NCBI RefSeq assembly: GCF_006381105.1
Contig: NZ_VDET01000002.1
Span: forward strand, 775,546-839,545
Direction of reading: 5' to 3'
Source: Flavicella sediminum
GTDB lineage: Bacteria; Bacteroidota; Bacteroidia; Flavobacteriales; Flavobacteriaceae
DNA length: 64,000 nucleotides
The notes under the pieces are model-generated. The model worked only from the letters and a program-made list of their open reading frames with translations. It was not told the DNA's origin and ran no database searches. The first letter of the stretch is position 1. Each line of letters opens with the position of its first letter. Positions 1 to 64,000 of this stretch are shown here, one piece after another. The position numbers and the translations under genes are program-made.

Positions 1-189
1 CACATCACTTTCTGTTTTACGTAAAAGGAAATTTATAAGATTTTCATGACTCGTAAATACTCTAAAGGAATATCCTTCATAATTATAAATATAAAAAACA
101 GTACTTGTCGTTTTATCCGAAACTTCAATTATATCAATAGTTCTTGAAGCTCTTAAATATTCTGTATTTATGGTTTTAATTCTATTCAT
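1..189 (-). CDS. Hypothetical protein, 3' end outside window
   Basis: An open frame of 63 codons starts with ATG at 189 and runs off the window edge. It begins MNRIKTINTEYLRASRTI and holds a Tyr-rich stretch (VFYIYNYEGYSFRVF). Its ATG overlaps the TGA stop of the helicase gene upstream (ATGA), so translation is probably coupled and it should be the third cistron of the NUDIX-helicase operon. I recognise no domain. The tight overlap is the main reason to accept it as real. It could be an accessory subunit or simply an unrelated small gene. Confidence 0.55.
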   Translation of the reverse strand, partial: MNRIKTINTEYLRASRTIDIIEVSDKTTSTVFYIYNYEGYSFRVFTSHENLINFLLRKTESDV

Positions 190-3100
190 TTTAAAACTTC
201 TACAAATTCTCCAACTACATTCATTTCCTTAGCATTATCCTCATTGATAACAATATCTTTATAAGTCGGTTCGAAAGAATTAGGCTTCAATAAAATTTCC
301 AAATGTTCCCAACCTTCTTCCGTTACATTTTTCTGACTAGCAAAAGTTTTCACCGTAAAAGCAGAATTGAAATCTGGGTCTTGTATATCATGGTTTTCTA
401 TCAAAAAAATTTTACCCGAACGTGAACCCCCAGAATATTTCTTAAAAACACAAATAGAACCATTTGGAATTCTTTTATTCATTGATTCTCCAATAACTTT
501 ACAAGCGAAATAATCTGAATTCAAAGAATATTTTTCAGGAGCTTCAATTTGTGTATACGTTTTTTCAGATTGTAAATCAGAGAAATTCCCAGCAGCAGCA
601 TAAAAATCATACAACGGAATTGTAAACATTTTCTTTGGTTTAATCTCTTCTTTTACCTCGTCGACTTCAACATTATTTGATATAATATATTTATACAAAT
701 CCTCTGTAACAGGTTGTTCTAATTGAAATTTAAAATGTACAATTGGAGTTTTTCTATCAGGCATCACCGCTTGTTCTACAGAATTCGGAATTATAGAACA
801 ATCTCCCATAAAATAAAAATCAGTTCCTTCTCCGTCTCTTTTCTTTACAAAAAGTAATATTCGCTTAGAATCAACTACCTTTTTAATATCCTTACTATCA
901 ATCTTTCTACTCGATTTTGACTCCCATGCAAAAACAGATGGATTTACAAAATAGTCATTATATTTTATTGATGCTTCTATGTCATCCGATTTTTTATAAG
1001 TAACAAAACATGGTGTTTTTTCATCAACCGTCATGTATCCGTTTAAAACACTACTTAAATCTTTCTCCCAGTTCAACAAACGACAAACATCTTTCCGACC
1101 ATATTTATTATATAACACTAAACCGTTCTTAAAATAATTTTCCTTAAAGTTTTTATTGAAGGAAATAATAGAATAATTTGCAGAATCTAATAAGTATTTT
1201 CTAAAATCATTTTGAGTTAAATGTTCTATAAAATCATTGTGAAATTTGAATATATCGTCCTCTAATACAAGAATATTTTTTTCCTTTCTAACAAATTCAA
1301 AATTTAAATTCCATAGGCAAGATTTTATGGTTTCGTCAGAAGGATAATAACCGTATTTATTATGTATTGCTTCTCCAAATTCTTTAAGACTAAGTTTTCC
1401 TTTTTCCAAAAGCACCTTTAGAATATAACTTTCCTCGATTCTTTTAGCATTATTAATCTCACGAGAGAACAACTCTAATAATTCGATCAATTCTTTATTC
1501 AAACTAGGTTCAAAATCTTTATCGGCTTTAACAACAAAATTATAATACGATTTGGAATATTGTACAAATAGAAAAGGGTCTCTAGTTTCGTTATTTACAA
1601 AGTCCACCATCATAGGTGTACAACCCAATCTGTATTTCAACAAGCTATAATCTTTTTTCAAGTCTGATAGAATTTTCATATTCGCAGAATCAATCGACTT
1701 GAATATTTTATCCTTGGAAATTTCATCAAAGTTAATTGTTGAAGAACCAGGAAGCATTTTACTACCTTCTGATATTAATTTTCTTAAAGTGTCTTTATTG
1801 AAAGATGTATCTCCATACAACGCAACAGGTATCAAGTAATTATTCTTGTGATTCCCAATAAAATCAACAATTGTTAAATACTCTTTTCCATTCGCTTTTC
1901 TTAAACCTCTTCCTAGTTGTTGCACAAATACAATTGCCGAATCTGTTGGCCTAATCATTAATATCTGATTAATTTTCGGAATATCTATTCCTTCATTAAA
2001 AATATCAACAGTAAAAATGTAATCTATTTTTTCATTTATATTATCCGACTCTAATAATCGAATAGCTTCAGCTCTTTCCGCTTCAGAATTACTACCCGAC
2101 AAAGCAATAGTTTTAAAACCATTTAAATTGAATTTCTCAGACATCAACTTAGCTTCCGAATTTCTAGAACAAAAGATTAAACCTCTTATTATTCCATTGT
2201 CACTTCCATACAATTGTGCTTTTTCTATAATTTTTGAAACTCTTTCATCAGTTGTTAAAAGATTAAAATCCTTTGTATTTTCTAGCTCCTCATTATTCAC
2301 TATTAAATCTGTAATTCCAAAATAATGAAATTGGCTAAGCATACCTTCTTCCATTGCTCGATTCAATCGAATTTCATATGCAATATTATGGTCAAACAAA
2401 CTAAAAATATCATTTCCATCTGTACGCTCAGGAGTTGCTGTCATCCCTAATAAAAATTTCGGATTGAAATATTCTATTAATCGCAAATAAGAATCTGCAC
2501 CTGACCTGTGTGATTCATCAATAATAATATAATCAAAATGGTCTTTGTCAAATTTTGATAAATGGTCTTCTCTAGAAATTGTTTGCACCGTAGAAAAAAC
2601 AAAATCTGCATCTAAATCTCTATTATTTCCAGAGTATAGACCCAAAGTTTTTTTCTTCTTAAATATTTTTCGAAAAGTTTCCAAGGCCTTTTGAGCAATA
2701 TTCAATCGATGAACAACGAATAATAATTTTTTAGGTTGAAATGCTTCTACATCAAAAGCGGCTAAATATGTTTTCCCTGTTCCTGTAGCTGAAATTATTA
2801 GTGCTTTAGTTTTTTCATCAATTCGTAAATTCTCTAAATTTTGAAGAGCTTCCGTCTGCATAGCATTTGGAACAATTTCCTCTGCTACTGTTTCTTCTGG
2901 AATTTCAATCTTTGATAACTTAGCTTTATTATAAATTATTTCATATTCTCTAATAAAATCGCTTGTTACTATTGTGGCCTCTTTAAAATCGATTTCAAAT
3001 TCTGAAAGAACATTATTTACAATTTCACTGGAGTGTAAACCTGAAACTTTTAAATTCCATTCCTTATTTGTTGTTAAAGCGGAAGATGTCAAATTACTAC

Positions 3101-3518
3101 TTCCAACAATAATATTATAATATTCCTTTGTTTTAAAAATATAACCTTTTGAATGCGCGTTATTCTTTGTTGATATTTTCAATTCAACATTGGTAAACTT
3201 CAACAGTTTTTTAAGAGCTTCTGGTTGTGTAAAATTTAAATATTGAGATACTAGTATTTTACCTTTGATTCCTTTTTCTTCTAAAACCAATAATTCATTT
3301 AACAACACAGCAATTCCACTTGTTGTTACAAATGCAACAGAAATAATAAACTCGTCACAAAAGCTTAATTCTTGAAGCAGTGTTGAAAGTACCTTTTCTT
3401 TAGGAATTTGTTTGTTTACTAATAATTTAGGCCGATATAAAACTTCCGACTCTGTTTCTTTATCTATAAATCCAGTATCTAGACTTCTTTTAAAGTCATT
3501 CTTAAATGAATCATTCAT
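186..3518 (-). CDS. PLD-nuclease / SF2 helicase / DUF3427 protein with C-terminal LexA-like S24 peptidase domain
   Basis: A 1110-residue multidomain protein. Residues about 30-190 form a phospholipase-D-like nuclease domain with one HxK motif (H122, K124) followed by GSSNLTSSAL at 139-148. Residues about 215-560 form an SF2 helicase: Walker A SATGTGKT (243-250), DESH box (334-337), TAT (360-362) and motif VI QQLGRGLR (533-540). The middle (about 560-945) resembles the DUF3427 region that follows such helicases. The last 147 residues are an S24/LexA-type fold with GESM (Ser1012), FTVKTF (Lys1057) and an upstream AAAG sequence with a predicted self-cleavage bond Ala976-Gly977. The Ala-Gly-to-Ser spacing (36) is close to that of LexA and the Ser-to-Lys spacing (45) slightly longer. 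It overlaps the NUDIX gene by 8 nt and the next ORF by 4 nt. Family knowledge suggests DNA repair or phage defence; S24 self-cleavage would tie activity to DNA damage. Domain calls are firm, the role is inferred. Confidence 0.88.
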   Translation of the reverse strand: MNDSFKNDFKRSLDTGFIDKETESEVLYRPKLLVNKQIPKEKVLSTLLQELSFCDEFIISVAFVTTSGIAVLLNELLVLEEKGIKGKILVSQYLNFTQPEALKKLLKFTNVELKISTKNNAHSKGYIFKTKEYYNIIVGSSNLTSSALTTNKEWNLKVSGLHSSEIVNNVLSEFEIDFKEATIVTSDFIREYEIIYNKAKLSKIEIPEETVAEEIVPNAMQTEALQNLENLRIDEKTKALIISATGTGKTYLAAFDVEAFQPKKLLFVVHRLNIAQKALETFRKIFKKKKTLGLYSGNNRDLDADFVFSTVQTISREDHLSKFDKDHFDYIIIDESHRSGADSYLRLIEYFNPKFLLGMTATPERTDGNDIFSLFDHNIAYEIRLNRAMEEGMLSQFHYFGITDLIVNNEELENTKDFNLLTTDERVSKIIEKAQLYGSDNGIIRGLIFCSRNSEAKLMSEKFNLNGFKTIALSGSNSEAERAEAIRLLESDNINEKIDYIFTVDIFNEGIDIPKINQILMIRPTDSAIVFVQQLGRGLRKANGKEYLTIVDFIGNHKNNYLIPVALYGDTSFNKDTLRKLISEGSKMLPGSSTINFDEISKDKIFKSIDSANMKILSDLKKDYSLLKYRLGCTPMMVDFVNNETRDPFLFVQYSKSYYNFVVKADKDFEPSLNKELIELLELFSREINNAKRIEESYILKVLLEKGKLSLKEFGEAIHNKYGYYPSDETIKSCLWNLNFEFVRKEKNILVLEDDIFKFHNDFIEHLTQNDFRKYLLDSANYSIISFNKNFKENYFKNGLVLYNKYGRKDVCRLLNWEKDLSSVLNGYMTVDEKTPCFVTYKKSDDIEASIKYNDYFVNPSVFAWESKSSRKIDSKDIKKVVDSKRILLFVKKRDGEGTDFYFMGDCSIIPNSVEQAVMPDRKTPIVHFKFQLEQPVTEDLYKYIISNNVEVDEVKEEIKPKKMFTIPLYDFYAAAGNFSDLQSEKTYTQIEAPEKYSLNSDYFACKVIGESMNKRIPNGSICVFKKYSGGSRSGKIFLIENHDIQDPDFNSAFTVKTFASQKNVTEEGWEHLEILLKPNSFEPTYKDIVINEDNAKEMNVVGEFVEVLK

Positions 3519-3906
3519 TATTCATCAGTTTTGAAACAATTGGTAAATCGGCAGCAGCCCAATCTAAACTAGCCAATTTTTCTTTTGGCAACCATTGATG
3601 TGAAATATGTTCATTTAAAGTAATAGCCATTGATTTTGGTTTACAAATAAAACTATGCATTGTTAGTTCAAAATCAGGGTATGTATGAGTAACAGTCAAA
3701 TACAAATCATTGATATTTGGCTCAATATTTAATTCTTCAATAAGTTCTCTTTTAAGTGCTTCTTTTTTAGTTTCTCCACTTTCAATTTTCCCACCAGGAA
3801 ATTCAAATTTTTTCGATATATATTCTAATGGACTTTTATCTCTTTGAGCGCATAATATTAAATCTTCATATATTATTATTGCCGCAACTACTTCAACTTT
3901 CTTCAT
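3511..3906 (-). CDS. NUDIX hydrolase, MutT/8-oxo-dGTPase-like
   Basis: A 131-residue single-domain NUDIX protein, the usual length for MutT-type enzymes. The NUDIX box lies at about residues 38-61 (GGKIESGETKKEA then LKRELIEEL); the usual Gly near its end is Asn (EELNI). Such enzymes hydrolyse nucleoside triphosphates or related pyrophosphates, often oxidised nucleotides. It is the first gene of an operon: the helicase ATG at 3518 lies inside its 3' end (8-nt overlap). A promoter-like TAGATTTG sits 28 nt upstream of its ATG. Being paired with a helicase-nuclease suggests nucleotide-pool or nucleotide-signal hydrolysis linked to DNA damage or defence; the substrate cannot be told from sequence. 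Confidence 0.85.
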   Translation of the reverse strand: MKKVEVVAAIIIYEDLILCAQRDKSPLEYISKKFEFPGGKIESGETKKEALKRELIEELNIEPNINDLYLTVTHTYPDFELTMHSFICKPKSMAITLNEHISHQWLPKEKLASLDWAAADLPIVSKLMNNE

Positions 3907-3934
3907 TTATGTCTAGCTAATTTTTCCTTTCATT

Positions 3935-3942
3935 CAAATCTA
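3935..3942 (-). promoter_or_regulatory. Candidate -7 promoter element (TAGATTTG) for the NUDIX-helicase operon
   Basis: On the minus strand TAGATTTG matches the Bacteroidetes -7 consensus TAnnTTTG and lies 28 nt before the NUDIX start codon. A TTG occurs about 22 nt further upstream as a weak -33 candidate. It lies just downstream of the terminator of the preceding gene, where a new promoter is expected. Confidence 0.5.
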
Positions 3943-3968
3943 CAAAATAAACAGAAAACACCCCCAAC

Positions 3969-4002
3969 AAAAAAGGCCTGAAAATAAATTTCAAGCCTTT
4001 TT
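3969..4002 (-). terminator. Rho-independent terminator after the GH28-like gene
   Basis: The arms AAAAAGGCTTGAAA and TTTCAGGCCTTTTT (minus strand) pair with one mismatch and are followed by a T-run. The hairpin sits about 25 nt beyond the stop codon of the GH28-like gene and separates it from the NUDIX-helicase operon. Confidence 0.8.
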
Positions 4003-4026
4003 AAATTTGTGGTAACATCAAAATAA

Positions 4027-5445
4027 CTAATTCACATCTACCAAAACAATTTCTTTACGTTTGTCCTCGCTTCTTAATACAAACTTGATGTTTTTTGTTT
4101 CTAGTTTGTCAATATGTCTGGCATATACCCCATAGGCAGGCGTCGCTCCTAATTTGGTGAATTCAGGATATTCGGTTTCATTTTCTGGCACTACAATTTT
4201 TGCGTCTTCGGCAGTTCCACCTCCTGGCAAACTCACTTCAATATTTTCAAATTTGATACTTCCAATTTTATGATTGGGTGTTCCGGTAAAAAAGAAACCT
4301 GAAGTGGGTGTCAATCTTAATTTTGGCAAGTCAGAAACATAGGCTTTTATATTTCTAATGGTTACATTGTTAATAGAACCCACGGGCTTTTTAGCCACAC
4401 CTCTATAGGTCAAACCTCTTTCTCCTAAACGGACAAAAATGGGCATTTCTACATTTTTCATGGTAATGTTTTCTATCAATACATTGTCGATATTGGCACC
4501 ATCTACACTTAGCATTTTTATACCTCCACCTCTTGTGTCGTGAATAAAACAATCTCTTACCGTAATGTTTTTATAATCTCCCATAGATTCGGTTCCAAAT
4601 TTAATGGCTCCCCAATGACTGCTAATTTTACAGTCGTATACTTCAATATCTGAAGAAGGTTTTGGACTGGTCGATTTAAAACAAATGGCATCGTCACCAG
4701 AATCAATGGTTGCATTTTTAATAACTCCATGCGTACTAGAATCTATATCAATGGCATCGTTATTTCTGTTGGCATGACTGTGAATGTCTATTCCGTCTAT
4801 TTCAAATTCATCACATTGAAAAAGGTGCAAAGTCCAAGCGGCTGGTTGACGTAAATGAATGTCTTTCATTTTAACCTGTGTGGCACGTACCAAACGCACT
4901 AAAAACGGTCGGTTAGAATAACGAATATTGTTATTTACATATTTGCTGTCCTTAGAAATTATACTAGAAAAATCAGGTTTTATAATCGTCAAGCCTAATT
5001 TCTTGATTGTTTTTTTAACGTTTCCAGGAGTGAACATTTCACCTTGTCCGTTAATAGTTCCTTTACCGGTAATGGATACGTTGTGCACATCTATGGCGCC
5101 TATAAAACATTGTCCGCGAAACTGACCTGTGGCATCTATAAAAGGATCTACAACGGGGTAATCGTTGGGGTTGATACTTCCTAACAATACGGTGTTTTCA
5201 GTAATCTTAAAATTGACATTGTCTTTTAATAAAATGGTTCCCGACACAAAGGTTCCTCCGTCTACAAGTACAGTTCCTCCTCCTGCTTTGGAACAGGCGT
5301 CTACTGCTTTTTGAATGGCTTGGGTGTTTACTGTTTTATTGTCGTCAAGGGCGCCAAAATCTTTTACATTCCAAACACTTTGTTTCTGACAAGAAGAAGC
5401 AAATACTACGATTAGGAAACTGACAATTTTTACTAAATTTTTCAT
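4027..5445 (-). CDS. GH28-like (polygalacturonase-type) parallel beta-helix glycoside hydrolase, lipoprotein
   Basis: A 472-residue protein with a lipoprotein signal peptide (FASSC, Cys19), then the pectate-lyase-superfamily entry VKDFGALDDN at about residue 28. The right-handed beta-helix carries the GH28 acidic signatures NNDAIDIDSS and DSGDDAICFKS, then HWGAIKFGTES in place of the usual GHG loop, and GGGIKM near the RIK position. GH28 enzymes invert and cleave alpha-linked galacturonides or related uronic acid and rhamnose linkages; the changed GHG/RIK loops suggest a different substrate. It is the last gene of the sulfatase/fucosidase cluster and is followed by a strong terminator. Probably on the outer membrane or periplasmic face. 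Fold confident, linkage unknown. Confidence 0.8.
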   Translation of the reverse strand: MKNLVKIVSFLIVVFASSCQKQSVWNVKDFGALDDNKTVNTQAIQKAVDACSKAGGGTVLVDGGTFVSGTILLKDNVNFKITENTVLLGSINPNDYPVVDPFIDATGQFRGQCFIGAIDVHNVSITGKGTINGQGEMFTPGNVKKTIKKLGLTIIKPDFSSIISKDSKYVNNNIRYSNRPFLVRLVRATQVKMKDIHLRQPAAWTLHLFQCDEFEIDGIDIHSHANRNNDAIDIDSSTHGVIKNATIDSGDDAICFKSTSPKPSSDIEVYDCKISSHWGAIKFGTESMGDYKNITVRDCFIHDTRGGGIKMLSVDGANIDNVLIENITMKNVEMPIFVRLGERGLTYRGVAKKPVGSINNVTIRNIKAYVSDLPKLRLTPTSGFFFTGTPNHKIGSIKFENIEVSLPGGGTAEDAKIVVPENETEYPEFTKLGATPAYGVYARHIDKLETKNIKFVLRSEDKRKEIVLVDVN

Positions 5446-5497
5446 TTGTTATTTCTTAAATATTAAAACTTGAAATTTCTATATGTTACTGTACTTC

Positions 5498-5599
5498 AAA
5501 ATTAACCTTCTCCTAGCTTTTTTTATAGAAGTATTGGCTTATATAAACAACATATGAACAAATAGAGTTATTATGTAGCTATTTAACAAGGTTAATTTA
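5498..5599. repeat. Spaced inverted repeat in the GH28-like gene leader
   Basis: The arms at 5498-5509 (AAAATTAACCTT) and 5588-5599 (AAGGTTAATTTA) are complementary over 11 of 12 positions, separated by 78 nt. They lie between the stop of the FN3-glycosidase gene and the start of the GH28-like gene. They could form a long-range mRNA stem or be paired operator sites; function unknown. Confidence 0.4.
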
Positions 5600-5629
5600 C
5601 TAGACAAAAACACACAACTCCCAAAATTC

Positions 5630-8068
5630 TTAGTCTTTATCTAATTTTGAAAAGGCAATAAACAATTTTCCATCTGTTGTTTTTCCTAACAGTTTCCCTG
5701 CAAAATTTGCTGCTGTTAGTCCGTTTCCTGCACCGTCAAATTCTACCACTATGTCTTTTCCTTTCTTTTTTGTTTTACGGACTTTACAACCTCTTCCATA
5801 ATCTACCTCTTCGGAAGCTCCATATCGTAACGAAGAAAAATCAATATCGGTTTGTGCATTGAAACCCTTTTCAGAGCGAATTAGAATTTTAATTTTTTTA
5901 GTCGTACTGGTAATACCTTGCTTGTTTAACAATGCAATTCTTTTGTGTTTGACCAAGGGTAAAATTATATTTTTAGAACTGTGTTTGTCTTTGGCCAAAT
6001 CGTCGGCTTTGGGCACATCAATAACGGCTACCGACAAATGGGTGGCTCTTCCAAATTCATCTTGTAAAATATGCGGACGTTCCAATTTATACCAATGGGT
6101 TCGGGTTCCGTCTTCGTAACTGGTATTGTTTGGTGTATAAGCCGTACCTGGGTTAAATTTCCAATGAATGCCATCTGGCGAACGCAAATAAATAGCTCTG
6201 TAATCTAAAAAAGCATTGATCATCATATGGTATTGTATGTCATCTTTCCACAACACAGGATCTTCATAATTTGAATTGCGGTATTTTTCAGGAATCAAAG
6301 AATTTCCTTGCAAAGGTCCGGTCATAATTTGATAGGGTCCTAAAGGATTTTCTCCCTTGCTCAACATCATGCCCCCTCCTTTTGTTACAAATAAGAAACG
6401 TCCATCTTTTAAATGTACCCCTGATAAATTTCGTTCAAAACGATAAAATAGTTTCGGTTTTTCTAAAGTTGTATTCGTATCAATTTCCATAACCCCCAAT
6501 CGTTTCCATGGGCCATTCATTGTTTTTGAATGAAACAAAGTCGCTTTCCAATTGATCAAAGAATACATCAAAAAAGAACCATCATTTAACAAAACTACAT
6601 CTGGGTTGTGTCCCAATCCGTTGTTATATTCATAAGCGGTTTCTTCTTTTACCAAATAGGGACCTGTTGGTTTTTCTGACACCACATGGGCTACGGTAGA
6701 ACGTGGCCACTCCCAGTGCCCTTTGGTAGCATTTGCAGGCCAGCGGGTCACATTCATATGGTATTTTCCATCCTTGTCTTTTACAGGTCGACCACCCCAA
6801 TAACTCCATTCTGGATCTTCAACACCGTTGGTTACATCGCGGGGTACAACCGCTTCGGCGCCCCAAGTATTGGATCTTAGTTTTTTATGAATTGGCATAG
6901 GTAAAATCAAATCGCTAAAAGAAGCTCCGGAAACCATTTTCACTTTGGCTTTGATTACTTTTGAAGGCTGACTTTTATTTCCACTATAATCTTGCGCCAC
7001 TACCACATAGGTATTTTGGATGTCTTTCACTGGGGTAAAATCTAAATACCAATTCTTCCCAATAGCATGGGCTATTTCTTGCAAGTTTTCTCCACGGGCA
7101 TCTCCTCTAAACAAGGAATAATTCTGCACATCTTTATCGCTGCTTTTTTTCCAAGAAATTTTTATTTCAGAATCGAAAACCTCAGCCTTTACATTTGTTG
7201 GAGGTGCAGGAGCTATCTTGTCTTTTTTAGCAATAACAAGCTTATTGGATGCTCCCGATTCTTTTTCATCAAAACGTGTGACTACATAGGTATACGATAC
7301 ACCATTGATTGGATTTTTATCCAAAAAACTAGCCGTTGCTGTTGTTCCTATTTTTTTATAGCCTTCTTTTTCATGAAATTGTCGGTACACAAAATAGGTG
7401 CTATTTTCTTTTGCCAAGCTATCTTCCCAATGCAATTGAATACCGTCTTCTTTGGCTTCAGCCACTACTTTTGGTCCTTTGTTTTTGGCATCTAACACGC
7501 TAATATTTACATAATGTAAAAACACCTTGATTTCATCTTCTGAATAAAAAGTAACGCGAACAAATGGCAAACCTGCCAAAGCATCTTCCTTTGTCAAGGT
7601 ATACACTCCGCTAAAATGCTCTACAATTTTATCAGAACCTTTGAGTGCTAATTCATTGGCTAAAACTCTTTCCTGGTTTCCAAAAACCAAACTGAAAGAA
7701 ATTTTCCCTTGACTGATGTATTCCAAATCGGCACCAAAAGCCCAATTAATTTTATCTCCATTTTTTGGTGTTTGATAATTTGGATTGGTATTTAATATTT
7801 TCGATTCTGCGATTCCGACATCATTGTTGCTAAACAAGGTTCCATAATGCAAACCCATTCCATATTCCCCAAGTCCTTTTACATTTTTAGTCGTCCAAAA
7901 TGGCGATTGTTTGGACTGTCGCCAATAGCCTCTAACCGCTTCAAAATTTCCATCATTGACATTACCATGCGGCGCATTGTCGCCTAACAAAACATGCTGA
8001 GCTTGCAGTCCAAAATGGAACCCAACACAAGCAACACAGACTAAAATCTTAAAAAAAAGCTTTCTCAT
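5630..8068 (-). CDS. Secreted FN3-containing glycoside hydrolase, five-bladed beta-propeller (GH43/GH117-like)
   Basis: An 812-residue exported protein with signal peptide ending at LQAQ (about residue 24). Residues 25-200 look like a beta-sandwich (carbohydrate-binding-like) domain, about 200-290 and 290-385 are fibronectin type III modules, and from about 395 there is a beta-propeller region. The propeller shows repeated strands typical of GH43/GH117-type enzymes: WGGRPVKDKDGKYHMNVTRW, GHNPDVVLLNDGSFLMYS, NYEDPVLWKDDIQYHMM and RAIYLRSPDGIHW. A truncated paralog of this propeller lies at 15502-15828. Such enzymes are usually exo-acting on alpha-linked terminal sugars; the exact family is not certain from motifs. 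It follows a sulfatase gene after an intercistronic hairpin whose U-tract ends 16 nt before its ATG. Confidence 0.68.
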   Translation of the reverse strand: MRKLFFKILVCVACVGFHFGLQAQHVLLGDNAPHGNVNDGNFEAVRGYWRQSKQSPFWTTKNVKGLGEYGMGLHYGTLFSNNDVGIAESKILNTNPNYQTPKNGDKINWAFGADLEYISQGKISFSLVFGNQERVLANELALKGSDKIVEHFSGVYTLTKEDALAGLPFVRVTFYSEDEIKVFLHYVNISVLDAKNKGPKVVAEAKEDGIQLHWEDSLAKENSTYFVYRQFHEKEGYKKIGTTATASFLDKNPINGVSYTYVVTRFDEKESGASNKLVIAKKDKIAPAPPTNVKAEVFDSEIKISWKKSSDKDVQNYSLFRGDARGENLQEIAHAIGKNWYLDFTPVKDIQNTYVVVAQDYSGNKSQPSKVIKAKVKMVSGASFSDLILPMPIHKKLRSNTWGAEAVVPRDVTNGVEDPEWSYWGGRPVKDKDGKYHMNVTRWPANATKGHWEWPRSTVAHVVSEKPTGPYLVKEETAYEYNNGLGHNPDVVLLNDGSFLMYSLINWKATLFHSKTMNGPWKRLGVMEIDTNTTLEKPKLFYRFERNLSGVHLKDGRFLFVTKGGGMMLSKGENPLGPYQIMTGPLQGNSLIPEKYRNSNYEDPVLWKDDIQYHMMINAFLDYRAIYLRSPDGIHWKFNPGTAYTPNNTSYEDGTRTHWYKLERPHILQDEFGRATHLSVAVIDVPKADDLAKDKHSSKNIILPLVKHKRIALLNKQGITSTTKKIKILIRSEKGFNAQTDIDFSSLRYGASEEVDYGRGCKVRKTKKKGKDIVVEFDGAGNGLTAANFAGKLLGKTTDGKLFIAFSKLDKD

Positions 8069-8084
8069 ACCTATAAATTATTTC

Positions 8085-8125
8085 AAAAAAAAGGCGGATA
8101 GCATTGCTTAAAAACTACCAGCCTT
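8085..8125 (-). terminator. Terminator-like hairpin just before the FN3-glycosidase start codon
   Basis: On the minus strand AAGGCTGGTAG pairs with CTATCCGCCTT (9 of 11 pairs) and is followed by eight T. It lies after the stop of the 616-residue sulfatase, yet the T-run ends only 16 nt before the next ATG. That leaves almost no room for a separate promoter, so it may act as an attenuator or mRNA-end stabiliser. Confidence 0.6.
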
Positions 8126-8185
8126 ATGCTATATTCAAGTTTTTGTTTTAGAAAATAAAATTCCGAAAACCAACATTCTTAATTC

Positions 8186-10036
8186 TTATTGTCCATTTAA
8201 ATAGTCCAATCTTCTCAATACCTGAGGCTCTTCTAATACGTTTGCATGCACTTTGTTCTTGTCTAAATGAAAACTGTAGTTCATGGCACAATCTTGCATC
8301 AATACGATAGAATTTAAAATCAACAAAGCTTCAGCACCGTCTCTAGAATCGTACAAAGCTTGCGTCATGCTATTGGCTGGGTTTTCTGTTTTCGACAAAC
8401 CTAAAAACTCAGCGGCTCTTACTTTGTTGATCAATTCAGTATCGTTCTTGGCAATTTCTTTGATTTCACTGGCCAATTCTTTTGCTTCCGTTCCAAAAGC
8501 ACTGGCACTGATCAACGCCCAATAACGCACCCAAGGATCATTTGCTTGCAAGGCTTTTTGAAGTTTCGACTTTGCTTTGTCAAAATCCAACAACATTAAA
8601 TTCGAAGTCTTTAAATAGGTTTTGATGTCCTTTTTATGTTTTTGTCCAAAAGCTACCGGATTTTCAAAGGCATTTTTAATTAAATAAAACTCAGGATAAA
8701 AAGACAAATCGGGCATGCTTACAATACGCTTGTTCAAATTGGCTCTTAGTTCTTTGACTATTTTCTTGTATTCCGCTTTAGCAGCTAAATTATGCAACTC
8801 ATAAGGATCTTTTTCCACATCGTACAATTCTTCGGCTTGTTTTGGCTCGAAAAATTTAGACTGGTCTGCATTTAATTTTCCTTCTTTGTACAACTTGATC
8901 CATTCCTGATAGCCCAACTGCTTGTAGCGGTAGTTGTTCATTAAGCCATCAAAATTAAAAGGCTCGTAGTTTCTGGTGTATTTGTATTTTCCTTTTCTTA
9001 CCGCACGTACCATGTCGTATTTCTCATCCATACGGTTGGTATAACTAAAAGTCTCCGTACGCTTTGCCAAATTCTTAGCAGAAACTCCTTTTCCTAAAAA
9101 CGGCTTTCCATCCATTTCCTTCGGAACCTCAACACCTGCCAAATTTAAAACCGTAGCACCAAAATCGATAAAACTGACAAAAGCATCATTTCTTGTACCT
9201 GCTTTTACGGCAACCAAATCTTTGAATTTAGTAGGAATATGTACCACCAACGGCACATGTACGCCCATTTCATTGATATAACCTTTGCTTCCTGGCAACA
9301 CACCACCATGATCGCCATAATAGAAAATAAAGGTATTTTCATACAAGCCATCTGCTTTCAATTTTGCCACAACAGCTCCTAACTGTCGATCCATTTCTTG
9401 CATCTTATCATGGTAACGTGCATGGGTATAGCGAAACAAATCGGTTTGCGGATGGTTGGGTTGAATGACCATTTTAGAGGCATCCGTTTTTGTCCCTGCT
9501 TTTACATCAGCTTCTGTAAAATGCAAACGACTTTCATGGGTGGTTTCTATATTGTGTACATAGAAAAATGGTTGATTTGGTTTGCGATCTCTCCAAGTAG
9601 ATTTTTTTGAAGACTTGTCCCACACCCCTTCACTGGTACTAATATTATAATCTTCTTTTGCATTGTTTGCTGTATAATAACCTGCTTTGCGCAAATACGC
9701 AGGAAACATATCCGTTCCCTCTGGCATTGGTACTTTTACCATTCTTCTGTGGTAATGTGTTGCCAATCTAGGTCCGTAAGAAGAAGAAATTAAGGTAGAT
9801 CTTGCTGCACTACATACCGGTGTGTTTGAAAAAGCATGGTTAAAAACCACACCACTTTTTGCCAAACTTTCAATATTTGGGGTTTCAGCGCCGGTTGTAT
9901 CATATAATTTTAAATAATGTTTGGAATTGTCTTCTGATACAATCCATACGATATTTGGTCTTTCTTCATTTTGGGCTTTTAAGGAACTCGTTCCTAATTG
10001 AAGCAAAACAACGACAAGCAAAAATTTAAATTTCAT
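8186..10036 (-). CDS. Type I sulfatase, S1 family (N-sulfoglucosamine sulfohydrolase-like)
   Basis: A 616-residue exported sulfatase with signal peptide ending at LKAQ. The metal-binding start is IVWIVSEDNS, the active-site motif CSAARSTL places the formylglycine precursor at Cys75 (C-x-A-x-R form), and FYYGDHGGVLPGSKG is the second metal-binding region. The Ala-type motif and general layout recall the S1_8 heparan N-sulfatase group, but the subfamily is a guess. The last 120 residues look helical (HEAT-like) beyond the sulfatase fold. It would remove sulfate esters in the periplasm. It lies between hairpins on both sides, downstream of the GH29 gene. Confidence 0.85.
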   Translation of the reverse strand: MKFKFLLVVVLLQLGTSSLKAQNEERPNIVWIVSEDNSKHYLKLYDTTGAETPNIESLAKSGVVFNHAFSNTPVCSAARSTLISSSYGPRLATHYHRRMVKVPMPEGTDMFPAYLRKAGYYTANNAKEDYNISTSEGVWDKSSKKSTWRDRKPNQPFFYVHNIETTHESRLHFTEADVKAGTKTDASKMVIQPNHPQTDLFRYTHARYHDKMQEMDRQLGAVVAKLKADGLYENTFIFYYGDHGGVLPGSKGYINEMGVHVPLVVHIPTKFKDLVAVKAGTRNDAFVSFIDFGATVLNLAGVEVPKEMDGKPFLGKGVSAKNLAKRTETFSYTNRMDEKYDMVRAVRKGKYKYTRNYEPFNFDGLMNNYRYKQLGYQEWIKLYKEGKLNADQSKFFEPKQAEELYDVEKDPYELHNLAAKAEYKKIVKELRANLNKRIVSMPDLSFYPEFYLIKNAFENPVAFGQKHKKDIKTYLKTSNLMLLDFDKAKSKLQKALQANDPWVRYWALISASAFGTEAKELASEIKEIAKNDTELINKVRAAEFLGLSKTENPANSMTQALYDSRDGAEALLILNSIVLMQDCAMNYSFHLDKNKVHANVLEEPQVLRRLDYLNGQ

Positions 10037-10076
10037 TTTCTTTTTTATTTATAATTCCAAGCAATTTACCTATTCT

Positions 10077-10116
10077 TCGAAAAACAAACCCCACCTAAAG
10101 CATTTTTAAGTAGGGT
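10077..10116 (-). terminator. Terminator-like hairpin between GH29 and sulfatase genes
   Basis: On the minus strand ACCCTACTT pairs with AGGTGGGGT over all nine positions (two G-U pairs), followed by TTTGTTTTTC. It lies 30 nt past the GH29 stop and about 40 nt before the next start codon, similar to the hairpin at 8085-8125. Confidence 0.65.
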
Positions 10117-10146
10117 CGTTTTATCTCAATTTTGGCTGTATTTTAA

Positions 10147-11706
10147 TTAATCTACATGCGATTCAACAGCACCACCAATGGCATTTTCTTTATAGCCTTC
10201 CAAAGTAATTTTGTAAGCATGTGCGTATTTAGAAGGTAAACTTGTTGGCGATTTGATCACCACTCCTCTTTCATCTCTTACCCATTCTACTGCTTCATCA
10301 CTTCCTAACAATTCTATTTTTTCAATTTTAGAATTTAAGGCACCAATATCTGTACTTAACGATTTTAATACCGTCACCACTTTTGGTGCATCCATTACTG
10401 TGGCATACAAAATTTTCTCTCCCTTTTTTACATAACGGATGTCGTTATTTTTGTAGACAATTTTTAATTTTTCAATTTTATGACCACCTTCTGGCAAACG
10501 TGTTGGTCCTTCTCCAAAAACTTTCCAAGGACGTGTTCCGTAAATAGATTCTCCGTTTACTTCTAACCAAGCACCCATTTCTTCTAATAAATAAGCCATT
10601 TCTTTAGGAATAGATCCATCTGGATTTGGAGGTACATTTAACAACATACATCCATTTTTAGCCACAATATCAACAAGAATATCAACCAACTCATTTGGTG
10701 TTTTGTATTTTGCTCCTGGACGGAAAAACCATTGTCCCGGAGAAGTATCTGTCAACCAAACTTCTTGTTTCGGTTGGTTTGGTCTACCTCTTTCGTAGTC
10801 TTTAATGGCAGTGGCTTCTGGAAATGTAGATTCTTTATACGCCACAGCTACATCTTTACCCCATTGCTGACCTTTGTTGTAGTAGTAAGCCAAAAACTTT
10901 TGACGACTTTCTTCCGTCATATTTTCTAACCACCAGTCAAACCAAATTAAATCAGGTTGGTATACATCAATATATTCTTTCAGTTTTGCCCACCATTCTT
11001 TGTAAAAACGCTTGTCTGGAGTTTCAGAGTCTAAAGCATGCGGACTTGTATATAAGTCGTAATCTTTTGGGTTGATGTTTCCATGTGCGTGTGCAGGCGC
11101 AAAATATTGCCAAGTAAATGCATGGTGAAACGAAGCCATAAACTTCAATCCTGTTGCTTCAATTTCTTTTTTCAAAGCAGCTGAAGGATCAATACCTCCA
11201 TAATTCATAGAATTCCAACGTGTAGATTTGGCATCCCACATAGCAAAATTATCATGGTGCATGGCTACAGGACCTGCAAACTTAGCCCCTGATAATTTGA
11301 ACAATCTTGCCCATTCTTTGGCATCAAAACCTGTCGGTTTAAATTCTTCAATTATTTCGATATACCCTTTTTCTTTAGGATCTCCATATTTTTTGGTATG
11401 ATGCACAAAATTGGTTGTAGGTTTGGCATTTTTTGTAGGCACTACCTTACCATCTGTATACATTTTCATACCATGCCAACCTGCATAATGTGTTTTTGGA
11501 TCTGCTCCTACAAAAGCGTTAGAAACGGGTCCCCAATGTGCATAAATTCCAAATTTAGCATCTTGAAACCATTGTGGTTCTTCATTTACTTTCTCCAAAG
11601 ATTTCCAATTTTCTTTGAACTTCTTTTGCGCTTCAACACTGTACGTAAAAACCGTACCGACAAGGGTCATAGCGAACACACATCTTTTCAGGTTGCTTAA
11701 TTGCAT
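10147..11706 (-). CDS. GH29 alpha-L-fucosidase, secreted
   Basis: A 519-residue protein with a signal peptide (cleavage after SVEAQ, about residue 27). The GH29 core follows: WFQDAKFGIYAHWG (46-59), the HHDNFAMWDA region (150-159) and PDLIWFDWW with the likely nucleophile Asp257, then a C-terminal beta-sandwich. GH29 enzymes retain configuration and release alpha-L-fucose (some act on related sugars). The catalytic core is complete; the acid/base residue is variable in this family and was not assigned. It has its own upstream region carrying the repeated element at 11799-11830 and a hairpin after its stop, so it may be a separate transcription unit in the cluster. With the neighbouring sulfatases it suggests a sulfated fucose-containing glycan. 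Confidence 0.9.
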   Translation of the reverse strand: MQLSNLKRCVFAMTLVGTVFTYSVEAQKKFKENWKSLEKVNEEPQWFQDAKFGIYAHWGPVSNAFVGADPKTHYAGWHGMKMYTDGKVVPTKNAKPTTNFVHHTKKYGDPKEKGYIEIIEEFKPTGFDAKEWARLFKLSGAKFAGPVAMHHDNFAMWDAKSTRWNSMNYGGIDPSAALKKEIEATGLKFMASFHHAFTWQYFAPAHAHGNINPKDYDLYTSPHALDSETPDKRFYKEWWAKLKEYIDVYQPDLIWFDWWLENMTEESRQKFLAYYYNKGQQWGKDVAVAYKESTFPEATAIKDYERGRPNQPKQEVWLTDTSPGQWFFRPGAKYKTPNELVDILVDIVAKNGCMLLNVPPNPDGSIPKEMAYLLEEMGAWLEVNGESIYGTRPWKVFGEGPTRLPEGGHKIEKLKIVYKNNDIRYVKKGEKILYATVMDAPKVVTVLKSLSTDIGALNSKIEKIELLGSDEAVEWVRDERGVVIKSPTSLPSKYAHAYKITLEGYKENAIGGAVESHVD

Positions 11707-11798
11707 ATTTTTATTTTTAGTAATTTCCTATTTATAATTGCTCTCTGTTGAATTCGTTTCAACAAGTAACAAAACTACGTGTAACAGCTATATTTCTA

Positions 11799-11830
11799 TT
11801 TAACAAATGATTTTGTTTGTAGCATAAATG
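11799..11830 (-). promoter_or_regulatory. Shared upstream element, copy A (before GH29 gene)
   Basis: The plus-strand sequence TTTAACAAATGATTTTGTTT plus TAGCATAAATG is nearly identical to the copy at 15326-15358 and related to the one at 16031-16062. It lies about 95-125 nt before the GH29 start codon. Candidate binding site for the cluster's regulator. Confidence 0.5.
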
Positions 11831-11837
11831 TGTTTTT

Positions 11838-13691
11838 TTAGATTTTTGGTAGTATCTTTTTAGGAATCTCTATTTTTTTATCATCGGCACCTTTGGCAAA
11901 ATCTGAGCGATTGTAATCGTTCTTTTTCACCCAGTTACTTTCAATACGACCATCACCTAGTGTAATATTTCCTAACTTTTTTCGGAACCAATCTGCCAAT
12001 TCCTTGTATTCCGTATCGTTCGCCACATTGTTTCTTTCCATGGGATCTACACGCAAATCATAAAGTGCCATTTCTACATGAGCTCGTGGAGCATCTAAGC
12101 CCCATTTCACATCAATATTAGGTCGTTGTTTGTTACTTGCTTTGGCGTTGCTTTTTCTATTTCGCATAGAAAAGGAAAAATCTTTTGTTCGTAAAAATGC
12201 TCTTGGTCCAACCACATGATTGAATTCCCCTAGTACATAATCTCTAGTTAATTTTTTATCTGTCAACACTTCGGCTAAATCGTAACCATCTAAATATTCA
12301 AATTCTTGCTTAGACAAATCTGCACCACCAGCCGCAAGTACTGTTGGCATAATATCTACATATTCAGCAAAACCCGTAAATACTTTTCCAGCTTTGAATT
12401 TCTTTTCTTCTGAAGAAACCACAATTGCCGTGGTATGATTTGACAATTCCCAAGGTGAAAATTTAGCTTCAATACCTTGTTCTCCTAATTGCCAACCATG
12501 ATCACCGCATACATATAGAATTAGATATTCTTGCTTGTTTTTCTTTGAATAATCTTTGAATGCTTGTATGGCTTTTCCTATTTGAGAATCTCCAAAAGCG
12601 CAAAAAGCATAATAATCACGAATGGCTTGTTGCTTTTCTTCATAGGTCATGGCATCCGTTTTCATTTTATCGTACAATTTCTTTAATTGTGCCGGTAATT
12701 TTTTCAGTTCCTTTTTATCAAATTCAGGAATGGCATATATTTTTCCTGCAAAACGATCTCTAAATTCCTTTGGAGGCATGACAGGTGTGTGTGGAAAATG
12801 ATAACTTAAACTGGTAAAAAAAGGTTTGCTTGTTACAACTCCTTTCATTTGTTTCCCTACGGGGGAAAAATAATTTTTATTCGTATTGTTTAAATAAGCT
12901 AAAAACTCTCGGGTAATATTTCCATCCAAGGTTTTATCTGCGGGCATGGAATTTACCCCTCCAATAATTAAATCGGGATTGCTACGTGTGTACGCATATA
13001 AAATATCCAACTCTTCCTCAACCTCAGCTTTTGTTTTTTTCTCTTCGGCAGTCAATTCTTTCACTCTAGAAAAAGATTTATGTACACCATTAGGATAGTA
13101 AAAATTTACTCTTGAATCCAACTTCGTGTATTTGCCGTTTACTTTTCCCCACTCCGTACTATTGTCCCAGTCGGTTGTGTTTTTATTCCCCCTTAACTCG
13201 GTTGAATTTACATATTGCTCATAAAAATTCGTTTCTCCACGAATGGCTTTTGGCTCCCAATTAAAAATATAGTAGCCTTTTTTACCAAACATAGCCGTTT
13301 GATATCCTTGCTCTGCCATTACTTGCGGCATGGTTTTGTTAAAAAAATCGGTTTGATTGTGTGTTTTTTCAAAACCGTAAATTCCAGAATGGTGTGGATA
13401 TTTACCCGTAATCATACTTCCCCTAGAAGGCGCACAAGCCGGTGAATTGCAATAAAAATTTGTAAAAACGGTTCCTTCTTTTGCCAAAGCATCTAAGTTT
13501 GGAGATTCCACATATCCTAAGGGGCTCTCTTTTTTACCTGATACAATTTCATTGTAATAGCTATTCGAATCCATACGTTGGTCATCCGTTACAATCCAAA
13601 GAACATTTGGTTTGGATTGGGCTTTTGTTTTTGACAAAAACACAAACGACACTAGCAATAGGAATGCTATTATTTTAAATTGGTTTTTCAT
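11838..13691 (-). CDS. Type I sulfatase, S1 family (iduronate-2-sulfatase-like)
   Basis: A 617-residue exported sulfatase (signal peptide ends about KTKAQ, residue 25). VLWIVTDDQRMDSNS binds the metal, CAPSRGSMITG is the standard C-x-P-x-R motif with formylglycine precursor Cys86, and CGDHGWQLGEQGIEAKF completes the metal site. The overall pattern, including GDHGWQLGEQG, is like the iduronate-2-sulfatase/S1_7 group; this subfamily call is tentative. Its ATG overlaps the stop of the upstream sulfatase by one base (TAATG), so the two are translationally coupled and likely strip two different sulfate positions from one substrate. Confidence 0.87.
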   Translation of the reverse strand: MKNQFKIIAFLLLVSFVFLSKTKAQSKPNVLWIVTDDQRMDSNSYYNEIVSGKKESPLGYVESPNLDALAKEGTVFTNFYCNSPACAPSRGSMITGKYPHHSGIYGFEKTHNQTDFFNKTMPQVMAEQGYQTAMFGKKGYYIFNWEPKAIRGETNFYEQYVNSTELRGNKNTTDWDNSTEWGKVNGKYTKLDSRVNFYYPNGVHKSFSRVKELTAEEKKTKAEVEEELDILYAYTRSNPDLIIGGVNSMPADKTLDGNITREFLAYLNNTNKNYFSPVGKQMKGVVTSKPFFTSLSYHFPHTPVMPPKEFRDRFAGKIYAIPEFDKKELKKLPAQLKKLYDKMKTDAMTYEEKQQAIRDYYAFCAFGDSQIGKAIQAFKDYSKKNKQEYLILYVCGDHGWQLGEQGIEAKFSPWELSNHTTAIVVSSEEKKFKAGKVFTGFAEYVDIMPTVLAAGGADLSKQEFEYLDGYDLAEVLTDKKLTRDYVLGEFNHVVGPRAFLRTKDFSFSMRNRKSNAKASNKQRPNIDVKWGLDAPRAHVEMALYDLRVDPMERNNVANDTEYKELADWFRKKLGNITLGDGRIESNWVKKNDYNRSDFAKGADDKKIEIPKKILPKI

Positions 13692-15256
13692 TAGTGCTTG
13701 ATTTTATTTTTTTTAGCTCTTGCTTTTTCTTGTTGTTTTAATACCGATTGGTAATCTCCTGTTAAATAAGGTTTCTTTTCAGCTGCATTAGCTTTTCTAT
13801 CAAAGAGAATTTTATACTTCGGATAATCATGCTCTTTAACCACGTGCTTTGCCAAATGCTTCAGTTTTTTATCGTACAGCGAACGCATTTTTTTCAATTG
13901 CTTTTTATACGCTGGGTTTGAAGCCAAATTTGCCATTTCCAATCGATCTTTTCCTAAGTGAAATAATTCTTCTGTAGGCTCCATACGGTGATCGGCATAT
14001 TGCCAATAAATATATTTCCAATCTTTTGTAACAACTGCCATTTCTTGAATTTCATCATTACCCCACATATTGGTCAGCGTTACGGCTTCTCTCCCAAACT
14101 TTTTAGGTTTGACTATTAAGGTTTGTAAGGCTTCACCATCCATGTTTTTAGGAATTTTTATGCCTGCGTAACTTAAAATCGTAGGCGCCATATCTATATT
14201 TCCTGTTACAACGTCTCTTTGTACTCCTTTATTTTCAGCCGTTCTTGGATCGTAAATAATTAAGGGAGATTTAGAAGCTTCTTCATAAGGCAATACTTTT
14301 CCTCCAAAACTATGCGCTCCGCAACTGTAACCATTGTCACTTGTAAAAATGATGATGGTATTCTCATCAACCCCCAATTCTTCTAAAGATTTACGAATCA
14401 TTCCTAAAGAATAATCCACTCCATGAATTAACTGATTGTATTTTTGAATTGCCTCTTGGTAATTTTCTTCGGAATCTCTCCAAAAATCGTAGGCATTGTA
14501 TTGTCGACCCGTTTTTGCTTGTGGCGCTAAATGTGTTGCATTTTCAGCTCCATAATTAGCGGGCTTCTTGTATTTTTTATTTTTATACACATAGTCGAAA
14601 TACCTATCGGGTGTAAATGGCAAATGTGGTGCCTTATAACTAATAGACATGCAAAAAGGCTTACCTGATTGCTTTGCAGATTTTATAAAATCGTGCGCCC
14701 ATGCTCCATAAGCCCTTGTACTGTGTGGGTATTTTTTAGCATAAGAAGCAATACACGGATTTTTTGCTGTTTGGTAATTTGTTTGTCCCGGACCTCCGCC
14801 CCATTGATCAAAAGCAGTTGTTGGCAAGGCATCATTCGTGCTTTCATTCCAATCATCACCATCAGAAACTGCAAAACCAAATTTCCCAGCAAAACCAGTA
14901 TAATACCCCGCTCTTCTTAAAATTAATGGATATGAATTCTCGAATTTTTCTGGCTTCAAAGGACCGTGCATAAAATTACATCCTGTTTTGTACTCATACA
15001 TACCTGTCATGATAGTGGCACGACTTGACATGCAAATAGCGGTTGTATTGTAGTGGTTCATAAACTGAACACCTTCACTAGCAAGGTTGTCCATATTTGG
15101 GGTGACCACCTGTGTATTTCCGTAACAGCCCGTCGCAATACTGGTTTGATCATCCGATAATAAAAAAATAATATTCGGACGCTTGTCGCTTTGTGCATAA
15201 CAAAAACTACTCCATGAAAATAAAATGACTGCAACTGTATTTTTTAGCAAACCCAT
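13691..15256 (-). CDS. Type I sulfatase, S1 family, with CMSSR active-site motif
   Basis: A 521-residue exported sulfatase (signal peptide ends CYAQ, residue 22). IIFLLSDDQTSIATGCYGN carries the first metal ligands, AICMSSRATIMTG carries the formylglycine precursor Cys75, and FTSDNGYSCGAHSFGGK is the second metal region. The active-site motif has Ser at the position that is Pro or Ala in the classical C-x-P/A-x-R signature, a minor variant. It is the first gene of a two-sulfatase unit (TAATG junction with the next) and is preceded by shared element copy B. Substrate unknown; periplasmic. Confidence 0.86.
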   Translation of the reverse strand: MGLLKNTVAVILFSWSSFCYAQSDKRPNIIFLLSDDQTSIATGCYGNTQVVTPNMDNLASEGVQFMNHYNTTAICMSSRATIMTGMYEYKTGCNFMHGPLKPEKFENSYPLILRRAGYYTGFAGKFGFAVSDGDDWNESTNDALPTTAFDQWGGGPGQTNYQTAKNPCIASYAKKYPHSTRAYGAWAHDFIKSAKQSGKPFCMSISYKAPHLPFTPDRYFDYVYKNKKYKKPANYGAENATHLAPQAKTGRQYNAYDFWRDSEENYQEAIQKYNQLIHGVDYSLGMIRKSLEELGVDENTIIIFTSDNGYSCGAHSFGGKVLPYEEASKSPLIIYDPRTAENKGVQRDVVTGNIDMAPTILSYAGIKIPKNMDGEALQTLIVKPKKFGREAVTLTNMWGNDEIQEMAVVTKDWKYIYWQYADHRMEPTEELFHLGKDRLEMANLASNPAYKKQLKKMRSLYDKKLKHLAKHVVKEHDYPKYKILFDRKANAAEKKPYLTGDYQSVLKQQEKARAKKNKIKH

Positions 15257-15325
15257 AGTTTTTTTTTACTGATTTAAAATTTAATATCACTTCCTAACAA
15301 AAATACCACTTGCTTAAGGCGCCGC

Positions 15326-15358
15326 TTTAAACAAATGATTTTGTTTCTAGCATAAATG
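15326..15358 (-). promoter_or_regulatory. Shared upstream element, copy B (before sulfatase pair)
   Basis: TTTAAACAAATGATTTTGTT followed by TCTAGCATAAATG (plus strand) matches copy A at nearly every position over about 32 nt. It lies 70-100 nt upstream of the sulfatase start at 15256. Confidence 0.5.
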
Positions 15359-15414
15359 GTTTTACTAGGCTGTATAAGTACATTACAAGAAATACGAGCC
15401 ATACAAAATATTAG

Positions 15415-15488
15415 AATGTCTCCTCTAGAAGAGTCGAGAGCTTATAAATCTCGAAATCAATAATTTCGATTCCACTCGACCTGACATT
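15415..15488. repeat. Three-tier nested inverted repeat downstream of truncated glycosidase
   Basis: Nested complementary arms: AATGTC (15415-15420) with GACATT (15483-15488), GTCGAG (15433-15438) with CTCGAC (15475-15480), and TCGAAAT (15451-15457) with ATTTCGA (15463-15469). It lies between the truncated glycosidase and the sulfatase pair. It could be a degenerate terminator, a dispersed palindromic repeat, or a scar of the event that removed the rest of the glycosidase. Confidence 0.45.
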
Positions 15489-15501
15489 ATAAGAACATTT
15501 A

Positions 15502-15828
15502 TTATGATGTAAAAATGCACCCAATTTTCATTAGATGCATCTTAAAAAAGGAAGTAAAATTAGAAACGGCATGTGCTATTTCAGAATGTGTTACCCAAAC
15601 CCAACCCGGTGCTTTTGGCCAACGTGAGTAAAACATATGGTAAAGATTGTCTTCTCCTTTTACTAGAGAACCTCCCCAAATACTCATCGTATCATTGGAA
15701 AAAACAGATTTGGGTGAAACTTTTCCGAATTCAATTTTATAATTTTCTACACGTTTGGTTTTCTGTGGCGACTTGCTACAAGAAGTGAATAGTGCAATTG
15801 TAATTGCTAAGGATACTATATATTTCAT
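15502..15828 (-). pseudogene. Truncated glycoside hydrolase (paralog of the 5630-8068 propeller)
   Basis: A 108-codon frame with a lipoprotein signal (LFTSCSKS, Cys17). The section IWGGSLVKGEDNLYHMFYSRW and then HSEIAHAVS aligns with YWGGRPVKDKDGKYHMNVTRW and STVAHVVS of the 812-residue protein at 5630-8068. Similarity ends after HAVS (about 15560); the last 23 or so codons are unrelated sequence up to a stop. So the 5' end of a five-bladed-propeller glycosidase gene survives and the rest has been lost. A perfect LacI-type palindrome and shared element copy C lie upstream, so its promoter region may still be regulated. It may still yield a short lipoprotein, but not an enzyme. Confidence 0.7.
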
Positions 15829-15874
15829 ACGATGTCATTTTTATGTATTTATGAAAACAAACCTTTTATCAAAA

Positions 15875-15894
15875 TTTCGGAAACGTTTCCGAAA
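15875..15894. promoter_or_regulatory. Perfect 20-bp palindrome, LacI/GalR-family-type operator
   Basis: TTTCGGAAACGTTTCCGAAA is its own reverse complement over 20 bases and has the central GAAACGTTTC typical of LacI-family operators. It is 47 nt upstream of the truncated glycosidase start codon. No LacI-family gene lies in the window, so the regulator must be elsewhere. Confidence 0.65.
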
Positions 15895-16030
15895 GGCTTA
15901 TTTTTTTTAAAAAAAATTATCCAGTACAAAACTATAGTGCGTTTAGTTAGATTTTTCAAACTTAGAAAACAGACCTAGTCGTTTTATCAAAAACTGTTTA
16001 CCAAAGATATTTCAATTATTTATGAGAATC

Positions 16031-16062
16031 TTAAACGAATGATTTTATTGCCGCTACATATG
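16031..16062 (-). promoter_or_regulatory. Shared upstream element, copy C (diverged)
   Basis: TTAAACGAATGATTTTATTG followed by CCGCTACATATG resembles copies A and B in its first half (TTAAAC-AATGATTTT-TT) and less in its second. It lies about 200 nt upstream of the truncated glycosidase, in the 327-nt gap (15829-16155) that also holds the palindrome and the M1 peptidase terminator. Confidence 0.35.
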
Positions 16063-16104
16063 ATTTTTCAAAGACTTAAAAACGACTATACAAATGCTAG
16101 ACAC

Positions 16105-16135
16105 AAAAAAAGCTGCCCAAATGGACAGCTTTTTT
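16105..16135 (-). terminator. Rho-independent terminator of the M1 peptidase transcript
   Basis: On the minus strand AAAAAGCTGTCC and GGGCAGCTTTTT form a stem with a short loop, ending in a run of T. It starts about 20 nt past the peptidase stop codon. Confidence 0.85.
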
Positions 16136-16155
16136 AAAAACTTATAAATAGTGTT

Positions 16156-18009
16156 TTATTTCTCTTCCTTTATAGCAGGCCAAACATTGTTTTTTTCATC
16201 AATATCAGCCATTCTTTTAGAAACATCAATTTCTGCTTTTACAACATCTTTGGTCGTAACAAAAGAATAATTAGGCAGTACCCACGACCAATCTGGCAAT
16301 AATTTAGCCGAAGTAGCCTTCTCTCCTCTCATGGCCACTAATGGAATGTAAAACTCTTCCACAGAACCATCTGCATAGCTAACTTTTAAATCGATAGGCA
16401 TAGGCATTCTTCCTAGTCTTTCTAGTAAAACTTCATTGCCATTTGTTACACTTACACTGTAATCAATTGTATTTGTTGTTTGTGTCCAATGGTTCAAATA
16501 CCATTCTAAAGAAATACCAGAAATTTTTTCAGCACTTCTTTTGATATCATTTGGAACAGGATGTTTGAATTTAAAATCGGCATAATACTTTTTCAAACTT
16601 TCAGCTACATTTTCTTTTCCTATAATATATTCTAACTGACTTAAAAACAGGGCGCCTTTGCTATAGCTAGAAACCCCATAGGCATAATTAAACTTAAAGC
16701 AATCGGCATGCGTTGTTAAAGGTTCTTGAATTTTATAGTTTACCAAATTATAATAGCTCGAATAAGAACCTTCATTTGGATTTTCAGCTTTCCCTTCCAA
16801 AACTAGGTCTTCTGCTATATTGGAAATATAGGTTGTAAAACCTTCATCCATCCATGGATATTTTTGCTCATTGGTAGCCAATACAAACTGAAACCACGAG
16901 TGTGCCATTTCATGTGCTACAACACCCACCAAACTCCCGAACTCACGTTCTCCAGTTATTAAAGTACTCATAGCGTACTCCATACCACCATCTCCTCCTT
17001 GAATAACCGAATATTGCTTGTACGGATATGCTCCAATATGCTCGTTATAATAGGAAAGTAAGGCTGCCGTTTTTGGTTGCAATTCTTTCCAATTTTTCAA
17101 GTATTTCTTCTTCATATTCTTTTTATAAATAAAATGAAGTTTTGTACCTGAAGTCGTTTCTAAAATATCGTGTTTAAATTTAGGATCTGCGGCCCAAGTA
17201 AAATCGTGAACATTTGGCGCTTTGAAATGCCAAGTCAGTTTTTTACTTTTTGACTTTTTCACTTTTACACCTTCATCTTCATAGCCATGACCGACTTCAT
17301 TGGCATTTTGTAAATAGCCAGAAGCACCAACGGTGTATTTTTTATCGATGTGTAATTTCACATCAAAATCACCCCAAACACCATGAAATTCTCTAGCGAT
17401 ATACGCATCTGCATGCCAACCTTCAAAATCATATTCCGCCATTTTAGGATACCATTGCGCCATAGAATAAGCAACACCTTCTTTGCTATCTCTTCCCGAA
17501 CGTCTAATTTGCAAAGGTACTTGTCCTAAAAAGTCCATCGTAAAAACAACTGTTTCACCGGCTTTTATAGGTTTGTCTAATTCCACTTCTAAAACAGTTC
17601 CTTGGACTTTATATTCCAATGACACTCCGTCTTTTTCTAAAGAATTGACTTTCATAAAACCTATTTCATCTGGCTTTAAAATAGAAATCCGACTTTGAGT
17701 AATAGGCTTTTCCTTAGTCCCCACGTTGTTGGTCATTCTAGAATCAGGATCTTTGATGGTTTGCAATCGAATATCCATTTCGCTGTTTGGCTGAAAGGCA
17801 TTGAAATACAAATGGTAAAAAACTTTTGTTAGCCTATCTGGAGAATTGTTGGTATAGGTCAATTTTTGCTTTCCAATAAATTGGTGCGATTTGACATCCA
17901 TATCAATATCCATCTCATAAGAAACATGCTGCTGCCAATAAGAATTATTTTGTGCGTGCATGCCCAATGAAAACATGAAAACAGCTAGAAAGCAATACTT
18001 GATCATCAT
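16156..18009 (-). CDS. M1-family zinc metallopeptidase (aminopeptidase), exported
   Basis: A 617-residue protein with signal peptide ending GMHAQ (residue 20). It has the gluzincin layout: GGMEYAM (341-347, the GxMEN-type exopeptidase motif), HEMAH zinc site (366-370) and the third zinc ligand Glu389 in WMDEGFTTY. The C-terminal part is short, lacking the large helical domain of cytosolic PepN. It should cleave N-terminal residues from peptides in the periplasm. Only 3 nt separate it from the subtilase upstream, so endoprotease and aminopeptidase are probably made together. Start could be either of the two adjacent Met codons. Confidence 0.9.
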   Translation of the reverse strand: MMIKYCFLAVFMFSLGMHAQNNSYWQQHVSYEMDIDMDVKSHQFIGKQKLTYTNNSPDRLTKVFYHLYFNAFQPNSEMDIRLQTIKDPDSRMTNNVGTKEKPITQSRISILKPDEIGFMKVNSLEKDGVSLEYKVQGTVLEVELDKPIKAGETVVFTMDFLGQVPLQIRRSGRDSKEGVAYSMAQWYPKMAEYDFEGWHADAYIAREFHGVWGDFDVKLHIDKKYTVGASGYLQNANEVGHGYEDEGVKVKKSKSKKLTWHFKAPNVHDFTWAADPKFKHDILETTSGTKLHFIYKKNMKKKYLKNWKELQPKTAALLSYYNEHIGAYPYKQYSVIQGGDGGMEYAMSTLITGEREFGSLVGVVAHEMAHSWFQFVLATNEQKYPWMDEGFTTYISNIAEDLVLEGKAENPNEGSYSSYYNLVNYKIQEPLTTHADCFKFNYAYGVSSYSKGALFLSQLEYIIGKENVAESLKKYYADFKFKHPVPNDIKRSAEKISGISLEWYLNHWTQTTNTIDYSVSVTNGNEVLLERLGRMPMPIDLKVSYADGSVEEFYIPLVAMRGEKATSAKLLPDWSWVLPNYSFVTTKDVVKAEIDVSKRMADIDEKNNVWPAIKEEK

Positions 18010-18012
18010 TTT

Positions 18013-19677
18013 TTATTTTTTTGAAACCATTGCTTCTGCCATTTTAACGGCATTGTAAGCATTTACAATTCTTCCTGAAACACATAAATCAGACAAATTT
18101 ACCATTTCGTCTTTTGTTCCTGGTTTGATCAATTTGAAATTAATTTCTACACCAGAATTCATCAAAATATATTTTACTTGTTTGGCTGATAATTCAGGAT
18201 AGTAAGAACGAATCATGGCAGCAACACCTGCCGTAGAAGGCGAAGCCATAGACGTACCACTTAAATACTTATAGGCACCATTAGGTACTGGAGCATATAT
18301 TTTTACACCAGGAGCAAAAATATCTACATTCTTTTTTCCATAGTTAGAAAAGGTAGCCAACATATTTTTATCATAACTAGAGCCCATAGCACCAATTGTA
18401 ATCATATTGTCTGAAATTTCTTTTGAAAGATCCGGCGCGTCATTTGGAAACGAAGCTTCTATATCAATATTTGCGGCATCATTTCCTGCTGCATTTACAA
18501 TTAATACATCGTGCTTTTCAGCATATTTAATCGCATCATGTACCCAATCTGCATGTGGAGAATAGGCTTTTCCAAAACTGGTATTGATTACTTTTGCACC
18601 GTTATCTACAGCATATTTAAATCCAAGAGCCACATCCTTATCGTATTCATCACCATTAGGCACACAGCGTACAGACATTAATTTTACATTGGTAGCCACA
18701 CCATCAACACCTTTCCCGTTGCCATTTTCTGCTAAAATAATTCCTGCCACATGGGTTCCATGAATTTCATCCGCCTGTCTGATCATCGGATTTCCATCAC
18801 CATATACTTTGGTTTTTAAATTATTTTCATCATTATTTAATTCTTTTCTAGGATTAAAATCTAAATTGTAATGTGCATTTACTTGCGAGGTGTAATAATC
18901 AATTCCACCTTGAACTTGTTTCATTTGTTCGGCATAACTGGTACCACCTTTTAACAAACGAATGGTCATTTCCTTTTGCTTGATCAAACCTTCATCTGAA
19001 GTAACAATAGCTTCTACATCTTCCAAATTATAGGTTTCTTTTCCAGTTTGCTTTACCATGGCTTGGTGTGCCCCATTGTACAAACTGTAATAGAAATTAA
19101 ATTGGTTTTTAGATTCCGATGCTTCTCCTAGTTTCTTATCAAAAATTTCTTTTAGCTTGATGTATTCGTCGTATTCTTTTTTGTCTTTTTTAGAAATATC
19201 CGCTGCAGTTTTACCGTCAAACTTTTTAGATTTTTCTTTAATGATTCTAGTAATTTCTAAATTCTCATCATAAATCTCCCCTAAAAAATTCCATCCATGA
19301 ATGTCATCCACATACTTGTTTTTATCATCGTCAATTCCATTTCCAGGAATCTCCTTCGGATTTGTCCACAAAACGTTTTCTAAATCTTCATGTCCTAAAT
19401 CTACTCCAGAATCATTGACAGCGACAATAATTTCTGTCGATTTTTTTCCTTTCAAAAACTCGTAGGCTTTGGCAATACTCATTCCCGGAATCGTATCATT
19501 ACTAATATCTGCATGTCCCCAAGTCTGTCGTTGACCTTCGGTTAAAGCTGCTTTTTTTGACGGCAACTCAATGGCATTACTAACAGCTGCAGGAACGGCT
19601 ATTCTGTGAATAGACTTACAACTTACTAAAGAAGCCATGACAAGGCTTGAAATGTAAAAAGTTTTTGAAATTCTCAT
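18013..19677 (-). CDS. S8 subtilisin-like serine protease, lipoprotein
   Basis: A 554-residue subtilase with a lipobox (SLVSC, Cys20). Catalytic triad: Asp89 (VNDSGVDLGHED), His306 (IHGTHVAG) and Ser476 (SGTSMASP), with oxyanion Asn395 (NAAGND). About 217 residues separate the Asp and His, far more than in subtilisin; this Lys/Glu-rich, mostly helical insertion (about 115-290) is the notable feature. It likely sits on the outer membrane and digests proteins outside the cell or in the periplasm. Followed after 3 nt by the M1 peptidase and preceded by a metallo-beta-lactamase gene 19 nt away. Confidence 0.92.
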   Translation of the reverse strand: MRISKTFYISSLVMASLVSCKSIHRIAVPAAVSNAIELPSKKAALTEGQRQTWGHADISNDTIPGMSIAKAYEFLKGKKSTEIIVAVNDSGVDLGHEDLENVLWTNPKEIPGNGIDDDKNKYVDDIHGWNFLGEIYDENLEITRIIKEKSKKFDGKTAADISKKDKKEYDEYIKLKEIFDKKLGEASESKNQFNFYYSLYNGAHQAMVKQTGKETYNLEDVEAIVTSDEGLIKQKEMTIRLLKGGTSYAEQMKQVQGGIDYYTSQVNAHYNLDFNPRKELNNDENNLKTKVYGDGNPMIRQADEIHGTHVAGIILAENGNGKGVDGVATNVKLMSVRCVPNGDEYDKDVALGFKYAVDNGAKVINTSFGKAYSPHADWVHDAIKYAEKHDVLIVNAAGNDAANIDIEASFPNDAPDLSKEISDNMITIGAMGSSYDKNMLATFSNYGKKNVDIFAPGVKIYAPVPNGAYKYLSGTSMASPSTAGVAAMIRSYYPELSAKQVKYILMNSGVEINFKLIKPGTKDEMVNLSDLCVSGRIVNAYNAVKMAEAMVSKK

Positions 19678-19696
19678 ATCTCTCTCTGTTTAATCT

Positions 19697-20557
19697 TTAT
19701 TTAAATATATTTTTGAAGTCATAAGTGTTTTGCAACTTAATCCCTCGATCTGTTCTTTCTACGGTGCACAGTTCATTTGAAAAATCGTGTTCTAAAAACA
19801 AGTAATAATTTTCGTCTGCGGCTTTGTTTAAAAAAGCAGCTTTTTCATCCATGGTAAGTAAGGGTCGTGTATCATAACTCATTACATAAGGCAAAGGAAT
19901 ATGCCCTACTGTTGGTAACAAATCTGCTGCAAAAACTAGGGTTTTATCTTGGTAGGTTAGTTGTGGCAACATTTGTTTTTCCGTATGCCCATCCACTGTT
20001 AAAATTGAAAAACCGAGTTCTGAATCTGACAAAAAGTTTTCGCCTTTAAAATCGATAAATTCCAACTGACCGCTTTCTTGAATTGGTAGGATATTTTCAC
20101 TTAAAAAAGAAGCTTTTTCTCTTGGATTTGGTTTCGTTGCCCAATCCCAATGACTTTTATTAGACCAATATTTTGCGTTTTTAAAAGCAGGTTCAAAACC
20201 CGTTTTGGTTTTATTCCATTGAATAGCCCCTCCACAATGATCAAAATGCAAATGTGTTAAAAAAACATCGGTAATATCATCTCTATGAAAACCTAAAGCC
20301 GCCAATGAAGTATCTAAAGTTGAAGTCCCCGATAAATAAAAATACCCGAAAAACTTTTCTGCTTGCTTATTACCGATTCCGGTATCTATTAAAATTAATC
20401 GTTTGCCATCTTCAATGAGCATACATCGCATGGTCAAATCAATCATATTATTTGAATCGGCAGGGTTGGTGCGTTGCCAAATACTTTTTGGAACAACCCC
20501 AAACATAGCACCTCCATCTAATTTCAGATTTCCGGTTTCAATTGGGTAAATTTTCAA
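19697..20557 (-). CDS. Metallo-beta-lactamase-fold hydrolase
   Basis: A 286-residue protein without signal peptide. The zinc motif HLHFDHCGG (102-110) is the HxHxDH signature, with further ligands likely at VDGHTEKQM and at DFSNE near the C-terminus. The layout (N-terminal IDTGIG, HxHxDH, later GH and D) is like the broad N-acyl-homoserine-lactonase/MBL group, but the substrate cannot be told. It is the first gene of a probable unit with the subtilase and M1 peptidase. Confidence 0.85.
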   Translation of the reverse strand: MKIYPIETGNLKLDGGAMFGVVPKSIWQRTNPADSNNMIDLTMRCMLIEDGKRLILIDTGIGNKQAEKFFGYFYLSGTSTLDTSLAALGFHRDDITDVFLTHLHFDHCGGAIQWNKTKTGFEPAFKNAKYWSNKSHWDWATKPNPREKASFLSENILPIQESGQLEFIDFKGENFLSDSELGFSILTVDGHTEKQMLPQLTYQDKTLVFAADLLPTVGHIPLPYVMSYDTRPLLTMDEKAAFLNKAADENYYLFLEHDFSNELCTVERTDRGIKLQNTYDFKNIFK

Positions 20558-20942
20558 GACGTTGTTTTTTTAAATTTTCTAGGTGTCATCGCTCGTGAAA
20601 ACACATATATCGTAGCAAATTAAGATAAAATTACTAGATATTATAATCAAGCTTCATTTGTTAGATAAATCTTAACAATTGTTAGCTAGAACAGCCTAAA
20701 ATTTCAATGAAAACTTAGGTGCTTTTTCTTTTCAAAAGAAATAGATGAAATAAAAATCCTTGGCTAAAAAATGCTACTACAAACCATAAACACTGCACCT
20801 TTCAAAATGTTTCTTTGTTTTTGCTTTGTGACAATTCTCTTTTACTTTATTTTTAACAAAAAACCCGTGAGCTAAAAGTCTTTTCAAAAAAATCTGATTT
20901 GAAAACCTACAAACAAGAACAAGCTCCTAATTCTGTTTACTG
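20558..20942. other. 385-nt divergent intergenic region
   Basis: This region lies between the divergent starts of the MBL hydrolase and the ArfB-like gene. It holds a 12-bp palindrome TAACAATTGTTA (20673-20684) and a hairpin (CCTAA/TTAGG plus TTTCA/TGAAA, 20695-20719) followed on the plus strand by a T-rich stretch. I see no ORF and no clear TAnnTTTG promoter for either gene. Confidence 0.5.
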
Positions 20943-21347
20943 ATGAATATAGAAACATTAATAAGTGAATTAAACTTTAAAGCTAGTAGAAGCTCTGGAG
21001 CTGGAGGGCAGCATGTAAATAAAGTATCTTCTAGGATCGAAGTTTTTTTTAACATCAACGAAACAGAAGCTCTTAATGAAAGAGAAAAAGAGAGGATTCT
21101 GTTAAAACTAAAGAATAAAATTAACAAAGAACAAACCCTTAGTCTAAGCTGCGAAGAAACCAGATCTCAACATAGAAATAAAGAATTGGTTACAGATCGC
21201 TTGATTAGTTTATTAAAAACAAACTTGATTCGTCCAAAAATAAGACGAAAAACAAAACCTACCCTAGCCTCTTTAAAGCGAAAAACTGAAAACAAAAAAC
21301 GACTGTCTTCAAAAAAAGGTTTACGCAAACCTCCTAAATTAGAGTAA
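20943..21347 (+). CDS. arfB: ArfB/YaeJ-like peptidyl-tRNA hydrolase (alternative ribosome rescue)
   Basis: A 134-residue protein with the release-factor catalytic motif GGQ (21-23) in GAGGQHVNKVSS and a long Lys/Arg-rich C-terminal tail (about 95-134). ArfB-type factors hydrolyse peptidyl-tRNA on ribosomes stalled at mRNA 3' ends, with the basic tail reading the empty mRNA channel. Size and architecture fit ArfB rather than RF1/RF2, which have codon-recognition domains. It stands alone on the plus strand, convergent with the phosphorylase operon. Confidence 0.9.
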   Translation: MNIETLISELNFKASRSSGAGGQHVNKVSSRIEVFFNINETEALNEREKERILLKLKNKINKEQTLSLSCEETRSQHRNKELVTDRLISLLKTNLIRPKIRRKTKPTLASLKRKTENKKRLSSKKGLRKPPKLE

Positions 21348-21430
21348 TCATAAAAATCGGCAACAAAAACCTTATTTCAATTCTTAGTTTAACGACAAAC
21401 AGTTCTTTTCATTTACATTTTCAATGCTAC

Positions 21431-23155
21431 TTATTTCTCTCCTTTCAACCAAAGCATTTGAAAAGGCTGTAAAACAATATTGGCACTACTTATTTTTTCA
21501 ACAGCACCTACGGCTAAAATATCCGTTAAAGGAAATGAAATTGATTCTGGCAAAACACATGCTACTTCTTCATCAGAAAAATTATGTAGGGCTAAAACTC
21601 TTTCTTTGCCGTTGATGCAACGTTGATCTACAGCAAAAATTGCAGTACCTAGATCTAAAAACTCAAAGGAACCAAAAGGATTAAAAGCGGCTTCATTGAT
21701 ACGAATAGAAATCAATCGCTTATAGCTATCCAACATTTTTTTTGCTAAAGTCCCTTCCCTTTCCAGTTCTTTTTCTAACCAATCAATATGGTATTTCTCT
21801 CTATTAATTGTTCTATTCACACCAGAATGCTTTACCCCATCGTGGTAATTTCTAGAACCCACCAAAGAATGGAAATAAATTCCTGGAACACCTGGCATAG
21901 CCAATACAGAAGCTTGTGCTAAAAACATTCTTTTGTAACGAAGCTCATCATTTTCTTTAGGATGTGTTAGCGCATCCATATAACTACAGTTCAATTCGTA
22001 CGGACTTTTGCTTCCATCGGCATCGGTTTTATAAGAAACCAATCCACCATGTTCTTTTACCGAATCGCCAATAAATTGAACTTCTTCATCTGTTAAAATT
22101 CCTTTTACAGGTCGTAAGCCAATACCATCATGACTGGCAGTAAAATTAAAGAAACACACTTTATCACTTGGAAGCGCTAAGGTTTTTGCCCATTTGGTTA
22201 AAGTTTCTGTATTCTGATTTAAAATAGAATGCACCAATAATGGAGGCAAGGCAAAATTATACACCATTTGCGCTTCGTCATCACCACTTCCAAAATAGGA
22301 AACATTTTCATGATGTGGCACATTGGTTTCTGTAATAATAATAACTTCTGGCGCCACTTCATGCAGCACTTCTCGCATCAACTGAATCAACTCATGCGTT
22401 TGTTCTAGATGCACACATTCCGTTCCAATTTCTTTCCAAATAAAAGCAATCGCATCCAATCGAATTAGAGTTGCACCTTTTTCTACATAATAAAAAAGAG
22501 CATCCAATACATTTCTTAAAACTCTATGACTTTTATAATTTAAATCGACTTGATCTTTGCTAAAGGTTGTCCATACATGTCTAATTTTCCCATTGCTATC
22601 CACAAACTCACTCAGCAAAGGCAAAGCTCGTGGTCGTACTACCTTACTTAAATCTAGGGAAGGATCTACTTCTGTAAAAAAATCTTGAAAATACGGATCG
22701 CCTTCTAAAAAAGCTTTGAACCAATCGGAAAACTGAGAAATATGGTTGATCACGCCATCCACCATCAATCGGTATTCGCCACTAATTTCTTCAATTTCTT
22801 TCCACGACCCCATTTTAGGATCGACCGCCCCATAATTCACCACAGAAAATCCATCATCAGAAGAATACGGGTAAAATGGCAAAATATGTACAGAGTTTAC
22901 AATTCCCTTTAAATGCTTATCCATAAAGTCTTTTAAGGTTTGTAATGAAGGTTCATAGTCTTTATTTACCTGGTCTCCATAAGTTATCAAAATGACATCT
23001 TTTTCACTTAATTGATAGTCCTTTGATTGAATTCTCGATTTGTATTTAAAAATCAAATCGATGATGCTATCCACAGCTCTATCCGCAATTTCAGGTGCGT
23101 ATAGTTTGTGAAGTCTTTTATTTATTGTGTGTTCTTTGTCGGAAATATGTATCAT
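21431..23155 (-). CDS. GH13_18 phosphorylase, probably glucosylglycerate phosphorylase
   Basis: A 574-residue GH13 enzyme of the sucrose-phosphorylase subfamily. Start chosen at 23155 (MIHISDKEHT), two bases after the stop of the upstream gene; an in-frame start 78 nt earlier would overlap that gene without homologous sequence. Nucleophile Asp234 (LIRLDAIAFIW), acid/base Glu276 (IITETNVPHH) and the later TASHDGIGLRP Asp are all present. Members phosphorolyse sucrose, sucrose-6-phosphate or 2-O-alpha-glucosylglycerate. The neighbours (glycerate kinase, GpgS-like transferase, MPGP-type phosphatase) favour glucosylglycerate: glucosylglycerate + Pi to glucose-1-phosphate + D-glycerate. Cytosolic. 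Last gene of the operon. Confidence 0.85.
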   Translation of the reverse strand: MIHISDKEHTINKRLHKLYAPEIADRAVDSIIDLIFKYKSRIQSKDYQLSEKDVILITYGDQVNKDYEPSLQTLKDFMDKHLKGIVNSVHILPFYPYSSDDGFSVVNYGAVDPKMGSWKEIEEISGEYRLMVDGVINHISQFSDWFKAFLEGDPYFQDFFTEVDPSLDLSKVVRPRALPLLSEFVDSNGKIRHVWTTFSKDQVDLNYKSHRVLRNVLDALFYYVEKGATLIRLDAIAFIWKEIGTECVHLEQTHELIQLMREVLHEVAPEVIIITETNVPHHENVSYFGSGDDEAQMVYNFALPPLLVHSILNQNTETLTKWAKTLALPSDKVCFFNFTASHDGIGLRPVKGILTDEEVQFIGDSVKEHGGLVSYKTDADGSKSPYELNCSYMDALTHPKENDELRYKRMFLAQASVLAMPGVPGIYFHSLVGSRNYHDGVKHSGVNRTINREKYHIDWLEKELEREGTLAKKMLDSYKRLISIRINEAAFNPFGSFEFLDLGTAIFAVDQRCINGKERVLALHNFSDEEVACVLPESISFPLTDILAVGAVEKISSANIVLQPFQMLWLKGEK

Positions 23156-23157
23156 AA

Positions 23158-24369
23158 TTAGGCATTGTCTTTTCGAACGTATTCTACAAATTTTTCTGAA
23201 AATTGAGGCATTACAGACCTTACGGTAATCCATGAAGATAAAGAAGGAGTTCCCATTGGATCTTCATAAAATTCTTCTGAAGCTTCTTTGATGGCATCTT
23301 GAAAAGCCTCAACAGCTTTTATTTCTTTTTCTCTTACATAATCCAAAGCATTTAATTTGCTTAAGGCATTGTATTTTGAAATTTCAAATCTAGACTCTTG
23401 GAAATAGGTTGCTAACAAAGTTTTAAAAGAGCCTTTTGAAAAAACGACACCTTCTTGTGAGAGCACTCTAAATAGGGTTTTCGCAATATCATTAGACATT
23501 TTATAAATTCCATTTTGTCCACCCTGATCGCCAAGCTCTTGATGCTTGTGTTCATAACTTTCCATGATTTCGGTTTGACAAATTCTTCTGTTTGAGGTGT
23601 TTTTATACACCTCACTCAAAGTAGAAACTTCCAAGCCCCAAGTTGGTGAAATAGCGATACCACGAGCTAAGGATCTTATAAATGAAAATTCACCAGATAA
23701 AGAATATCGGAAGCTATCCATATAATCCAAATACTTATTTTTTCCATACACCTTCGTTAAAGATTTTATCAAAGGAGTGTACAACAATCGGGTAGCTCTA
23801 CCGTGTAATTTATTGGTAACTCTTGAATAAAAACCCTTGTTAAATTCAAAATCCAACCCAGGATGCACAATAGGATAAAACAATCTGGCAGGCACTTCGC
23901 GGGTGTAATTTACAATATCACAATCGTGTAAAGCAAACGCATAGGCGTCTTTATCAGCCAAGGCACAGCCCAACATGGTCCAAACATTTCTACCTTTTCC
24001 AGGGGTGTCCAATCCAGGAAAACCTTCCGCAGTTAAATCGGCATACAATTCTTTTATTCTAGGCCCATCATTCCATAAAACATCTACCTTACAAGGCAAA
24101 ACAGACATCATTTTTTTTACTTTGATAAATTGCTCCTCTGTGGCTTGATCCAAGCCTAAAATAATTTTGTAAAGATATTTTACATGTTTTAATTCGTCAA
24201 TAATTTTATGCATCGACGGCGTTTCAAACTCGGAATACAGTGCAGGTAATAACAACACCATCCCCCTTCTCTTACTCAATTTCTCTAATTCGGCTTCTAT
24301 GTTTTCAATGGTTCTACCTCCTAATTTTTGTAGGGTCGTAATGACGCCATTCTGAAAAAAATCTGACAT
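23158..24369 (-). CDS. GpgS-like glycosyltransferase (glucosyl-3-phosphoglycerate synthase type)
   Basis: A 403-residue GT-A type glycosyltransferase. VLLLPALYSEFETPSM (38-53) is the nucleotide-binding start, GKGRNVWTMLGCALAD precedes the metal-binding DxD motif Asp149-Cys-Asp151, and the region YSLSGEFSFIRSLARG then WGLEVSTLSEVY matches the acceptor-side layout of GpgS/MpgS enzymes. Such enzymes transfer glucose (or mannose) from NDP-sugar to 3-phosphoglycerate. It lies between the phosphorylase (2-nt gap) and glycerate kinase (6-nt gap). Donor specificity cannot be read from motifs; the GH13_18 partner argues for glucose. Confidence 0.78.
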   Translation of the reverse strand: MSDFFQNGVITTLQKLGGRTIENIEAELEKLSKRRGMVLLLPALYSEFETPSMHKIIDELKHVKYLYKIILGLDQATEEQFIKVKKMMSVLPCKVDVLWNDGPRIKELYADLTAEGFPGLDTPGKGRNVWTMLGCALADKDAYAFALHDCDIVNYTREVPARLFYPIVHPGLDFEFNKGFYSRVTNKLHGRATRLLYTPLIKSLTKVYGKNKYLDYMDSFRYSLSGEFSFIRSLARGIAISPTWGLEVSTLSEVYKNTSNRRICQTEIMESYEHKHQELGDQGGQNGIYKMSNDIAKTLFRVLSQEGVVFSKGSFKTLLATYFQESRFEISKYNALSKLNALDYVREKEIKAVEAFQDAIKEASEEFYEDPMGTPSLSSWITVRSVMPQFSEKFVEYVRKDNA

Positions 24370-24375
24370 TTTAGT

Positions 24376-25527
24376 TTATTTTTTTAAAATTATTATGAAA
24401 TCCATCACGTTTGTACCAGAAATACCTGTTACAAAATCATAGCCTATTTGTTTAAAAAAAGTATTGCTATCACTCTTTTTTAAATAAGCCTGTGGATCTA
24501 GTTCCTTATTTTTTATTTCTTTATAGATTGCCGCATCTACAAAAGCACCTGTTGCTTCAGACCTTCCATCTATCCCATCACTTCCAGCGCTTAAAATGGC
24601 TATGTTTTCAGTTATACAATCTGACAAAAGCAATCGGAGTGCCAATTCTTGATTTCGTCCTCCATAACCGTTACCCTTTACTACCGTGGTTGTTTCTCCG
24701 CCAAACAGCAAACAAAAACTATTGTATTTGGCGTCATACTTTTTAATTGTGCTACTTATAAAATCGGCAGCAGTTACTGAATCCATTTCCAAAGTAGTGG
24801 TCACTATTTCCGTTTTTTCAACCTTAGGACTAATATATTTTTCAGCTTCTAGCAAAGCAATTTCATTGTTTCCAATAATATGATGTGGAAATTGACCGTT
24901 GTACATTGGTGCAGAACCAATGGTTTGCAAATCGTCACCAATCACATCACTTAAAACCAACACAACTCCTTTGGCTTTTGTCTGATCGGCTAATTTTCCT
25001 CCTTTTATTTCTGAAATGGATTTTCTTACTGTATTTAATGCTTTGATATCAATTCCAGAAGTCAAAAGTGCTGCAGATATTTTTCTAAAATCATCCAAAG
25101 TCAGTCCGCTTACAGGTTTTTCTATCATTGCTGAAGCCCCACCTGACAATAAGAAAACGAAAACATCATTTTCCTTTAATTGCGACATGCCTTCCAGTAA
25201 TAAATCGGCCGCCGCTATACTTTTTTCAGAAACCAAAGGATGTGTAGAAGTAAAATGTTTGATGTATTGTAAATCTCCTGTTGAAGTAGACACAACAACA
25301 CCACCAGAAATTTTATCTTTTAAAATAACCTCACATTCTTTCGCCATGTCAAAAGCTGCTTTTCCCACTCCAAAAACAAAAAACCGACCGTCATTTTCTA
25401 CGATATAATCTGTAGTTGCAAGGCGAATTGTATTTCCATTAATGGCGATATTATCTTTTATCAAAGACACTGCTTTTACTTTTTCTAATGCCTTAAAGTA
25501 AATTTCTTCTAATTCAGTTCTATACAT
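24376..25527 (-). CDS. Glycerate 2-kinase, GckA/MOFRL family (DUF4147)
   Basis: A 383-residue protein of the class II glycerate kinase family. It shows FVFGVGKAAFDMAKE (71-85), LLSGGASAMIEKPVSGL, LNTVRKSISEIKGGKLA and LVLSDVIGDDLQTIGSAP in the family order, with FGGETTTVVKGNGYGGRNQE (MOFRL) and SDGIDGRSEATGA near the end. These enzymes make 2-phosphoglycerate from D-glycerate and ATP. In this operon it would salvage the glycerate released by the phosphorylase and return it to glycolysis. It overlaps the phosphatase gene by 8 nt. Cytosolic. Confidence 0.9.
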   Translation of the reverse strand: MYRTELEEIYFKALEKVKAVSLIKDNIAINGNTIRLATTDYIVENDGRFFVFGVGKAAFDMAKECEVILKDKISGGVVVSTSTGDLQYIKHFTSTHPLVSEKSIAAADLLLEGMSQLKENDVFVFLLSGGASAMIEKPVSGLTLDDFRKISAALLTSGIDIKALNTVRKSISEIKGGKLADQTKAKGVVLVLSDVIGDDLQTIGSAPMYNGQFPHHIIGNNEIALLEAEKYISPKVEKTEIVTTTLEMDSVTAADFISSTIKKYDAKYNSFCLLFGGETTTVVKGNGYGGRNQELALRLLLSDCITENIAILSAGSDGIDGRSEATGAFVDAAIYKEIKNKELDPQAYLKKSDSNTFFKQIGYDFVTGISGTNVMDFIIILKK

Positions 25528-26314
25528 TTTTTAAAATCATTTCGTTCCAACCTTTAGCTCCTTTAAAACTCGACTTCTGTAGTTTTGCATTCATCAAATT
25601 CACATATTCTCCTTTATGATTTTGAATGGCAATGGGGATGTTTACACTATTTAATAAAGGAATATCGTTTTCCCCATCTCCCAAACCAATAGATTTCACT
25701 TCTTCTTGATACATTTCTTCAAAAATTGCGACACACATTTCAACAGCTCTGCCTTTGTCTTGATTTTCACCAATCAAATGGTAAAAGCGTCCGCCTTTGG
25801 TGATTTTCAAACCCTGCATTTCAGCAAGTTTTTCTAGTCGTTGCAAATCCGAATCTTTTTCCAATACAAAAGGTTCTGTAAAATTTCGTTGCTGGGCTGT
25901 TTTTGCATTTTCTTCCGACAAACCCGTAAGTTCCATCACTTTTTCAACAGTCATATCACTAAAACCTAGCAGACCAAATTCTTTTTTATGGTACTCATAA
26001 AAAGTCAATACTTGTTTATAAGAAACTCCAAGTTGCAATATATAATAGGCTTCAAAGGCTTCTAAGAAAGAAAAATCAAAACCCTTATAATTTTTAGGAA
26101 TAAATAAGGCGGCACCATTTTCAACGATAAAAGGTTCTGCTACACCTACTTTCTGTTGCAGTAGTTCCACTTCTATTTTTGTTTTACTTGTGGTAAAAAC
26201 TAAGGGAATTTCATTTTTAAAAATCTGTTCCAAAGCAGCTTTAGATGCCGCAAATGAATAATCATCGTGGTTTAAAAAAGTACCATCTAAATCTGTAAAT
26301 ACAATTGTTTTCAT
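25520..26314 (-). CDS. HAD-IIB phosphatase, mannosyl/glucosyl-3-phosphoglycerate phosphatase type
   Basis: A 264-residue HAD hydrolase with DLDGT at the N-terminus (Asp8 nucleophile, Asp10), TSKTKIEVE (motif II), a cap domain and GLGDGENDIPLL (motif IV). Length and cap pattern match the MPGP family that dephosphorylates 3-phospho-glycosylglycerates. It is the first gene of the four-gene operon, downstream of TAGTTTTG. Its product would be free glucosylglycerate (or mannosylglycerate) made from the GpgS-like enzyme's product. Confidence 0.87.
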   Translation of the reverse strand: MKTIVFTDLDGTFLNHDDYSFAASKAALEQIFKNEIPLVFTTSKTKIEVELLQQKVGVAEPFIVENGAALFIPKNYKGFDFSFLEAFEAYYILQLGVSYKQVLTFYEYHKKEFGLLGFSDMTVEKVMELTGLSEENAKTAQQRNFTEPFVLEKDSDLQRLEKLAEMQGLKITKGGRFYHLIGENQDKGRAVEMCVAIFEEMYQEEVKSIGLGDGENDIPLLNSVNIPIAIQNHKGEYVNLMNAKLQKSSFKGAKGWNEMILKNV

Positions 26315-26404
26315 AGTTCAAATCCATATTTAAAACAACAGGACAATTGCAAGTAGAATGCTGTCTCTATTGAAAGTAGAAGCGACAACCGCTTTAACTT
26401 GCAA

Positions 26405-26412
26405 CAAAACTA
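26405..26412 (-). promoter_or_regulatory. Candidate -7 element (TAGTTTTG) for the glucosylglycerate operon
   Basis: A full match to TAnnTTTG on the minus strand, 90 nt before the phosphatase start. No convincing -33 TTG is visible at the usual spacing. The long leader is unusual but has no recognisable riboswitch. Confidence 0.4.
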
Positions 26413-26529
26413 AATCATTTTTAAAGAAATAAACCTGTTAAAAAACAGGGTTTACCTTGCTCCTTTCCCACTTATAATTGAAATTAAATTTACCACGCGA
26501 GAATTTCAGAAAGAAAAGTATGTAAAACA

Positions 26530-26561
26530 AAAAACCATCTATCAGATGATAGATGGTTTTC
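26530..26561 (-). terminator. Terminator of the tRNA-Cys transcript
   Basis: A perfect 14-bp stem AAAACCATCTATCA / TGATAGATGGTTTT with a 2-nt loop, followed by T-rich sequence on the minus strand, directly after the CCA end of the tRNA. Confidence 0.9.
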
Positions 26562-26563
26562 CT

Positions 26564-26637
26564 TGGAGGCGTCGAGCGGATTCGAACCGCTGTAGATGGT
26601 TTTGCAGACCACTGCCTAGCCACTCGGCCACAACGCC
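26564..26637 (-). tRNA. tRNA-Cys (anticodon GCA)
   Basis: The minus strand folds as a tRNA: acceptor GGCGTTG with CGACGCC, D-arm around GCCGAGTGGCTAGGC, anticodon loop CTGCAAA giving GCA (Cys), T-arm GCGGTTCGAATCCGC, discriminator U and an encoded CCA end (26564-26566 on the plus strand as TGG). Length 74 nt including CCA. It lies between folB and the glucosylglycerate operon and has its own terminator. Confidence 0.97.
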
Positions 26638-26693
26638 ATTGCGGATGCAAATTTAGTTATTTTTCCTGTTTGAACAAGAACTTTTTAATATAA

Positions 26694-27053
26694 TTATTTT
26701 CTTCGCTTTGTAAGTACGATTGTTACCTGCTCCACATCCCCGCCAATTGGTGGATTTATCTTAGAAACAGAGACTTTTACCTTCTTTACAATTGCGATTT
26801 CATTCAATACTCTATCTAAAATTCTTTTGGCAACATGCTCTAATAATTCCGATCTTATCGCCATTTCTTGCTTTACAATCAAATTTAAATGCACATAATC
26901 TACCGTATCTGCCAATTTATCAGAAATAGATGAAGCTTTTAAATCGGCTTTTACTTCCACATCTACTCTATAATCTGAACCAATTTTTGCTTCTTCCTCT
27001 AAACAACCATGATACGCATATACACGAATGTTTTCTACTTTAATTGTTCCCAT
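26694..27053 (-). CDS. folB: Dihydroneopterin aldolase
   Basis: A 119-residue protein, the standard FolB length. It shows VENIRVYAYHGCLEEEAKIG at the N-terminus, the DTVDYVHL middle segment, SELLEHVAKRI with the catalytic-region Glu, and VSKINPPIGGDVEQVTI near the end. FolB converts 7,8-dihydroneopterin to 6-hydroxymethyl-7,8-dihydropterin and glycolaldehyde in folate synthesis. Cytosolic octamer in known members. A TAAATTTG promoter element lies 17 nt upstream of its ATG; the tRNA-Cys follows downstream. Confidence 0.93.
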   Translation of the reverse strand: MGTIKVENIRVYAYHGCLEEEAKIGSDYRVDVEVKADLKASSISDKLADTVDYVHLNLIVKQEMAIRSELLEHVAKRILDRVLNEIAIVKKVKVSVSKINPPIGGDVEQVTIVLTKRRK

Positions 27054-27069
27054 ATTTTTATTTAGGCCA

Positions 27070-27077
27070 CAAATTTA
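27070..27077 (-). promoter_or_regulatory. Candidate -7 promoter element (TAAATTTG) for folB
   Basis: An exact TAnnTTTG match on the minus strand, 17 nt before the folB ATG. The implied leader is very short. Confidence 0.45.
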
Positions 27078-27123
27078 GCAAACAAAAAAAGAAAACCGCT
27101 TTTAAATCCCATTCTATTTTCCA

Positions 27124-27162
27124 TAAAAAAATGTCGAAACAATTTTAGTATTTCGACATTTC
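27124..27162 (-). terminator. Rho-independent terminator after the 77-residue gene
   Basis: AAATGTCGAAA and TTTCGACATTT form a perfect 11-bp stem with an 11-nt loop followed by T4 on the minus strand, within 10 nt of the stop codon upstream. Confidence 0.85.
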
Positions 27163-27169
27163 TAAGAAA

Positions 27170-27403
27170 CTAATCCAAAGAACCATCTCTTTTTCTTCGT
27201 TTCAATCCTGTGATGTGTTCTGCCATAAAACGTTGCATAAACGACATCTTCTTTAGTTCATTTGGGCGACTCAAGTCGGTGCGATAATTTTTTATTTTAC
27301 GAATCATCTTCCCCGAATAATACTGTCTCCCCCAACCTGTTGGAGACTTCACTTCACGAGCATCACCTTCAAACAAACTAGCATCTAATGTTTGATCTGT
27401 CAT
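27170..27403 (-). CDS. Small basic hypothetical protein
   Basis: A 77-residue protein, acidic at the N-terminus (ASLFEGDAREVK) and basic at the C-terminus (ITGLKRRKRDGS). It contains SPTGWGRQYYSGKMIRK and no signal peptide or membrane segment. I do not recognise the family. Support for reality: a tight terminator directly after its stop, an upstream gap able to hold a promoter, and no competing frame. It lies divergent from glnS. Confidence 0.6.
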   Translation of the reverse strand: MTDQTLDASLFEGDAREVKSPTGWGRQYYSGKMIRKIKNYRTDLSRPNELKKMSFMQRFMAEHITGLKRRKRDGSLD

Positions 27404-27553
27404 AATTTTTCAATTTTAAAGTGAAACATGAGGAACTAGCTAGCGAAAAACGCAATCTATAAGTTACAAAAAATTGAGCCATTATTTGCATAAAACCCCT
27501 ATTATTTTTACAAGTTCGCGCTTTAAAAGCCTTACTATTCTCACTAATTTCAG

Positions 27554-27561
27554 TAAATTTG
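27554..27561 (+). promoter_or_regulatory. Candidate -7 promoter element (TAAATTTG) for glnS
   Basis: An exact TAnnTTTG match, 31 nt before the ATG at 27593. No clear -33 TTG. Confidence 0.45.
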
Positions 27562-27592
27562 CCACTTTAATTAACAATTCAACTTGTTGAAG

Positions 27593-29683
27593 ATGACAGA
27601 AGAAAAAAAGTCTTTGAACTTTATAGAACAAATCATTGAAGAAGATTTAAACAATGGTTTATCGCAAGAAAAATTGCGTTTTCGTTTCCCCCCAGAACCG
27701 AATGGTTATTTACATATAGGGCATGCAGCTTCTATTTGTTTAAACTTTGGTTTGGGATTGAAATACAACGCCCCTGTAAACTTACGTTTCGACGATACAA
27801 ACCCTGCCAAAGAAGAGCAGGAATATGTAGACGCTATTAGAAGAGATGTAAAATGGTTAGGGTTTCAATGGGATCAGGAATTCTTTTCATCAGACTATTT
27901 TCAGCAATTGTATGATTGGACCATTGAAATTATAAAAGACGGAAAAGCGTATATAGACAACCAATCTTCAGAAGATATGGCTACCCAAAAGGGAACGCCA
28001 ACAACACTTGGAACCAACAGTCCGAATAGAGATCGTTCTGTTGAAGAAAATTTAGCGCTTTTTCAAAAAATGAAAGACGGCGAATTGGAAGAAGGTTCTC
28101 ATGTGTTAAGAGCAAAAATTGACATGCAGCATGTAAACATGCATATGCGTGACCCAATTATGTATCGTATTTTAAAAAGAGAACACCATAGAACTGGAAA
28201 TGATTGGTGTATTTACCCAATGTACGACTGGACACATGGTGAGTCAGATTATTTAGAACAAATTTCTCACTCTATTTGTACTTTAGAATTTAAAAGTCAT
28301 AGAGATTTATACGATTGGTACGTAGACCAAGTTGTAGACACGAATAAACTAAGACCTAAACAACGTGAATTTGCCCGTAGAAACTTGAGCTATACGGTAA
28401 TGAGCAAGCGTAAACTGTTACAATTGGTTGAAGAAGGCGTGGTAAACGGTTGGGATGACCCACGTATGCCAACTATTTCAGGTTTACGAAGAAGAGGATA
28501 TACAGCCAATGCCATTCGAAAATTTAGCGAAACAGCTGGAATTTCAAAAAGAGACAATGTTACGGATGTTGCGCTATTAGAATATTGCATCAAAGATGAT
28601 TTGAACAAATCGGCACCCCGTGTGATGGCTGTTTTAGATCCTTTAAAATTGGTCATTACCAATTACCCAGAAGGAAAAGAAGAGTGGGTAACTGCTGAAA
28701 ACAACCCAGAAGACGAAAATGCAGGTACTAGAGAAGTTCCTTTTTCTAAAGAAATTTATATTGAAAAGGAAGATTTTAGAGAACAAGCCAATAAAAAATT
28801 CTTCCGTTTAAAATTAGGCGGTGAGGTTCGTTTGAAAAACACCTACATTATCAAAGCAAATGATGTTGTAAAAGACGCTTCAGGAAATATCACAGAAGTT
28901 CATTGTACCTATGATGAAGACTCTAAAAGTGGTAGCGGAACAGAAGCTAGTAAGCGTAGAGTAAAAGGAACCTTGCATTGGGTTTCTATTCAACATGCCG
29001 TAAAAGCGGAAGTTAGAATGTACGATCGTTTGTTTAGCGACGAAGCACCTGACAGTCATAAAGACAAAGATTTTAAAGAATTTATCAACCCAAATTCTTT
29101 AACAATAGGAAGTGCTTTTGTAGAGCCTAGTTTGACATCAGCGCTTGCTGGTGATAAATTCCAATTCCAAAGAAAAGGATATTTCTGTGCCGACCTAGAC
29201 AGCAATGCTGAGCAATTAGTGTTTAACAAAACAGTTGGATTAACAGACTCATGGGCCAAACAAGAAAAAAAATCGAGCGCCCCTGCTAAAAATGATTCTT
29301 TTGAAAAAGTGGGACCAATTGCAGGTAAATTTTTAAAAGCAAGAAGTGACGAAGAGCGAGATGCCTTTAAAGCAGAAATTGCTGACTTGGCGAAAAACAT
29401 TCCTTTTGACGCATTAATTGCCTCTTTCTCTACGGCAAAATCGAATAAAGAATTATTGTCTTGTTTGTTGGTGTTGCCTCATATAGAAACAAAAGAAGAT
29501 GAAAACTTTGCTAGTTTTATAAAAACAAGCTTAGGATCTAACAATTCTACCATAAAAGTTGAAGTCGTTAAATATGTGATTAGCAATACTTGGTTGCTCA
29601 CAAAATTTGACGCTCTTTTACAAAACTTAAAAACAGAAGATAAAAATCCTTTTGTAAGAAGTTTGTTGGAAGAAGCTTTGTAA
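27593..29683 (+). CDS. glnS: Glutaminyl-tRNA synthetase with C-terminal extension
   Basis: Class I synthetase of 696 residues (start at the ATG MTEEKKSLNF; a TTG 9 nt earlier is less likely). PPEPNGYLHIGHA contains the HIGH motif and VMSKRKL is the KMSKS equivalent; the anticodon-binding beta-barrels end near residue 555 (LVFNKTVGLTDSWAKQ). E. coli GlnRS is about 554 residues, so about 140 residues are extra. This tail starts with a Ser/Ala/Lys linker and then a helical segment (EERDAFKAEIADLAK to VRSLLEEAL). Glutamine-tRNA ligases with extra C-terminal domains are known, but this tail lacks the usual YqeY end motif. Charges tRNA-Gln in the cytosol. Followed by a perfect terminator. Confidence 0.96.
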   Translation: MTEEKKSLNFIEQIIEEDLNNGLSQEKLRFRFPPEPNGYLHIGHAASICLNFGLGLKYNAPVNLRFDDTNPAKEEQEYVDAIRRDVKWLGFQWDQEFFSSDYFQQLYDWTIEIIKDGKAYIDNQSSEDMATQKGTPTTLGTNSPNRDRSVEENLALFQKMKDGELEEGSHVLRAKIDMQHVNMHMRDPIMYRILKREHHRTGNDWCIYPMYDWTHGESDYLEQISHSICTLEFKSHRDLYDWYVDQVVDTNKLRPKQREFARRNLSYTVMSKRKLLQLVEEGVVNGWDDPRMPTISGLRRRGYTANAIRKFSETAGISKRDNVTDVALLEYCIKDDLNKSAPRVMAVLDPLKLVITNYPEGKEEWVTAENNPEDENAGTREVPFSKEIYIEKEDFREQANKKFFRLKLGGEVRLKNTYIIKANDVVKDASGNITEVHCTYDEDSKSGSGTEASKRRVKGTLHWVSIQHAVKAEVRMYDRLFSDEAPDSHKDKDFKEFINPNSLTIGSAFVEPSLTSALAGDKFQFQRKGYFCADLDSNAEQLVFNKTVGLTDSWAKQEKKSSAPAKNDSFEKVGPIAGKFLKARSDEERDAFKAEIADLAKNIPFDALIASFSTAKSNKELLSCLLVLPHIETKEDENFASFIKTSLGSNNSTIKVEVVKYVISNTWLLTKFDALLQNLKTEDKNPFVRSLLEEAL

Positions 29684-29693
29684 TACTTCATAG

Positions 29694-29735
29694 AGCCTGT
29701 CGAAATAGATATTAACTTCGACAGGCTTCTTTTTT
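29694..29735 (+). terminator. Rho-independent terminator of glnS
   Basis: AGCCTGTCGAA / TTCGACAGGCT is a perfect 11-bp stem with a 12-nt loop followed by TCTTTTTT, starting 10 nt past the glnS stop. Confidence 0.92.
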
Positions 29736-29790
29736 AGCGCTAACAAATACTGTCTGCCTATTTAATAAGACCAACCTTAAAAGCATAAAA

Positions 29791-30846
29791 ATGATTCAAA
29801 CAGAAGAAACATTTATCTCGCAAACCATCCTTCATAAAATAGGAAACAAGCATACGGAAATAGACAATTTTGTTTCGAACAACTTGTTAAATACGGAAGA
29901 TGAAGACTTGTATAAATTGTTGTTTTCTATGAGTTTGAAGCCGTTTGGTAAAATCAATGAATTTTACAATTTCACACATAGCACACATCTTTCAATGAAT
30001 GAAATGTATACCTATTGCAGTGAAGTTTTTGAGGATCCAAATAATTTTATCACCAACAGTAAATACATAGCCCAACATTTATTTGAACAATCTTCACATC
30101 CTCAAATAAAAACAGGTGATTTGATTGTCTCTTATTTTTCAGATATTTTTATCAAAGGAGAATTGGTCGATGCTATCGGGATTTTAAAAATAGAAAAACG
30201 TACCGCTTTCTTTCAAACACAAAAAGATGGGAAGGATATTTTTTTAGAAATAGACAAAGGCATCAATCCAGGAAAAATTGACAAAGGTTGTTTGATTTTA
30301 AATACGGAAAAAGAAAATGGTTTTACCGTTTTAAGCATTGACAACAACAATTACGACGCCACTTATTGGAAGGAACATTTTTTAAATATAACCTACGCCG
30401 ATGATGACAATGCACAAACCAAGCATTTTTTAGACATGTGTAAGACCTTTTCTAGCACGGTTGTAAAAGAAGAGTTAGGAAAACAAGAGCAGGCTGAATT
30501 TTTAAGCACTACTGTTGGTTATTTTTCAGAAAAAGATGTAGTGAGTCCTAAAGAATTTGAAGAAACTGTTTTTGCACATAACGACAGTATTCGAAATGCT
30601 TTTATTGAATACAAAGAATTGTTTGAAGACAAAAAACAAATTGATTTTTGGGATGAATTCCAGGTGTCAAATTCCGTATTTGAATCGCAAAAAAGGAAAA
30701 TCAAAAATGAAATTAAGTTGGATACACATATCCAAATAAAATTAGATTTAGAAAATCCAGCTAGTACCAAGGAGTATTTAGAAAAAGGTTTTGATGAAGA
30801 AAAGCAAATGCATTTTTACAAGGTGTATTTTAACAACGAACTGTAA
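29791..30846 (+). CDS. Nucleoid-associated protein, NdpA/YejK family
   Basis: A 351-residue cytosolic protein whose layout matches the 37-kDa nucleoid-associated protein family (PF04245): an N-terminal alpha/beta part with KTGDLIVSYFSDIF and LKIEKRTAFFQTQ, and a C-terminal part with LDTHIQIKLDLENPA. E. coli YejK of this family binds nucleoid DNA. No catalytic motif. Single gene on the plus strand, convergent with the lipoprotein gene downstream. Confidence 0.8.
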   Translation: MIQTEETFISQTILHKIGNKHTEIDNFVSNNLLNTEDEDLYKLLFSMSLKPFGKINEFYNFTHSTHLSMNEMYTYCSEVFEDPNNFITNSKYIAQHLFEQSSHPQIKTGDLIVSYFSDIFIKGELVDAIGILKIEKRTAFFQTQKDGKDIFLEIDKGINPGKIDKGCLILNTEKENGFTVLSIDNNNYDATYWKEHFLNITYADDDNAQTKHFLDMCKTFSSTVVKEELGKQEQAEFLSTTVGYFSEKDVVSPKEFEETVFAHNDSIRNAFIEYKELFEDKKQIDFWDEFQVSNSVFESQKRKIKNEIKLDTHIQIKLDLENPASTKEYLEKGFDEEKQMHFYKVYFNNEL

Positions 30847-30896
30847 TAAATCGAATTCCAAAATACTGCTGCTCCCTAAAAATACGTCAAGCTTTT

Positions 30897-31886
30897 TTAG
30901 AGCACTTTTACCGTCTTTAAAATAGCCTCCAACTCAAACATAAAATCACGTTTTTCAACAGAAGGTGCATAGGTAAATCCTTCTAAAACAATCCATCTTT
31001 TATTTGCCGTATCACGAAGGATAAAACTGACAAAGGGCCCAGCCATAAAATCATTCATCAATTCCCATTTACCATAGGTTTTAAAAGTATTTTTTTCATC
31101 TAAAGTTGTTTTGTAAACCCTAGGTTTTGTTGCTTTTTCAGTAATCATGTACATCCCTTCTTTGCTTCCAGGTAAAAACTTCTTCCCTATAGAATCTCTG
31201 ATTTGAACCACTGTTTCTAAAATATTTTCTGGTTCATTTTCCATTGGAACCGAATACACCAAAATATTTGATCTCCCGTCTCCTTTTGCAATTCCTCCAG
31301 ATAAATATTGACGTAGCCATAGAAATTCTCCAGTATCTTCAACCGTTCTAAAAAACGTAGGAATAGTCATTTCAACACCCAGCTGTGTTAAGGTTTTATA
31401 CTTTCCTTTCGCGAAAGATTTTTTAGCAATTTTATCCTGAATATTCGCAATGTCCGATTTCTTAAATACAGCAATCAATTCATCTTTATACAAGTCAAGC
31501 GTATTTATAATTTCTTCTTCCGTAGGTCCTACAATTCTAACAATTTGTTGCGGCCTTGCGTAATGATCTCTTTTTGTTTGAAAGGCGTTTAGGGTATCTA
31601 TTTCTACAATTAGAATATTTCTACTTGTTCTAAACATTTTCCCAAAAGAATTCGAAGGAATTTGAGAAACATCAAATTGATTTTCTTCTTGTGGCAAACC
31701 AATAACGGGAGTCATGATAATCTCCTTCAACTTTCCTCCTACTTCACCCTGCCATTTGCTATTGTCCATTACAATTAACAAATGGTTCATTCTTCCATTG
31801 GAATCAGAAATTACCGGTTTGGCATTTTTATTTTCACAACCCACCAATGCAACAAAAGTAAGCAGACCTAAAAGTATGTTTTTCAT
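30897..31886 (-). CDS. DUF4837 family lipoprotein
   Basis: A 329-residue protein with lipobox FVALVGC (Cys17). The rest (NHLLIVMDNSKWQGEVGGKL near the start; YARPQQIVRIVGPTEEEI in the middle; GFTYAPSVEKRDFMFELEA at the end) fits the Bacteroidetes-specific DUF4837 lipoproteins of unknown function. It lies 30 nt downstream of a lytic transglycosylase gene and follows an OmpA-like lipoprotein, which hints at an envelope role. Outer or inner membrane lipoprotein. Confidence 0.8.
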   Translation of the reverse strand: MKNILLGLLTFVALVGCENKNAKPVISDSNGRMNHLLIVMDNSKWQGEVGGKLKEIIMTPVIGLPQEENQFDVSQIPSNSFGKMFRTSRNILIVEIDTLNAFQTKRDHYARPQQIVRIVGPTEEEIINTLDLYKDELIAVFKKSDIANIQDKIAKKSFAKGKYKTLTQLGVEMTIPTFFRTVEDTGEFLWLRQYLSGGIAKGDGRSNILVYSVPMENEPENILETVVQIRDSIGKKFLPGSKEGMYMITEKATKPRVYKTTLDEKNTFKTYGKWELMNDFMAGPFVSFILRDTANKRWIVLEGFTYAPSVEKRDFMFELEAILKTVKVL

Positions 31887-31916
31887 AGTATGTTTTTCTC
31901 AATTAAAAATTTGCAA

Positions 31917-33488
31917 TTACAAGGATTTCTGATAAATATAGAGTTTTTTACCTGGCACAATATTCCCTCTATCACCAATACCATTCCAATCCTTCAATTC
32001 TTGTATGGTAATTTTTGGATATTTTTTTGAGATGCTCCAAAGTGAATCTCCTTTTTTTACGGTATAACTAATTTTCTCTCCTTTACCTGCCACAGGCTTC
32101 TTCGACTTTGTGCTGCTTGAAGTTTTTGCCACCGTAAAATTCAAACGCTTTGGATAAATCGTTAAGCGCTTACCGATACTAATATTAGAAGTACGCATGC
32201 TGTTCCATTTTTTTATATCCGAAACACGAACTCCGTATCTATTCGCAATTTTCCCCAAATAATCGCCGCTTTTAACCGTATAACGAATTCTTTGGCTCAT
32301 TTCAAAATATTGCGGAAGTGGTTTTTCTCTTGCAGCTTCTTCTTTGGCCGCCAATTCATAAATCGCAGCTTCATTTTCTACAAAGGTCCCAATATGTTCT
32401 TTTGGCAACCGAATGGTATAATTTCGATCTTTTACAAAAGGAACGATGTCCAATTTGTATTCAGGGTTCAAAAATTGCAACATCTCCACACTTACATTCA
32501 AAGTTTCGTTTAATTGATCAAAAGTCAACAATCTTTTTGGTTGAATGGTATCTGTTGCAAAATGATATGTCATAGGTGCTACAGGTTGAATATTATGTTC
32601 TTCTGCATATTCAAAAATATACATGGTTGCATAAAATGCTGGTAAATACCCCGCTGTTTCCGAAGGTAAAAACGGACGAATATTCCAATAATTTCGGTGA
32701 CCACCAGATCGTCTAATAGCTTTGGAAACATTTCCGGGTCCAGAATTATAGGCTGCTAAAGCCAAATCCCAGTCGTTAAAAGTTTTGTACAGACTTTCTA
32801 AATATTTACAAGCAGCTTCTGCAGATTTTACAGGGTCTTGACGTTCATCAACATACGAACTGATATTTAAGCCAAACTGTTTTCCCGTTTGATACATAAA
32901 TTGCCAAATTCCCGTAGCGCCTACCCACGACTTTGCTCTAGGATTTAAAGCAGATTCCACAACCGCTAAATATTTTATTTCTAAAGGAATATCATACTTG
33001 TCCAAATATTTTTCAAACATTGGAAAATAGTATTTAGAACGAGCCATCATTTTAGGATAGTATTTAACTCTTGTTTTTAAATACGACTTGATCAATCTTT
33101 CCAAGTCTGGATTGTAAGCCAAGTCAAACGGAGTTTGAGCATCCAATAATTTCAATCGTTCTTTTAACAGCTCTGTTGACAGTTCAATATCTGCCATAGA
33201 CACTTCCTTTTCTTGGCCTTCATAATAAACCGGTAAGGCTTCAAAAAGCGGAGAACTGTACATGGTTTCCAACCACAAGCTATCCACTACAACTGAATAA
33301 TCTTCCAAAACTTCTTGTTTGGCGAGACTGTCCAATGCTACATCTTGAATTTGTAAGCTATCCAATACAAGCTCCTGTATTTTTAAACTATCTACATTTC
33401 TTACTATGGAATCAGATACCGCTTCTTGCGCATGCAAACTTCCCACCAACAACCCAAATATCAGGCTCAAACATTTTCCTTTTCTCAT
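31917..33488 (-). CDS. Membrane-bound lytic murein transglycosylase with two LysM domains (MltD-like)
   Basis: A 523-residue exported protein (signal peptide ends LHAQ, residue 21). A short DSL-containing repeat follows (about 33-70: VDSLKIQEL, LDSLQIQDV, LDSLAKQEV). The SLT domain at about 160-290 has the catalytic Glu178 in AVVESALNPRAKSW plus GATGIWQFM and AAYNSGPGN. Two LysM repeats lie at about 390-445 and 470-520 (YTVKSGDYLGKIA; YTVKKGDSLWSIS). These enzymes cleave MurNAc-GlcNAc bonds to anhydro-muropeptides and bind peptidoglycan through LysM. Located in an operon with OmpA-like lipoprotein, xth and DUF4837. Confidence 0.93.
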   Translation of the reverse strand: MRKGKCLSLIFGLLVGSLHAQEAVSDSIVRNVDSLKIQELVLDSLQIQDVALDSLAKQEVLEDYSVVVDSLWLETMYSSPLFEALPVYYEGQEKEVSMADIELSTELLKERLKLLDAQTPFDLAYNPDLERLIKSYLKTRVKYYPKMMARSKYYFPMFEKYLDKYDIPLEIKYLAVVESALNPRAKSWVGATGIWQFMYQTGKQFGLNISSYVDERQDPVKSAEAACKYLESLYKTFNDWDLALAAYNSGPGNVSKAIRRSGGHRNYWNIRPFLPSETAGYLPAFYATMYIFEYAEEHNIQPVAPMTYHFATDTIQPKRLLTFDQLNETLNVSVEMLQFLNPEYKLDIVPFVKDRNYTIRLPKEHIGTFVENEAAIYELAAKEEAAREKPLPQYFEMSQRIRYTVKSGDYLGKIANRYGVRVSDIKKWNSMRTSNISIGKRLTIYPKRLNFTVAKTSSSTKSKKPVAGKGEKISYTVKKGDSLWSISKKYPKITIQELKDWNGIGDRGNIVPGKKLYIYQKSL

Positions 33489-33517
33489 TCCTTATCGCAA
33501 TAATTTGCAGATTTTTT

Positions 33518-34468
33518 TTATTCGTTTAAAAGCTTTGAGACTTCATCCAAATTCGGTGATAAAATAATTTCAATTCTTCTGTTCTTCGCTTTTCCTGCGG
33601 CAGAAGCATTGCTAGCTACAGGTACAAATTCTCCTCTACCTGCTGCCGTAATTTGTTTTGCTGAAACATTCGCTTTTTCTAAAATACGAACAATAGCCGT
33701 GGCTCTTTTAACAGATAAATCCCAATTGTCTTTAATTACGGGTCCGCTATACGGCACATTGTCTGTATGTCCTTCAATCAATACTTTGATATCAGGATTG
33801 TCGACCAACACACTTGCCAATTCTTTGACAGCATTTGCTCCATTAGCACCTACGGCCCAACTTCCAGAGTTGAACAATAATTTATTTTCCATAGAAACAT
33901 ATACATTTCCATTTTTATTAACTACCGTCAATCCCTTGCCTTCAAAACCTTTTAAAGCATTGGAAACTGCACTTTTTAAACGTTGCATTGCCGCTTCTTT
34001 ATCAGCAATTAATTTTTCTAATTCATCTATTTTTTTTGAACGAGCCGTTAACTGTCCTTCTAAGGTTCTTAAACGTGCACCTTCTTCCATAAGTTCCGTT
34101 TCTTTTTCTTCTAATTTTGTTAGAAGATCTCTATTTTCTTTGGCATTAGAAGCCAAAGCCGAAGAACTATTAGAAGCTAATAAATCATAAGTCTTTTTTA
34201 ATTCTTCGTACGATTTTCTTAAGGCGCCCGTTTCACGCTGCAAAGCTTTTTTATCTTGCTTCGCATTGGCATACTTTTCCTCTAATCCTTTTAAATAATC
34301 ATCGTATTTATTTTTGTCAGCCAACAATTGATCATTTTTTTCTAACAATTCTTTTTTCTCATCTGACAACTGATTGTATTTATCTTCTAAATCGACAAAT
34401 AATTTTTTTGAGACACATGAAGTTGACAATACGGCAACAACAAGTAAAATAACTGCATTTTTTATCAT
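33518..34468 (-). CDS. OmpA-family lipoprotein with long coiled coil
   Basis: A 316-residue lipoprotein (lipobox LSTSC, Cys18). Residues about 24-175 form a Lys/Glu/Leu-rich coiled coil, and about 195-305 form an OmpA C-terminal peptidoglycan-binding domain (LIEGHTDNVPYSG, WDLSVKRATAIVRIL, GRGEFVPVASN, AKNRRIEIIL). It would link outer membrane and cell wall. It is 29 nt from the transglycosylase gene, matching an envelope operon. Confidence 0.92.
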   Translation of the reverse strand: MIKNAVILLVVAVLSTSCVSKKLFVDLEDKYNQLSDEKKELLEKNDQLLADKNKYDDYLKGLEEKYANAKQDKKALQRETGALRKSYEELKKTYDLLASNSSSALASNAKENRDLLTKLEEKETELMEEGARLRTLEGQLTARSKKIDELEKLIADKEAAMQRLKSAVSNALKGFEGKGLTVVNKNGNVYVSMENKLLFNSGSWAVGANGANAVKELASVLVDNPDIKVLIEGHTDNVPYSGPVIKDNWDLSVKRATAIVRILEKANVSAKQITAAGRGEFVPVASNASAAGKAKNRRIEIILSPNLDEVSKLLNE

Positions 34469-34489
34469 CTTATTAATTTTATAGGGTAT

Positions 34490-35251
34490 TTACTCTTTTA
34501 TTTCAACAACAATCGGACAGTGATCGGAATGTTTGGCTTCTGGCAAAATATACGCTCTTTCCAAACGATCTCTTAAAGATTCGGTAAGCATGTGGTAATC
34601 AATCCTCCAACCTTTATTATTATTTCTTGCGTTGGCGCGGTAACTCCACCAGCTATAATGATCGGGTTCTTTATTTAATTCTCTAAAACTATCTATAAAT
34701 CCACTTTTAATAAAGTTTCCAATCCATTCTCTTTCCACGGGTAAAAACCCTGAAACACCTTTCATTTTTGGATTGTGAATATCAATTTCTTCATGACAAA
34801 TATTATAATCACCACAAACAATTAAATTTGGCACTTCTTTTTTTAGCTCATTGGCATACTTCTGAAAATCGGCCATGTACTGTAATTTAAAATCCAAACG
34901 AGCATCATTGGTTCCAGAAGGCAAATACATACTCATAATAGAAACGGTTTCAAAATCGACTCTAATATTTCGACCTTCAAAATCCATGGTTTCTATACCG
35001 GTTCCATAAACTACATTTTTAGGTTCCGTTTTACATAAAATTGCCACACTACTGTAGCCTTTTTTTTGTGCAGAAAACCAATAATTGTAAGCATAACCTG
35101 CTTCTTCAAACAAACTTAAATCTAACTGCTCTTTATGTGCTTTTGTTTCTTGCAAACAAATTACATCAGGATTCGCAGCCGTCAACCATTCTATAAATCC
35201 TTTTTTAAGAGCTGCTCTAATTCCGTTTACGTTGTAAGATATTATTTTCAT
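34490..35251 (-). CDS. xth: Exodeoxyribonuclease III
   Basis: A 253-residue protein of the endonuclease/exonuclease/phosphatase fold: ISYNVNGIRAALKKGF at the N-terminus, CLQETKA, GDYNICHEEID, GWRIDYHMLT and KHSDHCPIVVEI at the C-terminus. All catalytic motifs are present. It acts as AP endonuclease and 3'-exonuclease in base excision repair. In the chain with OmpA-like gene downstream (21 nt) and acyl-CoA synthetase upstream (18 nt). Confidence 0.96.
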   Translation of the reverse strand: MKIISYNVNGIRAALKKGFIEWLTAANPDVICLQETKAHKEQLDLSLFEEAGYAYNYWFSAQKKGYSSVAILCKTEPKNVVYGTGIETMDFEGRNIRVDFETVSIMSMYLPSGTNDARLDFKLQYMADFQKYANELKKEVPNLIVCGDYNICHEEIDIHNPKMKGVSGFLPVEREWIGNFIKSGFIDSFRELNKEPDHYSWWSYRANARNNNKGWRIDYHMLTESLRDRLERAYILPEAKHSDHCPIVVEIKE

Positions 35252-35269
35252 GTATGCGAATCTATTGTA

Positions 35270-37084
35270 TTATTGATTTTTTGACTTGTATAAAAGTCGT
35301 AATTCTTTTCTTTTTATTTTGTTTGAAGCTGTGCGCGGCAAGTTATTAATTTTCACCAAATCTACCACTTTGAACAACGGATTTAATTCGGTTTTAATAT
35401 ATTTTTGTACTTTATTTAACGCTTCTTCCTTCGATATTTCTAGTGCTTCGACATAATACACAACTAAAGAACTTGGTCCACCTTCTTCTGGTGCCACAGC
35501 AATAGCTGCCGATTCTGTTACAAAATCCAAGCCATTAAGCAAGGCTTCAATTTGAACCGAACTTACTTTAATTCCTCCTAGATTCATGGCATCATCCACT
35601 CGACCGTTGGCTTTGTAATAACCATTGCTTACTATTTGCAATTCATCTCCATGCCTTCTTAATATTCTCCCTTGATAATTTGGAACTCCTTCGTAATAGG
35701 TTTTGTAATGATCTTTGTTCAAAAGCGTTGTTGAAAGTCCCATGATTGGGGGAATTAAAAATACTTCTCCCTCTTTTGCTTCCTTTCCTTCGGAATCTAA
35801 CAAAACAAATTCACTGCCTAAGGTTTGACTAGAAAACTGACTGGGAATATTTTCTTGTACCAAAGTACTTGCTATATAGCCTCCACCAATTTCTGTTCCG
35901 CCACAATACTCAATAATCGGTTTATGATTTCCCAAAGACATTAAATAAGACATATCTTCCGGATTCGAAACTTCGCCTGTAGAACTAAAACACTTAATTG
36001 CCTCCCAATTGTAAAAACTCATTTGATTGGAAGCTCGCCACTGCTTTACAATACTTGGCACTACACCTAACATTGTAACTTTTGCTTCTTCAACAAATTT
36101 CCCAAATTCACTTTCCATAGGCGAACCAGCATACAACGCTATTGTTGCCTTGTTTATAAAAGCAGCAAACACCAACCAAGGGCCCATCATCCAACCTAAA
36201 TTTGTAGGCCAACAAAGCACATCGTTTTTATGAATATCATGGTGGTAATATGCATCAGATGCTGATTTTATTGCTGTTGTATGATTCCAAGGAATTGCTT
36301 TTGGTGCTCCTGTAGTACCCGAAGAAAATAAAATGGTCATGGCAGCACTAGGGTTCCTTTTTACAGATGTAAACTGGGCATTAGAACTTAAAAAATCCTT
36401 CCAGTACACATCCTCTTCACTTTTTTCAATACTGTCTTTAACCGTATCAACCACCACTATTTTTATGGAAGTTGTTTTTTTTATTTTAGTGTATAATTCG
36501 TGTTTTTTTGCCCCTCGCATAAAAACATCTTGCGTACAAATTAATTTGGGTTGGGTTATTTCAAGTCGCACTTTAATTTCTTCTTCTGAAAAACTATCGG
36601 CAATAGTGGCCACAACTAAGCCTGCTTTGATTGCAGCCAAATATAGGGTAACCGCCTCTAAAGTCATGGGCATATAAATAGCAACCACATCACCCAACTG
36701 CAAGCCTTCTGCTAGCAAACCATTGGCTGTTTTATCAACCAAAGCTTCCAATTGCTTTTGCGAAATTTTCAGCAAGTCTCCGTTTTCATCTTGACAAATA
36801 ATTGCTGTCCCATTTTCTTTGTTTTGAAAACAAGAATCTACAATATTCATTTTTGCACCATACAGCCATTTTGCCTTTTCCACACCTTGAGAAATATTGA
36901 CAATTTCTTTGTATTTCACTTCCTGAATGATCTCCAAATTAGCGACGGTTTCTCTCCAAAAAGTTTCTTTTTTTTCCACAGACCATTTCCAAAATTCATC
37001 ATAGCTTGTAAAGCCAAATGTTTGCATCATTTTGTAAATATTTGTGCTTTTAAGTATCGGTTTTGAGGGGTTCCAATGTTTCAT
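35270..37084 (-). CDS. Acyl-CoA synthetase (AMP-binding, ACS-like)
   Basis: A 604-residue ANL-superfamily enzyme. The P-loop ILFSSGTTGAPKAIPW lies at about 250-266, NLGWMMGPW and YCGGTEIGGGYIAS follow, and the C-terminal hinge region holds NGRVDDAMNLGGIKVSSVQIEA and LPRTASNKIKRKELR with the catalytic Lys589. The N-terminal cap starts with FWRETVANLEI, as in acetyl- and acetoacetyl-CoA synthetases. It activates a carboxylic acid to acyl-CoA via an acyl-adenylate; substrate not known (acetate/acetoacetate-like or AAE17/18-like). First gene of the chain down to DUF4837. Confidence 0.85.
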   Translation of the reverse strand: MKHWNPSKPILKSTNIYKMMQTFGFTSYDEFWKWSVEKKETFWRETVANLEIIQEVKYKEIVNISQGVEKAKWLYGAKMNIVDSCFQNKENGTAIICQDENGDLLKISQKQLEALVDKTANGLLAEGLQLGDVVAIYMPMTLEAVTLYLAAIKAGLVVATIADSFSEEEIKVRLEITQPKLICTQDVFMRGAKKHELYTKIKKTTSIKIVVVDTVKDSIEKSEEDVYWKDFLSSNAQFTSVKRNPSAAMTILFSSGTTGAPKAIPWNHTTAIKSASDAYYHHDIHKNDVLCWPTNLGWMMGPWLVFAAFINKATIALYAGSPMESEFGKFVEEAKVTMLGVVPSIVKQWRASNQMSFYNWEAIKCFSSTGEVSNPEDMSYLMSLGNHKPIIEYCGGTEIGGGYIASTLVQENIPSQFSSQTLGSEFVLLDSEGKEAKEGEVFLIPPIMGLSTTLLNKDHYKTYYEGVPNYQGRILRRHGDELQIVSNGYYKANGRVDDAMNLGGIKVSSVQIEALLNGLDFVTESAAIAVAPEEGGPSSLVVYYVEALEISKEEALNKVQKYIKTELNPLFKVVDLVKINNLPRTASNKIKRKELRLLYKSKNQ

Positions 37085-37112
37085 AATTCGTTGTTAGGAA
37101 AAACTTAAAAAT

Positions 37113-37150
37113 ACAAAAAAAGTGCAAACGAAAACCGCTTGCACTTTTAT
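37113..37150 (-). terminator. Rho-independent terminator of the PBP1A transcript
   Basis: AAAGTGCAA and TTGCACTTT on the minus strand form a stem with an inner GC pair and a loop, followed by T7, about 20 nt past the PBP1A stop. Confidence 0.85.
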
Positions 37151-37170
37151 CTTAAAATATGTTTTTCACC

Positions 37171-39504
37171 TTAAAAATCAGTCTCTTCCACGGTGGTATT
37201 TATATTCGAATCTTGCTCAGAACCCATCCCTGTTTCAGGTGCACTTGCACAATCTACTTGTACCGTTAGGTTTTCTGGTTTTTCAAAATCTTCTTGACTG
37301 ATATTCAAATCTGGATCGGCATAACATTTTCTCATAAACAAAGCCCAAGTCGGTAAAGACATGGTTGCTCCTTGCCCCTGCTTTATATTTGCAAAATGAA
37401 CAATAGAATCGTCACCACCTGTCCAAACACCTGTAGCTAAATTAGGAACAACTCCCATAAACCAACCATCTGTATGATTTTGAGTCGTTCCAGTTTTCCC
37501 AGCAATCGGATTGGTAAACTCATACGGATAACCTGTCGACACATTATCAGGATAACTTCCCCATTTTCCACGTAAACGAACACCAGAGCCACCTTCCGTA
37601 ACCCCTTTTAGTAATTCTAAAACTACATAAGCAGATTCTTCACTTAATACTTGGTTTGTTTTTGGTGTAAATTCCTGTAATACGGTTCCATTTTTATCTT
37701 CAATACGCAATACCATCATTTGGTTTACACGCAATCCTTTATTGGCAAACATAGAATAAGCGCCTACCATTTCGTACAAACTCACATCTGCGGTTCCCAA
37801 AGCAATAGAAGGATATGCAGGAATATCAGAGGTAATACCAGCTCTTCTTGCCAAACGAACTACCGTTTTTGGACCAACTTCATGAATCAATCTAGCTGTA
37901 ATAACATTTACAGAATTGGCCAACGCATCTTTTAATGTTAGCTCCCCTCCGTACTTATCTCCAGCGTTTCTCGGCGTCCAATCTTCGTCCATACCATAAG
38001 CCTCTTTTGGCACAGTATAGGGTGTATTCGGATATTTTTCACAAGGTGATTTCCCCAACTGATCAATAGCAGAGGCATATACAAAAGGTTTAAAAGTAGA
38101 TCCTACTTGACGTTTTCCTTGCTTTACATGATCATACTGAAAAGATTTGTAATTAATTCCACCTACCCATGCTTTTACATGTCCAGTTTGTGGCTCAACA
38201 GACAACAGACCTGTATGTAAAAAATGCTTGTAATAACGGATAGAATCATACGGACTCATAACAGTGTCCTTTGTTCCTTTCCAAGAAAACACTTTCATTT
38301 TTTCTTTTACTTTGAACAACTTATCAATCTCTTTTCTAGATTTCCCAGCAGCTTTTAATTGACGATAGCGCTGTGTGCTTCGTACGCCCAAATCCATAAT
38401 TCTATCAATAGAACCTTTATGGTCTTCTGATTCATAAAAAGGAGCTGTTGGATTTCTTTTCTGTTCTTTAAAAAAGACGCGTTGTAAATTGGATACATGT
38501 TCCTGTACCGCCTCTTCTGCATATTGCTGCATACGAGAATCAATGGTTACATATATTTTCAATCCATCTCGATACAAATTATGATAGGTTCCATCAGCTT
38601 TAGGATTATTTTTCACCCAAGTTTTCATGTAATCTCTAACATATTCTCTAAAATACGTCGCCATACCATCATAATGTTCTTCTGGCGAGAAGTTCAATTC
38701 CATTGGTAATTTCTGTAAAGAATCTTTTTCTTTTTCCGAAATGACTCCATTTCTAAACAACTGAGCAAATACCTGATCTCTTCTTCCTAAAGATTTAGCT
38801 CTAGAAATTTCTCTTTTCGGATTGTATTGTCTCGGATTTTTTAACATGGCGACTAAAACCGCAGATTCTTCAATTTTCAAATCCTTAGGTTCTTTGCCAA
38901 AATAAATACGAGAAGCCGAACGAATTCCGATGGCTCTGTACAAGAAATCGAACTTATTAAAGTACATGGTTAAAATTTCTTGCTTTGTATACTGACGCTC
39001 TAAGCGAATGGCAATGATCCATTCTTTGGATTTTTGAATAATTCTCCAAACAATATTTTTAGATCCTTCACCGTGAAACAATAATTTGGCCAATTGCTGA
39101 GTAACCGTGCTAGCACCACCGCCTTTGCCAAGCTTTGAAACAGCTCTTGCAAAACTTTGAAAATCGATTCCTGCATGCTCAAAAAAACGTTCGTCCTCAG
39201 TAGAAACTAAGGCTTGTACTAAATTTTCAGGTAAATCTTTATACTTAACAGGCGTTCTATTTTCAATAGCAATTTTACCCAATGTCTTTCCGTCACTAGA
39301 TATAATTTCTGTTGCCAAATTGTGTTCAGGATTTTCTAACTCTTCAAATGTAGGAAGTTCTCCAAACACACCTAATGAAGTTAATAAAAACAGTAAGAAT
39401 ATGGAACCAAAACCACTTCCTACAGCAATCCAAAACCACTTGGTGTATTTTTTTAAAGATGGGTTTGTTTTTTTGACGATTTTTTTTGCACTTTTCTTAG
39501 CCAT
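37171..39504 (-). CDS. Penicillin-binding protein 1A (bifunctional peptidoglycan synthase)
   Basis: A 777-residue class A PBP. One membrane segment lies at about 22-46 after a Lys-rich N-terminus. The GT51 domain has STEDERFFEHAGIDF, GGGASTVTQQLAKLLF and the ERQYTKQEILTMYFN region; the transpeptidase has VGSTFKPFVYASA (SxxK), SVN, and AGKTGTTQNHTDGWF (KTG). It polymerises and crosslinks peptidoglycan on the periplasmic side. It follows gldH by 10 nt and is part of the ricT-gldH-PBP1A chain. Confidence 0.95.
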   Translation of the reverse strand: MAKKSAKKIVKKTNPSLKKYTKWFWIAVGSGFGSIFLLFLLTSLGVFGELPTFEELENPEHNLATEIISSDGKTLGKIAIENRTPVKYKDLPENLVQALVSTEDERFFEHAGIDFQSFARAVSKLGKGGGASTVTQQLAKLLFHGEGSKNIVWRIIQKSKEWIIAIRLERQYTKQEILTMYFNKFDFLYRAIGIRSASRIYFGKEPKDLKIEESAVLVAMLKNPRQYNPKREISRAKSLGRRDQVFAQLFRNGVISEKEKDSLQKLPMELNFSPEEHYDGMATYFREYVRDYMKTWVKNNPKADGTYHNLYRDGLKIYVTIDSRMQQYAEEAVQEHVSNLQRVFFKEQKRNPTAPFYESEDHKGSIDRIMDLGVRSTQRYRQLKAAGKSRKEIDKLFKVKEKMKVFSWKGTKDTVMSPYDSIRYYKHFLHTGLLSVEPQTGHVKAWVGGINYKSFQYDHVKQGKRQVGSTFKPFVYASAIDQLGKSPCEKYPNTPYTVPKEAYGMDEDWTPRNAGDKYGGELTLKDALANSVNVITARLIHEVGPKTVVRLARRAGITSDIPAYPSIALGTADVSLYEMVGAYSMFANKGLRVNQMMVLRIEDKNGTVLQEFTPKTNQVLSEESAYVVLELLKGVTEGGSGVRLRGKWGSYPDNVSTGYPYEFTNPIAGKTGTTQNHTDGWFMGVVPNLATGVWTGGDDSIVHFANIKQGQGATMSLPTWALFMRKCYADPDLNISQEDFEKPENLTVQVDCASAPETGMGSEQDSNINTTVEETDF

Positions 39505-39514
39505 TGATCACTTT

Positions 39515-39997
39515 TTACTCTTTTGATTCTATTCTAAAACCTATGTCGGTAATTCCTTCTAATAATTGTATTCCTGAAATTTCATTTCTTTTTCTCATGG
39601 CTTGTTCAATTGTAATTGTATACAGACCTGAATTTGGAAAAACGAAATCTTCTTTAAAAAAAAGTTTGCTGCTTTTTAAATCTGTAAACCCTTCTCCAAG
39701 CCAATTTCCACTTACATCTGCCATCTCATATTCCAAGGTATCAATAACGGAAAAACCTGTAGGATATTCTAATTCAGTTATTAAAAAAAGGTTACTAAAT
39801 GGATACTTGTTATTATTTCGAACATTGATAAACAGCTGATTACTAGAAATGGTATCCTGAATATCAAAGTCGAAACTAATTTTATGTTCTTGCTCCCATC
39901 CATTAGCCCCTACCGATTTATAAGTATCATATTTTCTTTTTGAATCGCAACTTGTAAAAAAAACAAGTGCTATCAATAAAAACGATATACTACGCAT
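39515..39997 (-). CDS. gldH: Gliding motility lipoprotein GldH
   Basis: A 160-residue lipoprotein (lipobox FFTSC, Cys17). The body (YDTYKSVGANGWEQEHKISF, YPFSNLFLITELEYP, GEGFTDLKSSKLFFKE, VFPNSGLYTITIEQAMR) matches GldH, a Bacteroidetes protein needed for gliding and linked to T9SS function in Flavobacterium. It overlaps ricT by 8 nt and leads into PBP1A. Its presence supports assignment to gliding Flavobacteriia. Confidence 0.9.
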   Translation of the reverse strand: MRSISFLLIALVFFTSCDSKRKYDTYKSVGANGWEQEHKISFDFDIQDTISSNQLFINVRNNNKYPFSNLFLITELEYPTGFSVIDTLEYEMADVSGNWLGEGFTDLKSSKLFFKEDFVFPNSGLYTITIEQAMRKRNEISGIQLLEGITDIGFRIESKE

Positions 39998-41525
39998 CTT
40001 TCTTCGGATTAGAATCTGGCTTGTTATTCGGATTTGGCTTTCTTCTACGATTGTTATTTCGTCTTGGTTTAGGCCTTGTTCCTTCAGCAGGTCCGTTTTT
40101 TTGAGCCTGAGGTTTCTTTTCTCCTTGTGGCTTTTTCGCTTGCGGTTGGGCTTTGGCTACTTGAGCTCCCTCTCCTTGTGGTTTATTATTGGCTCTATTT
40201 TTATTTTGTGGTCTTCTTTTCTTTGGTGGACCTTGTCTTTTTTCTTGAGGATTCGCCCCTTGTTTTGCTGCTGGAGCTCCTCCTTCTTTGTTCGGATTGT
40301 TATTTCTTCTAGGTTTATTATTGGCCCTAGGACTTCCGGTATTTGTCGCAGGTTTTGCAGCATTCGGATTTTGTCCAGTTCTAGGTTTGCGTTTTTTATT
40401 ATTTCTACGCTTATTCGTTTTTGGCTTATCAAAACGCGTCAAACTATCTTGTCCAACTACATTTTCAAAATCAATTTTTGTTTCAACCACCAATTCAGAT
40501 TCTAACTCTTCAAGTGTTGCTCCTTTTTCACCCGCTTTGTTCAACGTAATTATTTCGTTTACTTGCTCTAGTGTTAATTGGAACCATTTAGATCCCTCTT
40601 CTTTAGAAGTATACCATAACAGACCTTTGAAAATATCCATTTTCACGAAATAAGCTCTTCCTTTTTCAGTTTCAAGAACTGTATCTTGTTTTGGGAAACC
40701 TTTTAAAGCATCTAAATAAGAATCTAATTCAAAGTTCAAACAACATTTTAGTTTTCCACATTGTCCGGCTAATTTTTGTGGATTTAAGGATAGTTGTTGG
40801 TAACGTGCCGAAGCAGTATTTACTTTTCTAAAATCTGTCAACCAAGTTGAGCAACACAATTCTCTACCACAAGAACCTACACCTCCTAAACGAGCTGCTT
40901 CTTGTCGTAAACCAACTTGTTTCATTTCAATACGCACTCTAAACGCACTGGCTAAGTCTTTAATAAGCTGTCTAAAATCAACTCTTTCTTCTGCGGTATA
41001 ATAAAAAGTTGCTTTGTTTCCATCTCCCTGAAATTCAATATCTGATAGTTTCATTTTTAAGCCCAATCGACCTAAAATTTCTCTACCTCTTTTTTGAGTT
41101 TCTTCTTCTTTTGCTCTGGCAGCTTGCCAAATTTCAATATCTTTTTGAGTGGCTTTTCTGTATATTTTTTTTATTTCTTCGCTATCTTCAGCAACTTTTT
41201 TCTTTTTCATTTGCACACGTACCAGTTCTCCTGTTAAAGAAACGGTACCGATATCGTGCCCTGGCGAGCCTTCTACAGCAATCACCTCTCCAATCGTCAA
41301 TTGAAAATTATTTACATTTCTAAAAAAATGTTTTCTTCCGTTTTTAAAACGAACTTCAACAAGATCTAAAGGTTTTTGACCGCTCGGCAGCGCCATATTT
41401 GATAACCAATCGAAGACAGCAAGTTTTTCACTTCCGCTTCCACAGGTTCCTGTTCCACAATTCCCATTACTTTTGCAACCCTTTGGTACTCCATTTTCTG
41501 TTGTACCACAACTTCCACATGCCAT
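39990..41525 (-). CDS. ricT: PSP1/RicT-like protein with Cys-rich N-terminus and basic tail
   Basis: A 511-residue protein of the PSP1 family (YaaT/RicT). The N-terminus has clustered Cys residues (C3, C6, C17, C23, C28). The PSP1 core contains the conserved ARLGGVGSCGRELCCSTWL and QCGKLKCCLNFELDSYLDAL segments, which carry Cys residues that can bind an Fe-S cluster. From about residue 365 to the end the tail is a Lys/Asn/Pro/Gln-rich, highly basic low-complexity region. Bacillus RicT works in an RNA-processing complex; the role in Bacteroidetes is not settled. Start of the ricT-gldH-PBP1A chain. The tail may bind RNA (inference). Confidence 0.87.
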   Translation of the reverse strand: MACGSCGTTENGVPKGCKSNGNCGTGTCGSGSEKLAVFDWLSNMALPSGQKPLDLVEVRFKNGRKHFFRNVNNFQLTIGEVIAVEGSPGHDIGTVSLTGELVRVQMKKKKVAEDSEEIKKIYRKATQKDIEIWQAARAKEEETQKRGREILGRLGLKMKLSDIEFQGDGNKATFYYTAEERVDFRQLIKDLASAFRVRIEMKQVGLRQEAARLGGVGSCGRELCCSTWLTDFRKVNTASARYQQLSLNPQKLAGQCGKLKCCLNFELDSYLDALKGFPKQDTVLETEKGRAYFVKMDIFKGLLWYTSKEEGSKWFQLTLEQVNEIITLNKAGEKGATLEELESELVVETKIDFENVVGQDSLTRFDKPKTNKRRNNKKRKPRTGQNPNAAKPATNTGSPRANNKPRRNNNPNKEGGAPAAKQGANPQEKRQGPPKKRRPQNKNRANNKPQGEGAQVAKAQPQAKKPQGEKKPQAQKNGPAEGTRPKPRRNNNRRRKPNPNNKPDSNPKKDA

Positions 41526-41667
41526 TTAAGTATATATATTATAGAAAAGTCTAGGACTTTTTTCTGTTCATAATTTGATTATCAGACCGATACAAATGCA
41601 AAGTCTGACCTTCACTAATCAGTAAATATAGGCAATCTAAGTTAAAAAGTAAATTTAAATTTCTCAC

Positions 41668-41697
41668 AAAAAAAAGACCTCACAATTGAGGTCTTTT
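41668..41697 (-). terminator. Rho-independent terminator of trhO
   Basis: AAAAGACCTCA attg... a perfect 11-bp stem (AAAAGACCTCA / TGAGGTCTTTT) with a 4-nt loop and T8 on the minus strand, about 40 nt past the trhO stop. Confidence 0.92.
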
Positions 41698-41738
41698 AAA
41701 TACTCTTAAATTATTTTTTAACGATAAATAATAATTAA

Positions 41739-42770
41739 TTATTTTTTAAATTTTAAAGCTTCCGATCTTCCTTTTTTAAAAATTTTATTACTATTTCCTT
41801 TTCCTTTGCGCAGTTCTTTTTGCTCTTCAAAAGGCAATGCCGCAATTTCTTTGCAAGCTTCTGAACAACAAGTATTCATTTTTTCTTTGCAAGAATTGCA
41901 TTGAATAAATAACAAATGACAAGCTTCATTGTCGCAATTTACATGTTCATCACAAGGGGTTCCACATTGATGGCAATTAGAAACAACATCATCAGAAATA
42001 CGTTCTGCTCTTCGATGGTCAAAAACAAAATTCTTTCCTTTGAATTTATTTTCTACCCCTGTTTCTTCAACCTGGCGTACATAATTAATAATACCACCTT
42101 CTAACTGAAAAACATTTTTAAAACCTTTGTGTTTGTAATAAGCACTCGCTTTTTCACAACGAATTCCACCCGTACAATACATCAACAAATTTTTATCTTC
42201 CTTATGATCTTTTAAGTCTTCTTCAATCAAATCCAAAGAATCTCTAAAGGTATCTACATCTGGCGTTACAGCTCCATCAAAATGACCAATTTCACTTTCG
42301 TAATGGTTTCGCATATCTACACAAACCGTGTTCGGATCTTCTAACATTTTGTTGAATTCCTCTGCTTTTAAATGCACCCCAATGTCCGTTACATCAAATG
42401 TTGCATCTTCTAAACCATCGGCAACAATTTTGTTACGCACTTTTATTTTCAGCTTTAAAAAAGACTTATTGTCGTGTTCAACAGCAACATTCAAACGAAT
42501 ATCCTTTAAAAAAGAAATAGCATCCAATTGTTCTTTTAATTCCAAGAAGTTTTCAGCAGGAACAGAAATTTGTGCATTGATTCCTTCATAGGAGACATAG
42601 GTTCTACCTAACACTTCTAATTGATCCCATTCTAGGAATAGTTTATCTCTAAATAGTTGAGGATTTTCTATCTTGTGGTATTGATAGAAAGAAATTGTTA
42701 GACGGTCTTTTCCCGCCTCATCGATTAATTGCGCACGTTCTTCGGCGCTTAACTTATTGTACAGTTGCAT
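41739..42770 (-). CDS. trhO: tRNA uridine(34) hydroxylase (rhodanese family, YceA/TrhO)
   Basis: A 343-residue protein with an N-terminal acylphosphatase-like part (FYQYHKIENPQLFRDKLF, YEGINAQISVP), then a rhodanese domain with the active-site loop MYCTGGIRCEKASAYY and FQLEGGIINYV, and a C-terminal Cys-rich region (CHQCGTPCDEHVNC and a later CCSEAC). TrhO adds oxygen to uridine 34 of some tRNAs using O2 in E. coli. Cytosolic. Transcribed as a single gene between terminators. Confidence 0.93.
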   Translation of the reverse strand: MQLYNKLSAEERAQLIDEAGKDRLTISFYQYHKIENPQLFRDKLFLEWDQLEVLGRTYVSYEGINAQISVPAENFLELKEQLDAISFLKDIRLNVAVEHDNKSFLKLKIKVRNKIVADGLEDATFDVTDIGVHLKAEEFNKMLEDPNTVCVDMRNHYESEIGHFDGAVTPDVDTFRDSLDLIEEDLKDHKEDKNLLMYCTGGIRCEKASAYYKHKGFKNVFQLEGGIINYVRQVEETGVENKFKGKNFVFDHRRAERISDDVVSNCHQCGTPCDEHVNCDNEACHLLFIQCNSCKEKMNTCCSEACKEIAALPFEEQKELRKGKGNSNKIFKKGRSEALKFKK

Positions 42771-43003
42771 GCTATACCAATTTTAGTTAGACAAATATTT
42801 TTTGCAAAAATACTAATTCCTTAGGAGTCTAACGCCTCCTGCTTCAATAAATTTCTAGCCATTCTATTTGTGAAAAATAATTACAATTCAATAAAATTTG
42901 ATAAAAATTAAACAAATACATTAATTTCTACACAACAGGCTGTGCTATAACGTATAAAAGTGTAATCTTTGCAGTCTGAAATAAACAATTAAAATAGAAT
43001 AAA

Positions 43004-43993
43004 ATGAAAATAGCTGTAGTTGGTGCTACTGGAATGGTAGGAACTGTAATGTTAAAAGTATTGGCAGAAAGAAATTTTCCTGTAACAGAATTGATTCCTG
43101 TTGCATCTGCTAAATCGGCGGGTAAAAAATTAGCTTTTAAAGGAAAAGACTATACAGTTGTTACTTTAGAAGATGCTGTTGCTATGAATGCAGATATTGC
43201 TTTATTTTCTGCTGGTGGAGATACATCTTTAGAATGGGCGCCAAAATTTGCTGCAGCGGGAACTACCGTTGTAGACAATTCATCTGCATGGAGAATGGAT
43301 CCTACTAAAAAATTAGTAGTCCCTGAAATTAACGGTGATGTTTTAACAAAAGAAGATAAAATTATAGCAAACCCAAACTGTTCTACAATTCAATTAGTTA
43401 TGGCTTTGGCTCCTTTACATGCTAAATACCAAATGAGACGTTTAATTATTTCTACTTACCAATCTGTTTCTGGTACAGGAGTAAAAGCGGTTCAACAATT
43501 AGAAAACGAAACAAAAGGGATCAAAGGTGAAATGGCTTACCCTTATCCAATTAACAGAAATGCGATTCCTCATTGTGATGTATTCATGGAAAATGGATAC
43601 ACTAAAGAAGAAATGAAATTGGTTAAAGAACCTAAGAAAATTTTACGTGATGATTCATTTGCTGTAACAGCAACTGCGGTTCGTATTCCTACCGCTGGTG
43701 GGCATTCAGAATCTGTAAACGTAGAGTTTGTAAACGATTTTGATTTAGCAGACGTTCGTCAATTGTTACACGATTTCCCAGGAGTTGTTGTACAAGACAA
43801 TTTAGATACAAATACGTATCCTATGCCAGCATATGCTCATGATAAGGATGAAGTTTTTGTAGGTCGTATCCGTAGAGATGAATCTTTACCAAATACATTA
43901 AATATGTGGATTGTTGCTGACAACTTAAGAAAAGGTGCTGCGACTAATACCGTTCAAATTGCTGAATATTTAGTAGCAAACGACTTGGTGTAA
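43004..43993 (+). CDS. asd: Aspartate-semialdehyde dehydrogenase
   Basis: A 329-residue protein with the NADP-binding VGATGMVGTVML, catalytic Cys in ANPNCSTIQLV, the SVSGTGVKAV segment and VRIPTAGGHSESVNVEF. It reduces aspartyl phosphate to aspartate semialdehyde, leading to lysine/diaminopimelate, threonine and methionine. The promoter region has TAATCTTTG (42963-42971), one base longer than TAnnTTTG, 32 nt before the ATG. Followed by a strong terminator. Confidence 0.97.
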   Translation: MKIAVVGATGMVGTVMLKVLAERNFPVTELIPVASAKSAGKKLAFKGKDYTVVTLEDAVAMNADIALFSAGGDTSLEWAPKFAAAGTTVVDNSSAWRMDPTKKLVVPEINGDVLTKEDKIIANPNCSTIQLVMALAPLHAKYQMRRLIISTYQSVSGTGVKAVQQLENETKGIKGEMAYPYPINRNAIPHCDVFMENGYTKEEMKLVKEPKKILRDDSFAVTATAVRIPTAGGHSESVNVEFVNDFDLADVRQLLHDFPGVVVQDNLDTNTYPMPAYAHDKDEVFVGRIRRDESLPNTLNMWIVADNLRKGAATNTVQIAEYLVANDLV

Positions 43994-44020
43994 AACTCCG
44001 AACATGTTATAGATGATCTT

Positions 44021-44058
44021 AAAATCCCTATTGAATATTTTCAATAGGGATTTTTTTT
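44021..44058 (+). terminator. Rho-independent terminator of asd
   Basis: AAAATCCCTATTGAA and TTCAATAGGGATTTT form a stem with a short loop and a run of eight T, about 27 nt past the asd stop. Confidence 0.92.
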
Positions 44059-44086
44059 AAGAAAATATTTCAAAACCAATAAAAAA

Positions 44087-44251
44087 ACTAGAGATACATC
44101 CATAAGACTTAGTACTACGGATACAATTTCAGAAAACCAAAAAATCAATATTTCTAATCTAAACCCAGGAATATACTTGATTCGTATAACTTCAAACAAT
44201 AAATCTTTTACACAAAAGGTTGTGATTCAACAATTCTTAATGAATCTCTAA
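44087..44251 (+). pseudogene. Orphan T9SS C-terminal (Por secretion) domain fragment
   Basis: A frame open from 44048 to the TAA at 44249-44251 reads as a type IX secretion tail: ISNLNPGIYLIRITSNNKSF then TQKVVIQ. This is the typical end of secreted Bacteroidetes proteins. No start codon, signal peptide or upstream domain is present, and the frame begins right against the asd terminator, so it is the last 55-65 codons of a lost gene. The gap 43994-44368 otherwise holds only the asd terminator and leader of the next gene. Confidence 0.7.
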
Positions 44252-44368
44252 GAAATCCCTCTTCACAAAAGAGAAGAGGAATTTCTTGTTTTATTCAAAA
44301 AATAAAAACTCCTTAAAATTTAAAAATTAAAAGTGCTATCCAAATATATCGTATTTTCAGTGTTGCTA

Positions 44369-45499
44369 ATGAAAACACATCAAATGCTGAATACACTTAA
44401 ATCTCTTCTAATAATTGGCGCATTACTCCTTTTTAACGCTTGCCATTCTTTAAAAAAAACAGCAAACAACAACACAAAACGTAACGGTCCTTATAAAACA
44501 TACCATACCAATGGACTTGTAAATTCTAAACACACCTATAAAAATGGTGAAATTATTGATGCTGTCTATTATTATGAAACTGGTGAATTAAAAACTGACT
44601 ATAGTTATAGCAAAGGCAAACGCCACGGAAAAGCATACAGGTATTTCGAGACTGGCGAAAAAAAACAAGACATCCTTTATAAAAATGGAGAACGTGACGG
44701 AATTACAAGTCAATACTATAAAAATGGAAAAATAGAATTTAATTGGCACTATCGAAAAGGCAAAATAGTTTTTTCTAATGGTTTTTATGAAACCGGTGAA
44801 AAAAAATATCAGTACGCCTACAAAAATGGATTGCGCGAAGGAAAAGGCGAAAAATATTTTAAAGATGGTACTCTAGCATTTAGCTGGCAGTATGAAAAAG
44901 GCTTGTTAATCGATTGTATTAAATACCATGATACTGGCGAAAAAAAGCAAGAGTTCCAATACAAAAACGGGAAGCTACATGGCCAATCCTTGCAGTACTA
45001 TAAAATAGGACTTGTAGAAACGATATGGGAATTTTACGAAGGCAAAACCATAAATTCAACTAGTTATTACAAAACGGGAACAAAGAAAAAAATAAGAAGT
45101 TACAAAAATGGTAAAATGGATGGCAAAACCGTACAGTATTACCCGGATGGAAAATTAGAAATTGTTTGGATTTATGACCAAGGACAACTTTTAGATATGG
45201 ATGGTTATTACAAAAATAAGCAAAAAAAATACGAGCATTTCTACAAAAACGGAAAACGACATGGCATTTCCTATTCCTATTATCCCAATGGAAATTTGTT
45301 ATCGGAGATAGATTTTACCTTAGGAAAACCCTTAACACAGAACAACTATTATCTTTCGGGCAACATAAAACAAATTCACCAATATAAAAACGGAATAAAA
45401 AATAAAACCACTAAACAATACGATGAAAATGGAAAACTACTGTCGTTGAGCATATACGAAGATGGCAAACTGATAAAAAAAACCAATTATCCACATTAG
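44369..45499 (+). CDS. YwqK/MORN-like repeat lipoprotein
   Basis: A lipoprotein (LLLFNAC lipobox) of 376 residues from the ATG at 44369; starts at 44333 (GTG) or 44384 (ATG) are also possible, the last giving the cleanest signal peptide. The body is made of about seven copies of a 47-residue unit, each with two MORN-like halves: Y-x-TGEKK....YKNG...G....YY.. then G....W.Y..G. Last copies diverge. Proteins of this kind (toxin-antitoxin system YwqK antitoxin family in annotation) have no known enzymatic role; the repeats form extended beta-hairpins. Surface or periplasmic. Plus-strand single gene, convergent with the PUL. Confidence 0.85.
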   Translation: MKTHQMLNTLKSLLIIGALLLFNACHSLKKTANNNTKRNGPYKTYHTNGLVNSKHTYKNGEIIDAVYYYETGELKTDYSYSKGKRHGKAYRYFETGEKKQDILYKNGERDGITSQYYKNGKIEFNWHYRKGKIVFSNGFYETGEKKYQYAYKNGLREGKGEKYFKDGTLAFSWQYEKGLLIDCIKYHDTGEKKQEFQYKNGKLHGQSLQYYKIGLVETIWEFYEGKTINSTSYYKTGTKKKIRSYKNGKMDGKTVQYYPDGKLEIVWIYDQGQLLDMDGYYKNKQKKYEHFYKNGKRHGISYSYYPNGNLLSEIDFTLGKPLTQNNYYLSGNIKQIHQYKNGIKNKTTKQYDENGKLLSLSIYEDGKLIKKTNYPH

Positions 45500-45525
45500 T
45501 ATATTTTAAATATTTTTAAAATTAT

Positions 45526-46218
45526 TTATTCAACAATGAAATCCCATACCTGACCAATACTTGCCGCCTCATGATTGTCTTTCACCACAACCTTCCAATA
45601 ATAAGTTCCTGCACTCATAGAAGCCGTCGTATACGTCTTTGAAGTACCATCACTTAATACTTTTGTTGTTGGCGGGTTTTGCGTTCCTAAGTACACATCG
45701 TATGTTAAAACATCATCTGCATCTGGATCATTTGCATTCCATTGTAAAGTTGCCGAATTTCCTGTAATCGTTGATTCCAATGCTGGACTTATTAATTCTG
45801 CTGCATAAGGCAAATGATTTTCTTCAGCATAGCCTTCGGTATAAAATTGAAAAACAGAAGAAAATTCACTTTCTCCATCCGTATCATCTTTAGCTTTCAT
45901 TCTCCAAAAATAAGTCGTTGCTCTCTCTAAACTCGCTGTTACAGTAGTTGTTGTAAGACTCATATAATTTGCTACTTTATTGCTAAACTGATTGTCTGTA
46001 GCAATTTCCAAAACATATTTTACAGGATCCCCGTCACTATCTACAGAAGGTTCCCATTCAAAAACAACCTCACTAACGGCACACAAATAATTATTTGTTG
46101 GCAAGGTTAATTCAGGCACTGTAGGCTTACTATTATCAGCTGGTCCATCACCACCTCCACAAGAAACAACAGCCATACTCAATACACTTATCGCAATAAT
46201 TTTATGAATTATTTTCAT
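45526..46218 (-). CDS. FN3-domain lipoprotein of the galactan PUL
   Basis: A 230-residue lipoprotein (lipobox AVVSC, Cys20). Two fibronectin type III-like domains occupy about 33-130 (VVFEWEPSVDSDGDPVKYVLEIA, TTYFWRMKAKDDTDGES) and 135-230 (ATLQWNANDPDADDVLTYDVYLG, GTYYWKVVVKDNH). It is only 3 nt downstream of the GH42-like gene, so same operon. Likely a surface-attached accessory (glycan-binding or spacer) protein; no catalytic motif. Confidence 0.8.
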   Translation of the reverse strand: MKIIHKIIAISVLSMAVVSCGGGDGPADNSKPTVPELTLPTNNYLCAVSEVVFEWEPSVDSDGDPVKYVLEIATDNQFSNKVANYMSLTTTTVTASLERATTYFWRMKAKDDTDGESEFSSVFQFYTEGYAEENHLPYAAELISPALESTITGNSATLQWNANDPDADDVLTYDVYLGTQNPPTTKVLSDGTSKTYTTASMSAGTYYWKVVVKDNHEAASIGQVWDFIVE

Positions 46219-46221
46219 CTT

Positions 46222-49200
46222 TTATTTTTTTAGAATCTTAATTATTTCCGGTCTTTCCAAACCTAAACGTACACTATAAACTCCTGAAGCTAAATTTGTA
46301 AAATCGACTTCAATCTTCCCATTTTCTACTTTATAATTTCCAGTAAATATCAACTTAGAAAGACTGTTGTAAATAGCCACAGATAGTATTTTTTTCATGG
46401 TTGAAACTTGAACTACTGCTGTATTATTTATCGGGTTTGGATACACAGTACTCTTTTGATCTATTTTTGTTGAAAAAACACCTTCACAATCCTTTCCTGT
46501 TTTTAGCTCAAAAGTATCTCCATTCAAAGCATCCACAGAAAAAACAGGAGCAACTGTTGTTAAAACAGACAAACCATTTTTATAAACGGTATAAGGCGCA
46601 GTACCTTCTTTTACCTCTATCTCTAGCTGATTGTATTTTATGTTGGTTTTTGCTTCAAGAGTACTTCCTGATGCAATGTTTAATTGATAGCATTGTTTTT
46701 CAGTCGTACCCAAGTTTGTAACACACAAACTGTACGACCCCACAGTTAAGTTTTGAAGACTCGTATTCTGTACAAATTCGATCTCTTTTTCTCCTAGTAC
46801 AGCTTTGTAATTTCCATCTAAACCTGCTTCAATTTCAATACTCCCATTATTTTTACCTACACAAGTTTCACCCGTAACTTTTATGTTGTAATGACTACCC
46901 GTTATTTCCTTTTTTGAGACCTCCAAAAACAACACCTCTTCTGGTTCCAATTCTAAGACACTTTGTGTACTCGTTTTTCCGTTTAACAGATGTAAAACTT
47001 CTATAGATCCATTATGACCTTTAAAGCCTAAATCTAGGGTCGCTTTTGTTTTCCCAATATTTACTATACTAATCACATTTCGACCATCACTTGTTGTAAA
47101 AGAACGCCAAGTACAGCCTTTATGACCTCCAGTATTTGTTTCTGACAAGGTTAGCTCAGGAAACCTATTATTTGTTTCCATTAAGGCAAGTGCTTTCGTT
47201 TTTATAGCTTCAAAAGAACTCACCGTTTGCAAAGTCCCACTATTTTGTTGCAAACTTTTGGAATGGTTTCTTCCGTACTCATCTTTGGTCAAACTTAAGG
47301 CATCTTTTATTATGACACCGCCTTTATCTAAATAAGACTGTAAGGCATCTAATTCATCAACAGTAACAAATTCTGTGTCATAAATTAAAATAACATCCCA
47401 ATCTGAATTGTCCTGTTCTTTGATAATATCTTCCGTAGCGAATCCAATCGACAAACCTTCAAAAAACAAAGATTCGTACAACTTAAATTCACTGTCCATA
47501 TGGTCAGTTTTATTTATAGCAGAAGTTTTCGAATCAAAAATTCGAATAGACTTTCTTAGGTTTTGCAATTGCGTAATTTCTTCTGCATAAGAATTCAAAT
47601 CCATTAATGTTGCCGTAACCTCATTAATTACTCTTGGCTGCTGGTTGTTAGAGCCGGCATAACCATTTCCAGAATTATTTCGAATAGAACCATCATCTCT
47701 TCTAGCCCAAAACCAAGTTTGCACGGCATTTAAACCATGAATATATCCCAACCAATAGGTCATTCTAGCATAAGATGGTTTTTGATACAAATCTCTTGAT
47801 CTCCCTGTCGATAAAAAATGACCTTCCGAATTGTAATTGATTTTATTTGGACTTACAGATTTTACAAAATCATAAGACATACACAATTCTCTCCACTCAA
47901 AATTGTAATGCGATTCCCATTCTTGAGTACCACCCCACATATAGTTATTGTGGCAGCCGGCATCGTTTCCAATAATATCACTTTGCCTAGTCAAGGTTTC
48001 AAAATCAATTCCATGATCACGCCCATCATTACTCCATAAATTTGGCATGATTTTAATATGTGTCTTTGCGTTCGGGTCGTATTTTTTTACCTCACTCTGC
48101 AAAAAAGCAAACCATTCCGAAACTCTGAAAAAATTAAATTGCTGCCAATCGTACCACATAGGGGTGCCTTTCAAATTTCTTTCAATAGGAATGTCAATTG
48201 TAACCGCATCAAAAGAAGCAAAACCAGTCCCCCACAAAGTATTTAAATCGGAAATACTAGCATGTTTTGTTTGCAACCAAGTTCTAAATTTCACCTTAGA
48301 ATATTCAGATACAGGTCCACTTGCCCAAACATCTTTATCACCATCTTTTGTAGTAAAAAAATGAGGCTCATTGGTTAACATATACCCCAACTTTACATAA
48401 TTTTTCCCTACCATTTTAGGAACCGTACCACTCAATAAATGTCCCATCATTTCACGAGCTCCAGGATTGTCTATATCATAAGATGTATAGGTATCTTCTC
48501 GCATTTTAAAACCAGGTCCATACTTTGTTTCTGCCCAATTCGGTGGACTTTTATGATTCACAAACATACTTCCAAAAGTTCCTGTCGCTTTGGAATTTAA
48601 ATCGTTTATTACCGATGATTTGATTGTTCCATTTTCATCTGAAACATGTGAAGGTGCAAGAAAAAAACCATCTCTTTGACCAAAATATTCGTTCAATTCT
48701 GGAGTATATGGTTTCCATGTATAGTCTTCTAAAAAAACAGGCTTTCCTTCGCTCTTTAATTGATTTCCTTCGATGCTAATTTTTGTCCAATCTATTCGAG
48801 GAATTTTCTTTCTTACAATTTCTCCGGATTTTATTTTTTTAGCCGTTGAAATCGCCTCATCTAACATCAAGATGATTTCTGAACGTTCAAAATCTGGTAA
48901 ATTTTGAGCCATTTCTGAAGCGTTTGCTTTATAACGACTTACCATAGAAAAATAGTCGGTATTTTCTGAAATATTTGCCTGATCCCAATTGGCATATTTT
49001 AAATATACCTCAGCAACCCGAATGCTCATTTTTTCTTTGACAAGATCAAAACCTAAAGCTTCTGTTTCTTCAATCAGTTCCTCTAGCTCAGTAATTTTTG
49101 CCAAAGCTGTCGTTTCTAACTGAGCAGAAACAGGATATAACACTACAAGGAATAAAAAAAACGTAGTGCTGAAATGCTTTTTAAGCAAACTGAATGTTGT

Positions 49201-49245
49201 TTTATATTTCAAATGGGAAAATCTCAGATTCGACATGTGCTTCAT
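46222..49245 (-). CDS. GH42-like beta-galactosidase with T9SS C-terminal domain
   Basis: A 1007-residue secreted protein. Start is uncertain: the ATG at 49245 overlaps the sulfatase gene by 44 nt, ATG at 49236 also does, and a TTG at 49188 gives a shorter signal peptide just after the sulfatase stop. The signal peptide ends PVSAQ (about residue 42). The (beta/alpha)8 region (about 165-560) has the acid/base Glu293 in YMLTNEPHFF and candidate nucleophile Glu474 in YNSEGHFLSTG. Residues about 610-740 look like the GH42 glutamine-amidotransferase-like domain (DVILIYDTEFVTVDELDALQ). The C-terminus has a Por secretion tail (VYPNPINNTAVV, NLASGVYSVRL). It would cleave beta-galactosidic bonds outside the cell; distant relation to GH167 is also possible. 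Confidence 0.82.
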   Translation of the reverse strand: MKHMSNLRFSHLKYKTTFSLLKKHFSTTFFLFLVVLYPVSAQLETTALAKITELEELIEETEALGFDLVKEKMSIRVAEVYLKYANWDQANISENTDYFSMVSRYKANASEMAQNLPDFERSEIILMLDEAISTAKKIKSGEIVRKKIPRIDWTKISIEGNQLKSEGKPVFLEDYTWKPYTPELNEYFGQRDGFFLAPSHVSDENGTIKSSVINDLNSKATGTFGSMFVNHKSPPNWAETKYGPGFKMREDTYTSYDIDNPGAREMMGHLLSGTVPKMVGKNYVKLGYMLTNEPHFFTTKDGDKDVWASGPVSEYSKVKFRTWLQTKHASISDLNTLWGTGFASFDAVTIDIPIERNLKGTPMWYDWQQFNFFRVSEWFAFLQSEVKKYDPNAKTHIKIMPNLWSNDGRDHGIDFETLTRQSDIIGNDAGCHNNYMWGGTQEWESHYNFEWRELCMSYDFVKSVSPNKINYNSEGHFLSTGRSRDLYQKPSYARMTYWLGYIHGLNAVQTWFWARRDDGSIRNNSGNGYAGSNNQQPRVINEVTATLMDLNSYAEEITQLQNLRKSIRIFDSKTSAINKTDHMDSEFKLYESLFFEGLSIGFATEDIIKEQDNSDWDVILIYDTEFVTVDELDALQSYLDKGGVIIKDALSLTKDEYGRNHSKSLQQNSGTLQTVSSFEAIKTKALALMETNNRFPELTLSETNTGGHKGCTWRSFTTSDGRNVISIVNIGKTKATLDLGFKGHNGSIEVLHLLNGKTSTQSVLELEPEEVLFLEVSKKEITGSHYNIKVTGETCVGKNNGSIEIEAGLDGNYKAVLGEKEIEFVQNTSLQNLTVGSYSLCVTNLGTTEKQCYQLNIASGSTLEAKTNIKYNQLEIEVKEGTAPYTVYKNGLSVLTTVAPVFSVDALNGDTFELKTGKDCEGVFSTKIDQKSTVYPNPINNTAVVQVSTMKKILSVAIYNSLSKLIFTGNYKVENGKIEVDFTNLASGVYSVRLGLERPEIIKILKK

Positions 49246-50647
49246 TTATAATTTTTTTCATTTCTAAAACTACCTCCAGATTTTCTTTGGCAATATTTGT
49301 TGTTTCAAATGGGTCTTCATCTAAGTTGAACAATTCAAAACTTGCCTTTTTTTCATTTTCAATATTGTACGCCACAGCTTTCCATTTTCCTTTTCTTGCT
49401 GCTTGTCTGCCACCTCTACCATGAAATTCCCAATACAAATATTCATGTTGCACTTGCGTTTCTTTTCCTAACAAAGTTGGTAATAATGAAATTCCATCGC
49501 TTTCTTTAGAATTAGGAACACCTGCTAAATCGGCTAGAGTTGGCATGATATCCCAAAATGCAGAAATATGATTAGAAGTTGCTCCTGCTTTAATTTTACC
49601 CGGCCAAACAGCCACAAAGGGAGAACGAATTCCTCCTTCATACAAATCTCTTTTTATTCCTTTTAAGCCTCCTGTTGAATTAAAAAACTCAGGATCTGCA
49701 CCACCTTCAGCATGAGGGCCGTTATCACTTGCGAACATAATAATCGTATTATCTGCGATTCCTAACTCATTTACTTTGGCTACAATTTGTCCTACATAAG
49801 TGTCTAATCGATCTACCATAGCAGCAAAAGCAGCATGTGGTGTTGGTTGCGGACAATAATGTTTAGGTACCAAATTTGGTCCGTAATCAGACGTATAATT
49901 ATCTGAATCAACCGTATGTGGCGTTTCAGGAAACTTGCCTTTGTATTTTTCGAAAATAGGATCTTCGGGAGCTAACATTTCTGCATGTGGCAAAATAATA
50001 GGTACGTAGGCAAAAAATTGTTTGTCCTTATTCATTTCTAAAAATTCTAAGGTTTTTTTCTGAATCAAATCGGGAGCATAAACTACTTTATGTGCCCAAT
50101 CATTTCCTTCTAATATGATTTTTTCTTTGTTATGCCAAACATGGGTAGGATAATATCTATGTGACATACGTTGGCAATTGTACCCAAAAAACTCATCAAA
50201 GCCTTGATTGGTAGGATCTCCTTCTGTATCAATAAAACCTAGTCCCCATTTTCCAAAAGCTCCGGTTACATAGCCTGCTTTTTTCAAAACTTTAGGAATT
50301 GTAATTGCAGACCCCTTTATTGGTTGTTGCCCTTCAACGTCTAATTCTTTATTTCCTCTAATTGGGGTATGACCTGTATGTTGCCCCGTCATTAAAGAAG
50401 AACGTGAAGGAGCGCAAACAGAAGTCCCACTATAATGCTGGGAAAACTTCATTCCATTGGCCACCATTTTATCAATATTTGGTGTCGAAAATTTTTGTTG
50501 TCCGTAGCTACTTAAATCGCCATAACCTAAATCATCTGCCAAGATGTAGATAATGTTTGGTTTTTTATTTTCTTCTTTGTGTTCCTTTTTAGGAGCACAT
50601 GAACTGGCTATTAAGCCACACAATACTAATATTTGTAAACCTTTCAT
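49202..50647 (-). CDS. Type I sulfatase, S1 family (arylsulfatase A-like), lipoprotein
   Basis: A 481-residue sulfatase with a lipobox (IASSC, Cys17). IIYILADDLGYGDLSSYGQ binds the metal, SVCAPSRSSLMTG has the classical C-x-P-x-R motif with formylglycine precursor Cys78, and FASDNGPHAEGGADPEFFN is the second metal region; the end carries the typical LFNLDEDPFETTNIA. It is the first gene of the sulfatase-GH42-FN3 unit and likely desulfates galactan oligosaccharides near the outer membrane. Subfamily (for example S1_19 or S1_16) cannot be fixed by eye. Confidence 0.9.
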   Translation of the reverse strand: MKGLQILVLCGLIASSCAPKKEHKEENKKPNIIYILADDLGYGDLSSYGQQKFSTPNIDKMVANGMKFSQHYSGTSVCAPSRSSLMTGQHTGHTPIRGNKELDVEGQQPIKGSAITIPKVLKKAGYVTGAFGKWGLGFIDTEGDPTNQGFDEFFGYNCQRMSHRYYPTHVWHNKEKIILEGNDWAHKVVYAPDLIQKKTLEFLEMNKDKQFFAYVPIILPHAEMLAPEDPIFEKYKGKFPETPHTVDSDNYTSDYGPNLVPKHYCPQPTPHAAFAAMVDRLDTYVGQIVAKVNELGIADNTIIMFASDNGPHAEGGADPEFFNSTGGLKGIKRDLYEGGIRSPFVAVWPGKIKAGATSNHISAFWDIMPTLADLAGVPNSKESDGISLLPTLLGKETQVQHEYLYWEFHGRGGRQAARKGKWKAVAYNIENEKKASFELFNLDEDPFETTNIAKENLEVVLEMKKIINEAHVESEIFPFEI

Positions 50648-50742
50648 AATTCATTTATTTTTTGTCGAAATAACAACCCTACAAAAATTGGATTTTATTA
50701 GAAGAATACGGTTCCTATAAGTCCATAAATTGTACATCTGGG

Positions 50743-50779
50743 TAAAAAAAAAGCTGTTTAAATGAATAAACAGCTTTTA
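50743..50779 (-). terminator. Rho-independent terminator of the susCD operon
   Basis: AAAAGCTGTTTA and TAAACAGCTTTT-type arms on the minus strand form a stem with a short loop, followed by T9, about 20 nt past the last gene of the SusC/D operon. Confidence 0.88.
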
Positions 50780-50796
50780 TATTAAATAAGGTTGAT

Positions 50797-51252
50797 TTAG
50801 TTATAGCGCTGCTCTTTGGCAATTGCTATGGTATAAACCTGAACGGTATTTGTACCATCACCATTGTCTTTAGTCGTTGTTAAGGTACCTGTACCTAAAA
50901 CCACATCTGCAGCTATCTCATAACGAATCGTTTCTATTAGATCTGGACCCGATTCTTGCTCTACCACAATATTCTTATCAAATGACAGATCATAATTGGT
51001 AGCATCGCTAAGATCTGAAAAGTTTGTAGTTTCAAAACTCAAAAGACGTGGCAATGCATCAATATACTCTACCATCAACGCCTCATCTCTATAAACAGAA
51101 ATTGAAATAGGCATATCGCCAGCTCCGTCAATATTTGTTAGTGCATAAATTGGTACTAATTCAAGTTCTGGAAATGATTTCTCATTACTCTCACAACTAG
51201 CCAATGAAATGATCACAGCTAAAATGCTTATATATTTTATAAATTTTTTCAT
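50797..51252 (-). CDS. Small PUL lipoprotein (SusE-position)
   Basis: A 151-residue lipoprotein from the ATG at 51252 (MKKFIKYIS, lipobox SLASC); an upstream in-frame ATG at 51273 would add seven residues with no gain. The body is beta-rich (IDGAGDMPISISVYRDEALMV, IRYEIAADVVLGTGTL). I recognise no named family with certainty; its place as the last gene of a SusC-SusD-lipoprotein operon suggests a glycan-binding surface protein of the SusE/F type. An intercistronic hairpin (51272-51312) lies before it. Confidence 0.7.
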   Translation of the reverse strand: MKKFIKYISILAVIISLASCESNEKSFPELELVPIYALTNIDGAGDMPISISVYRDEALMVEYIDALPRLLSFETTNFSDLSDATNYDLSFDKNIVVEQESGPDLIETIRYEIAADVVLGTGTLTTTKDNGDGTNTVQVYTIAIAKEQRYN

Positions 51253-51271
51253 TTTTAAAATTGTTTTAGAC

Positions 51272-51312
51272 ATATAAACACTTCTTTTATTGTCAAAAAA
51301 AAGTGTTTATAT
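51272..51312 (-). repeat. Intercistronic hairpin in the susCD operon
   Basis: A perfect 12-bp inverted repeat (ATATAAACACTT at 51272-51283 and AAGTGTTTATAT at 51301-51312) with a 17-nt loop lies between two lipoprotein genes. It has no T-run on the minus strand, so it is more likely an mRNA stability/processing hairpin than a terminator. Confidence 0.55.
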
Positions 51313-51325
51313 ATACCTGTTATAT

Positions 51326-53071
51326 TTACATTCTTTCATTCAACTTAACCCATTGTAGATCGTCAAAATAAATAGTTTGCTCTCCTGTTACACCTGGATT
51401 CGAGGCAGGATCAACTTTCAAATGAAATTTAGTACCACCAGCTATATTGGTAACAGTAACTATTCTCGACAGCTCAACCCATTCGCCTCGCTCAATCGTT
51501 GAAACATCCCATTCCATCACTGTAAAAGGACTCGTCAACACATTTGTAAAAGCTTTCATTGTATTTCCATTCTCTAAAAATACTTTATACGAAATCTTAT
51601 ATGTTCCTGCTTCAATTGGAGTAGATTTACCTCCTGGTTTGGCAAAATTAGAACCTTGTAATTGAATTGATTTCTTCAAATCATACGTGTATCTCATACT
51701 AGCCTCTCCAGAAAAAGCAAGCTCTGTTGTTCTACTAAAAATCGGTTCGATTGTAGAACCATTGTCGTCATTAGTATTACCTACCCAATGTCCTAATGCA
51801 AAAGCCGATTTCCAGTTTCCTGCATTCTCATCTTCAAAACTAGCCCAACCCTCTGCTAATATGCTAGCTCCTGCTGCTTGTTTTACAGGTTCTGGTCCAA
51901 AATCTCCCAAATTTCTAGCATCCACTGATTCAATGGTTCCTCCCGCATATGAAATAGTAATTTCATCTGTATTAAACACAGGTTCAGATAAAGTCAACTC
52001 AATAATTGTAGCATCTTCACTATTTATTTCAACCGTTGCCACAGCAATATCCTGATCAAAAGAAGCTGCTTCATTTTTCACATTTACCGTGAATTTATCT
52101 GTTTGACCTACAATTGCTTCCATTTCACCTGTAACTGCGAAAGAAATAACTTGATTTTCGTCCATTTTAACACCTCCGTTGATTACAAAAGGTTTGCTTG
52201 AAGCAATTACCTTTATTTTCAAAGGAATCAACTTCGATGTCTCCTTAGAAGGTCCTACATCATTCGTTCTTTTAGATTCAAACCAAGCCGTATAATTTCC
52301 TAATTTATTGTAAGTAATTTCAGCTTCAAGGTTTCCACTTGTTTCAGGTTTTCCTCCTTCTACATACCATCTTACCGCATCAACTCTTCCTATTGTTGAT
52401 AAATCCTCGAATTTCAACTTTTCACCAGCTTCAATAATCACTTCATCCCAAGATCCCATTTCTTCTACTTTAGGATTATTTCCTTCAGCAATAAAAAGAA
52501 TTTCAGAATATGGATTGCTTTCATCCCAAATTGTAGGTCCTGTAGGATCTGCTGGATTTGGAATATAATTTTGACGATATACCTTTCCAGTAGGAACTGG
52601 GTTTGCGAAAACATCAACCGTAAAAGTTCTATCTACAACCCACTCATCATCAACTTTTACTGACTGAGGTACCGAATCTTGAAAAGAATTCACCAGTTTC
52701 ACCTCTTTAATCCCAGACTCTGTAAACAGCACATTGATCAATTCCTCATTTGAGACTTTTGCATTTGTTGGAAGGATAAATTTTGTATAAATACTATCAT
52801 CTTCTGTAAAATTATTATTTAAAAATTTCGCTGATTCTGGAATTCTCCATTCATGACCAATTGCATTGAATGACAAATCATAAAACCCAATATAAGAGTC
52901 CACATTTATTTGTTTCGTCCCTATTGATGTATTATCTAGAGTAACATAGGATTTAAAACTAGAGAAATCATTATTCCCATCCGTCGAATATGCCTCTGGA
53001 CCTTCTGTACAGCTTGTTATAAACGCAAAGTTTAATAACAATAGAGCTGCTATTACTATTTTGTTTTTCAT
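51326..53071 (-). CDS. Surface glycan-binding lipoprotein with PKD-like and CBM-like domains
   Basis: A 581-residue lipoprotein from the ATG at 53071 (MKNKIVIAALLLLNF, lipobox FITSC), 7 nt after the SusD stop; an in-frame start 42 nt upstream would overlap susD. Residues about 20-190 are beta-rich, about 220-310 resemble a PKD domain (AEITYNKLGNYTAWFES), and the C-terminal part (about 430-581) looks like a CBM jelly-roll (WASFEDENAGNWKSAF, SGEASMRYTYDL, YFDDLQWVKL). It takes the place of SusE/F in the operon and likely binds galactan at the cell surface. Confidence 0.78.
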   Translation of the reverse strand: MKNKIVIAALLLLNFAFITSCTEGPEAYSTDGNNDFSSFKSYVTLDNTSIGTKQINVDSYIGFYDLSFNAIGHEWRIPESAKFLNNNFTEDDSIYTKFILPTNAKVSNEELINVLFTESGIKEVKLVNSFQDSVPQSVKVDDEWVVDRTFTVDVFANPVPTGKVYRQNYIPNPADPTGPTIWDESNPYSEILFIAEGNNPKVEEMGSWDEVIIEAGEKLKFEDLSTIGRVDAVRWYVEGGKPETSGNLEAEITYNKLGNYTAWFESKRTNDVGPSKETSKLIPLKIKVIASSKPFVINGGVKMDENQVISFAVTGEMEAIVGQTDKFTVNVKNEAASFDQDIAVATVEINSEDATIIELTLSEPVFNTDEITISYAGGTIESVDARNLGDFGPEPVKQAAGASILAEGWASFEDENAGNWKSAFALGHWVGNTNDDNGSTIEPIFSRTTELAFSGEASMRYTYDLKKSIQLQGSNFAKPGGKSTPIEAGTYKISYKVFLENGNTMKAFTNVLTSPFTVMEWDVSTIERGEWVELSRIVTVTNIAGGTKFHLKVDPASNPGVTGEQTIYFDDLQWVKLNERM

Positions 53072-53078
53072 AATAATA

Positions 53079-54869
53079 TTATTTATTAATTTCTGAATTA
53101 TACAATACTTCACTTAAAGGAAGCGGCAAATAGGCATGTAAAGTAACATCAAAGTTATCAGCCGCTGCATTGTACTCATTGTTCAAATATTCGCTATTAT
53201 TTCCTATTCCTGGTTTTATCAAACTTGCATTACGACTTGCATTACCACCTTCAGCGGTTGTATATGCATAATTTTCCAATTGAAAGTCTAAAGATGCCAA
53301 ATGCTCAAAACGAGATTTCGTAACTCCCCATCTTCTTAAATCGATAGCTCTTTCTGCGTAGCCCTCTAAAGATAATTCTAATGGTTTTTCTACATACATT
53401 AAATGATTCATTAATGTTTCTTTTGTATGAGCAACTTCGTCGTAATCGAAACCAGCAGGAGAACTCGCAGACTCACCTAACAATTGCAATCCCCATCTTT
53501 TACGAATCTCATTGATATATTCCATTCCTCCGGCTAGGTCTCCAGTTTGTATCAAACATTCTGCATACATTAAATAAGCATCTGCCAAACGATAAACAAC
53601 AACATTTTTCCCCGATTTCCATGCAGTTTCTAACACATCGCTTTCACTAGCCGCTATATCATGATTCGTTAATTTTTTAAAGTTTGAAAACGTTGTATTA
53701 CCAAAACTTATTCCTTTATTGGCAGTTTCATACTGATAATATTCAGATTCTTCATCATTTACCACCGCACACATTTGCGCACATCTTAAAGACACACTAT
53801 TTAAAGTACTCCCTGTATCACCTTTGTAATTACGAGTATCATTCGCATCCATAACTTCACTTGAATAAGCATATGTAATCCAAGAAGATGGTACTACGTA
53901 TGCATTACCTTGTACACTTCCTGTAGGACCAAAATATCTTGACCATCTATGGAAAAAGCTCTCTTCATCCCAAGCGGTTTCTTCTACTTGATGCAATGAA
54001 GAATAATTCAATTCATAGATAGATTCAGAATTATAATCTCCTGCAGATGTGAACAACTGTTTTACATCAGCACCTTGCAACAAACTATAGCCATAAGTAC
54101 CTTGATTATTTACAACATCACCTAAATACAACATTGCTTTTGCATAATCATCTGCTCCTTTTGTATCGGGTGCCGGATTAACATCACTAGCCGTGTACAA
54201 ATAACTCTTACCTAAAACCAATGCTGCCAAACCAGCACTTACCCTTGTCTTTTTTTCTTGAATCGCAGGAAGGTTTTCATACGCGTATTTCAAATCTTCT
54301 CTAAAAAAATCTAATACTTCTTTTGAAGTTGAAAAACCTTTTGAATACTCCTCTTTTCCGATAGGGACAGCATCTCTTAAAATAATTTTACCATTATTAT
54401 AGTTAGAATGTAACCAAAAATGCATCAAACCTCTAAAGAATCGAGCTTCAGCCATTTGTGTTGTCCATCTTTCTTCAGATTTATGTTCCGCATCCAAAGC
54501 ATTTAAACCTTCAATCAACTGATTGGCTCTCCAGATAACCTGATACATTCCTTCCCAGCTTCTTGAAAAGAAAGTTCCACTATTTGAAAATCTTTGTTCG
54601 TGCCAGGTTAAACCAGCTCCATAAGGAGTTCTCCTACTTTTCGGGTATCCAATATCACTTCTCCATGCTTCATAATCAATACCTAAAATGTATTGGTTTA
54701 ATGTCGCTCCGTATACGGCTGTTAATGCCGTTTCCGTTTCCTCTAAATTCGACCAAAATATATCAGCAGATACATTGTTTGGGTTTACTTCATCTAAATA
54801 ACTTTCACAAGATTGAAAAGATCCCATCAAAATAGTTAGTCCAAGTATGTATTTTATATAGTTTTTCAT
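53079..54869 (-). CDS. SusD-like nutrient-binding outer membrane lipoprotein
   Basis: A 596-residue RagB/SusD protein with lipobox SFQSC (Cys21). It has the family pattern: ESYLDEVNPNNVS, EETETALTAVYGA, MAEARFFRGLMHFWLHSNY, VLGKSYLYTA, RLADAYLMYAECLIQTGD, LSLEGYAERAIDLRRWG and the C-terminal YLPLPLSEV. It caps the SusC barrel and binds the target glycan. It follows susC by 10 nt. Confidence 0.96.
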   Translation of the reverse strand: MKNYIKYILGLTILMGSFQSCESYLDEVNPNNVSADIFWSNLEETETALTAVYGATLNQYILGIDYEAWRSDIGYPKSRRTPYGAGLTWHEQRFSNSGTFFSRSWEGMYQVIWRANQLIEGLNALDAEHKSEERWTTQMAEARFFRGLMHFWLHSNYNNGKIILRDAVPIGKEEYSKGFSTSKEVLDFFREDLKYAYENLPAIQEKKTRVSAGLAALVLGKSYLYTASDVNPAPDTKGADDYAKAMLYLGDVVNNQGTYGYSLLQGADVKQLFTSAGDYNSESIYELNYSSLHQVEETAWDEESFFHRWSRYFGPTGSVQGNAYVVPSSWITYAYSSEVMDANDTRNYKGDTGSTLNSVSLRCAQMCAVVNDEESEYYQYETANKGISFGNTTFSNFKKLTNHDIAASESDVLETAWKSGKNVVVYRLADAYLMYAECLIQTGDLAGGMEYINEIRKRWGLQLLGESASSPAGFDYDEVAHTKETLMNHLMYVEKPLELSLEGYAERAIDLRRWGVTKSRFEHLASLDFQLENYAYTTAEGGNASRNASLIKPGIGNNSEYLNNEYNAAADNFDVTLHAYLPLPLSEVLYNSEINK

Positions 54870-54879
54870 TTTATTCTTT

Positions 54880-57800
54880 TTAAAATTTAAGATTTAAACC
54901 TAAAGTATACAATGCCGTTACGGGATATCTTGAAACATCAAGTCCTCTTCTGGTTACATTTCCTCCAACTTCAGGATCATAACCTGAATAATTTGTAAAC
55001 GTCAATGGATTTTGAGCCGTTAAAAATAATCTTAAACTAGTAGCTCCCATTTTTTCACATACATTCTTCGGAATTGAATACCCCATCGTTACTAATTTCA
55101 ACCTAAGATAATCTCCATTTTCTAACCAATAATCTGTACTTCCTATATAATTAAAAGAACCTTCTTTTAGTCCTCCCCTATTTAATGGAATATTCGATGT
55201 AGGGTTGTCTACCGACCACTGATTTACTAAATCTTTATGTCTTCCATAAGTATAGGCAGCAGCTTTGTTTCCATTCATCAACTCAGCCCCAACGGTACCA
55301 TACCAATTTGTTGAAACATCAAAGTTTTTATAACTCCATCGTAAATTGATACCGTATTCAAAATCTGGTAATGCGCTCCCTAGATAATGCCTATCCGCAT
55401 CATCAATATCACCTGATTCGTCATGATCCACGAAGATCAAATCTCCTAGTTTTGCATTTACTCTCGAAGGAAATTTTTGATACTCCGCTAACTGCTCTTC
55501 CGTTTTAATAACTCCATTTGTCTCATACAAGAAAAACGACCCTATTTCATAGCCCTCTGCCAATACTGTTGTAATCGAACCTGGATCTCCAGAAATTAGA
55601 GTTGAATTTGCATTATTGATAACCGTAGAACCTGCTGTTTTTGTTATTTCATTTACATTCTTTGAAAAAGTACCTCTAAGATCTAACCTACTTTTTCCAA
55701 TTTTCGCTCTATATCTTCCTGCTATCTCTAATCCTTTATTTGTCATATTTCCAATGTTTAAAACAACATTTGGACTGTAATATGCTCCTGCTGAACCTGG
55801 CAATCTATCTGGGAATAACATATCTTTATTACGTGCATCGTAGTAATCTACACTTACAGAAAATTTATTTTTCAAGAAAGCCAAATCAACCCCTATATTT
55901 GTTTCTGTTTTTGTTTCCCAAATTAAATCTGCTGTAGCGTAACTTTTGACTGCATTACCATAACTCACATTTGCATCATTTTCATCAAAAATATAATCCA
56001 TAGAAGAATCTACTCCTGAAGAAAAACTATATGGCGTTATTCTGTTGTTTCCAACTGTACCTCTACTAATTCTAAATTTAAAGTTATTTACAACCGACTT
56101 GTGGTTGCTCCAAAAATCTTCATCTGAAATATTCCACGCAAAAGATACCGACGGGAAAGTCCCCCATTTATATCCTGTTCCAAATTTTGAAGAACCATCT
56201 CTACGAACCAATCCAGAGAATAGATATTTACCTTTATAATCGTAAGTAATTCTCCCCAAAACACCAATTAAAGTGTTATCAAAGTTTGCTCCATTAGAGA
56301 CACTTGGATTGATGGTAGCCCCGTTAAGAACCGAAATATTATTATTAGCAACTCCTTCTTGGCGTGCTTGAATAGATTCTTGGCCTTCTTCTTTTATAGC
56401 AAATGTTGTTTGCGCACCTATGTTATGATCTCCAAATTTTTTTTTGTATCTCAAACTAAAATCAGAAGACAAAGTTGTTATTCTTCCGGTGTTTACTTGT
56501 ACAAAACTTTTCGTTGGATCTACCTCACTTGTATTATCTGTCAAGTCAATTACCGTATATTTTGGTGTAAACTGATTTCTAACATCCGCTGTTATTGCTG
56601 TACCAACAGTAGCTACTGCAGTTAAATTCTCACCAAAATTTCTAGTCACACTTAAACTTGCATTAATTCGATCTCGAGTACTATTGTCTTTTTTCTTTAG
56701 TGCTCTGGCTAAAATATCCAAAGGTGTTGTAACACCTCCATTACCATTTGTATAAACTACGTCCGAATCAGGGTCTACAATTGGGTAATAAGGCGTATAT
56801 CTTAACGCATTCACAATTAGCCCGTTACTTGATCTTTCTCTTTTCTCGGTAGTAAAGGCCAAACTTGTATTAATTTTCCAATTATCAGTAGTATAACTTG
56901 TTGTAGTTCTACCATTAATTCTTCTAAAACCAGAATTAATTAAAGTACCCTGTTGTTCGAAATAACCTACAACTGCATTGTATGAGAAGTTTTTTGTTCC
57001 ACCAGTTACATTTAATGTGTGTTGTTTTGTATCGGCATTATTTATTAAAACATAGCCGTCAAAAGTATTGTTATTATTAATCCAATTTGCGTTTCTCACT
57101 GGCCCAGGAACAAATGGTGTTGCTCCATTTTCATACCTTGTTGTTGCATAAAACAATGATTCTTTGGTGTCCATTAATTGGATTCCATCCCTCAAAGTCT
57201 GTACTCCATAAGTAGTATTTAATGTTACACTCATTTTCCCTTCTTTACCTCTTTTGGTTGTAATTAATATTACACCTCCGGCTCCTTCTGATCCATATAT
57301 TGCTGCCGATGCTGCATCTTTTAACACATCAATACTTTGAATTTCATTTGGACTCAATCCTGGATTTCCTTGTTGTGCAATACCATCAACTACAAACAAT
57401 GGTTCGTTTGAACCTACTAAAGAAGTTACACCACGAATTTGAATACTCGCTTGTTCTCCTGGTTCTCCACTTGCTGCAGTAATATTTACTCCAGAAACTT
57501 GACCTTGTAAAGCTGATGCTAAATCTGGTGTTACAAAAGCTTCAATTTGCTCAGCCTTTACTTGTGCAACAGCACCTGTTAATTCTTTCTTTTTTACAGT
57601 TCCATATCCTACTACGACTACTTCTTCCAATTCATCTACAGATGATTTAAGCAAAATAGCCATGGTTGCACTTGTTACTTTTACCTCTTGTGGCTCCATA
57701 CCTACATAGTTAAATGTAAGGGTAGCTCCCATTTCTGTTTTGATAGAAAATAGACCATCAAAATCTGAACTTGTTCCTTTTTGTGTACCTTTTATTAAAA

Positions 57801-57966
57801 TAGTAACTCCTGGAATAGGTAAGGCATCACTATCACCAATTACCGTTCCGGTAACTGTAATTTGATTTTGTTGTGCATTTGCATTGAAACACAACAGACT
57901 TAAAATAGCTACAAGTAGAAACCTACTCATAGTTATTTTACATCTAAATAAATTTTGTTTTTTCAT
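54880..57966 (-). CDS. SusC-like TonB-dependent outer membrane transporter
   Basis: A 1028-residue TonB-dependent transporter. Signal peptide ends NANAQ (about residue 32), then a carboxypeptidase-regulatory-like domain (about 35-115: VTGTVIGDSDALPIPGVTIL) and the plug (VVVVGYGTVKKKELTGAV, VSGVNITAASGEPGEQASIQ, PLFVVDGIAQQG), followed by the beta-barrel ending TALYTLGLNLKF. It imports oligosaccharides with SusD. First gene of the operon; the leader (57967-58110) has TAGTATTTG about 70 nt upstream, one base longer than the -7 consensus. Confidence 0.96.
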   Translation of the reverse strand: MKKQNLFRCKITMSRFLLVAILSLLCFNANAQQNQITVTGTVIGDSDALPIPGVTILIKGTQKGTSSDFDGLFSIKTEMGATLTFNYVGMEPQEVKVTSATMAILLKSSVDELEEVVVVGYGTVKKKELTGAVAQVKAEQIEAFVTPDLASALQGQVSGVNITAASGEPGEQASIQIRGVTSLVGSNEPLFVVDGIAQQGNPGLSPNEIQSIDVLKDAASAAIYGSEGAGGVILITTKRGKEGKMSVTLNTTYGVQTLRDGIQLMDTKESLFYATTRYENGATPFVPGPVRNANWINNNNTFDGYVLINNADTKQHTLNVTGGTKNFSYNAVVGYFEQQGTLINSGFRRINGRTTTSYTTDNWKINTSLAFTTEKRERSSNGLIVNALRYTPYYPIVDPDSDVVYTNGNGGVTTPLDILARALKKKDNSTRDRINASLSVTRNFGENLTAVATVGTAITADVRNQFTPKYTVIDLTDNTSEVDPTKSFVQVNTGRITTLSSDFSLRYKKKFGDHNIGAQTTFAIKEEGQESIQARQEGVANNNISVLNGATINPSVSNGANFDNTLIGVLGRITYDYKGKYLFSGLVRRDGSSKFGTGYKWGTFPSVSFAWNISDEDFWSNHKSVVNNFKFRISRGTVGNNRITPYSFSSGVDSSMDYIFDENDANVSYGNAVKSYATADLIWETKTETNIGVDLAFLKNKFSVSVDYYDARNKDMLFPDRLPGSAGAYYSPNVVLNIGNMTNKGLEIAGRYRAKIGKSRLDLRGTFSKNVNEITKTAGSTVINNANSTLISGDPGSITTVLAEGYEIGSFFLYETNGVIKTEEQLAEYQKFPSRVNAKLGDLIFVDHDESGDIDDADRHYLGSALPDFEYGINLRWSYKNFDVSTNWYGTVGAELMNGNKAAAYTYGRHKDLVNQWSVDNPTSNIPLNRGGLKEGSFNYIGSTDYWLENGDYLRLKLVTMGYSIPKNVCEKMGATSLRLFLTAQNPLTFTNYSGYDPEVGGNVTRRGLDVSRYPVTALYTLGLNLKF

Positions 57967-58110
57967 TTTAGTGGTTTTGGTTGTTTATTGGATTGTTCAT
58001 GTAATTCTTCCATTGAATTACATCAAATACTATTATTCACTTTTTGTTAGTTTAAGTTTTTAATTCCATATCGCGTTCATTTTTAGTTTGCATTAGTTTA
58101 GTTATTTCGT

Positions 58111-60009
58111 TTATTTGAATTTTATTTTCTCCATATCAGAAGCTGTTTCTATGATGGTATTGGCTTTACCTTTGTACTTGTTTTTCTTAAAAACCACATT
58201 TTTAGAGGATTTTATTTTTATGGCAGGATTGTTAGAAAACAACATTGGAAAAGTACCTGAATTGGTAATTTTATTTCCTTTGATCACTAGGCCGTCTGTA
58301 TTTGCTATTTCCAAAATTAAATTGTCAAACTGATGGAAGGTATTGTTGCTTATTTCCACGTTTTTGAACGCAATATTTTCATTATCATCATCGGTTACAA
58401 AACGAATAACACCTCTGTCAAATCCACTATGCTGACAATCTTGAAAGGTATTATTGCTAATCGTTAAGTTTGCTGCATTTCCAGATTCAAACCAATGCCC
58501 GCTTTCTACAGGAATAAGAATTGCTTCCATTTCTGTATGAAAATAATTATTTCTGATGATGGTACTTTTGGGGTTAGATATTAAAAGTCCGCGAGCACGA
58601 TTATTACTAATCACACAATTTTCTACCAATAAATCAGGATAAGCATCTAAGTTTTCAATCAAATCGCCAGCTTTTACTTTACTTGGCAATTTTTCATTGA
58701 AAGTAATTATATGATAGCGTCCGTTTATTTTTTGAACACTTTTAATGGTTAATTTTCTATAAGAGAAAAAAGAATCACTCAATCGAACCAATCCTATAGT
58801 ATCCTCTGTATCACCAATTTGAAAACCTTGTTGTTGCGAATGCCCCATTCGCACACCCAAAGTATATTCATCTAAAACATCAACTACTTCTTGGTACGTT
58901 CCGTGTACATTGGTTGCATCATCTAACTGGTTATTAAAAGTACAATTTTTCAATTCTACTTTCCCTCTACAGCCCACAAAATGTGTAGCATCTGCACTGG
59001 TAGAAACCATTCTTCCTTTTGAAGGTTTTACATGAAATCCATCCAAAATAAGGTCTGCTGAATTTTCGGCGATTAGCCCCATTCCACCTGCATGGTGTAC
59101 GGTAACATTATTGGCATTAAAACCACTGGTATGTGTAACTCTGAAAGCAGGTGCCAATCTGTTTATACTTTGATCTCCTTTAGAGGTTAGCACCATTCCT
59201 AAAGGCGGCATTTTTTTTCTATGTCCATAAAAACGAACAAGACCCGGTTTTAGTTGCTCAACTTTTAAGGTATTTTGAACTCCTAATACTTTTTGAGATT
59301 TAGAACGATGGTCAATTTTATATTTATAGTATATCGATTTTATATTATTCTGAACAGCATTTTTCTTTCCGTTGGAAATATTTGTATACGATTCAGTATC
59401 AAAAGCTATAGCTTTTCTTATTGGATCATATAATATTGTTTGTCCTAAAGTATGCTCATAATATTCCTTTACAAAAACAATTTGTCCATTTCTAATTTCA
59501 TAGGGATAGTCGTCAGAGATTTGCAAATCGAAAGTTTTCTTTTTTTCATCTCTTGCAACCACCAATCCTTCACTGTGAAAAGCCATGGCCCAATCTACAG
59601 TAACATTTTTTATAGAAATATTAGTAGAATGATCTATTAAAAAAGGAATCATTCTACCATGAAAAACAAAGGTTGACCCTTGCCCATCGATGGTTAAATT
59701 CTTAAAATTAAAAATCGGAAATGCCGTACGCACCATCACATCATCATGGTTAGAGATGTAACAGAACTTCTCTAATCCTTTGTCTGGATAAAAATGATAA
59801 ATTCCTTTTTCAAAAGAAATTTTTGAAAGCGGTTCTTTATCTGCCAACAATATTCTTTTCAAAACAGCCGGAGTTGCATCATCTACAATACTCTTTGTAA
59901 ATATAGCAGTGCTTGAAACATTAGATTGACCGAAAGAAATGGCAACACTACACAAAACAGCCAAAAAGGTAAGTCTTATTGCTTTGATAGACATTTGATT
60001 TTTAGACAT
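58111..60009 (-). CDS. GH110-like alpha-1,3-galactosidase (parallel beta-helix)
   Basis: A 632-residue exported protein from the ATG at 60009 (MSKNQMSIKA; signal peptide ends ISFGQ); an upstream in-frame start adds 43 residues without a signal. The N-terminal helix has YISNHDD, TAFPIFNFKNLTIDGQGSTF, VFHGRMIPFLI and NISIKNVTVDW, and the core has SADATHFVGCRG (Asp340) and LDDATNVHG (Asp363, Asp364), the conserved acidic GH110 regions. The later part has PbH1 beta-helix repeats (ISNNRARGLLISNPKSTII). GH110 enzymes cleave terminal alpha-1,3-linked galactose, from blood group B or, in marine members, galactan fragments. Between SusC and GH2 genes. Confidence 0.88.
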   Translation of the reverse strand: MSKNQMSIKAIRLTFLAVLCSVAISFGQSNVSSTAIFTKSIVDDATPAVLKRILLADKEPLSKISFEKGIYHFYPDKGLEKFCYISNHDDVMVRTAFPIFNFKNLTIDGQGSTFVFHGRMIPFLIDHSTNISIKNVTVDWAMAFHSEGLVVARDEKKKTFDLQISDDYPYEIRNGQIVFVKEYYEHTLGQTILYDPIRKAIAFDTESYTNISNGKKNAVQNNIKSIYYKYKIDHRSKSQKVLGVQNTLKVEQLKPGLVRFYGHRKKMPPLGMVLTSKGDQSINRLAPAFRVTHTSGFNANNVTVHHAGGMGLIAENSADLILDGFHVKPSKGRMVSTSADATHFVGCRGKVELKNCTFNNQLDDATNVHGTYQEVVDVLDEYTLGVRMGHSQQQGFQIGDTEDTIGLVRLSDSFFSYRKLTIKSVQKINGRYHIITFNEKLPSKVKAGDLIENLDAYPDLLVENCVISNNRARGLLISNPKSTIIRNNYFHTEMEAILIPVESGHWFESGNAANLTISNNTFQDCQHSGFDRGVIRFVTDDDNENIAFKNVEISNNTFHQFDNLILEIANTDGLVIKGNKITNSGTFPMLFSNNPAIKIKSSKNVVFKKNKYKGKANTIIETASDMEKIKFK

Positions 60010-60163
60010 AAAAATTATCATATTAAGTATTGATTGGAATACAAAATTGATTTTTTTTAAGTCTATTGCTATACAGAAGCGTACATCAAATGTGTTTAAC
60101 AGTAAAAAAAACGTTGAATTATAACTAATTCTTAACATTTTTATCCCTTATTTTATCCTAACT

Positions 60164-60203
60164 AAAAATCCTTGTCACATTAATGTAACAAGGATTTTTT
60201 TAT
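60164..60203 (-). terminator. Rho-independent terminator of the GH2 gene
   Basis: AAAAATCCTTGT / ACAAGGATTTTT arms with an inner near-palindrome, T-runs on both sides, starting about 17 nt past the GH2 stop. Confidence 0.88.
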
Positions 60204-60219
60204 ACCAATACGAAGCTTT

Positions 60220-62625
60220 CTAAAGTCTAAATTTTGTTTCTCTCAGTTCTTTAGAACGAATTTTTAATATCACTGAGTTGGCCATCTTTCTTAGCACCAC
60301 CAAACATTTTCCTTTGTTGGTCTTTGAAGTTTTTAGGTTTTGAAAATTACCATGGTAATTTGTATCACCATTGTCAATCGCAATAATTTTGCCCTCTCCT
60401 TCCAATTCAAAATCAAGTAGCGAAGCGTCTTCATAAATTAAATTCCCTTTCTTATCTACAAGTCGAACTTCTAATTGCACTAGCTTACTTTCTTTATTTT
60501 CGTCGACTTTAGTAATTTCTAAATGATGTGGTTTTCCTGGGGAATTCAATTCAAATTCACAAACTTCTTTTCCATTGATAATCCCAACTGCTTTTAAATT
60601 TCCTTTTTGGTAAGTCAGGTTTTTCCATTTCACAATCCAGTTAGAGAAATCGGCTAATTTTTTGTTTCCAATTTTCTTCCCGTTCAAATACAAATCGACA
60701 GATTCACAATTGGTATAGGTCACTAAATCAACTTTTTCACCTTCTTTTCTATTCCACGTTTCTTTCACTGCTGGAAACCACCACTTCCCTGTTTTGGAAA
60801 AATCATCAGCATCTCCATCGTAGACTGCAATTCTTACCATGGGTTTTTCCGACCAAAAGGCTTCGTACAAATAGGAAATTTCTTTTCTAAAACCACCTCT
60901 ATCTAACAAACCACAATTGGTTCCTAAATTTGGCCACGTTTTAGATTCACCCAAATAATCTACTCCCACCCATAAAAACAAGCCCATATTATGCTCATTG
61001 TCCAAAACATCCAACCAAGGAGAACGTTCTATATTGGCAAATCTTTTTTCTGGAGTGCTATTAAAATACACATAACTCTCGGTACTTACATAAGGCATTC
61101 CCGGATTTCGCTCGCCAATTTCTTTACACCATTGTTCGCCATAATTCAAGGCGATTAAATCCATTTCTTTGCAGGTTTCAATAATCGCGTCTACTTTTTC
61201 AGAAGGCACTCCATCTTTTCCTCTTTCCATTCCTGAAATTACAGGACGAGTAGGATCTAAAGAACGGACAAAACGGGTATATTTTTTCAAACCTTCAATT
61301 TGCTCAACCGTTCCTGGTGAGTGATTTTCATTCCCCACACTCCAAATAATTACACTTGGGTGATTTCTATCTCTTTGAATTGTAGCTTTGTAATTTTTCT
61401 CCCATTCGTATTCAAAATAAGGATCGAAAAAACTGGTAGGATTGAAAAAACTGTTCTGAAATTTTTTCATATCAATGGTACTTAAATCGATATTCCATTT
61501 GTCTACAAACTCATTCATGACCAAAAACCCCATTTCATCGCATAAATCTAAAAACTCGGGTGCCATCGGATTGTGAGCCGTACGAATGGCATTACAACCT
61601 ATTTCTTTTAATTTCTGCAATCTTCTTTGCCATATTTCAATAGGAACGGCAGCGCCAAAAACACCGGCTTCATGATGCAAACACACACCTTTCAATTTTA
61701 AATTTTCTCCATTTAAAAAGAAACCTTTTTTTGCATGAAATTGCGTCGTTCTAATTCCGAATTTGGTTTCATAACTGTCAATTATTTCCCCTTTTATTGT
61801 AAGAATACTTTTAGCCGTGTATTGCGTTGGCTTTTGAACAGACCATAATTCTGGATCTTTTAGCTCAATTGTTTGCTGTACTTTGTTTGAAGTTCGGTTT
61901 CCTATTTTTCTTGAAGAATTTGCAACCGCTACTTTTTTATTATTGCAATCATAAATGGTGGTTTCCAAATGGAATTGAATTGCCTTGTCTGAATTTTTTA
62001 TCGAAGTCTCAATTGATATTTTCGCTAGCTCTTTTGTTATTTTTGGTATCGTAACAAAGGTTCCCCATTGGTCGATTGCTATTTTATTTGTACTTGTCAG
62101 CCAAACATTTCGATACACCCCAGAACCCGAATACCAACGACAATTTGGAATGGTGGAATTATCTACCTTAAGAGCAAATGTATTTTCTTTTCCAAAATTC
62201 AGAAAAGGTGTCACATCAAAATAAAAGCTTGTATAACCGTCGTGTTGACTGCCTACATAATGGCCATTTACCCATAAAGAAGAATTTTTATATACACCAT
62301 CGAATTCAATTTTAAATTCTTTTGCAGCTGCATTCTTGTCTATAAAAATTGATTTTCGATACCAAGCAATTCCTCCTGGCATCCAAGCATTTCTACCGGA
62401 ATTTGTTTTTTCTATTTTCCCTTCAATACTCCAATCATGTGGTAAATTTAACACACGCCAATTGGCATCATCAAATTCAACTTTGCTATAATTTACATTG
62501 TCTGATAATTCAAACTTCCAATTGGTATTGAAGTTTTTTCTTTCTCTTGGAGCGTTTTGTTGTGCAACCAAAGTAAAGCTCCACATTAAAAAAAGGGATA
62601 CTGCGTATAGCGTCGTTTTTAGCAT
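60220..62625 (-). CDS. GH2 beta-galactosidase-like enzyme, exported
   Basis: An 801-residue GH2 protein from the ATG at 62625 (MLKTTLYAVS, signal peptide ends TLVAQ); an earlier in-frame ATG at 62709 adds 28 residues that are not signal-like. N-terminal sugar-binding domain (NFNTNWKFEL, NLPHDWSIEGK, GIAWYRKSI), immunoglobulin-like middle, then the TIM barrel with TAHNPMAPEFLDLCDEMGF, acid/base Glu433 (SVGNENHSPG) and nucleophile Glu516 (YVSTESYVYF), and C-terminal beta domains. GH2 of this layout removes terminal beta-galactose or related sugars in the periplasm. The 274-nt gap upstream (62626-62899) shows no gene and no clear promoter. Confidence 0.92.
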   Translation of the reverse strand: MLKTTLYAVSLFLMWSFTLVAQQNAPRERKNFNTNWKFELSDNVNYSKVEFDDANWRVLNLPHDWSIEGKIEKTNSGRNAWMPGGIAWYRKSIFIDKNAAAKEFKIEFDGVYKNSSLWVNGHYVGSQHDGYTSFYFDVTPFLNFGKENTFALKVDNSTIPNCRWYSGSGVYRNVWLTSTNKIAIDQWGTFVTIPKITKELAKISIETSIKNSDKAIQFHLETTIYDCNNKKVAVANSSRKIGNRTSNKVQQTIELKDPELWSVQKPTQYTAKSILTIKGEIIDSYETKFGIRTTQFHAKKGFFLNGENLKLKGVCLHHEAGVFGAAVPIEIWQRRLQKLKEIGCNAIRTAHNPMAPEFLDLCDEMGFLVMNEFVDKWNIDLSTIDMKKFQNSFFNPTSFFDPYFEYEWEKNYKATIQRDRNHPSVIIWSVGNENHSPGTVEQIEGLKKYTRFVRSLDPTRPVISGMERGKDGVPSEKVDAIIETCKEMDLIALNYGEQWCKEIGERNPGMPYVSTESYVYFNSTPEKRFANIERSPWLDVLDNEHNMGLFLWVGVDYLGESKTWPNLGTNCGLLDRGGFRKEISYLYEAFWSEKPMVRIAVYDGDADDFSKTGKWWFPAVKETWNRKEGEKVDLVTYTNCESVDLYLNGKKIGNKKLADFSNWIVKWKNLTYQKGNLKAVGIINGKEVCEFELNSPGKPHHLEITKVDENKESKLVQLEVRLVDKKGNLIYEDASLLDFELEGEGKIIAIDNGDTNYHGNFQNLKTSKTNKGKCLVVLRKMANSVILKIRSKELRETKFRL

Positions 62626-62899
62626 GAATTCAATTTTTTGTTCCTTGCAAACATCTCGTAATTTAAACGAAAGCGTGTCTCTACCAGTTAATTTAAGGTA
62701 CCAATGCATACAATTGAACCAATTTTATTCTAAAATGTTGCTTGTTCTTTTTAATTCAACAATAAGTGCTAACATTCATAAATTTAGACACAACTGACAT
62801 TAAGACAACTAATCCATTTTTTTTGAATTAATTTTTTCTATCAAAATCATTCACCGCCCACTTACTATTTACTGTATAAATGAATTTCGTCAATAAAAA

Positions 62900-64000
62900 T
62901 TACTCAGAGATCAAATCCTGAAACCATTTTCTTAATTTCAACGTAGATGGTCGATCGTCTAAAAACATATCACAAGCATGTGCTTGCAAACCAGAATTTA
63001 CAAAGGTGGTTTTTACATTTGTATTTTTTAGCATCTTTTTAGGCTCTTCATTTTTTGTATTGTCGGTTTGAAAGAAGGATTTCCCTTGGAAGTTTTTCAA
63101 TCTTTTTATGGCATCTTCCATTTTTGCTCCACCCCATCCATCACCATCGTAATGTTGACAAGCATGAATTCCTTTCCATAAGGAAGCTATTTCTTTAGTT
63201 CGCAATCCTATAAATCCGCAAGCAATAGCTCCTCTAGAAAAACCTGTGATGACCAAATTATTTGCATCAGCACCAAAATTCTGAATCACATCCTTTACCA
63301 TTTTTACGGTGTAATCTGCAGTATCCTCCGGATTTCCCCAACCGCTTTCCGCAATTTTTTGTGTCTTATAATTTACAAAAGGCATGCTCAACCAAATAGC
63401 GTCTTCACCTTTGGTCATTCCATACCCTATAACACATTGCTCGGGTCTTCCTGTAGAATAACATTTTTCGGTATAAAAGATATTCCCTGGAAACTCTACT
63501 ATAACCGGATATTTTTTATTGGGATTCCAATTTTTCGGTAAATACAAAACTGCATATAAATCGGAAGGTTCCGTGTTTTTTAATTTGTACAAAACTCGCT
63601 TGCCTGCTTTCGGAGTTTCCAAAGTCATGTCTGGTACTAAAAGACGCTCTTTTGGCACTTTCCATTTGGATGTTTTCCCTAAGCCTACAATACTTTCTAA
63701 AGTAAAAGAAACTTCTTTCTGAGCTTTTACGGTAAGTATTCGAAGTTCTTGAATATTCTCCGGATCTAATTTGTGGGTACCGTCAGGAAAGGTAGCTCTT
63801 AAATCACATACGCTTGTTTTTCTTTCTCCTGGTTTTAGTTGAATTGTTTTACCTACAGCATTCCAACCCTTAGTTCCCACCACCCAAAACATAATTTCTA
63901 CCGGACTATTTCCTGTGTTTTTAAATGTCGCTTCAATTTCTTTGGTAGTCGATAAGTCCCAACCTTTGGAAGGTTTTAAAATAGAAATAGCCTTATATTT
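62900..64000 (-). CDS. Alpha/beta-hydrolase (putative carbohydrate esterase), N-terminus outside window
   Basis: The frame is open to the window edge (367 codons seen), so the 5' end is missing; the internal Met at 63892 is not a real start. The visible N-terminal part (about 120 residues: KGWDLSTTKEIEATFKNTG, VIQLK-type beta strands) looks like a beta-sandwich as found beside agarase-type enzymes. The hydrolase part starts YAVLYLPKNWNPNKKYPVIV and has the nucleophile elbow GFSRG and a late His in GLQAHACDMF. Probably an esterase or sugar-modifying hydrolase of the PUL. Catalytic type fairly sure, substrate unknown. Confidence 0.7.
   Translation of the reverse strand, partial: KYKAISILKPSKGWDLSTTKEIEATFKNTGNSPVEIMFWVVGTKGWNAVGKTIQLKPGERKTSVCDLRATFPDGTHKLDPENIQELRILTVKAQKEVSFTLESIVGLGKTSKWKVPKERLLVPDMTLETPKAGKRVLYKLKNTEPSDLYAVLYLPKNWNPNKKYPVIVEFPGNIFYTEKCYSTGRPEQCVIGYGMTKGEDAIWLSMPFVNYKTQKIAESGWGNPEDTADYTVKMVKDVIQNFGADANNLVITGFSRGAIACGFIGLRTKEIASLWKGIHACQHYDGDGWGGAKMEDAIKRLKNFQGKSFFQTDNTKNEEPKKMLKNTNVKTTFVNSGLQAHACDMFLDDRPSTLKLRKWFQDLISE

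Follow-up and report, generated by a model that had tools for sequence, protein, structure and literature searches.

A SauUSI-family restriction enzyme with a predicted LexA-type autoprotease tail and a NUDIX partner in Flavicella sediminum

Type IV restriction enzymes are not known to come with a methyltransferase of their own, and most accounts treat them as stand-alone enzymes. SauUSI of Staphylococcus aureus carries the PLD motif H119xK121 and a 5-methylcytosine (5mC) pocket whose residues have been defined, cuts both 5mC and 5hmC DNA, and is an active enzyme by itself, without any S24 domain (PMC7913695). Autoproteases of the S24 (LexA) type, in turn, require an Ala-Gly (or Cys-Gly) scissile bond together with a Ser/Lys dyad (PMC8565304). 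A third group of proteins to be considered comprises the 5-substituted-(d)CTP pyrophosphohydrolase of Bacteroides fragilis (Q5LBB1/3GWY) and NudG (Orf135) of E. coli, which belong to the same NUDIX subfamily as the hydrolase described below; they have been studied as isolated enzymes, and the part of PMC5158307 available to us names no genomic partner. The 3GWY enzyme prefers 5-substituted (d)CTP, canonical NTPs being much poorer substrates, with a kcat/Km of 4.8e6 M-1 s-1 for 5-Me-dCTP, 4.4e6 M-1 s-1 for 5-MeOH-dCTP and 8.5e4 M-1 s-1 for 5-OH-dCTP (PMC5158307).

The SauUSI body and its S24 module

We analysed a window of 64,000 nucleotides from F. sediminum (contig NZ_VDET01000002.1). Judged by its full-length homologs, its Pfam and PADLOC matches (mREase_IV, 765 bits) and its alignment to SauUSI (PDB 7clg residues 5-952 on residues 6-946, E 6e-223), the 1110-aa protein encoded at 186..3518 on the reverse strand belongs to the SauUSI family of type IV restriction enzymes and has all their domains in one chain and in the same order, with a C-terminal S24 autoprotease joined on. 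The first-pass annotation had described this ORF as a helicase-nuclease fused to an S24 domain, and PLDc_2, ResIII/Helicase_C, DUF3427 and Peptidase_S24 are indeed found in it. Its interpretation is supported in part: the S24-bearing homologs do have the same domain order, but the helicase-nuclease is not undescribed, as it belongs to the known SauUSI family.

The residues expected of each activity are conserved in 15 of 15 aligned homologs. In the PLD-family nuclease domain (PLDc_2, residues 61-175; 2994..3338, reverse strand), which displays H122xK124, this applies to H122, K124 and N142, and in the SF2 helicase-like ATPase (residues 215-540, with ResIII at 215-365 and Helicase_C at 445-540; 1899..2876, reverse strand) to the ATGTGKT and DExH residues. 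The DUF3427 region (residues 684-945, 251 bits in Pfam; 684..1469, reverse strand) corresponds, according to the 7clg alignment, to the coupler plus the SRA-fold target recognition domain, and all five residues of its putative 5mC pocket (Y828, F838, V839, D855 and W865) are likewise invariant. Four of them, Y828, F838, D855 and W865, are equivalent to SauUSI Y831, F841, D858 and W868, while V839 replaces I842, and Asn826 stands where SauUSI has Met829, the filler of the flipped-base gap. DNA carrying methylated cytosine is thus the target that the protein probably destroys. By contrast with these shared features (domain order, PLD, ATPase and pocket residues), SauUSI stops after the recognition domain, whereas the 1110-aa protein continues for about 165 residues, formed by a linker and the S24 autoprotease.

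The S24 module (residues 973-1110; 186..602, reverse strand; located by Pfam and alignment) scores 27.9 bits with Peptidase_S24 over residues 973-1105, above the cut-off of 23.3. It shares the Ala-Gly bond, the Ser/Lys dyad and Pfam family PF00717 with LexA, CI and UmuD, in which the partner is a DNA-binding domain, whereas here the module is fused to a nuclease-motor. The scissile Ala976-Gly977, Ser1012 and Lys1057 stand where the annotation had placed them, so the spacings are 36 from Ala-Gly to Ser and 45 from Ser to Lys; the former spacing in LexA is close to 36, and the Ser-to-Lys stretch is shorter there. The conservation of these residues, proposed earlier as a check, is complete in 38 of 38 aligned S24 modules, and the domain order is kept in the homologs. 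Of the 145 alignment columns, only 15 show no variation, and these 15 take in the four catalytic ones (hypergeometric p 8e-5). That the S24 fold alone does not enforce these residues can be seen in L195, an S24-like protein of the same genome just below the Pfam cut-off, in which neither the catalytic Ser nor the catalytic Lys is left (by eye). Additionally, P2 is Ala in 37 of the 38 modules (Ser, by eye, in the CI-like S24 repressor of the same host genome), a variable linker directly precedes the cleavage site, and a family-specific stretch, GGSRxGKI followed by a conserved D and TxK, lies between Ser and Lys. A search of PDB chains by sequence with the module returned none at E up to 1. By its sequence, the module has what a LexA-type autoprotease needs, and self-cleavage is predicted.

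The NUDIX partner and the genomic context

The partner gene (3511..3906, reverse strand) overlaps the SauUSI-family ORF by 8 nt and encodes a NUDIX hydrolase of 131 aa. It matches the PADLOC family PDC-S07 (7.8e-45) and has 3GWY as its closest solved relative (E 1.9e-39, about 50% identity), so that by sequence it falls within the characterised 3GWY clade and 5-methyl-dCTP and 5-hydroxymethyl-dCTP are its likely substrates. Since that relative is a published 5-methyl-/5-hydroxymethyl-dCTP pyrophosphohydrolase, the NUDIX protein should destroy the precursors of the very bases that SauUSI attacks; the earlier reading, which had the enzyme acting on nucleotides, was right about a hydrolase and missed this probable substrate.

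The NUDIX gene is a steady partner of SauUSI proteins, with or without S24. It lies directly upstream in 15 of 15 S24-bearing loci, which agrees with the pairing noted in the annotation, and in 3 of 3 S24-less loci from Bacteroidota that belong to the SauUSI group in the strict sense, and it accompanies 9 of 10 S24-less SauUSI records. These include S. aureus, where it is directly upstream of the SauUSI gene as in F. sediminum; the same position is seen in Hymenobacter and lactobacilli. The association drops to 10 of 21 loci in a distant SauUSI-like group, and a search of one Fusobacterium record found no NUDIX gene. The relationship is also visible from the other side. Among the 30 matches to 3GWY examined in a search of 198 genomes, the 12 best all adjoin a SauUSI-family gene, against 2 of the 18 that follow. 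Those 12 take in all 7 matches with identities of 50% or more; from the eighth match on, identity does not exceed 42%. For a SauUSI neighbour of the 3GWY gene in B. fragilis, one genus (8 genomes) was searched, which returned only two already-known loci.

The third ORF, which the annotation had noted as an unknown ORF, overlaps the SauUSI-family ORF by 4 nt at 186-189 (both overlaps are as it had described them), extends beyond the window and is complete in the genome as an 82-aa ORF (L003:15487-15735, reverse strand). It was rejected as a member of the system, as no relative (E up to 1) was found in any other locus compared. Further out, a scan of the neighbours for defence genes with no background control, covering 81 of 98 proteins (17 from L073 and L080, two loci nearly identical to L072 and L079, were set aside), matched AbiEi/AbiEii, SoFic, PDC-S05, PDC-S13 and helicase models; the families listed match 25 of the 98 proteins, the named models having one or two members each. 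One scan of viral contigs gave 19 loci, none full length, and of the matching records (508 plasmid and 1563 phage) the six best plasmid ones and the best phage-labelled one were examined.

Two further expectations were examined in the hosts. The C5-methyltransferase family PF00145 has no match in the F. sediminum genome. Such enzymes occur in 2 of 8 SauUSI-group genomes versus 137 of 288 others, which is the expected direction (p 0.18), and in 16 of 38 carriers of PF11907 versus 123 of 258 others (p 0.32); an avoidance of C5-methyltransferases by the hosts was rejected as not significant, and two genomes (G118 and G162) have both SauUSI and a C5-methyltransferase. Regarding transcriptional control, the SOS motif of Bacteroidetes is GGA-N5-TCC or CTAA-N5-TTAG (PMC8565304). 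Scanning for exact motifs in the 250 bp upstream of 43 NUDIX or MazG genes gave 1 and 0 occurrences, respectively, versus 1.16 and 0.43 expected from shuffles, and none upstream of the NUDIX gene of the window, so that control of the operon by an SOS box was rejected for lack of any excess over the shuffles.

S24 as a cassette and its origins

A member of the same S24 family also ends a GIY-YIG/Schlafen-helicase protein (GIY-YIG/SLFN-g3-helicase-S24), upstream of which a MazG-like hydrolase related to DCTPP1/RS21-C6 is encoded. This pair resembles the NUDIX/SauUSI operon in the C-terminal S24 family and in the upstream pyrophosphohydrolase gene, whereas the nuclease, helicase and hydrolase families all differ; a literature search found no description of it. 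On one Lactiplantibacillus plasmid, both pairs lie in one gene row. Judged from these sequences, S24 behaves as a swappable cassette, carried by two unrelated effectors. Of the coupling between NUDIX and the S24 fusion that the first-pass annotation had drawn, the partnership therefore survives and the single unit does not, as NUDIX also occurs without S24 and S24 on an unrelated effector.

The cassette also seems to have been acquired repeatedly. The hypothesis that S24 was joined to SauUSI bodies only once was rejected on the body trees, both with 23 rows (quick tree, AU p 0.0146, the test having been written before the tree was seen) and with 21 rows (careful tree omitting L168 and the long branch L173, AU p 0.0218, the test having been run after the tree was seen), and it holds in 0% of 200 bootstrap trees of the bodies. 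With the tree of the S24 modules by itself, one origin is not rejected (p 0.356). The body trees thus indicate that SauUSI proteins gained S24 twice, and two gains argue for a useful control function.

Proposed mechanism and alternatives

We give about even chances to the proposal that the two genes form a restriction operon that depends on methylcytosine and to which a damage switch has been added. Invading DNA would be recognised by the SRA-fold domain through its 5-methyl- or 5-hydroxymethylcytosine; the SF2 motor would translocate and a PLD dimer would then cut, a scheme adopted because it is established for SauUSI and because homology and conserved residues link the two proteins. The NUDIX enzyme would destroy 5-methyl- and 5-hydroxymethyl-dCTP, which would arise from the recycling of degraded methylated DNA, so that these bases are not built into host DNA and self-restriction is avoided. 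Upon damage, with RecA filaments as the probable trigger, the S24 module would use the Ser1012/Lys1057 dyad to cleave itself between Ala976 and Gly977, parting the complete SauUSI body, now ending in ...Ala-Ala, from the S24 domain.

Whether this cleavage turns restriction off or on is the weakest step, and we slightly favour off, with restriction being shut down once host DNA breaks. The LexA cleavage fragment is degraded by ClpXP, and the ...Ala-Ala end of the body resembles it, hence our preference; as LexA proteins often have Ala at P2, the support that this residue lends to a degron is weak. The outcome would be comparable to type I restriction alleviation (EcoKI, ClpXP), in which a restriction motor-nuclease is also shut off against autoimmunity; there, DNA-bound complexes are proteolysed by ClpXP, and this is not an SOS function (PMC11109961), whereas the switch proposed here would be built into the enzyme.

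In the opposite direction, which the annotation had proposed, the tail could be a lock hindering the recognition domain or the nuclease, and RecA-stimulated self-cleavage would free an active body for damage- or phage-triggered restriction or cell suicide. This is a real possibility, albeit a doubtful one. Most known S24 cleavages inactivate the remaining protein, which counts against it, and it can be argued that, with such positive feedback, any break in the host's DNA would escalate into uncontrolled degradation. By contrast, the cleavage site immediately follows the variable linker, and the predicted product (residues 1-976) has the architecture of the S24-less SauUSI proteins, of which that of S. 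aureus is active by itself (PMC7913695).

For the hydrolase, a role as a weapon is unlikely: it would destroy 5-hydroxymethyl-dCTP in cells infected by hydroxymethylcytosine phages, so that phage synthesis would run short of precursor and the restriction enzyme would cut whatever is made. PADLOC does list the family as defence candidate PDC-S07, the S presumably denoting a single-gene candidate, and the 3GWY enzyme accepts 5-MeOH-dCTP as readily as 5-Me-dCTP (PMC5158307), but the equal activity on 5-methyl-dCTP fits housecleaning equally. We consider it more improbable still that the S24 module cleaves itself without a RecA signal, through constitutive maturation or another trigger; the LexA-like protein IrvR is reported to fall outside the RecA rule (PMC7101444), and the family-specific Ser-Lys stretch may alter the trigger, but all classical requirements are kept in the 38 modules. 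Finally, that the NUDIX protein is a general MutT present by chance is highly improbable. NCBIfam MutT/NudG models do match it, all below their cut-offs, but both its position upstream in 15 of 15 S24-bearing loci and in SauUSI loci of other phyla and the preference of its 3GWY relative argue against it.

Beyond this operon, we tentatively suggest, at somewhat less than even confidence, a general design, so far unrecognised, in which each nuclease-helicase that attacks modified DNA is encoded next to a hydrolase acting on the triphosphate from which the attacked base derives (NUDIX with SauUSI, a MazG/DCTPP1-type enzyme with the GIY-YIG/Schlafen-helicase protein), both unrelated effectors in Bacteroidota sharing a recruited LexA-type cassette that would make restriction depend on the condition of the host's DNA. 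If this is true, the co-encoded clearance of the matching modified dNTP would explain how a nuclease against methylated DNA is tolerated, 5-methyl-dCTP hydrolases would gain a physiological reason to exist, and the base attacked by an effector would be predictable from its neighbour gene. Moreover, an autoprotease that can move between two unrelated nucleases would represent post-translational damage control of restriction.

Identity of the large protein

The large protein of the window (1110 residues; 186-3518, minus strand; from ORF and domain searches) joins a PLD nuclease, an SF2 ATPase, a DUF3427 region and an S24 domain, and the start of its gene is overlapped by 8 nt by a NUDIX gene (3511-3906, minus strand), in agreement with the first-pass annotation. 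The host genome comprises 4.58 Mb in 77 contigs (window at G000:C12:775546-839545), and both named full-length homologs found, with 67 and 71% identity, are from Tenacibaculum. Although the module had been proposed as one that may be undescribed or little described, the body of the large protein is that of a SauUSI-type type IV enzyme: residues 6-946 align with residues 5-952 of 7clg, the structure of S. aureus SauUSI (phmmer against the PDB, E 6.2e-223), and the PADLOC model mREase_IV covers residues 6-945 (765 bits).

SauUSI is described in PMC7913695 as a type IV enzyme that cuts S-5mC-N-G-S sites, 5mC being 5-methyl- or 5-hydroxymethylcytosine, and that consists of a PLD dimer, an SF2 translocase, a coupler and an SRA-fold recognition domain; the last two parts both lie within DUF3427. 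The 5mC pocket proposed there (Tyr831, Phe841, Ile842, Asp858 and Trp868) corresponds, in the alignment to 7clg, to Tyr828, Phe838, Val839, Asp855 and Trp865 of the large protein, and all five are invariant in 15/15 aligned homologs (the S24 tail being present in 12 and absent from 3), so that recognition of modified cytosine is likely. By contrast, SauUSI Met829, which fills the gap of the flipped base (PMC7913695), is replaced by Asn826.

The self-cleavage residues Ala976, Gly977, Ser1012 and Lys1057, noted from the sequence of this one protein, are kept in all 38 S24 modules aligned (15 of SauUSI and 23 of GIY-YIG type, two rows being identical), and Ala975 in 37. Fifteen of the 145 alignment columns are invariant, with the four catalytic columns among them (p 8e-5). 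The host genome also carries, as we judge by eye, a CI-like S24 repressor (L193:1357-2130, minus strand) that is divergent from a DnaE-like gene, has intact S24 residues with the site Ser-Ala-Gly, and which we take to be probably its non-canonical LexA; a third, weaker S24 match has, also by eye, lost the catalytic Ser and Lys. From ORF lengths and translations, the window from 4027 to 63892 is presumably a polysaccharide-utilisation region, with what look like a sulfatase (8186-10036) and a polygalacturonase and two ORFs of about 1000 aa.

The NUDIX partner and its substrate

The gene upstream encodes a NUDIX protein in 15/15 S24-bearing SauUSI loci (11 from the class-wide S24 search, 2 + 2 from further searches), at a gap of -16 to +1 nt (-8 in ten). 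This partnership had been anticipated, but NUDIX and S24 do not form one exclusive module, as 9/10 records of S24-less SauUSI also have the NUDIX gene (S. aureus counted as two records, L166 and L169, of one gene). These include 3/3 S24-less Bacteroidota loci (L100, L102, L103) and records of S. aureus, Hymenobacter, L. plantarum, L. curvatus and L. fermentum; in the Fusobacterium record L173 no NUDIX gene was found near SauUSI. Since the match between the L169 protein and 7clg spans all 953 residues (2066 bits), SauUSI itself has a NUDIX neighbour. That neighbour (L169:2583-2984) matches PDB 5x1x, 'Mutator mutT protein' (E 1.5e-83), so that its structure has apparently been deposited with only a generic name. 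In a distant SauUSI-like group, NUDIX is upstream in 10/21 loci returned, one having too little upstream DNA to judge.

Among solved structures, the NUDIX protein of the window comes closest to 3GWY, from B. fragilis (E 1.9e-39). For this enzyme, PMC5158307 gives kcat/Km values (M-1 s-1) of 4.8e6 for 5-Me-dCTP, 4.4e6 for 5-MeOH-dCTP, 6.7e6 for 5-Me-CTP and 8.5e4 for 5-OH-dCTP, and lists 5-methyl-dCTP, along with 2-OH-dATP, among likely substrates of E. coli NudG. The 5-methyl and 5-hydroxymethyl pair of the hydrolase is the target pair of SauUSI, as published for these relatives. A search with the 3GWY sequence matched 52 of 198 genomes, and neighbourhoods of the best 30 matches were inspected (about 1.5 kb each side, less at contig ends). 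Among these, a SauUSI-family gene comes immediately downstream for each of ranks 1-12, against only 2 of ranks 13-30; consequently, the NUDIX subset closest to the 5-methyl-dCTP hydrolase is the one that travels with SauUSI. Identity is 50% or more for the seven best matches, each of which is part of the SauUSI group proper.

In the openly licensed literature, the sole mention found of the pairing is a figure legend of PMC7641849, where small 'DNA repair' proteins adjoining SauUSI homologs in Streptococcus are MutT homologs. The main texts of PMC7913695, the SauUSI paper, and of the review PMC3874153 contain neither 'nudix' nor 'S24', and PADLOC models the NUDIX family (PDC-S07) separately from mREase_IV. 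No link between hydrolase substrate and enzyme target, and no description of an S24 fusion to SauUSI, was found in openly licensed full texts.

The S24 tail as a shared cassette

Searched against 395 genomes of the class at a limit of 1e-8, residues 946-1110 yielded 32 matches, all at 9e-36 or better, with none between this value and the limit. Eleven are ends of SauUSI proteins; the other 21 belong to a GIY-YIG nuclease joined to an SLFN-g3 (DUF2075) helicase and S24 (723-750 residues in 19, with the frame shortened in two; three members identified by Pfam scan, the remaining ones by similarity). Of 23 such loci, two of them from a further search, 19 have a MazG-like gene immediately upstream (for instance, L036:5134-7673, L037:5207-7740 and L038:5293-7827) and one has it about 0.6 kb upstream; in two none was found, and one lies at a contig edge. 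No description of this two-gene system was found in openly licensed full texts. The longer S24-less SLFN-helicases have MazG upstream in 6/7 (L157, L158, L159, L161, L162, L163), and none was found in the 0.5 kb available at L156.

One MazG-like protein has 4qgp and dCTP pyrophosphatase 1/RS21-C6 as nearest solved relatives. Both partner families are relatives of enzymes named in PMC10742078 as acting on 5-methyl-dCTP, which is suggestive but not exclusive to them, because MutT and mycobacterial MutT2 are also named there for this substrate. The two systems are linked by a gene row on a Lactiplantibacillus plantarum plasmid (L168:2571-7966), with NUDIX, SauUSI, MazG and GIY-YIG/SLFN-helicase consecutive on one strand and without S24. 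In L070:1726-8740, MazG, a Bro-N protein and an SLFN-g3 helicase directly precede NUDIX and SauUSI-S24. Among 72,556 plasmid records, one (Halomonas, L170:3992-6462) carries a same-family S24 module, directly behind an SLFN-g3 helicase in an overlapping frame and with no GIY-YIG match. This may be a third architecture, and it lies outside Bacteroidota.

The S24 tree groups 14 SauUSI tails in a single clade (100/100) and places the L077 tail among GIY-YIG tails, while its body is sister to the S24-less L103 (support 93 in one tree, 89/90 in another). A single clade of all S24-bearing bodies was rejected in two body trees (AU p 0.0146 and 0.0218); the S24 tree on its own does not reject a single origin of the SauUSI tail (p 0.356). 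Together, these placements and the rejected clade make it probable that SauUSI proteins acquired the tail twice.

Possible roles of tail and hydrolase

DNA damage would trigger self-cleavage of the S24 tail. We lean, tentatively, towards cleavage that would stop, not start, restriction, as the cut would leave an Ala-Ala end on the body, in parallel to the LexA degron. Such a shutdown would also parallel the restriction alleviation of type I enzymes (PMC11109961). That cleavage instead starts restriction is a somewhat less probable possibility, which draws on the freed body being equal to the S24-less enzyme known to be active, and it is unlikely that the tail answers to other triggers. According to PMC8565304, Bacteroidetes lack LexA, yet have an SOS response through other S24 repressors, so that hosts of this kind should have a RecA signal. 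Exact SOS-box motifs showed no excess in the 250 bp upstream of 43 NUDIX/MazG genes. A scan of 81 of 98 neighbour proteins, run with no background set for comparison, matched families such as AbiEi/AbiEii, SoFic, PDC-S05, PDC-S13 and helicase models, with one or two proteins for each.

To the architecture, partner genes, residue conservation and cassette sharing established here, we add by analogy the activities published for relatives, that is, 5mC/5hmC-dependent cutting and hydrolysis of 5-methyl- and 5-hydroxymethyl-dCTP. Avoidance of C5-methyltransferases in SauUSI hosts was not significant, and a search of the host genome for such an enzyme gave no match. As stated in PMC10742078, 5-methyl-dCTP is readily incorporated into DNA and its main source may be degraded methylated DNA, which is what a SauUSI-type enzyme produces. 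The NUDIX hydrolase would clear modified precursors and thereby keep the target base of the enzyme out of host DNA.
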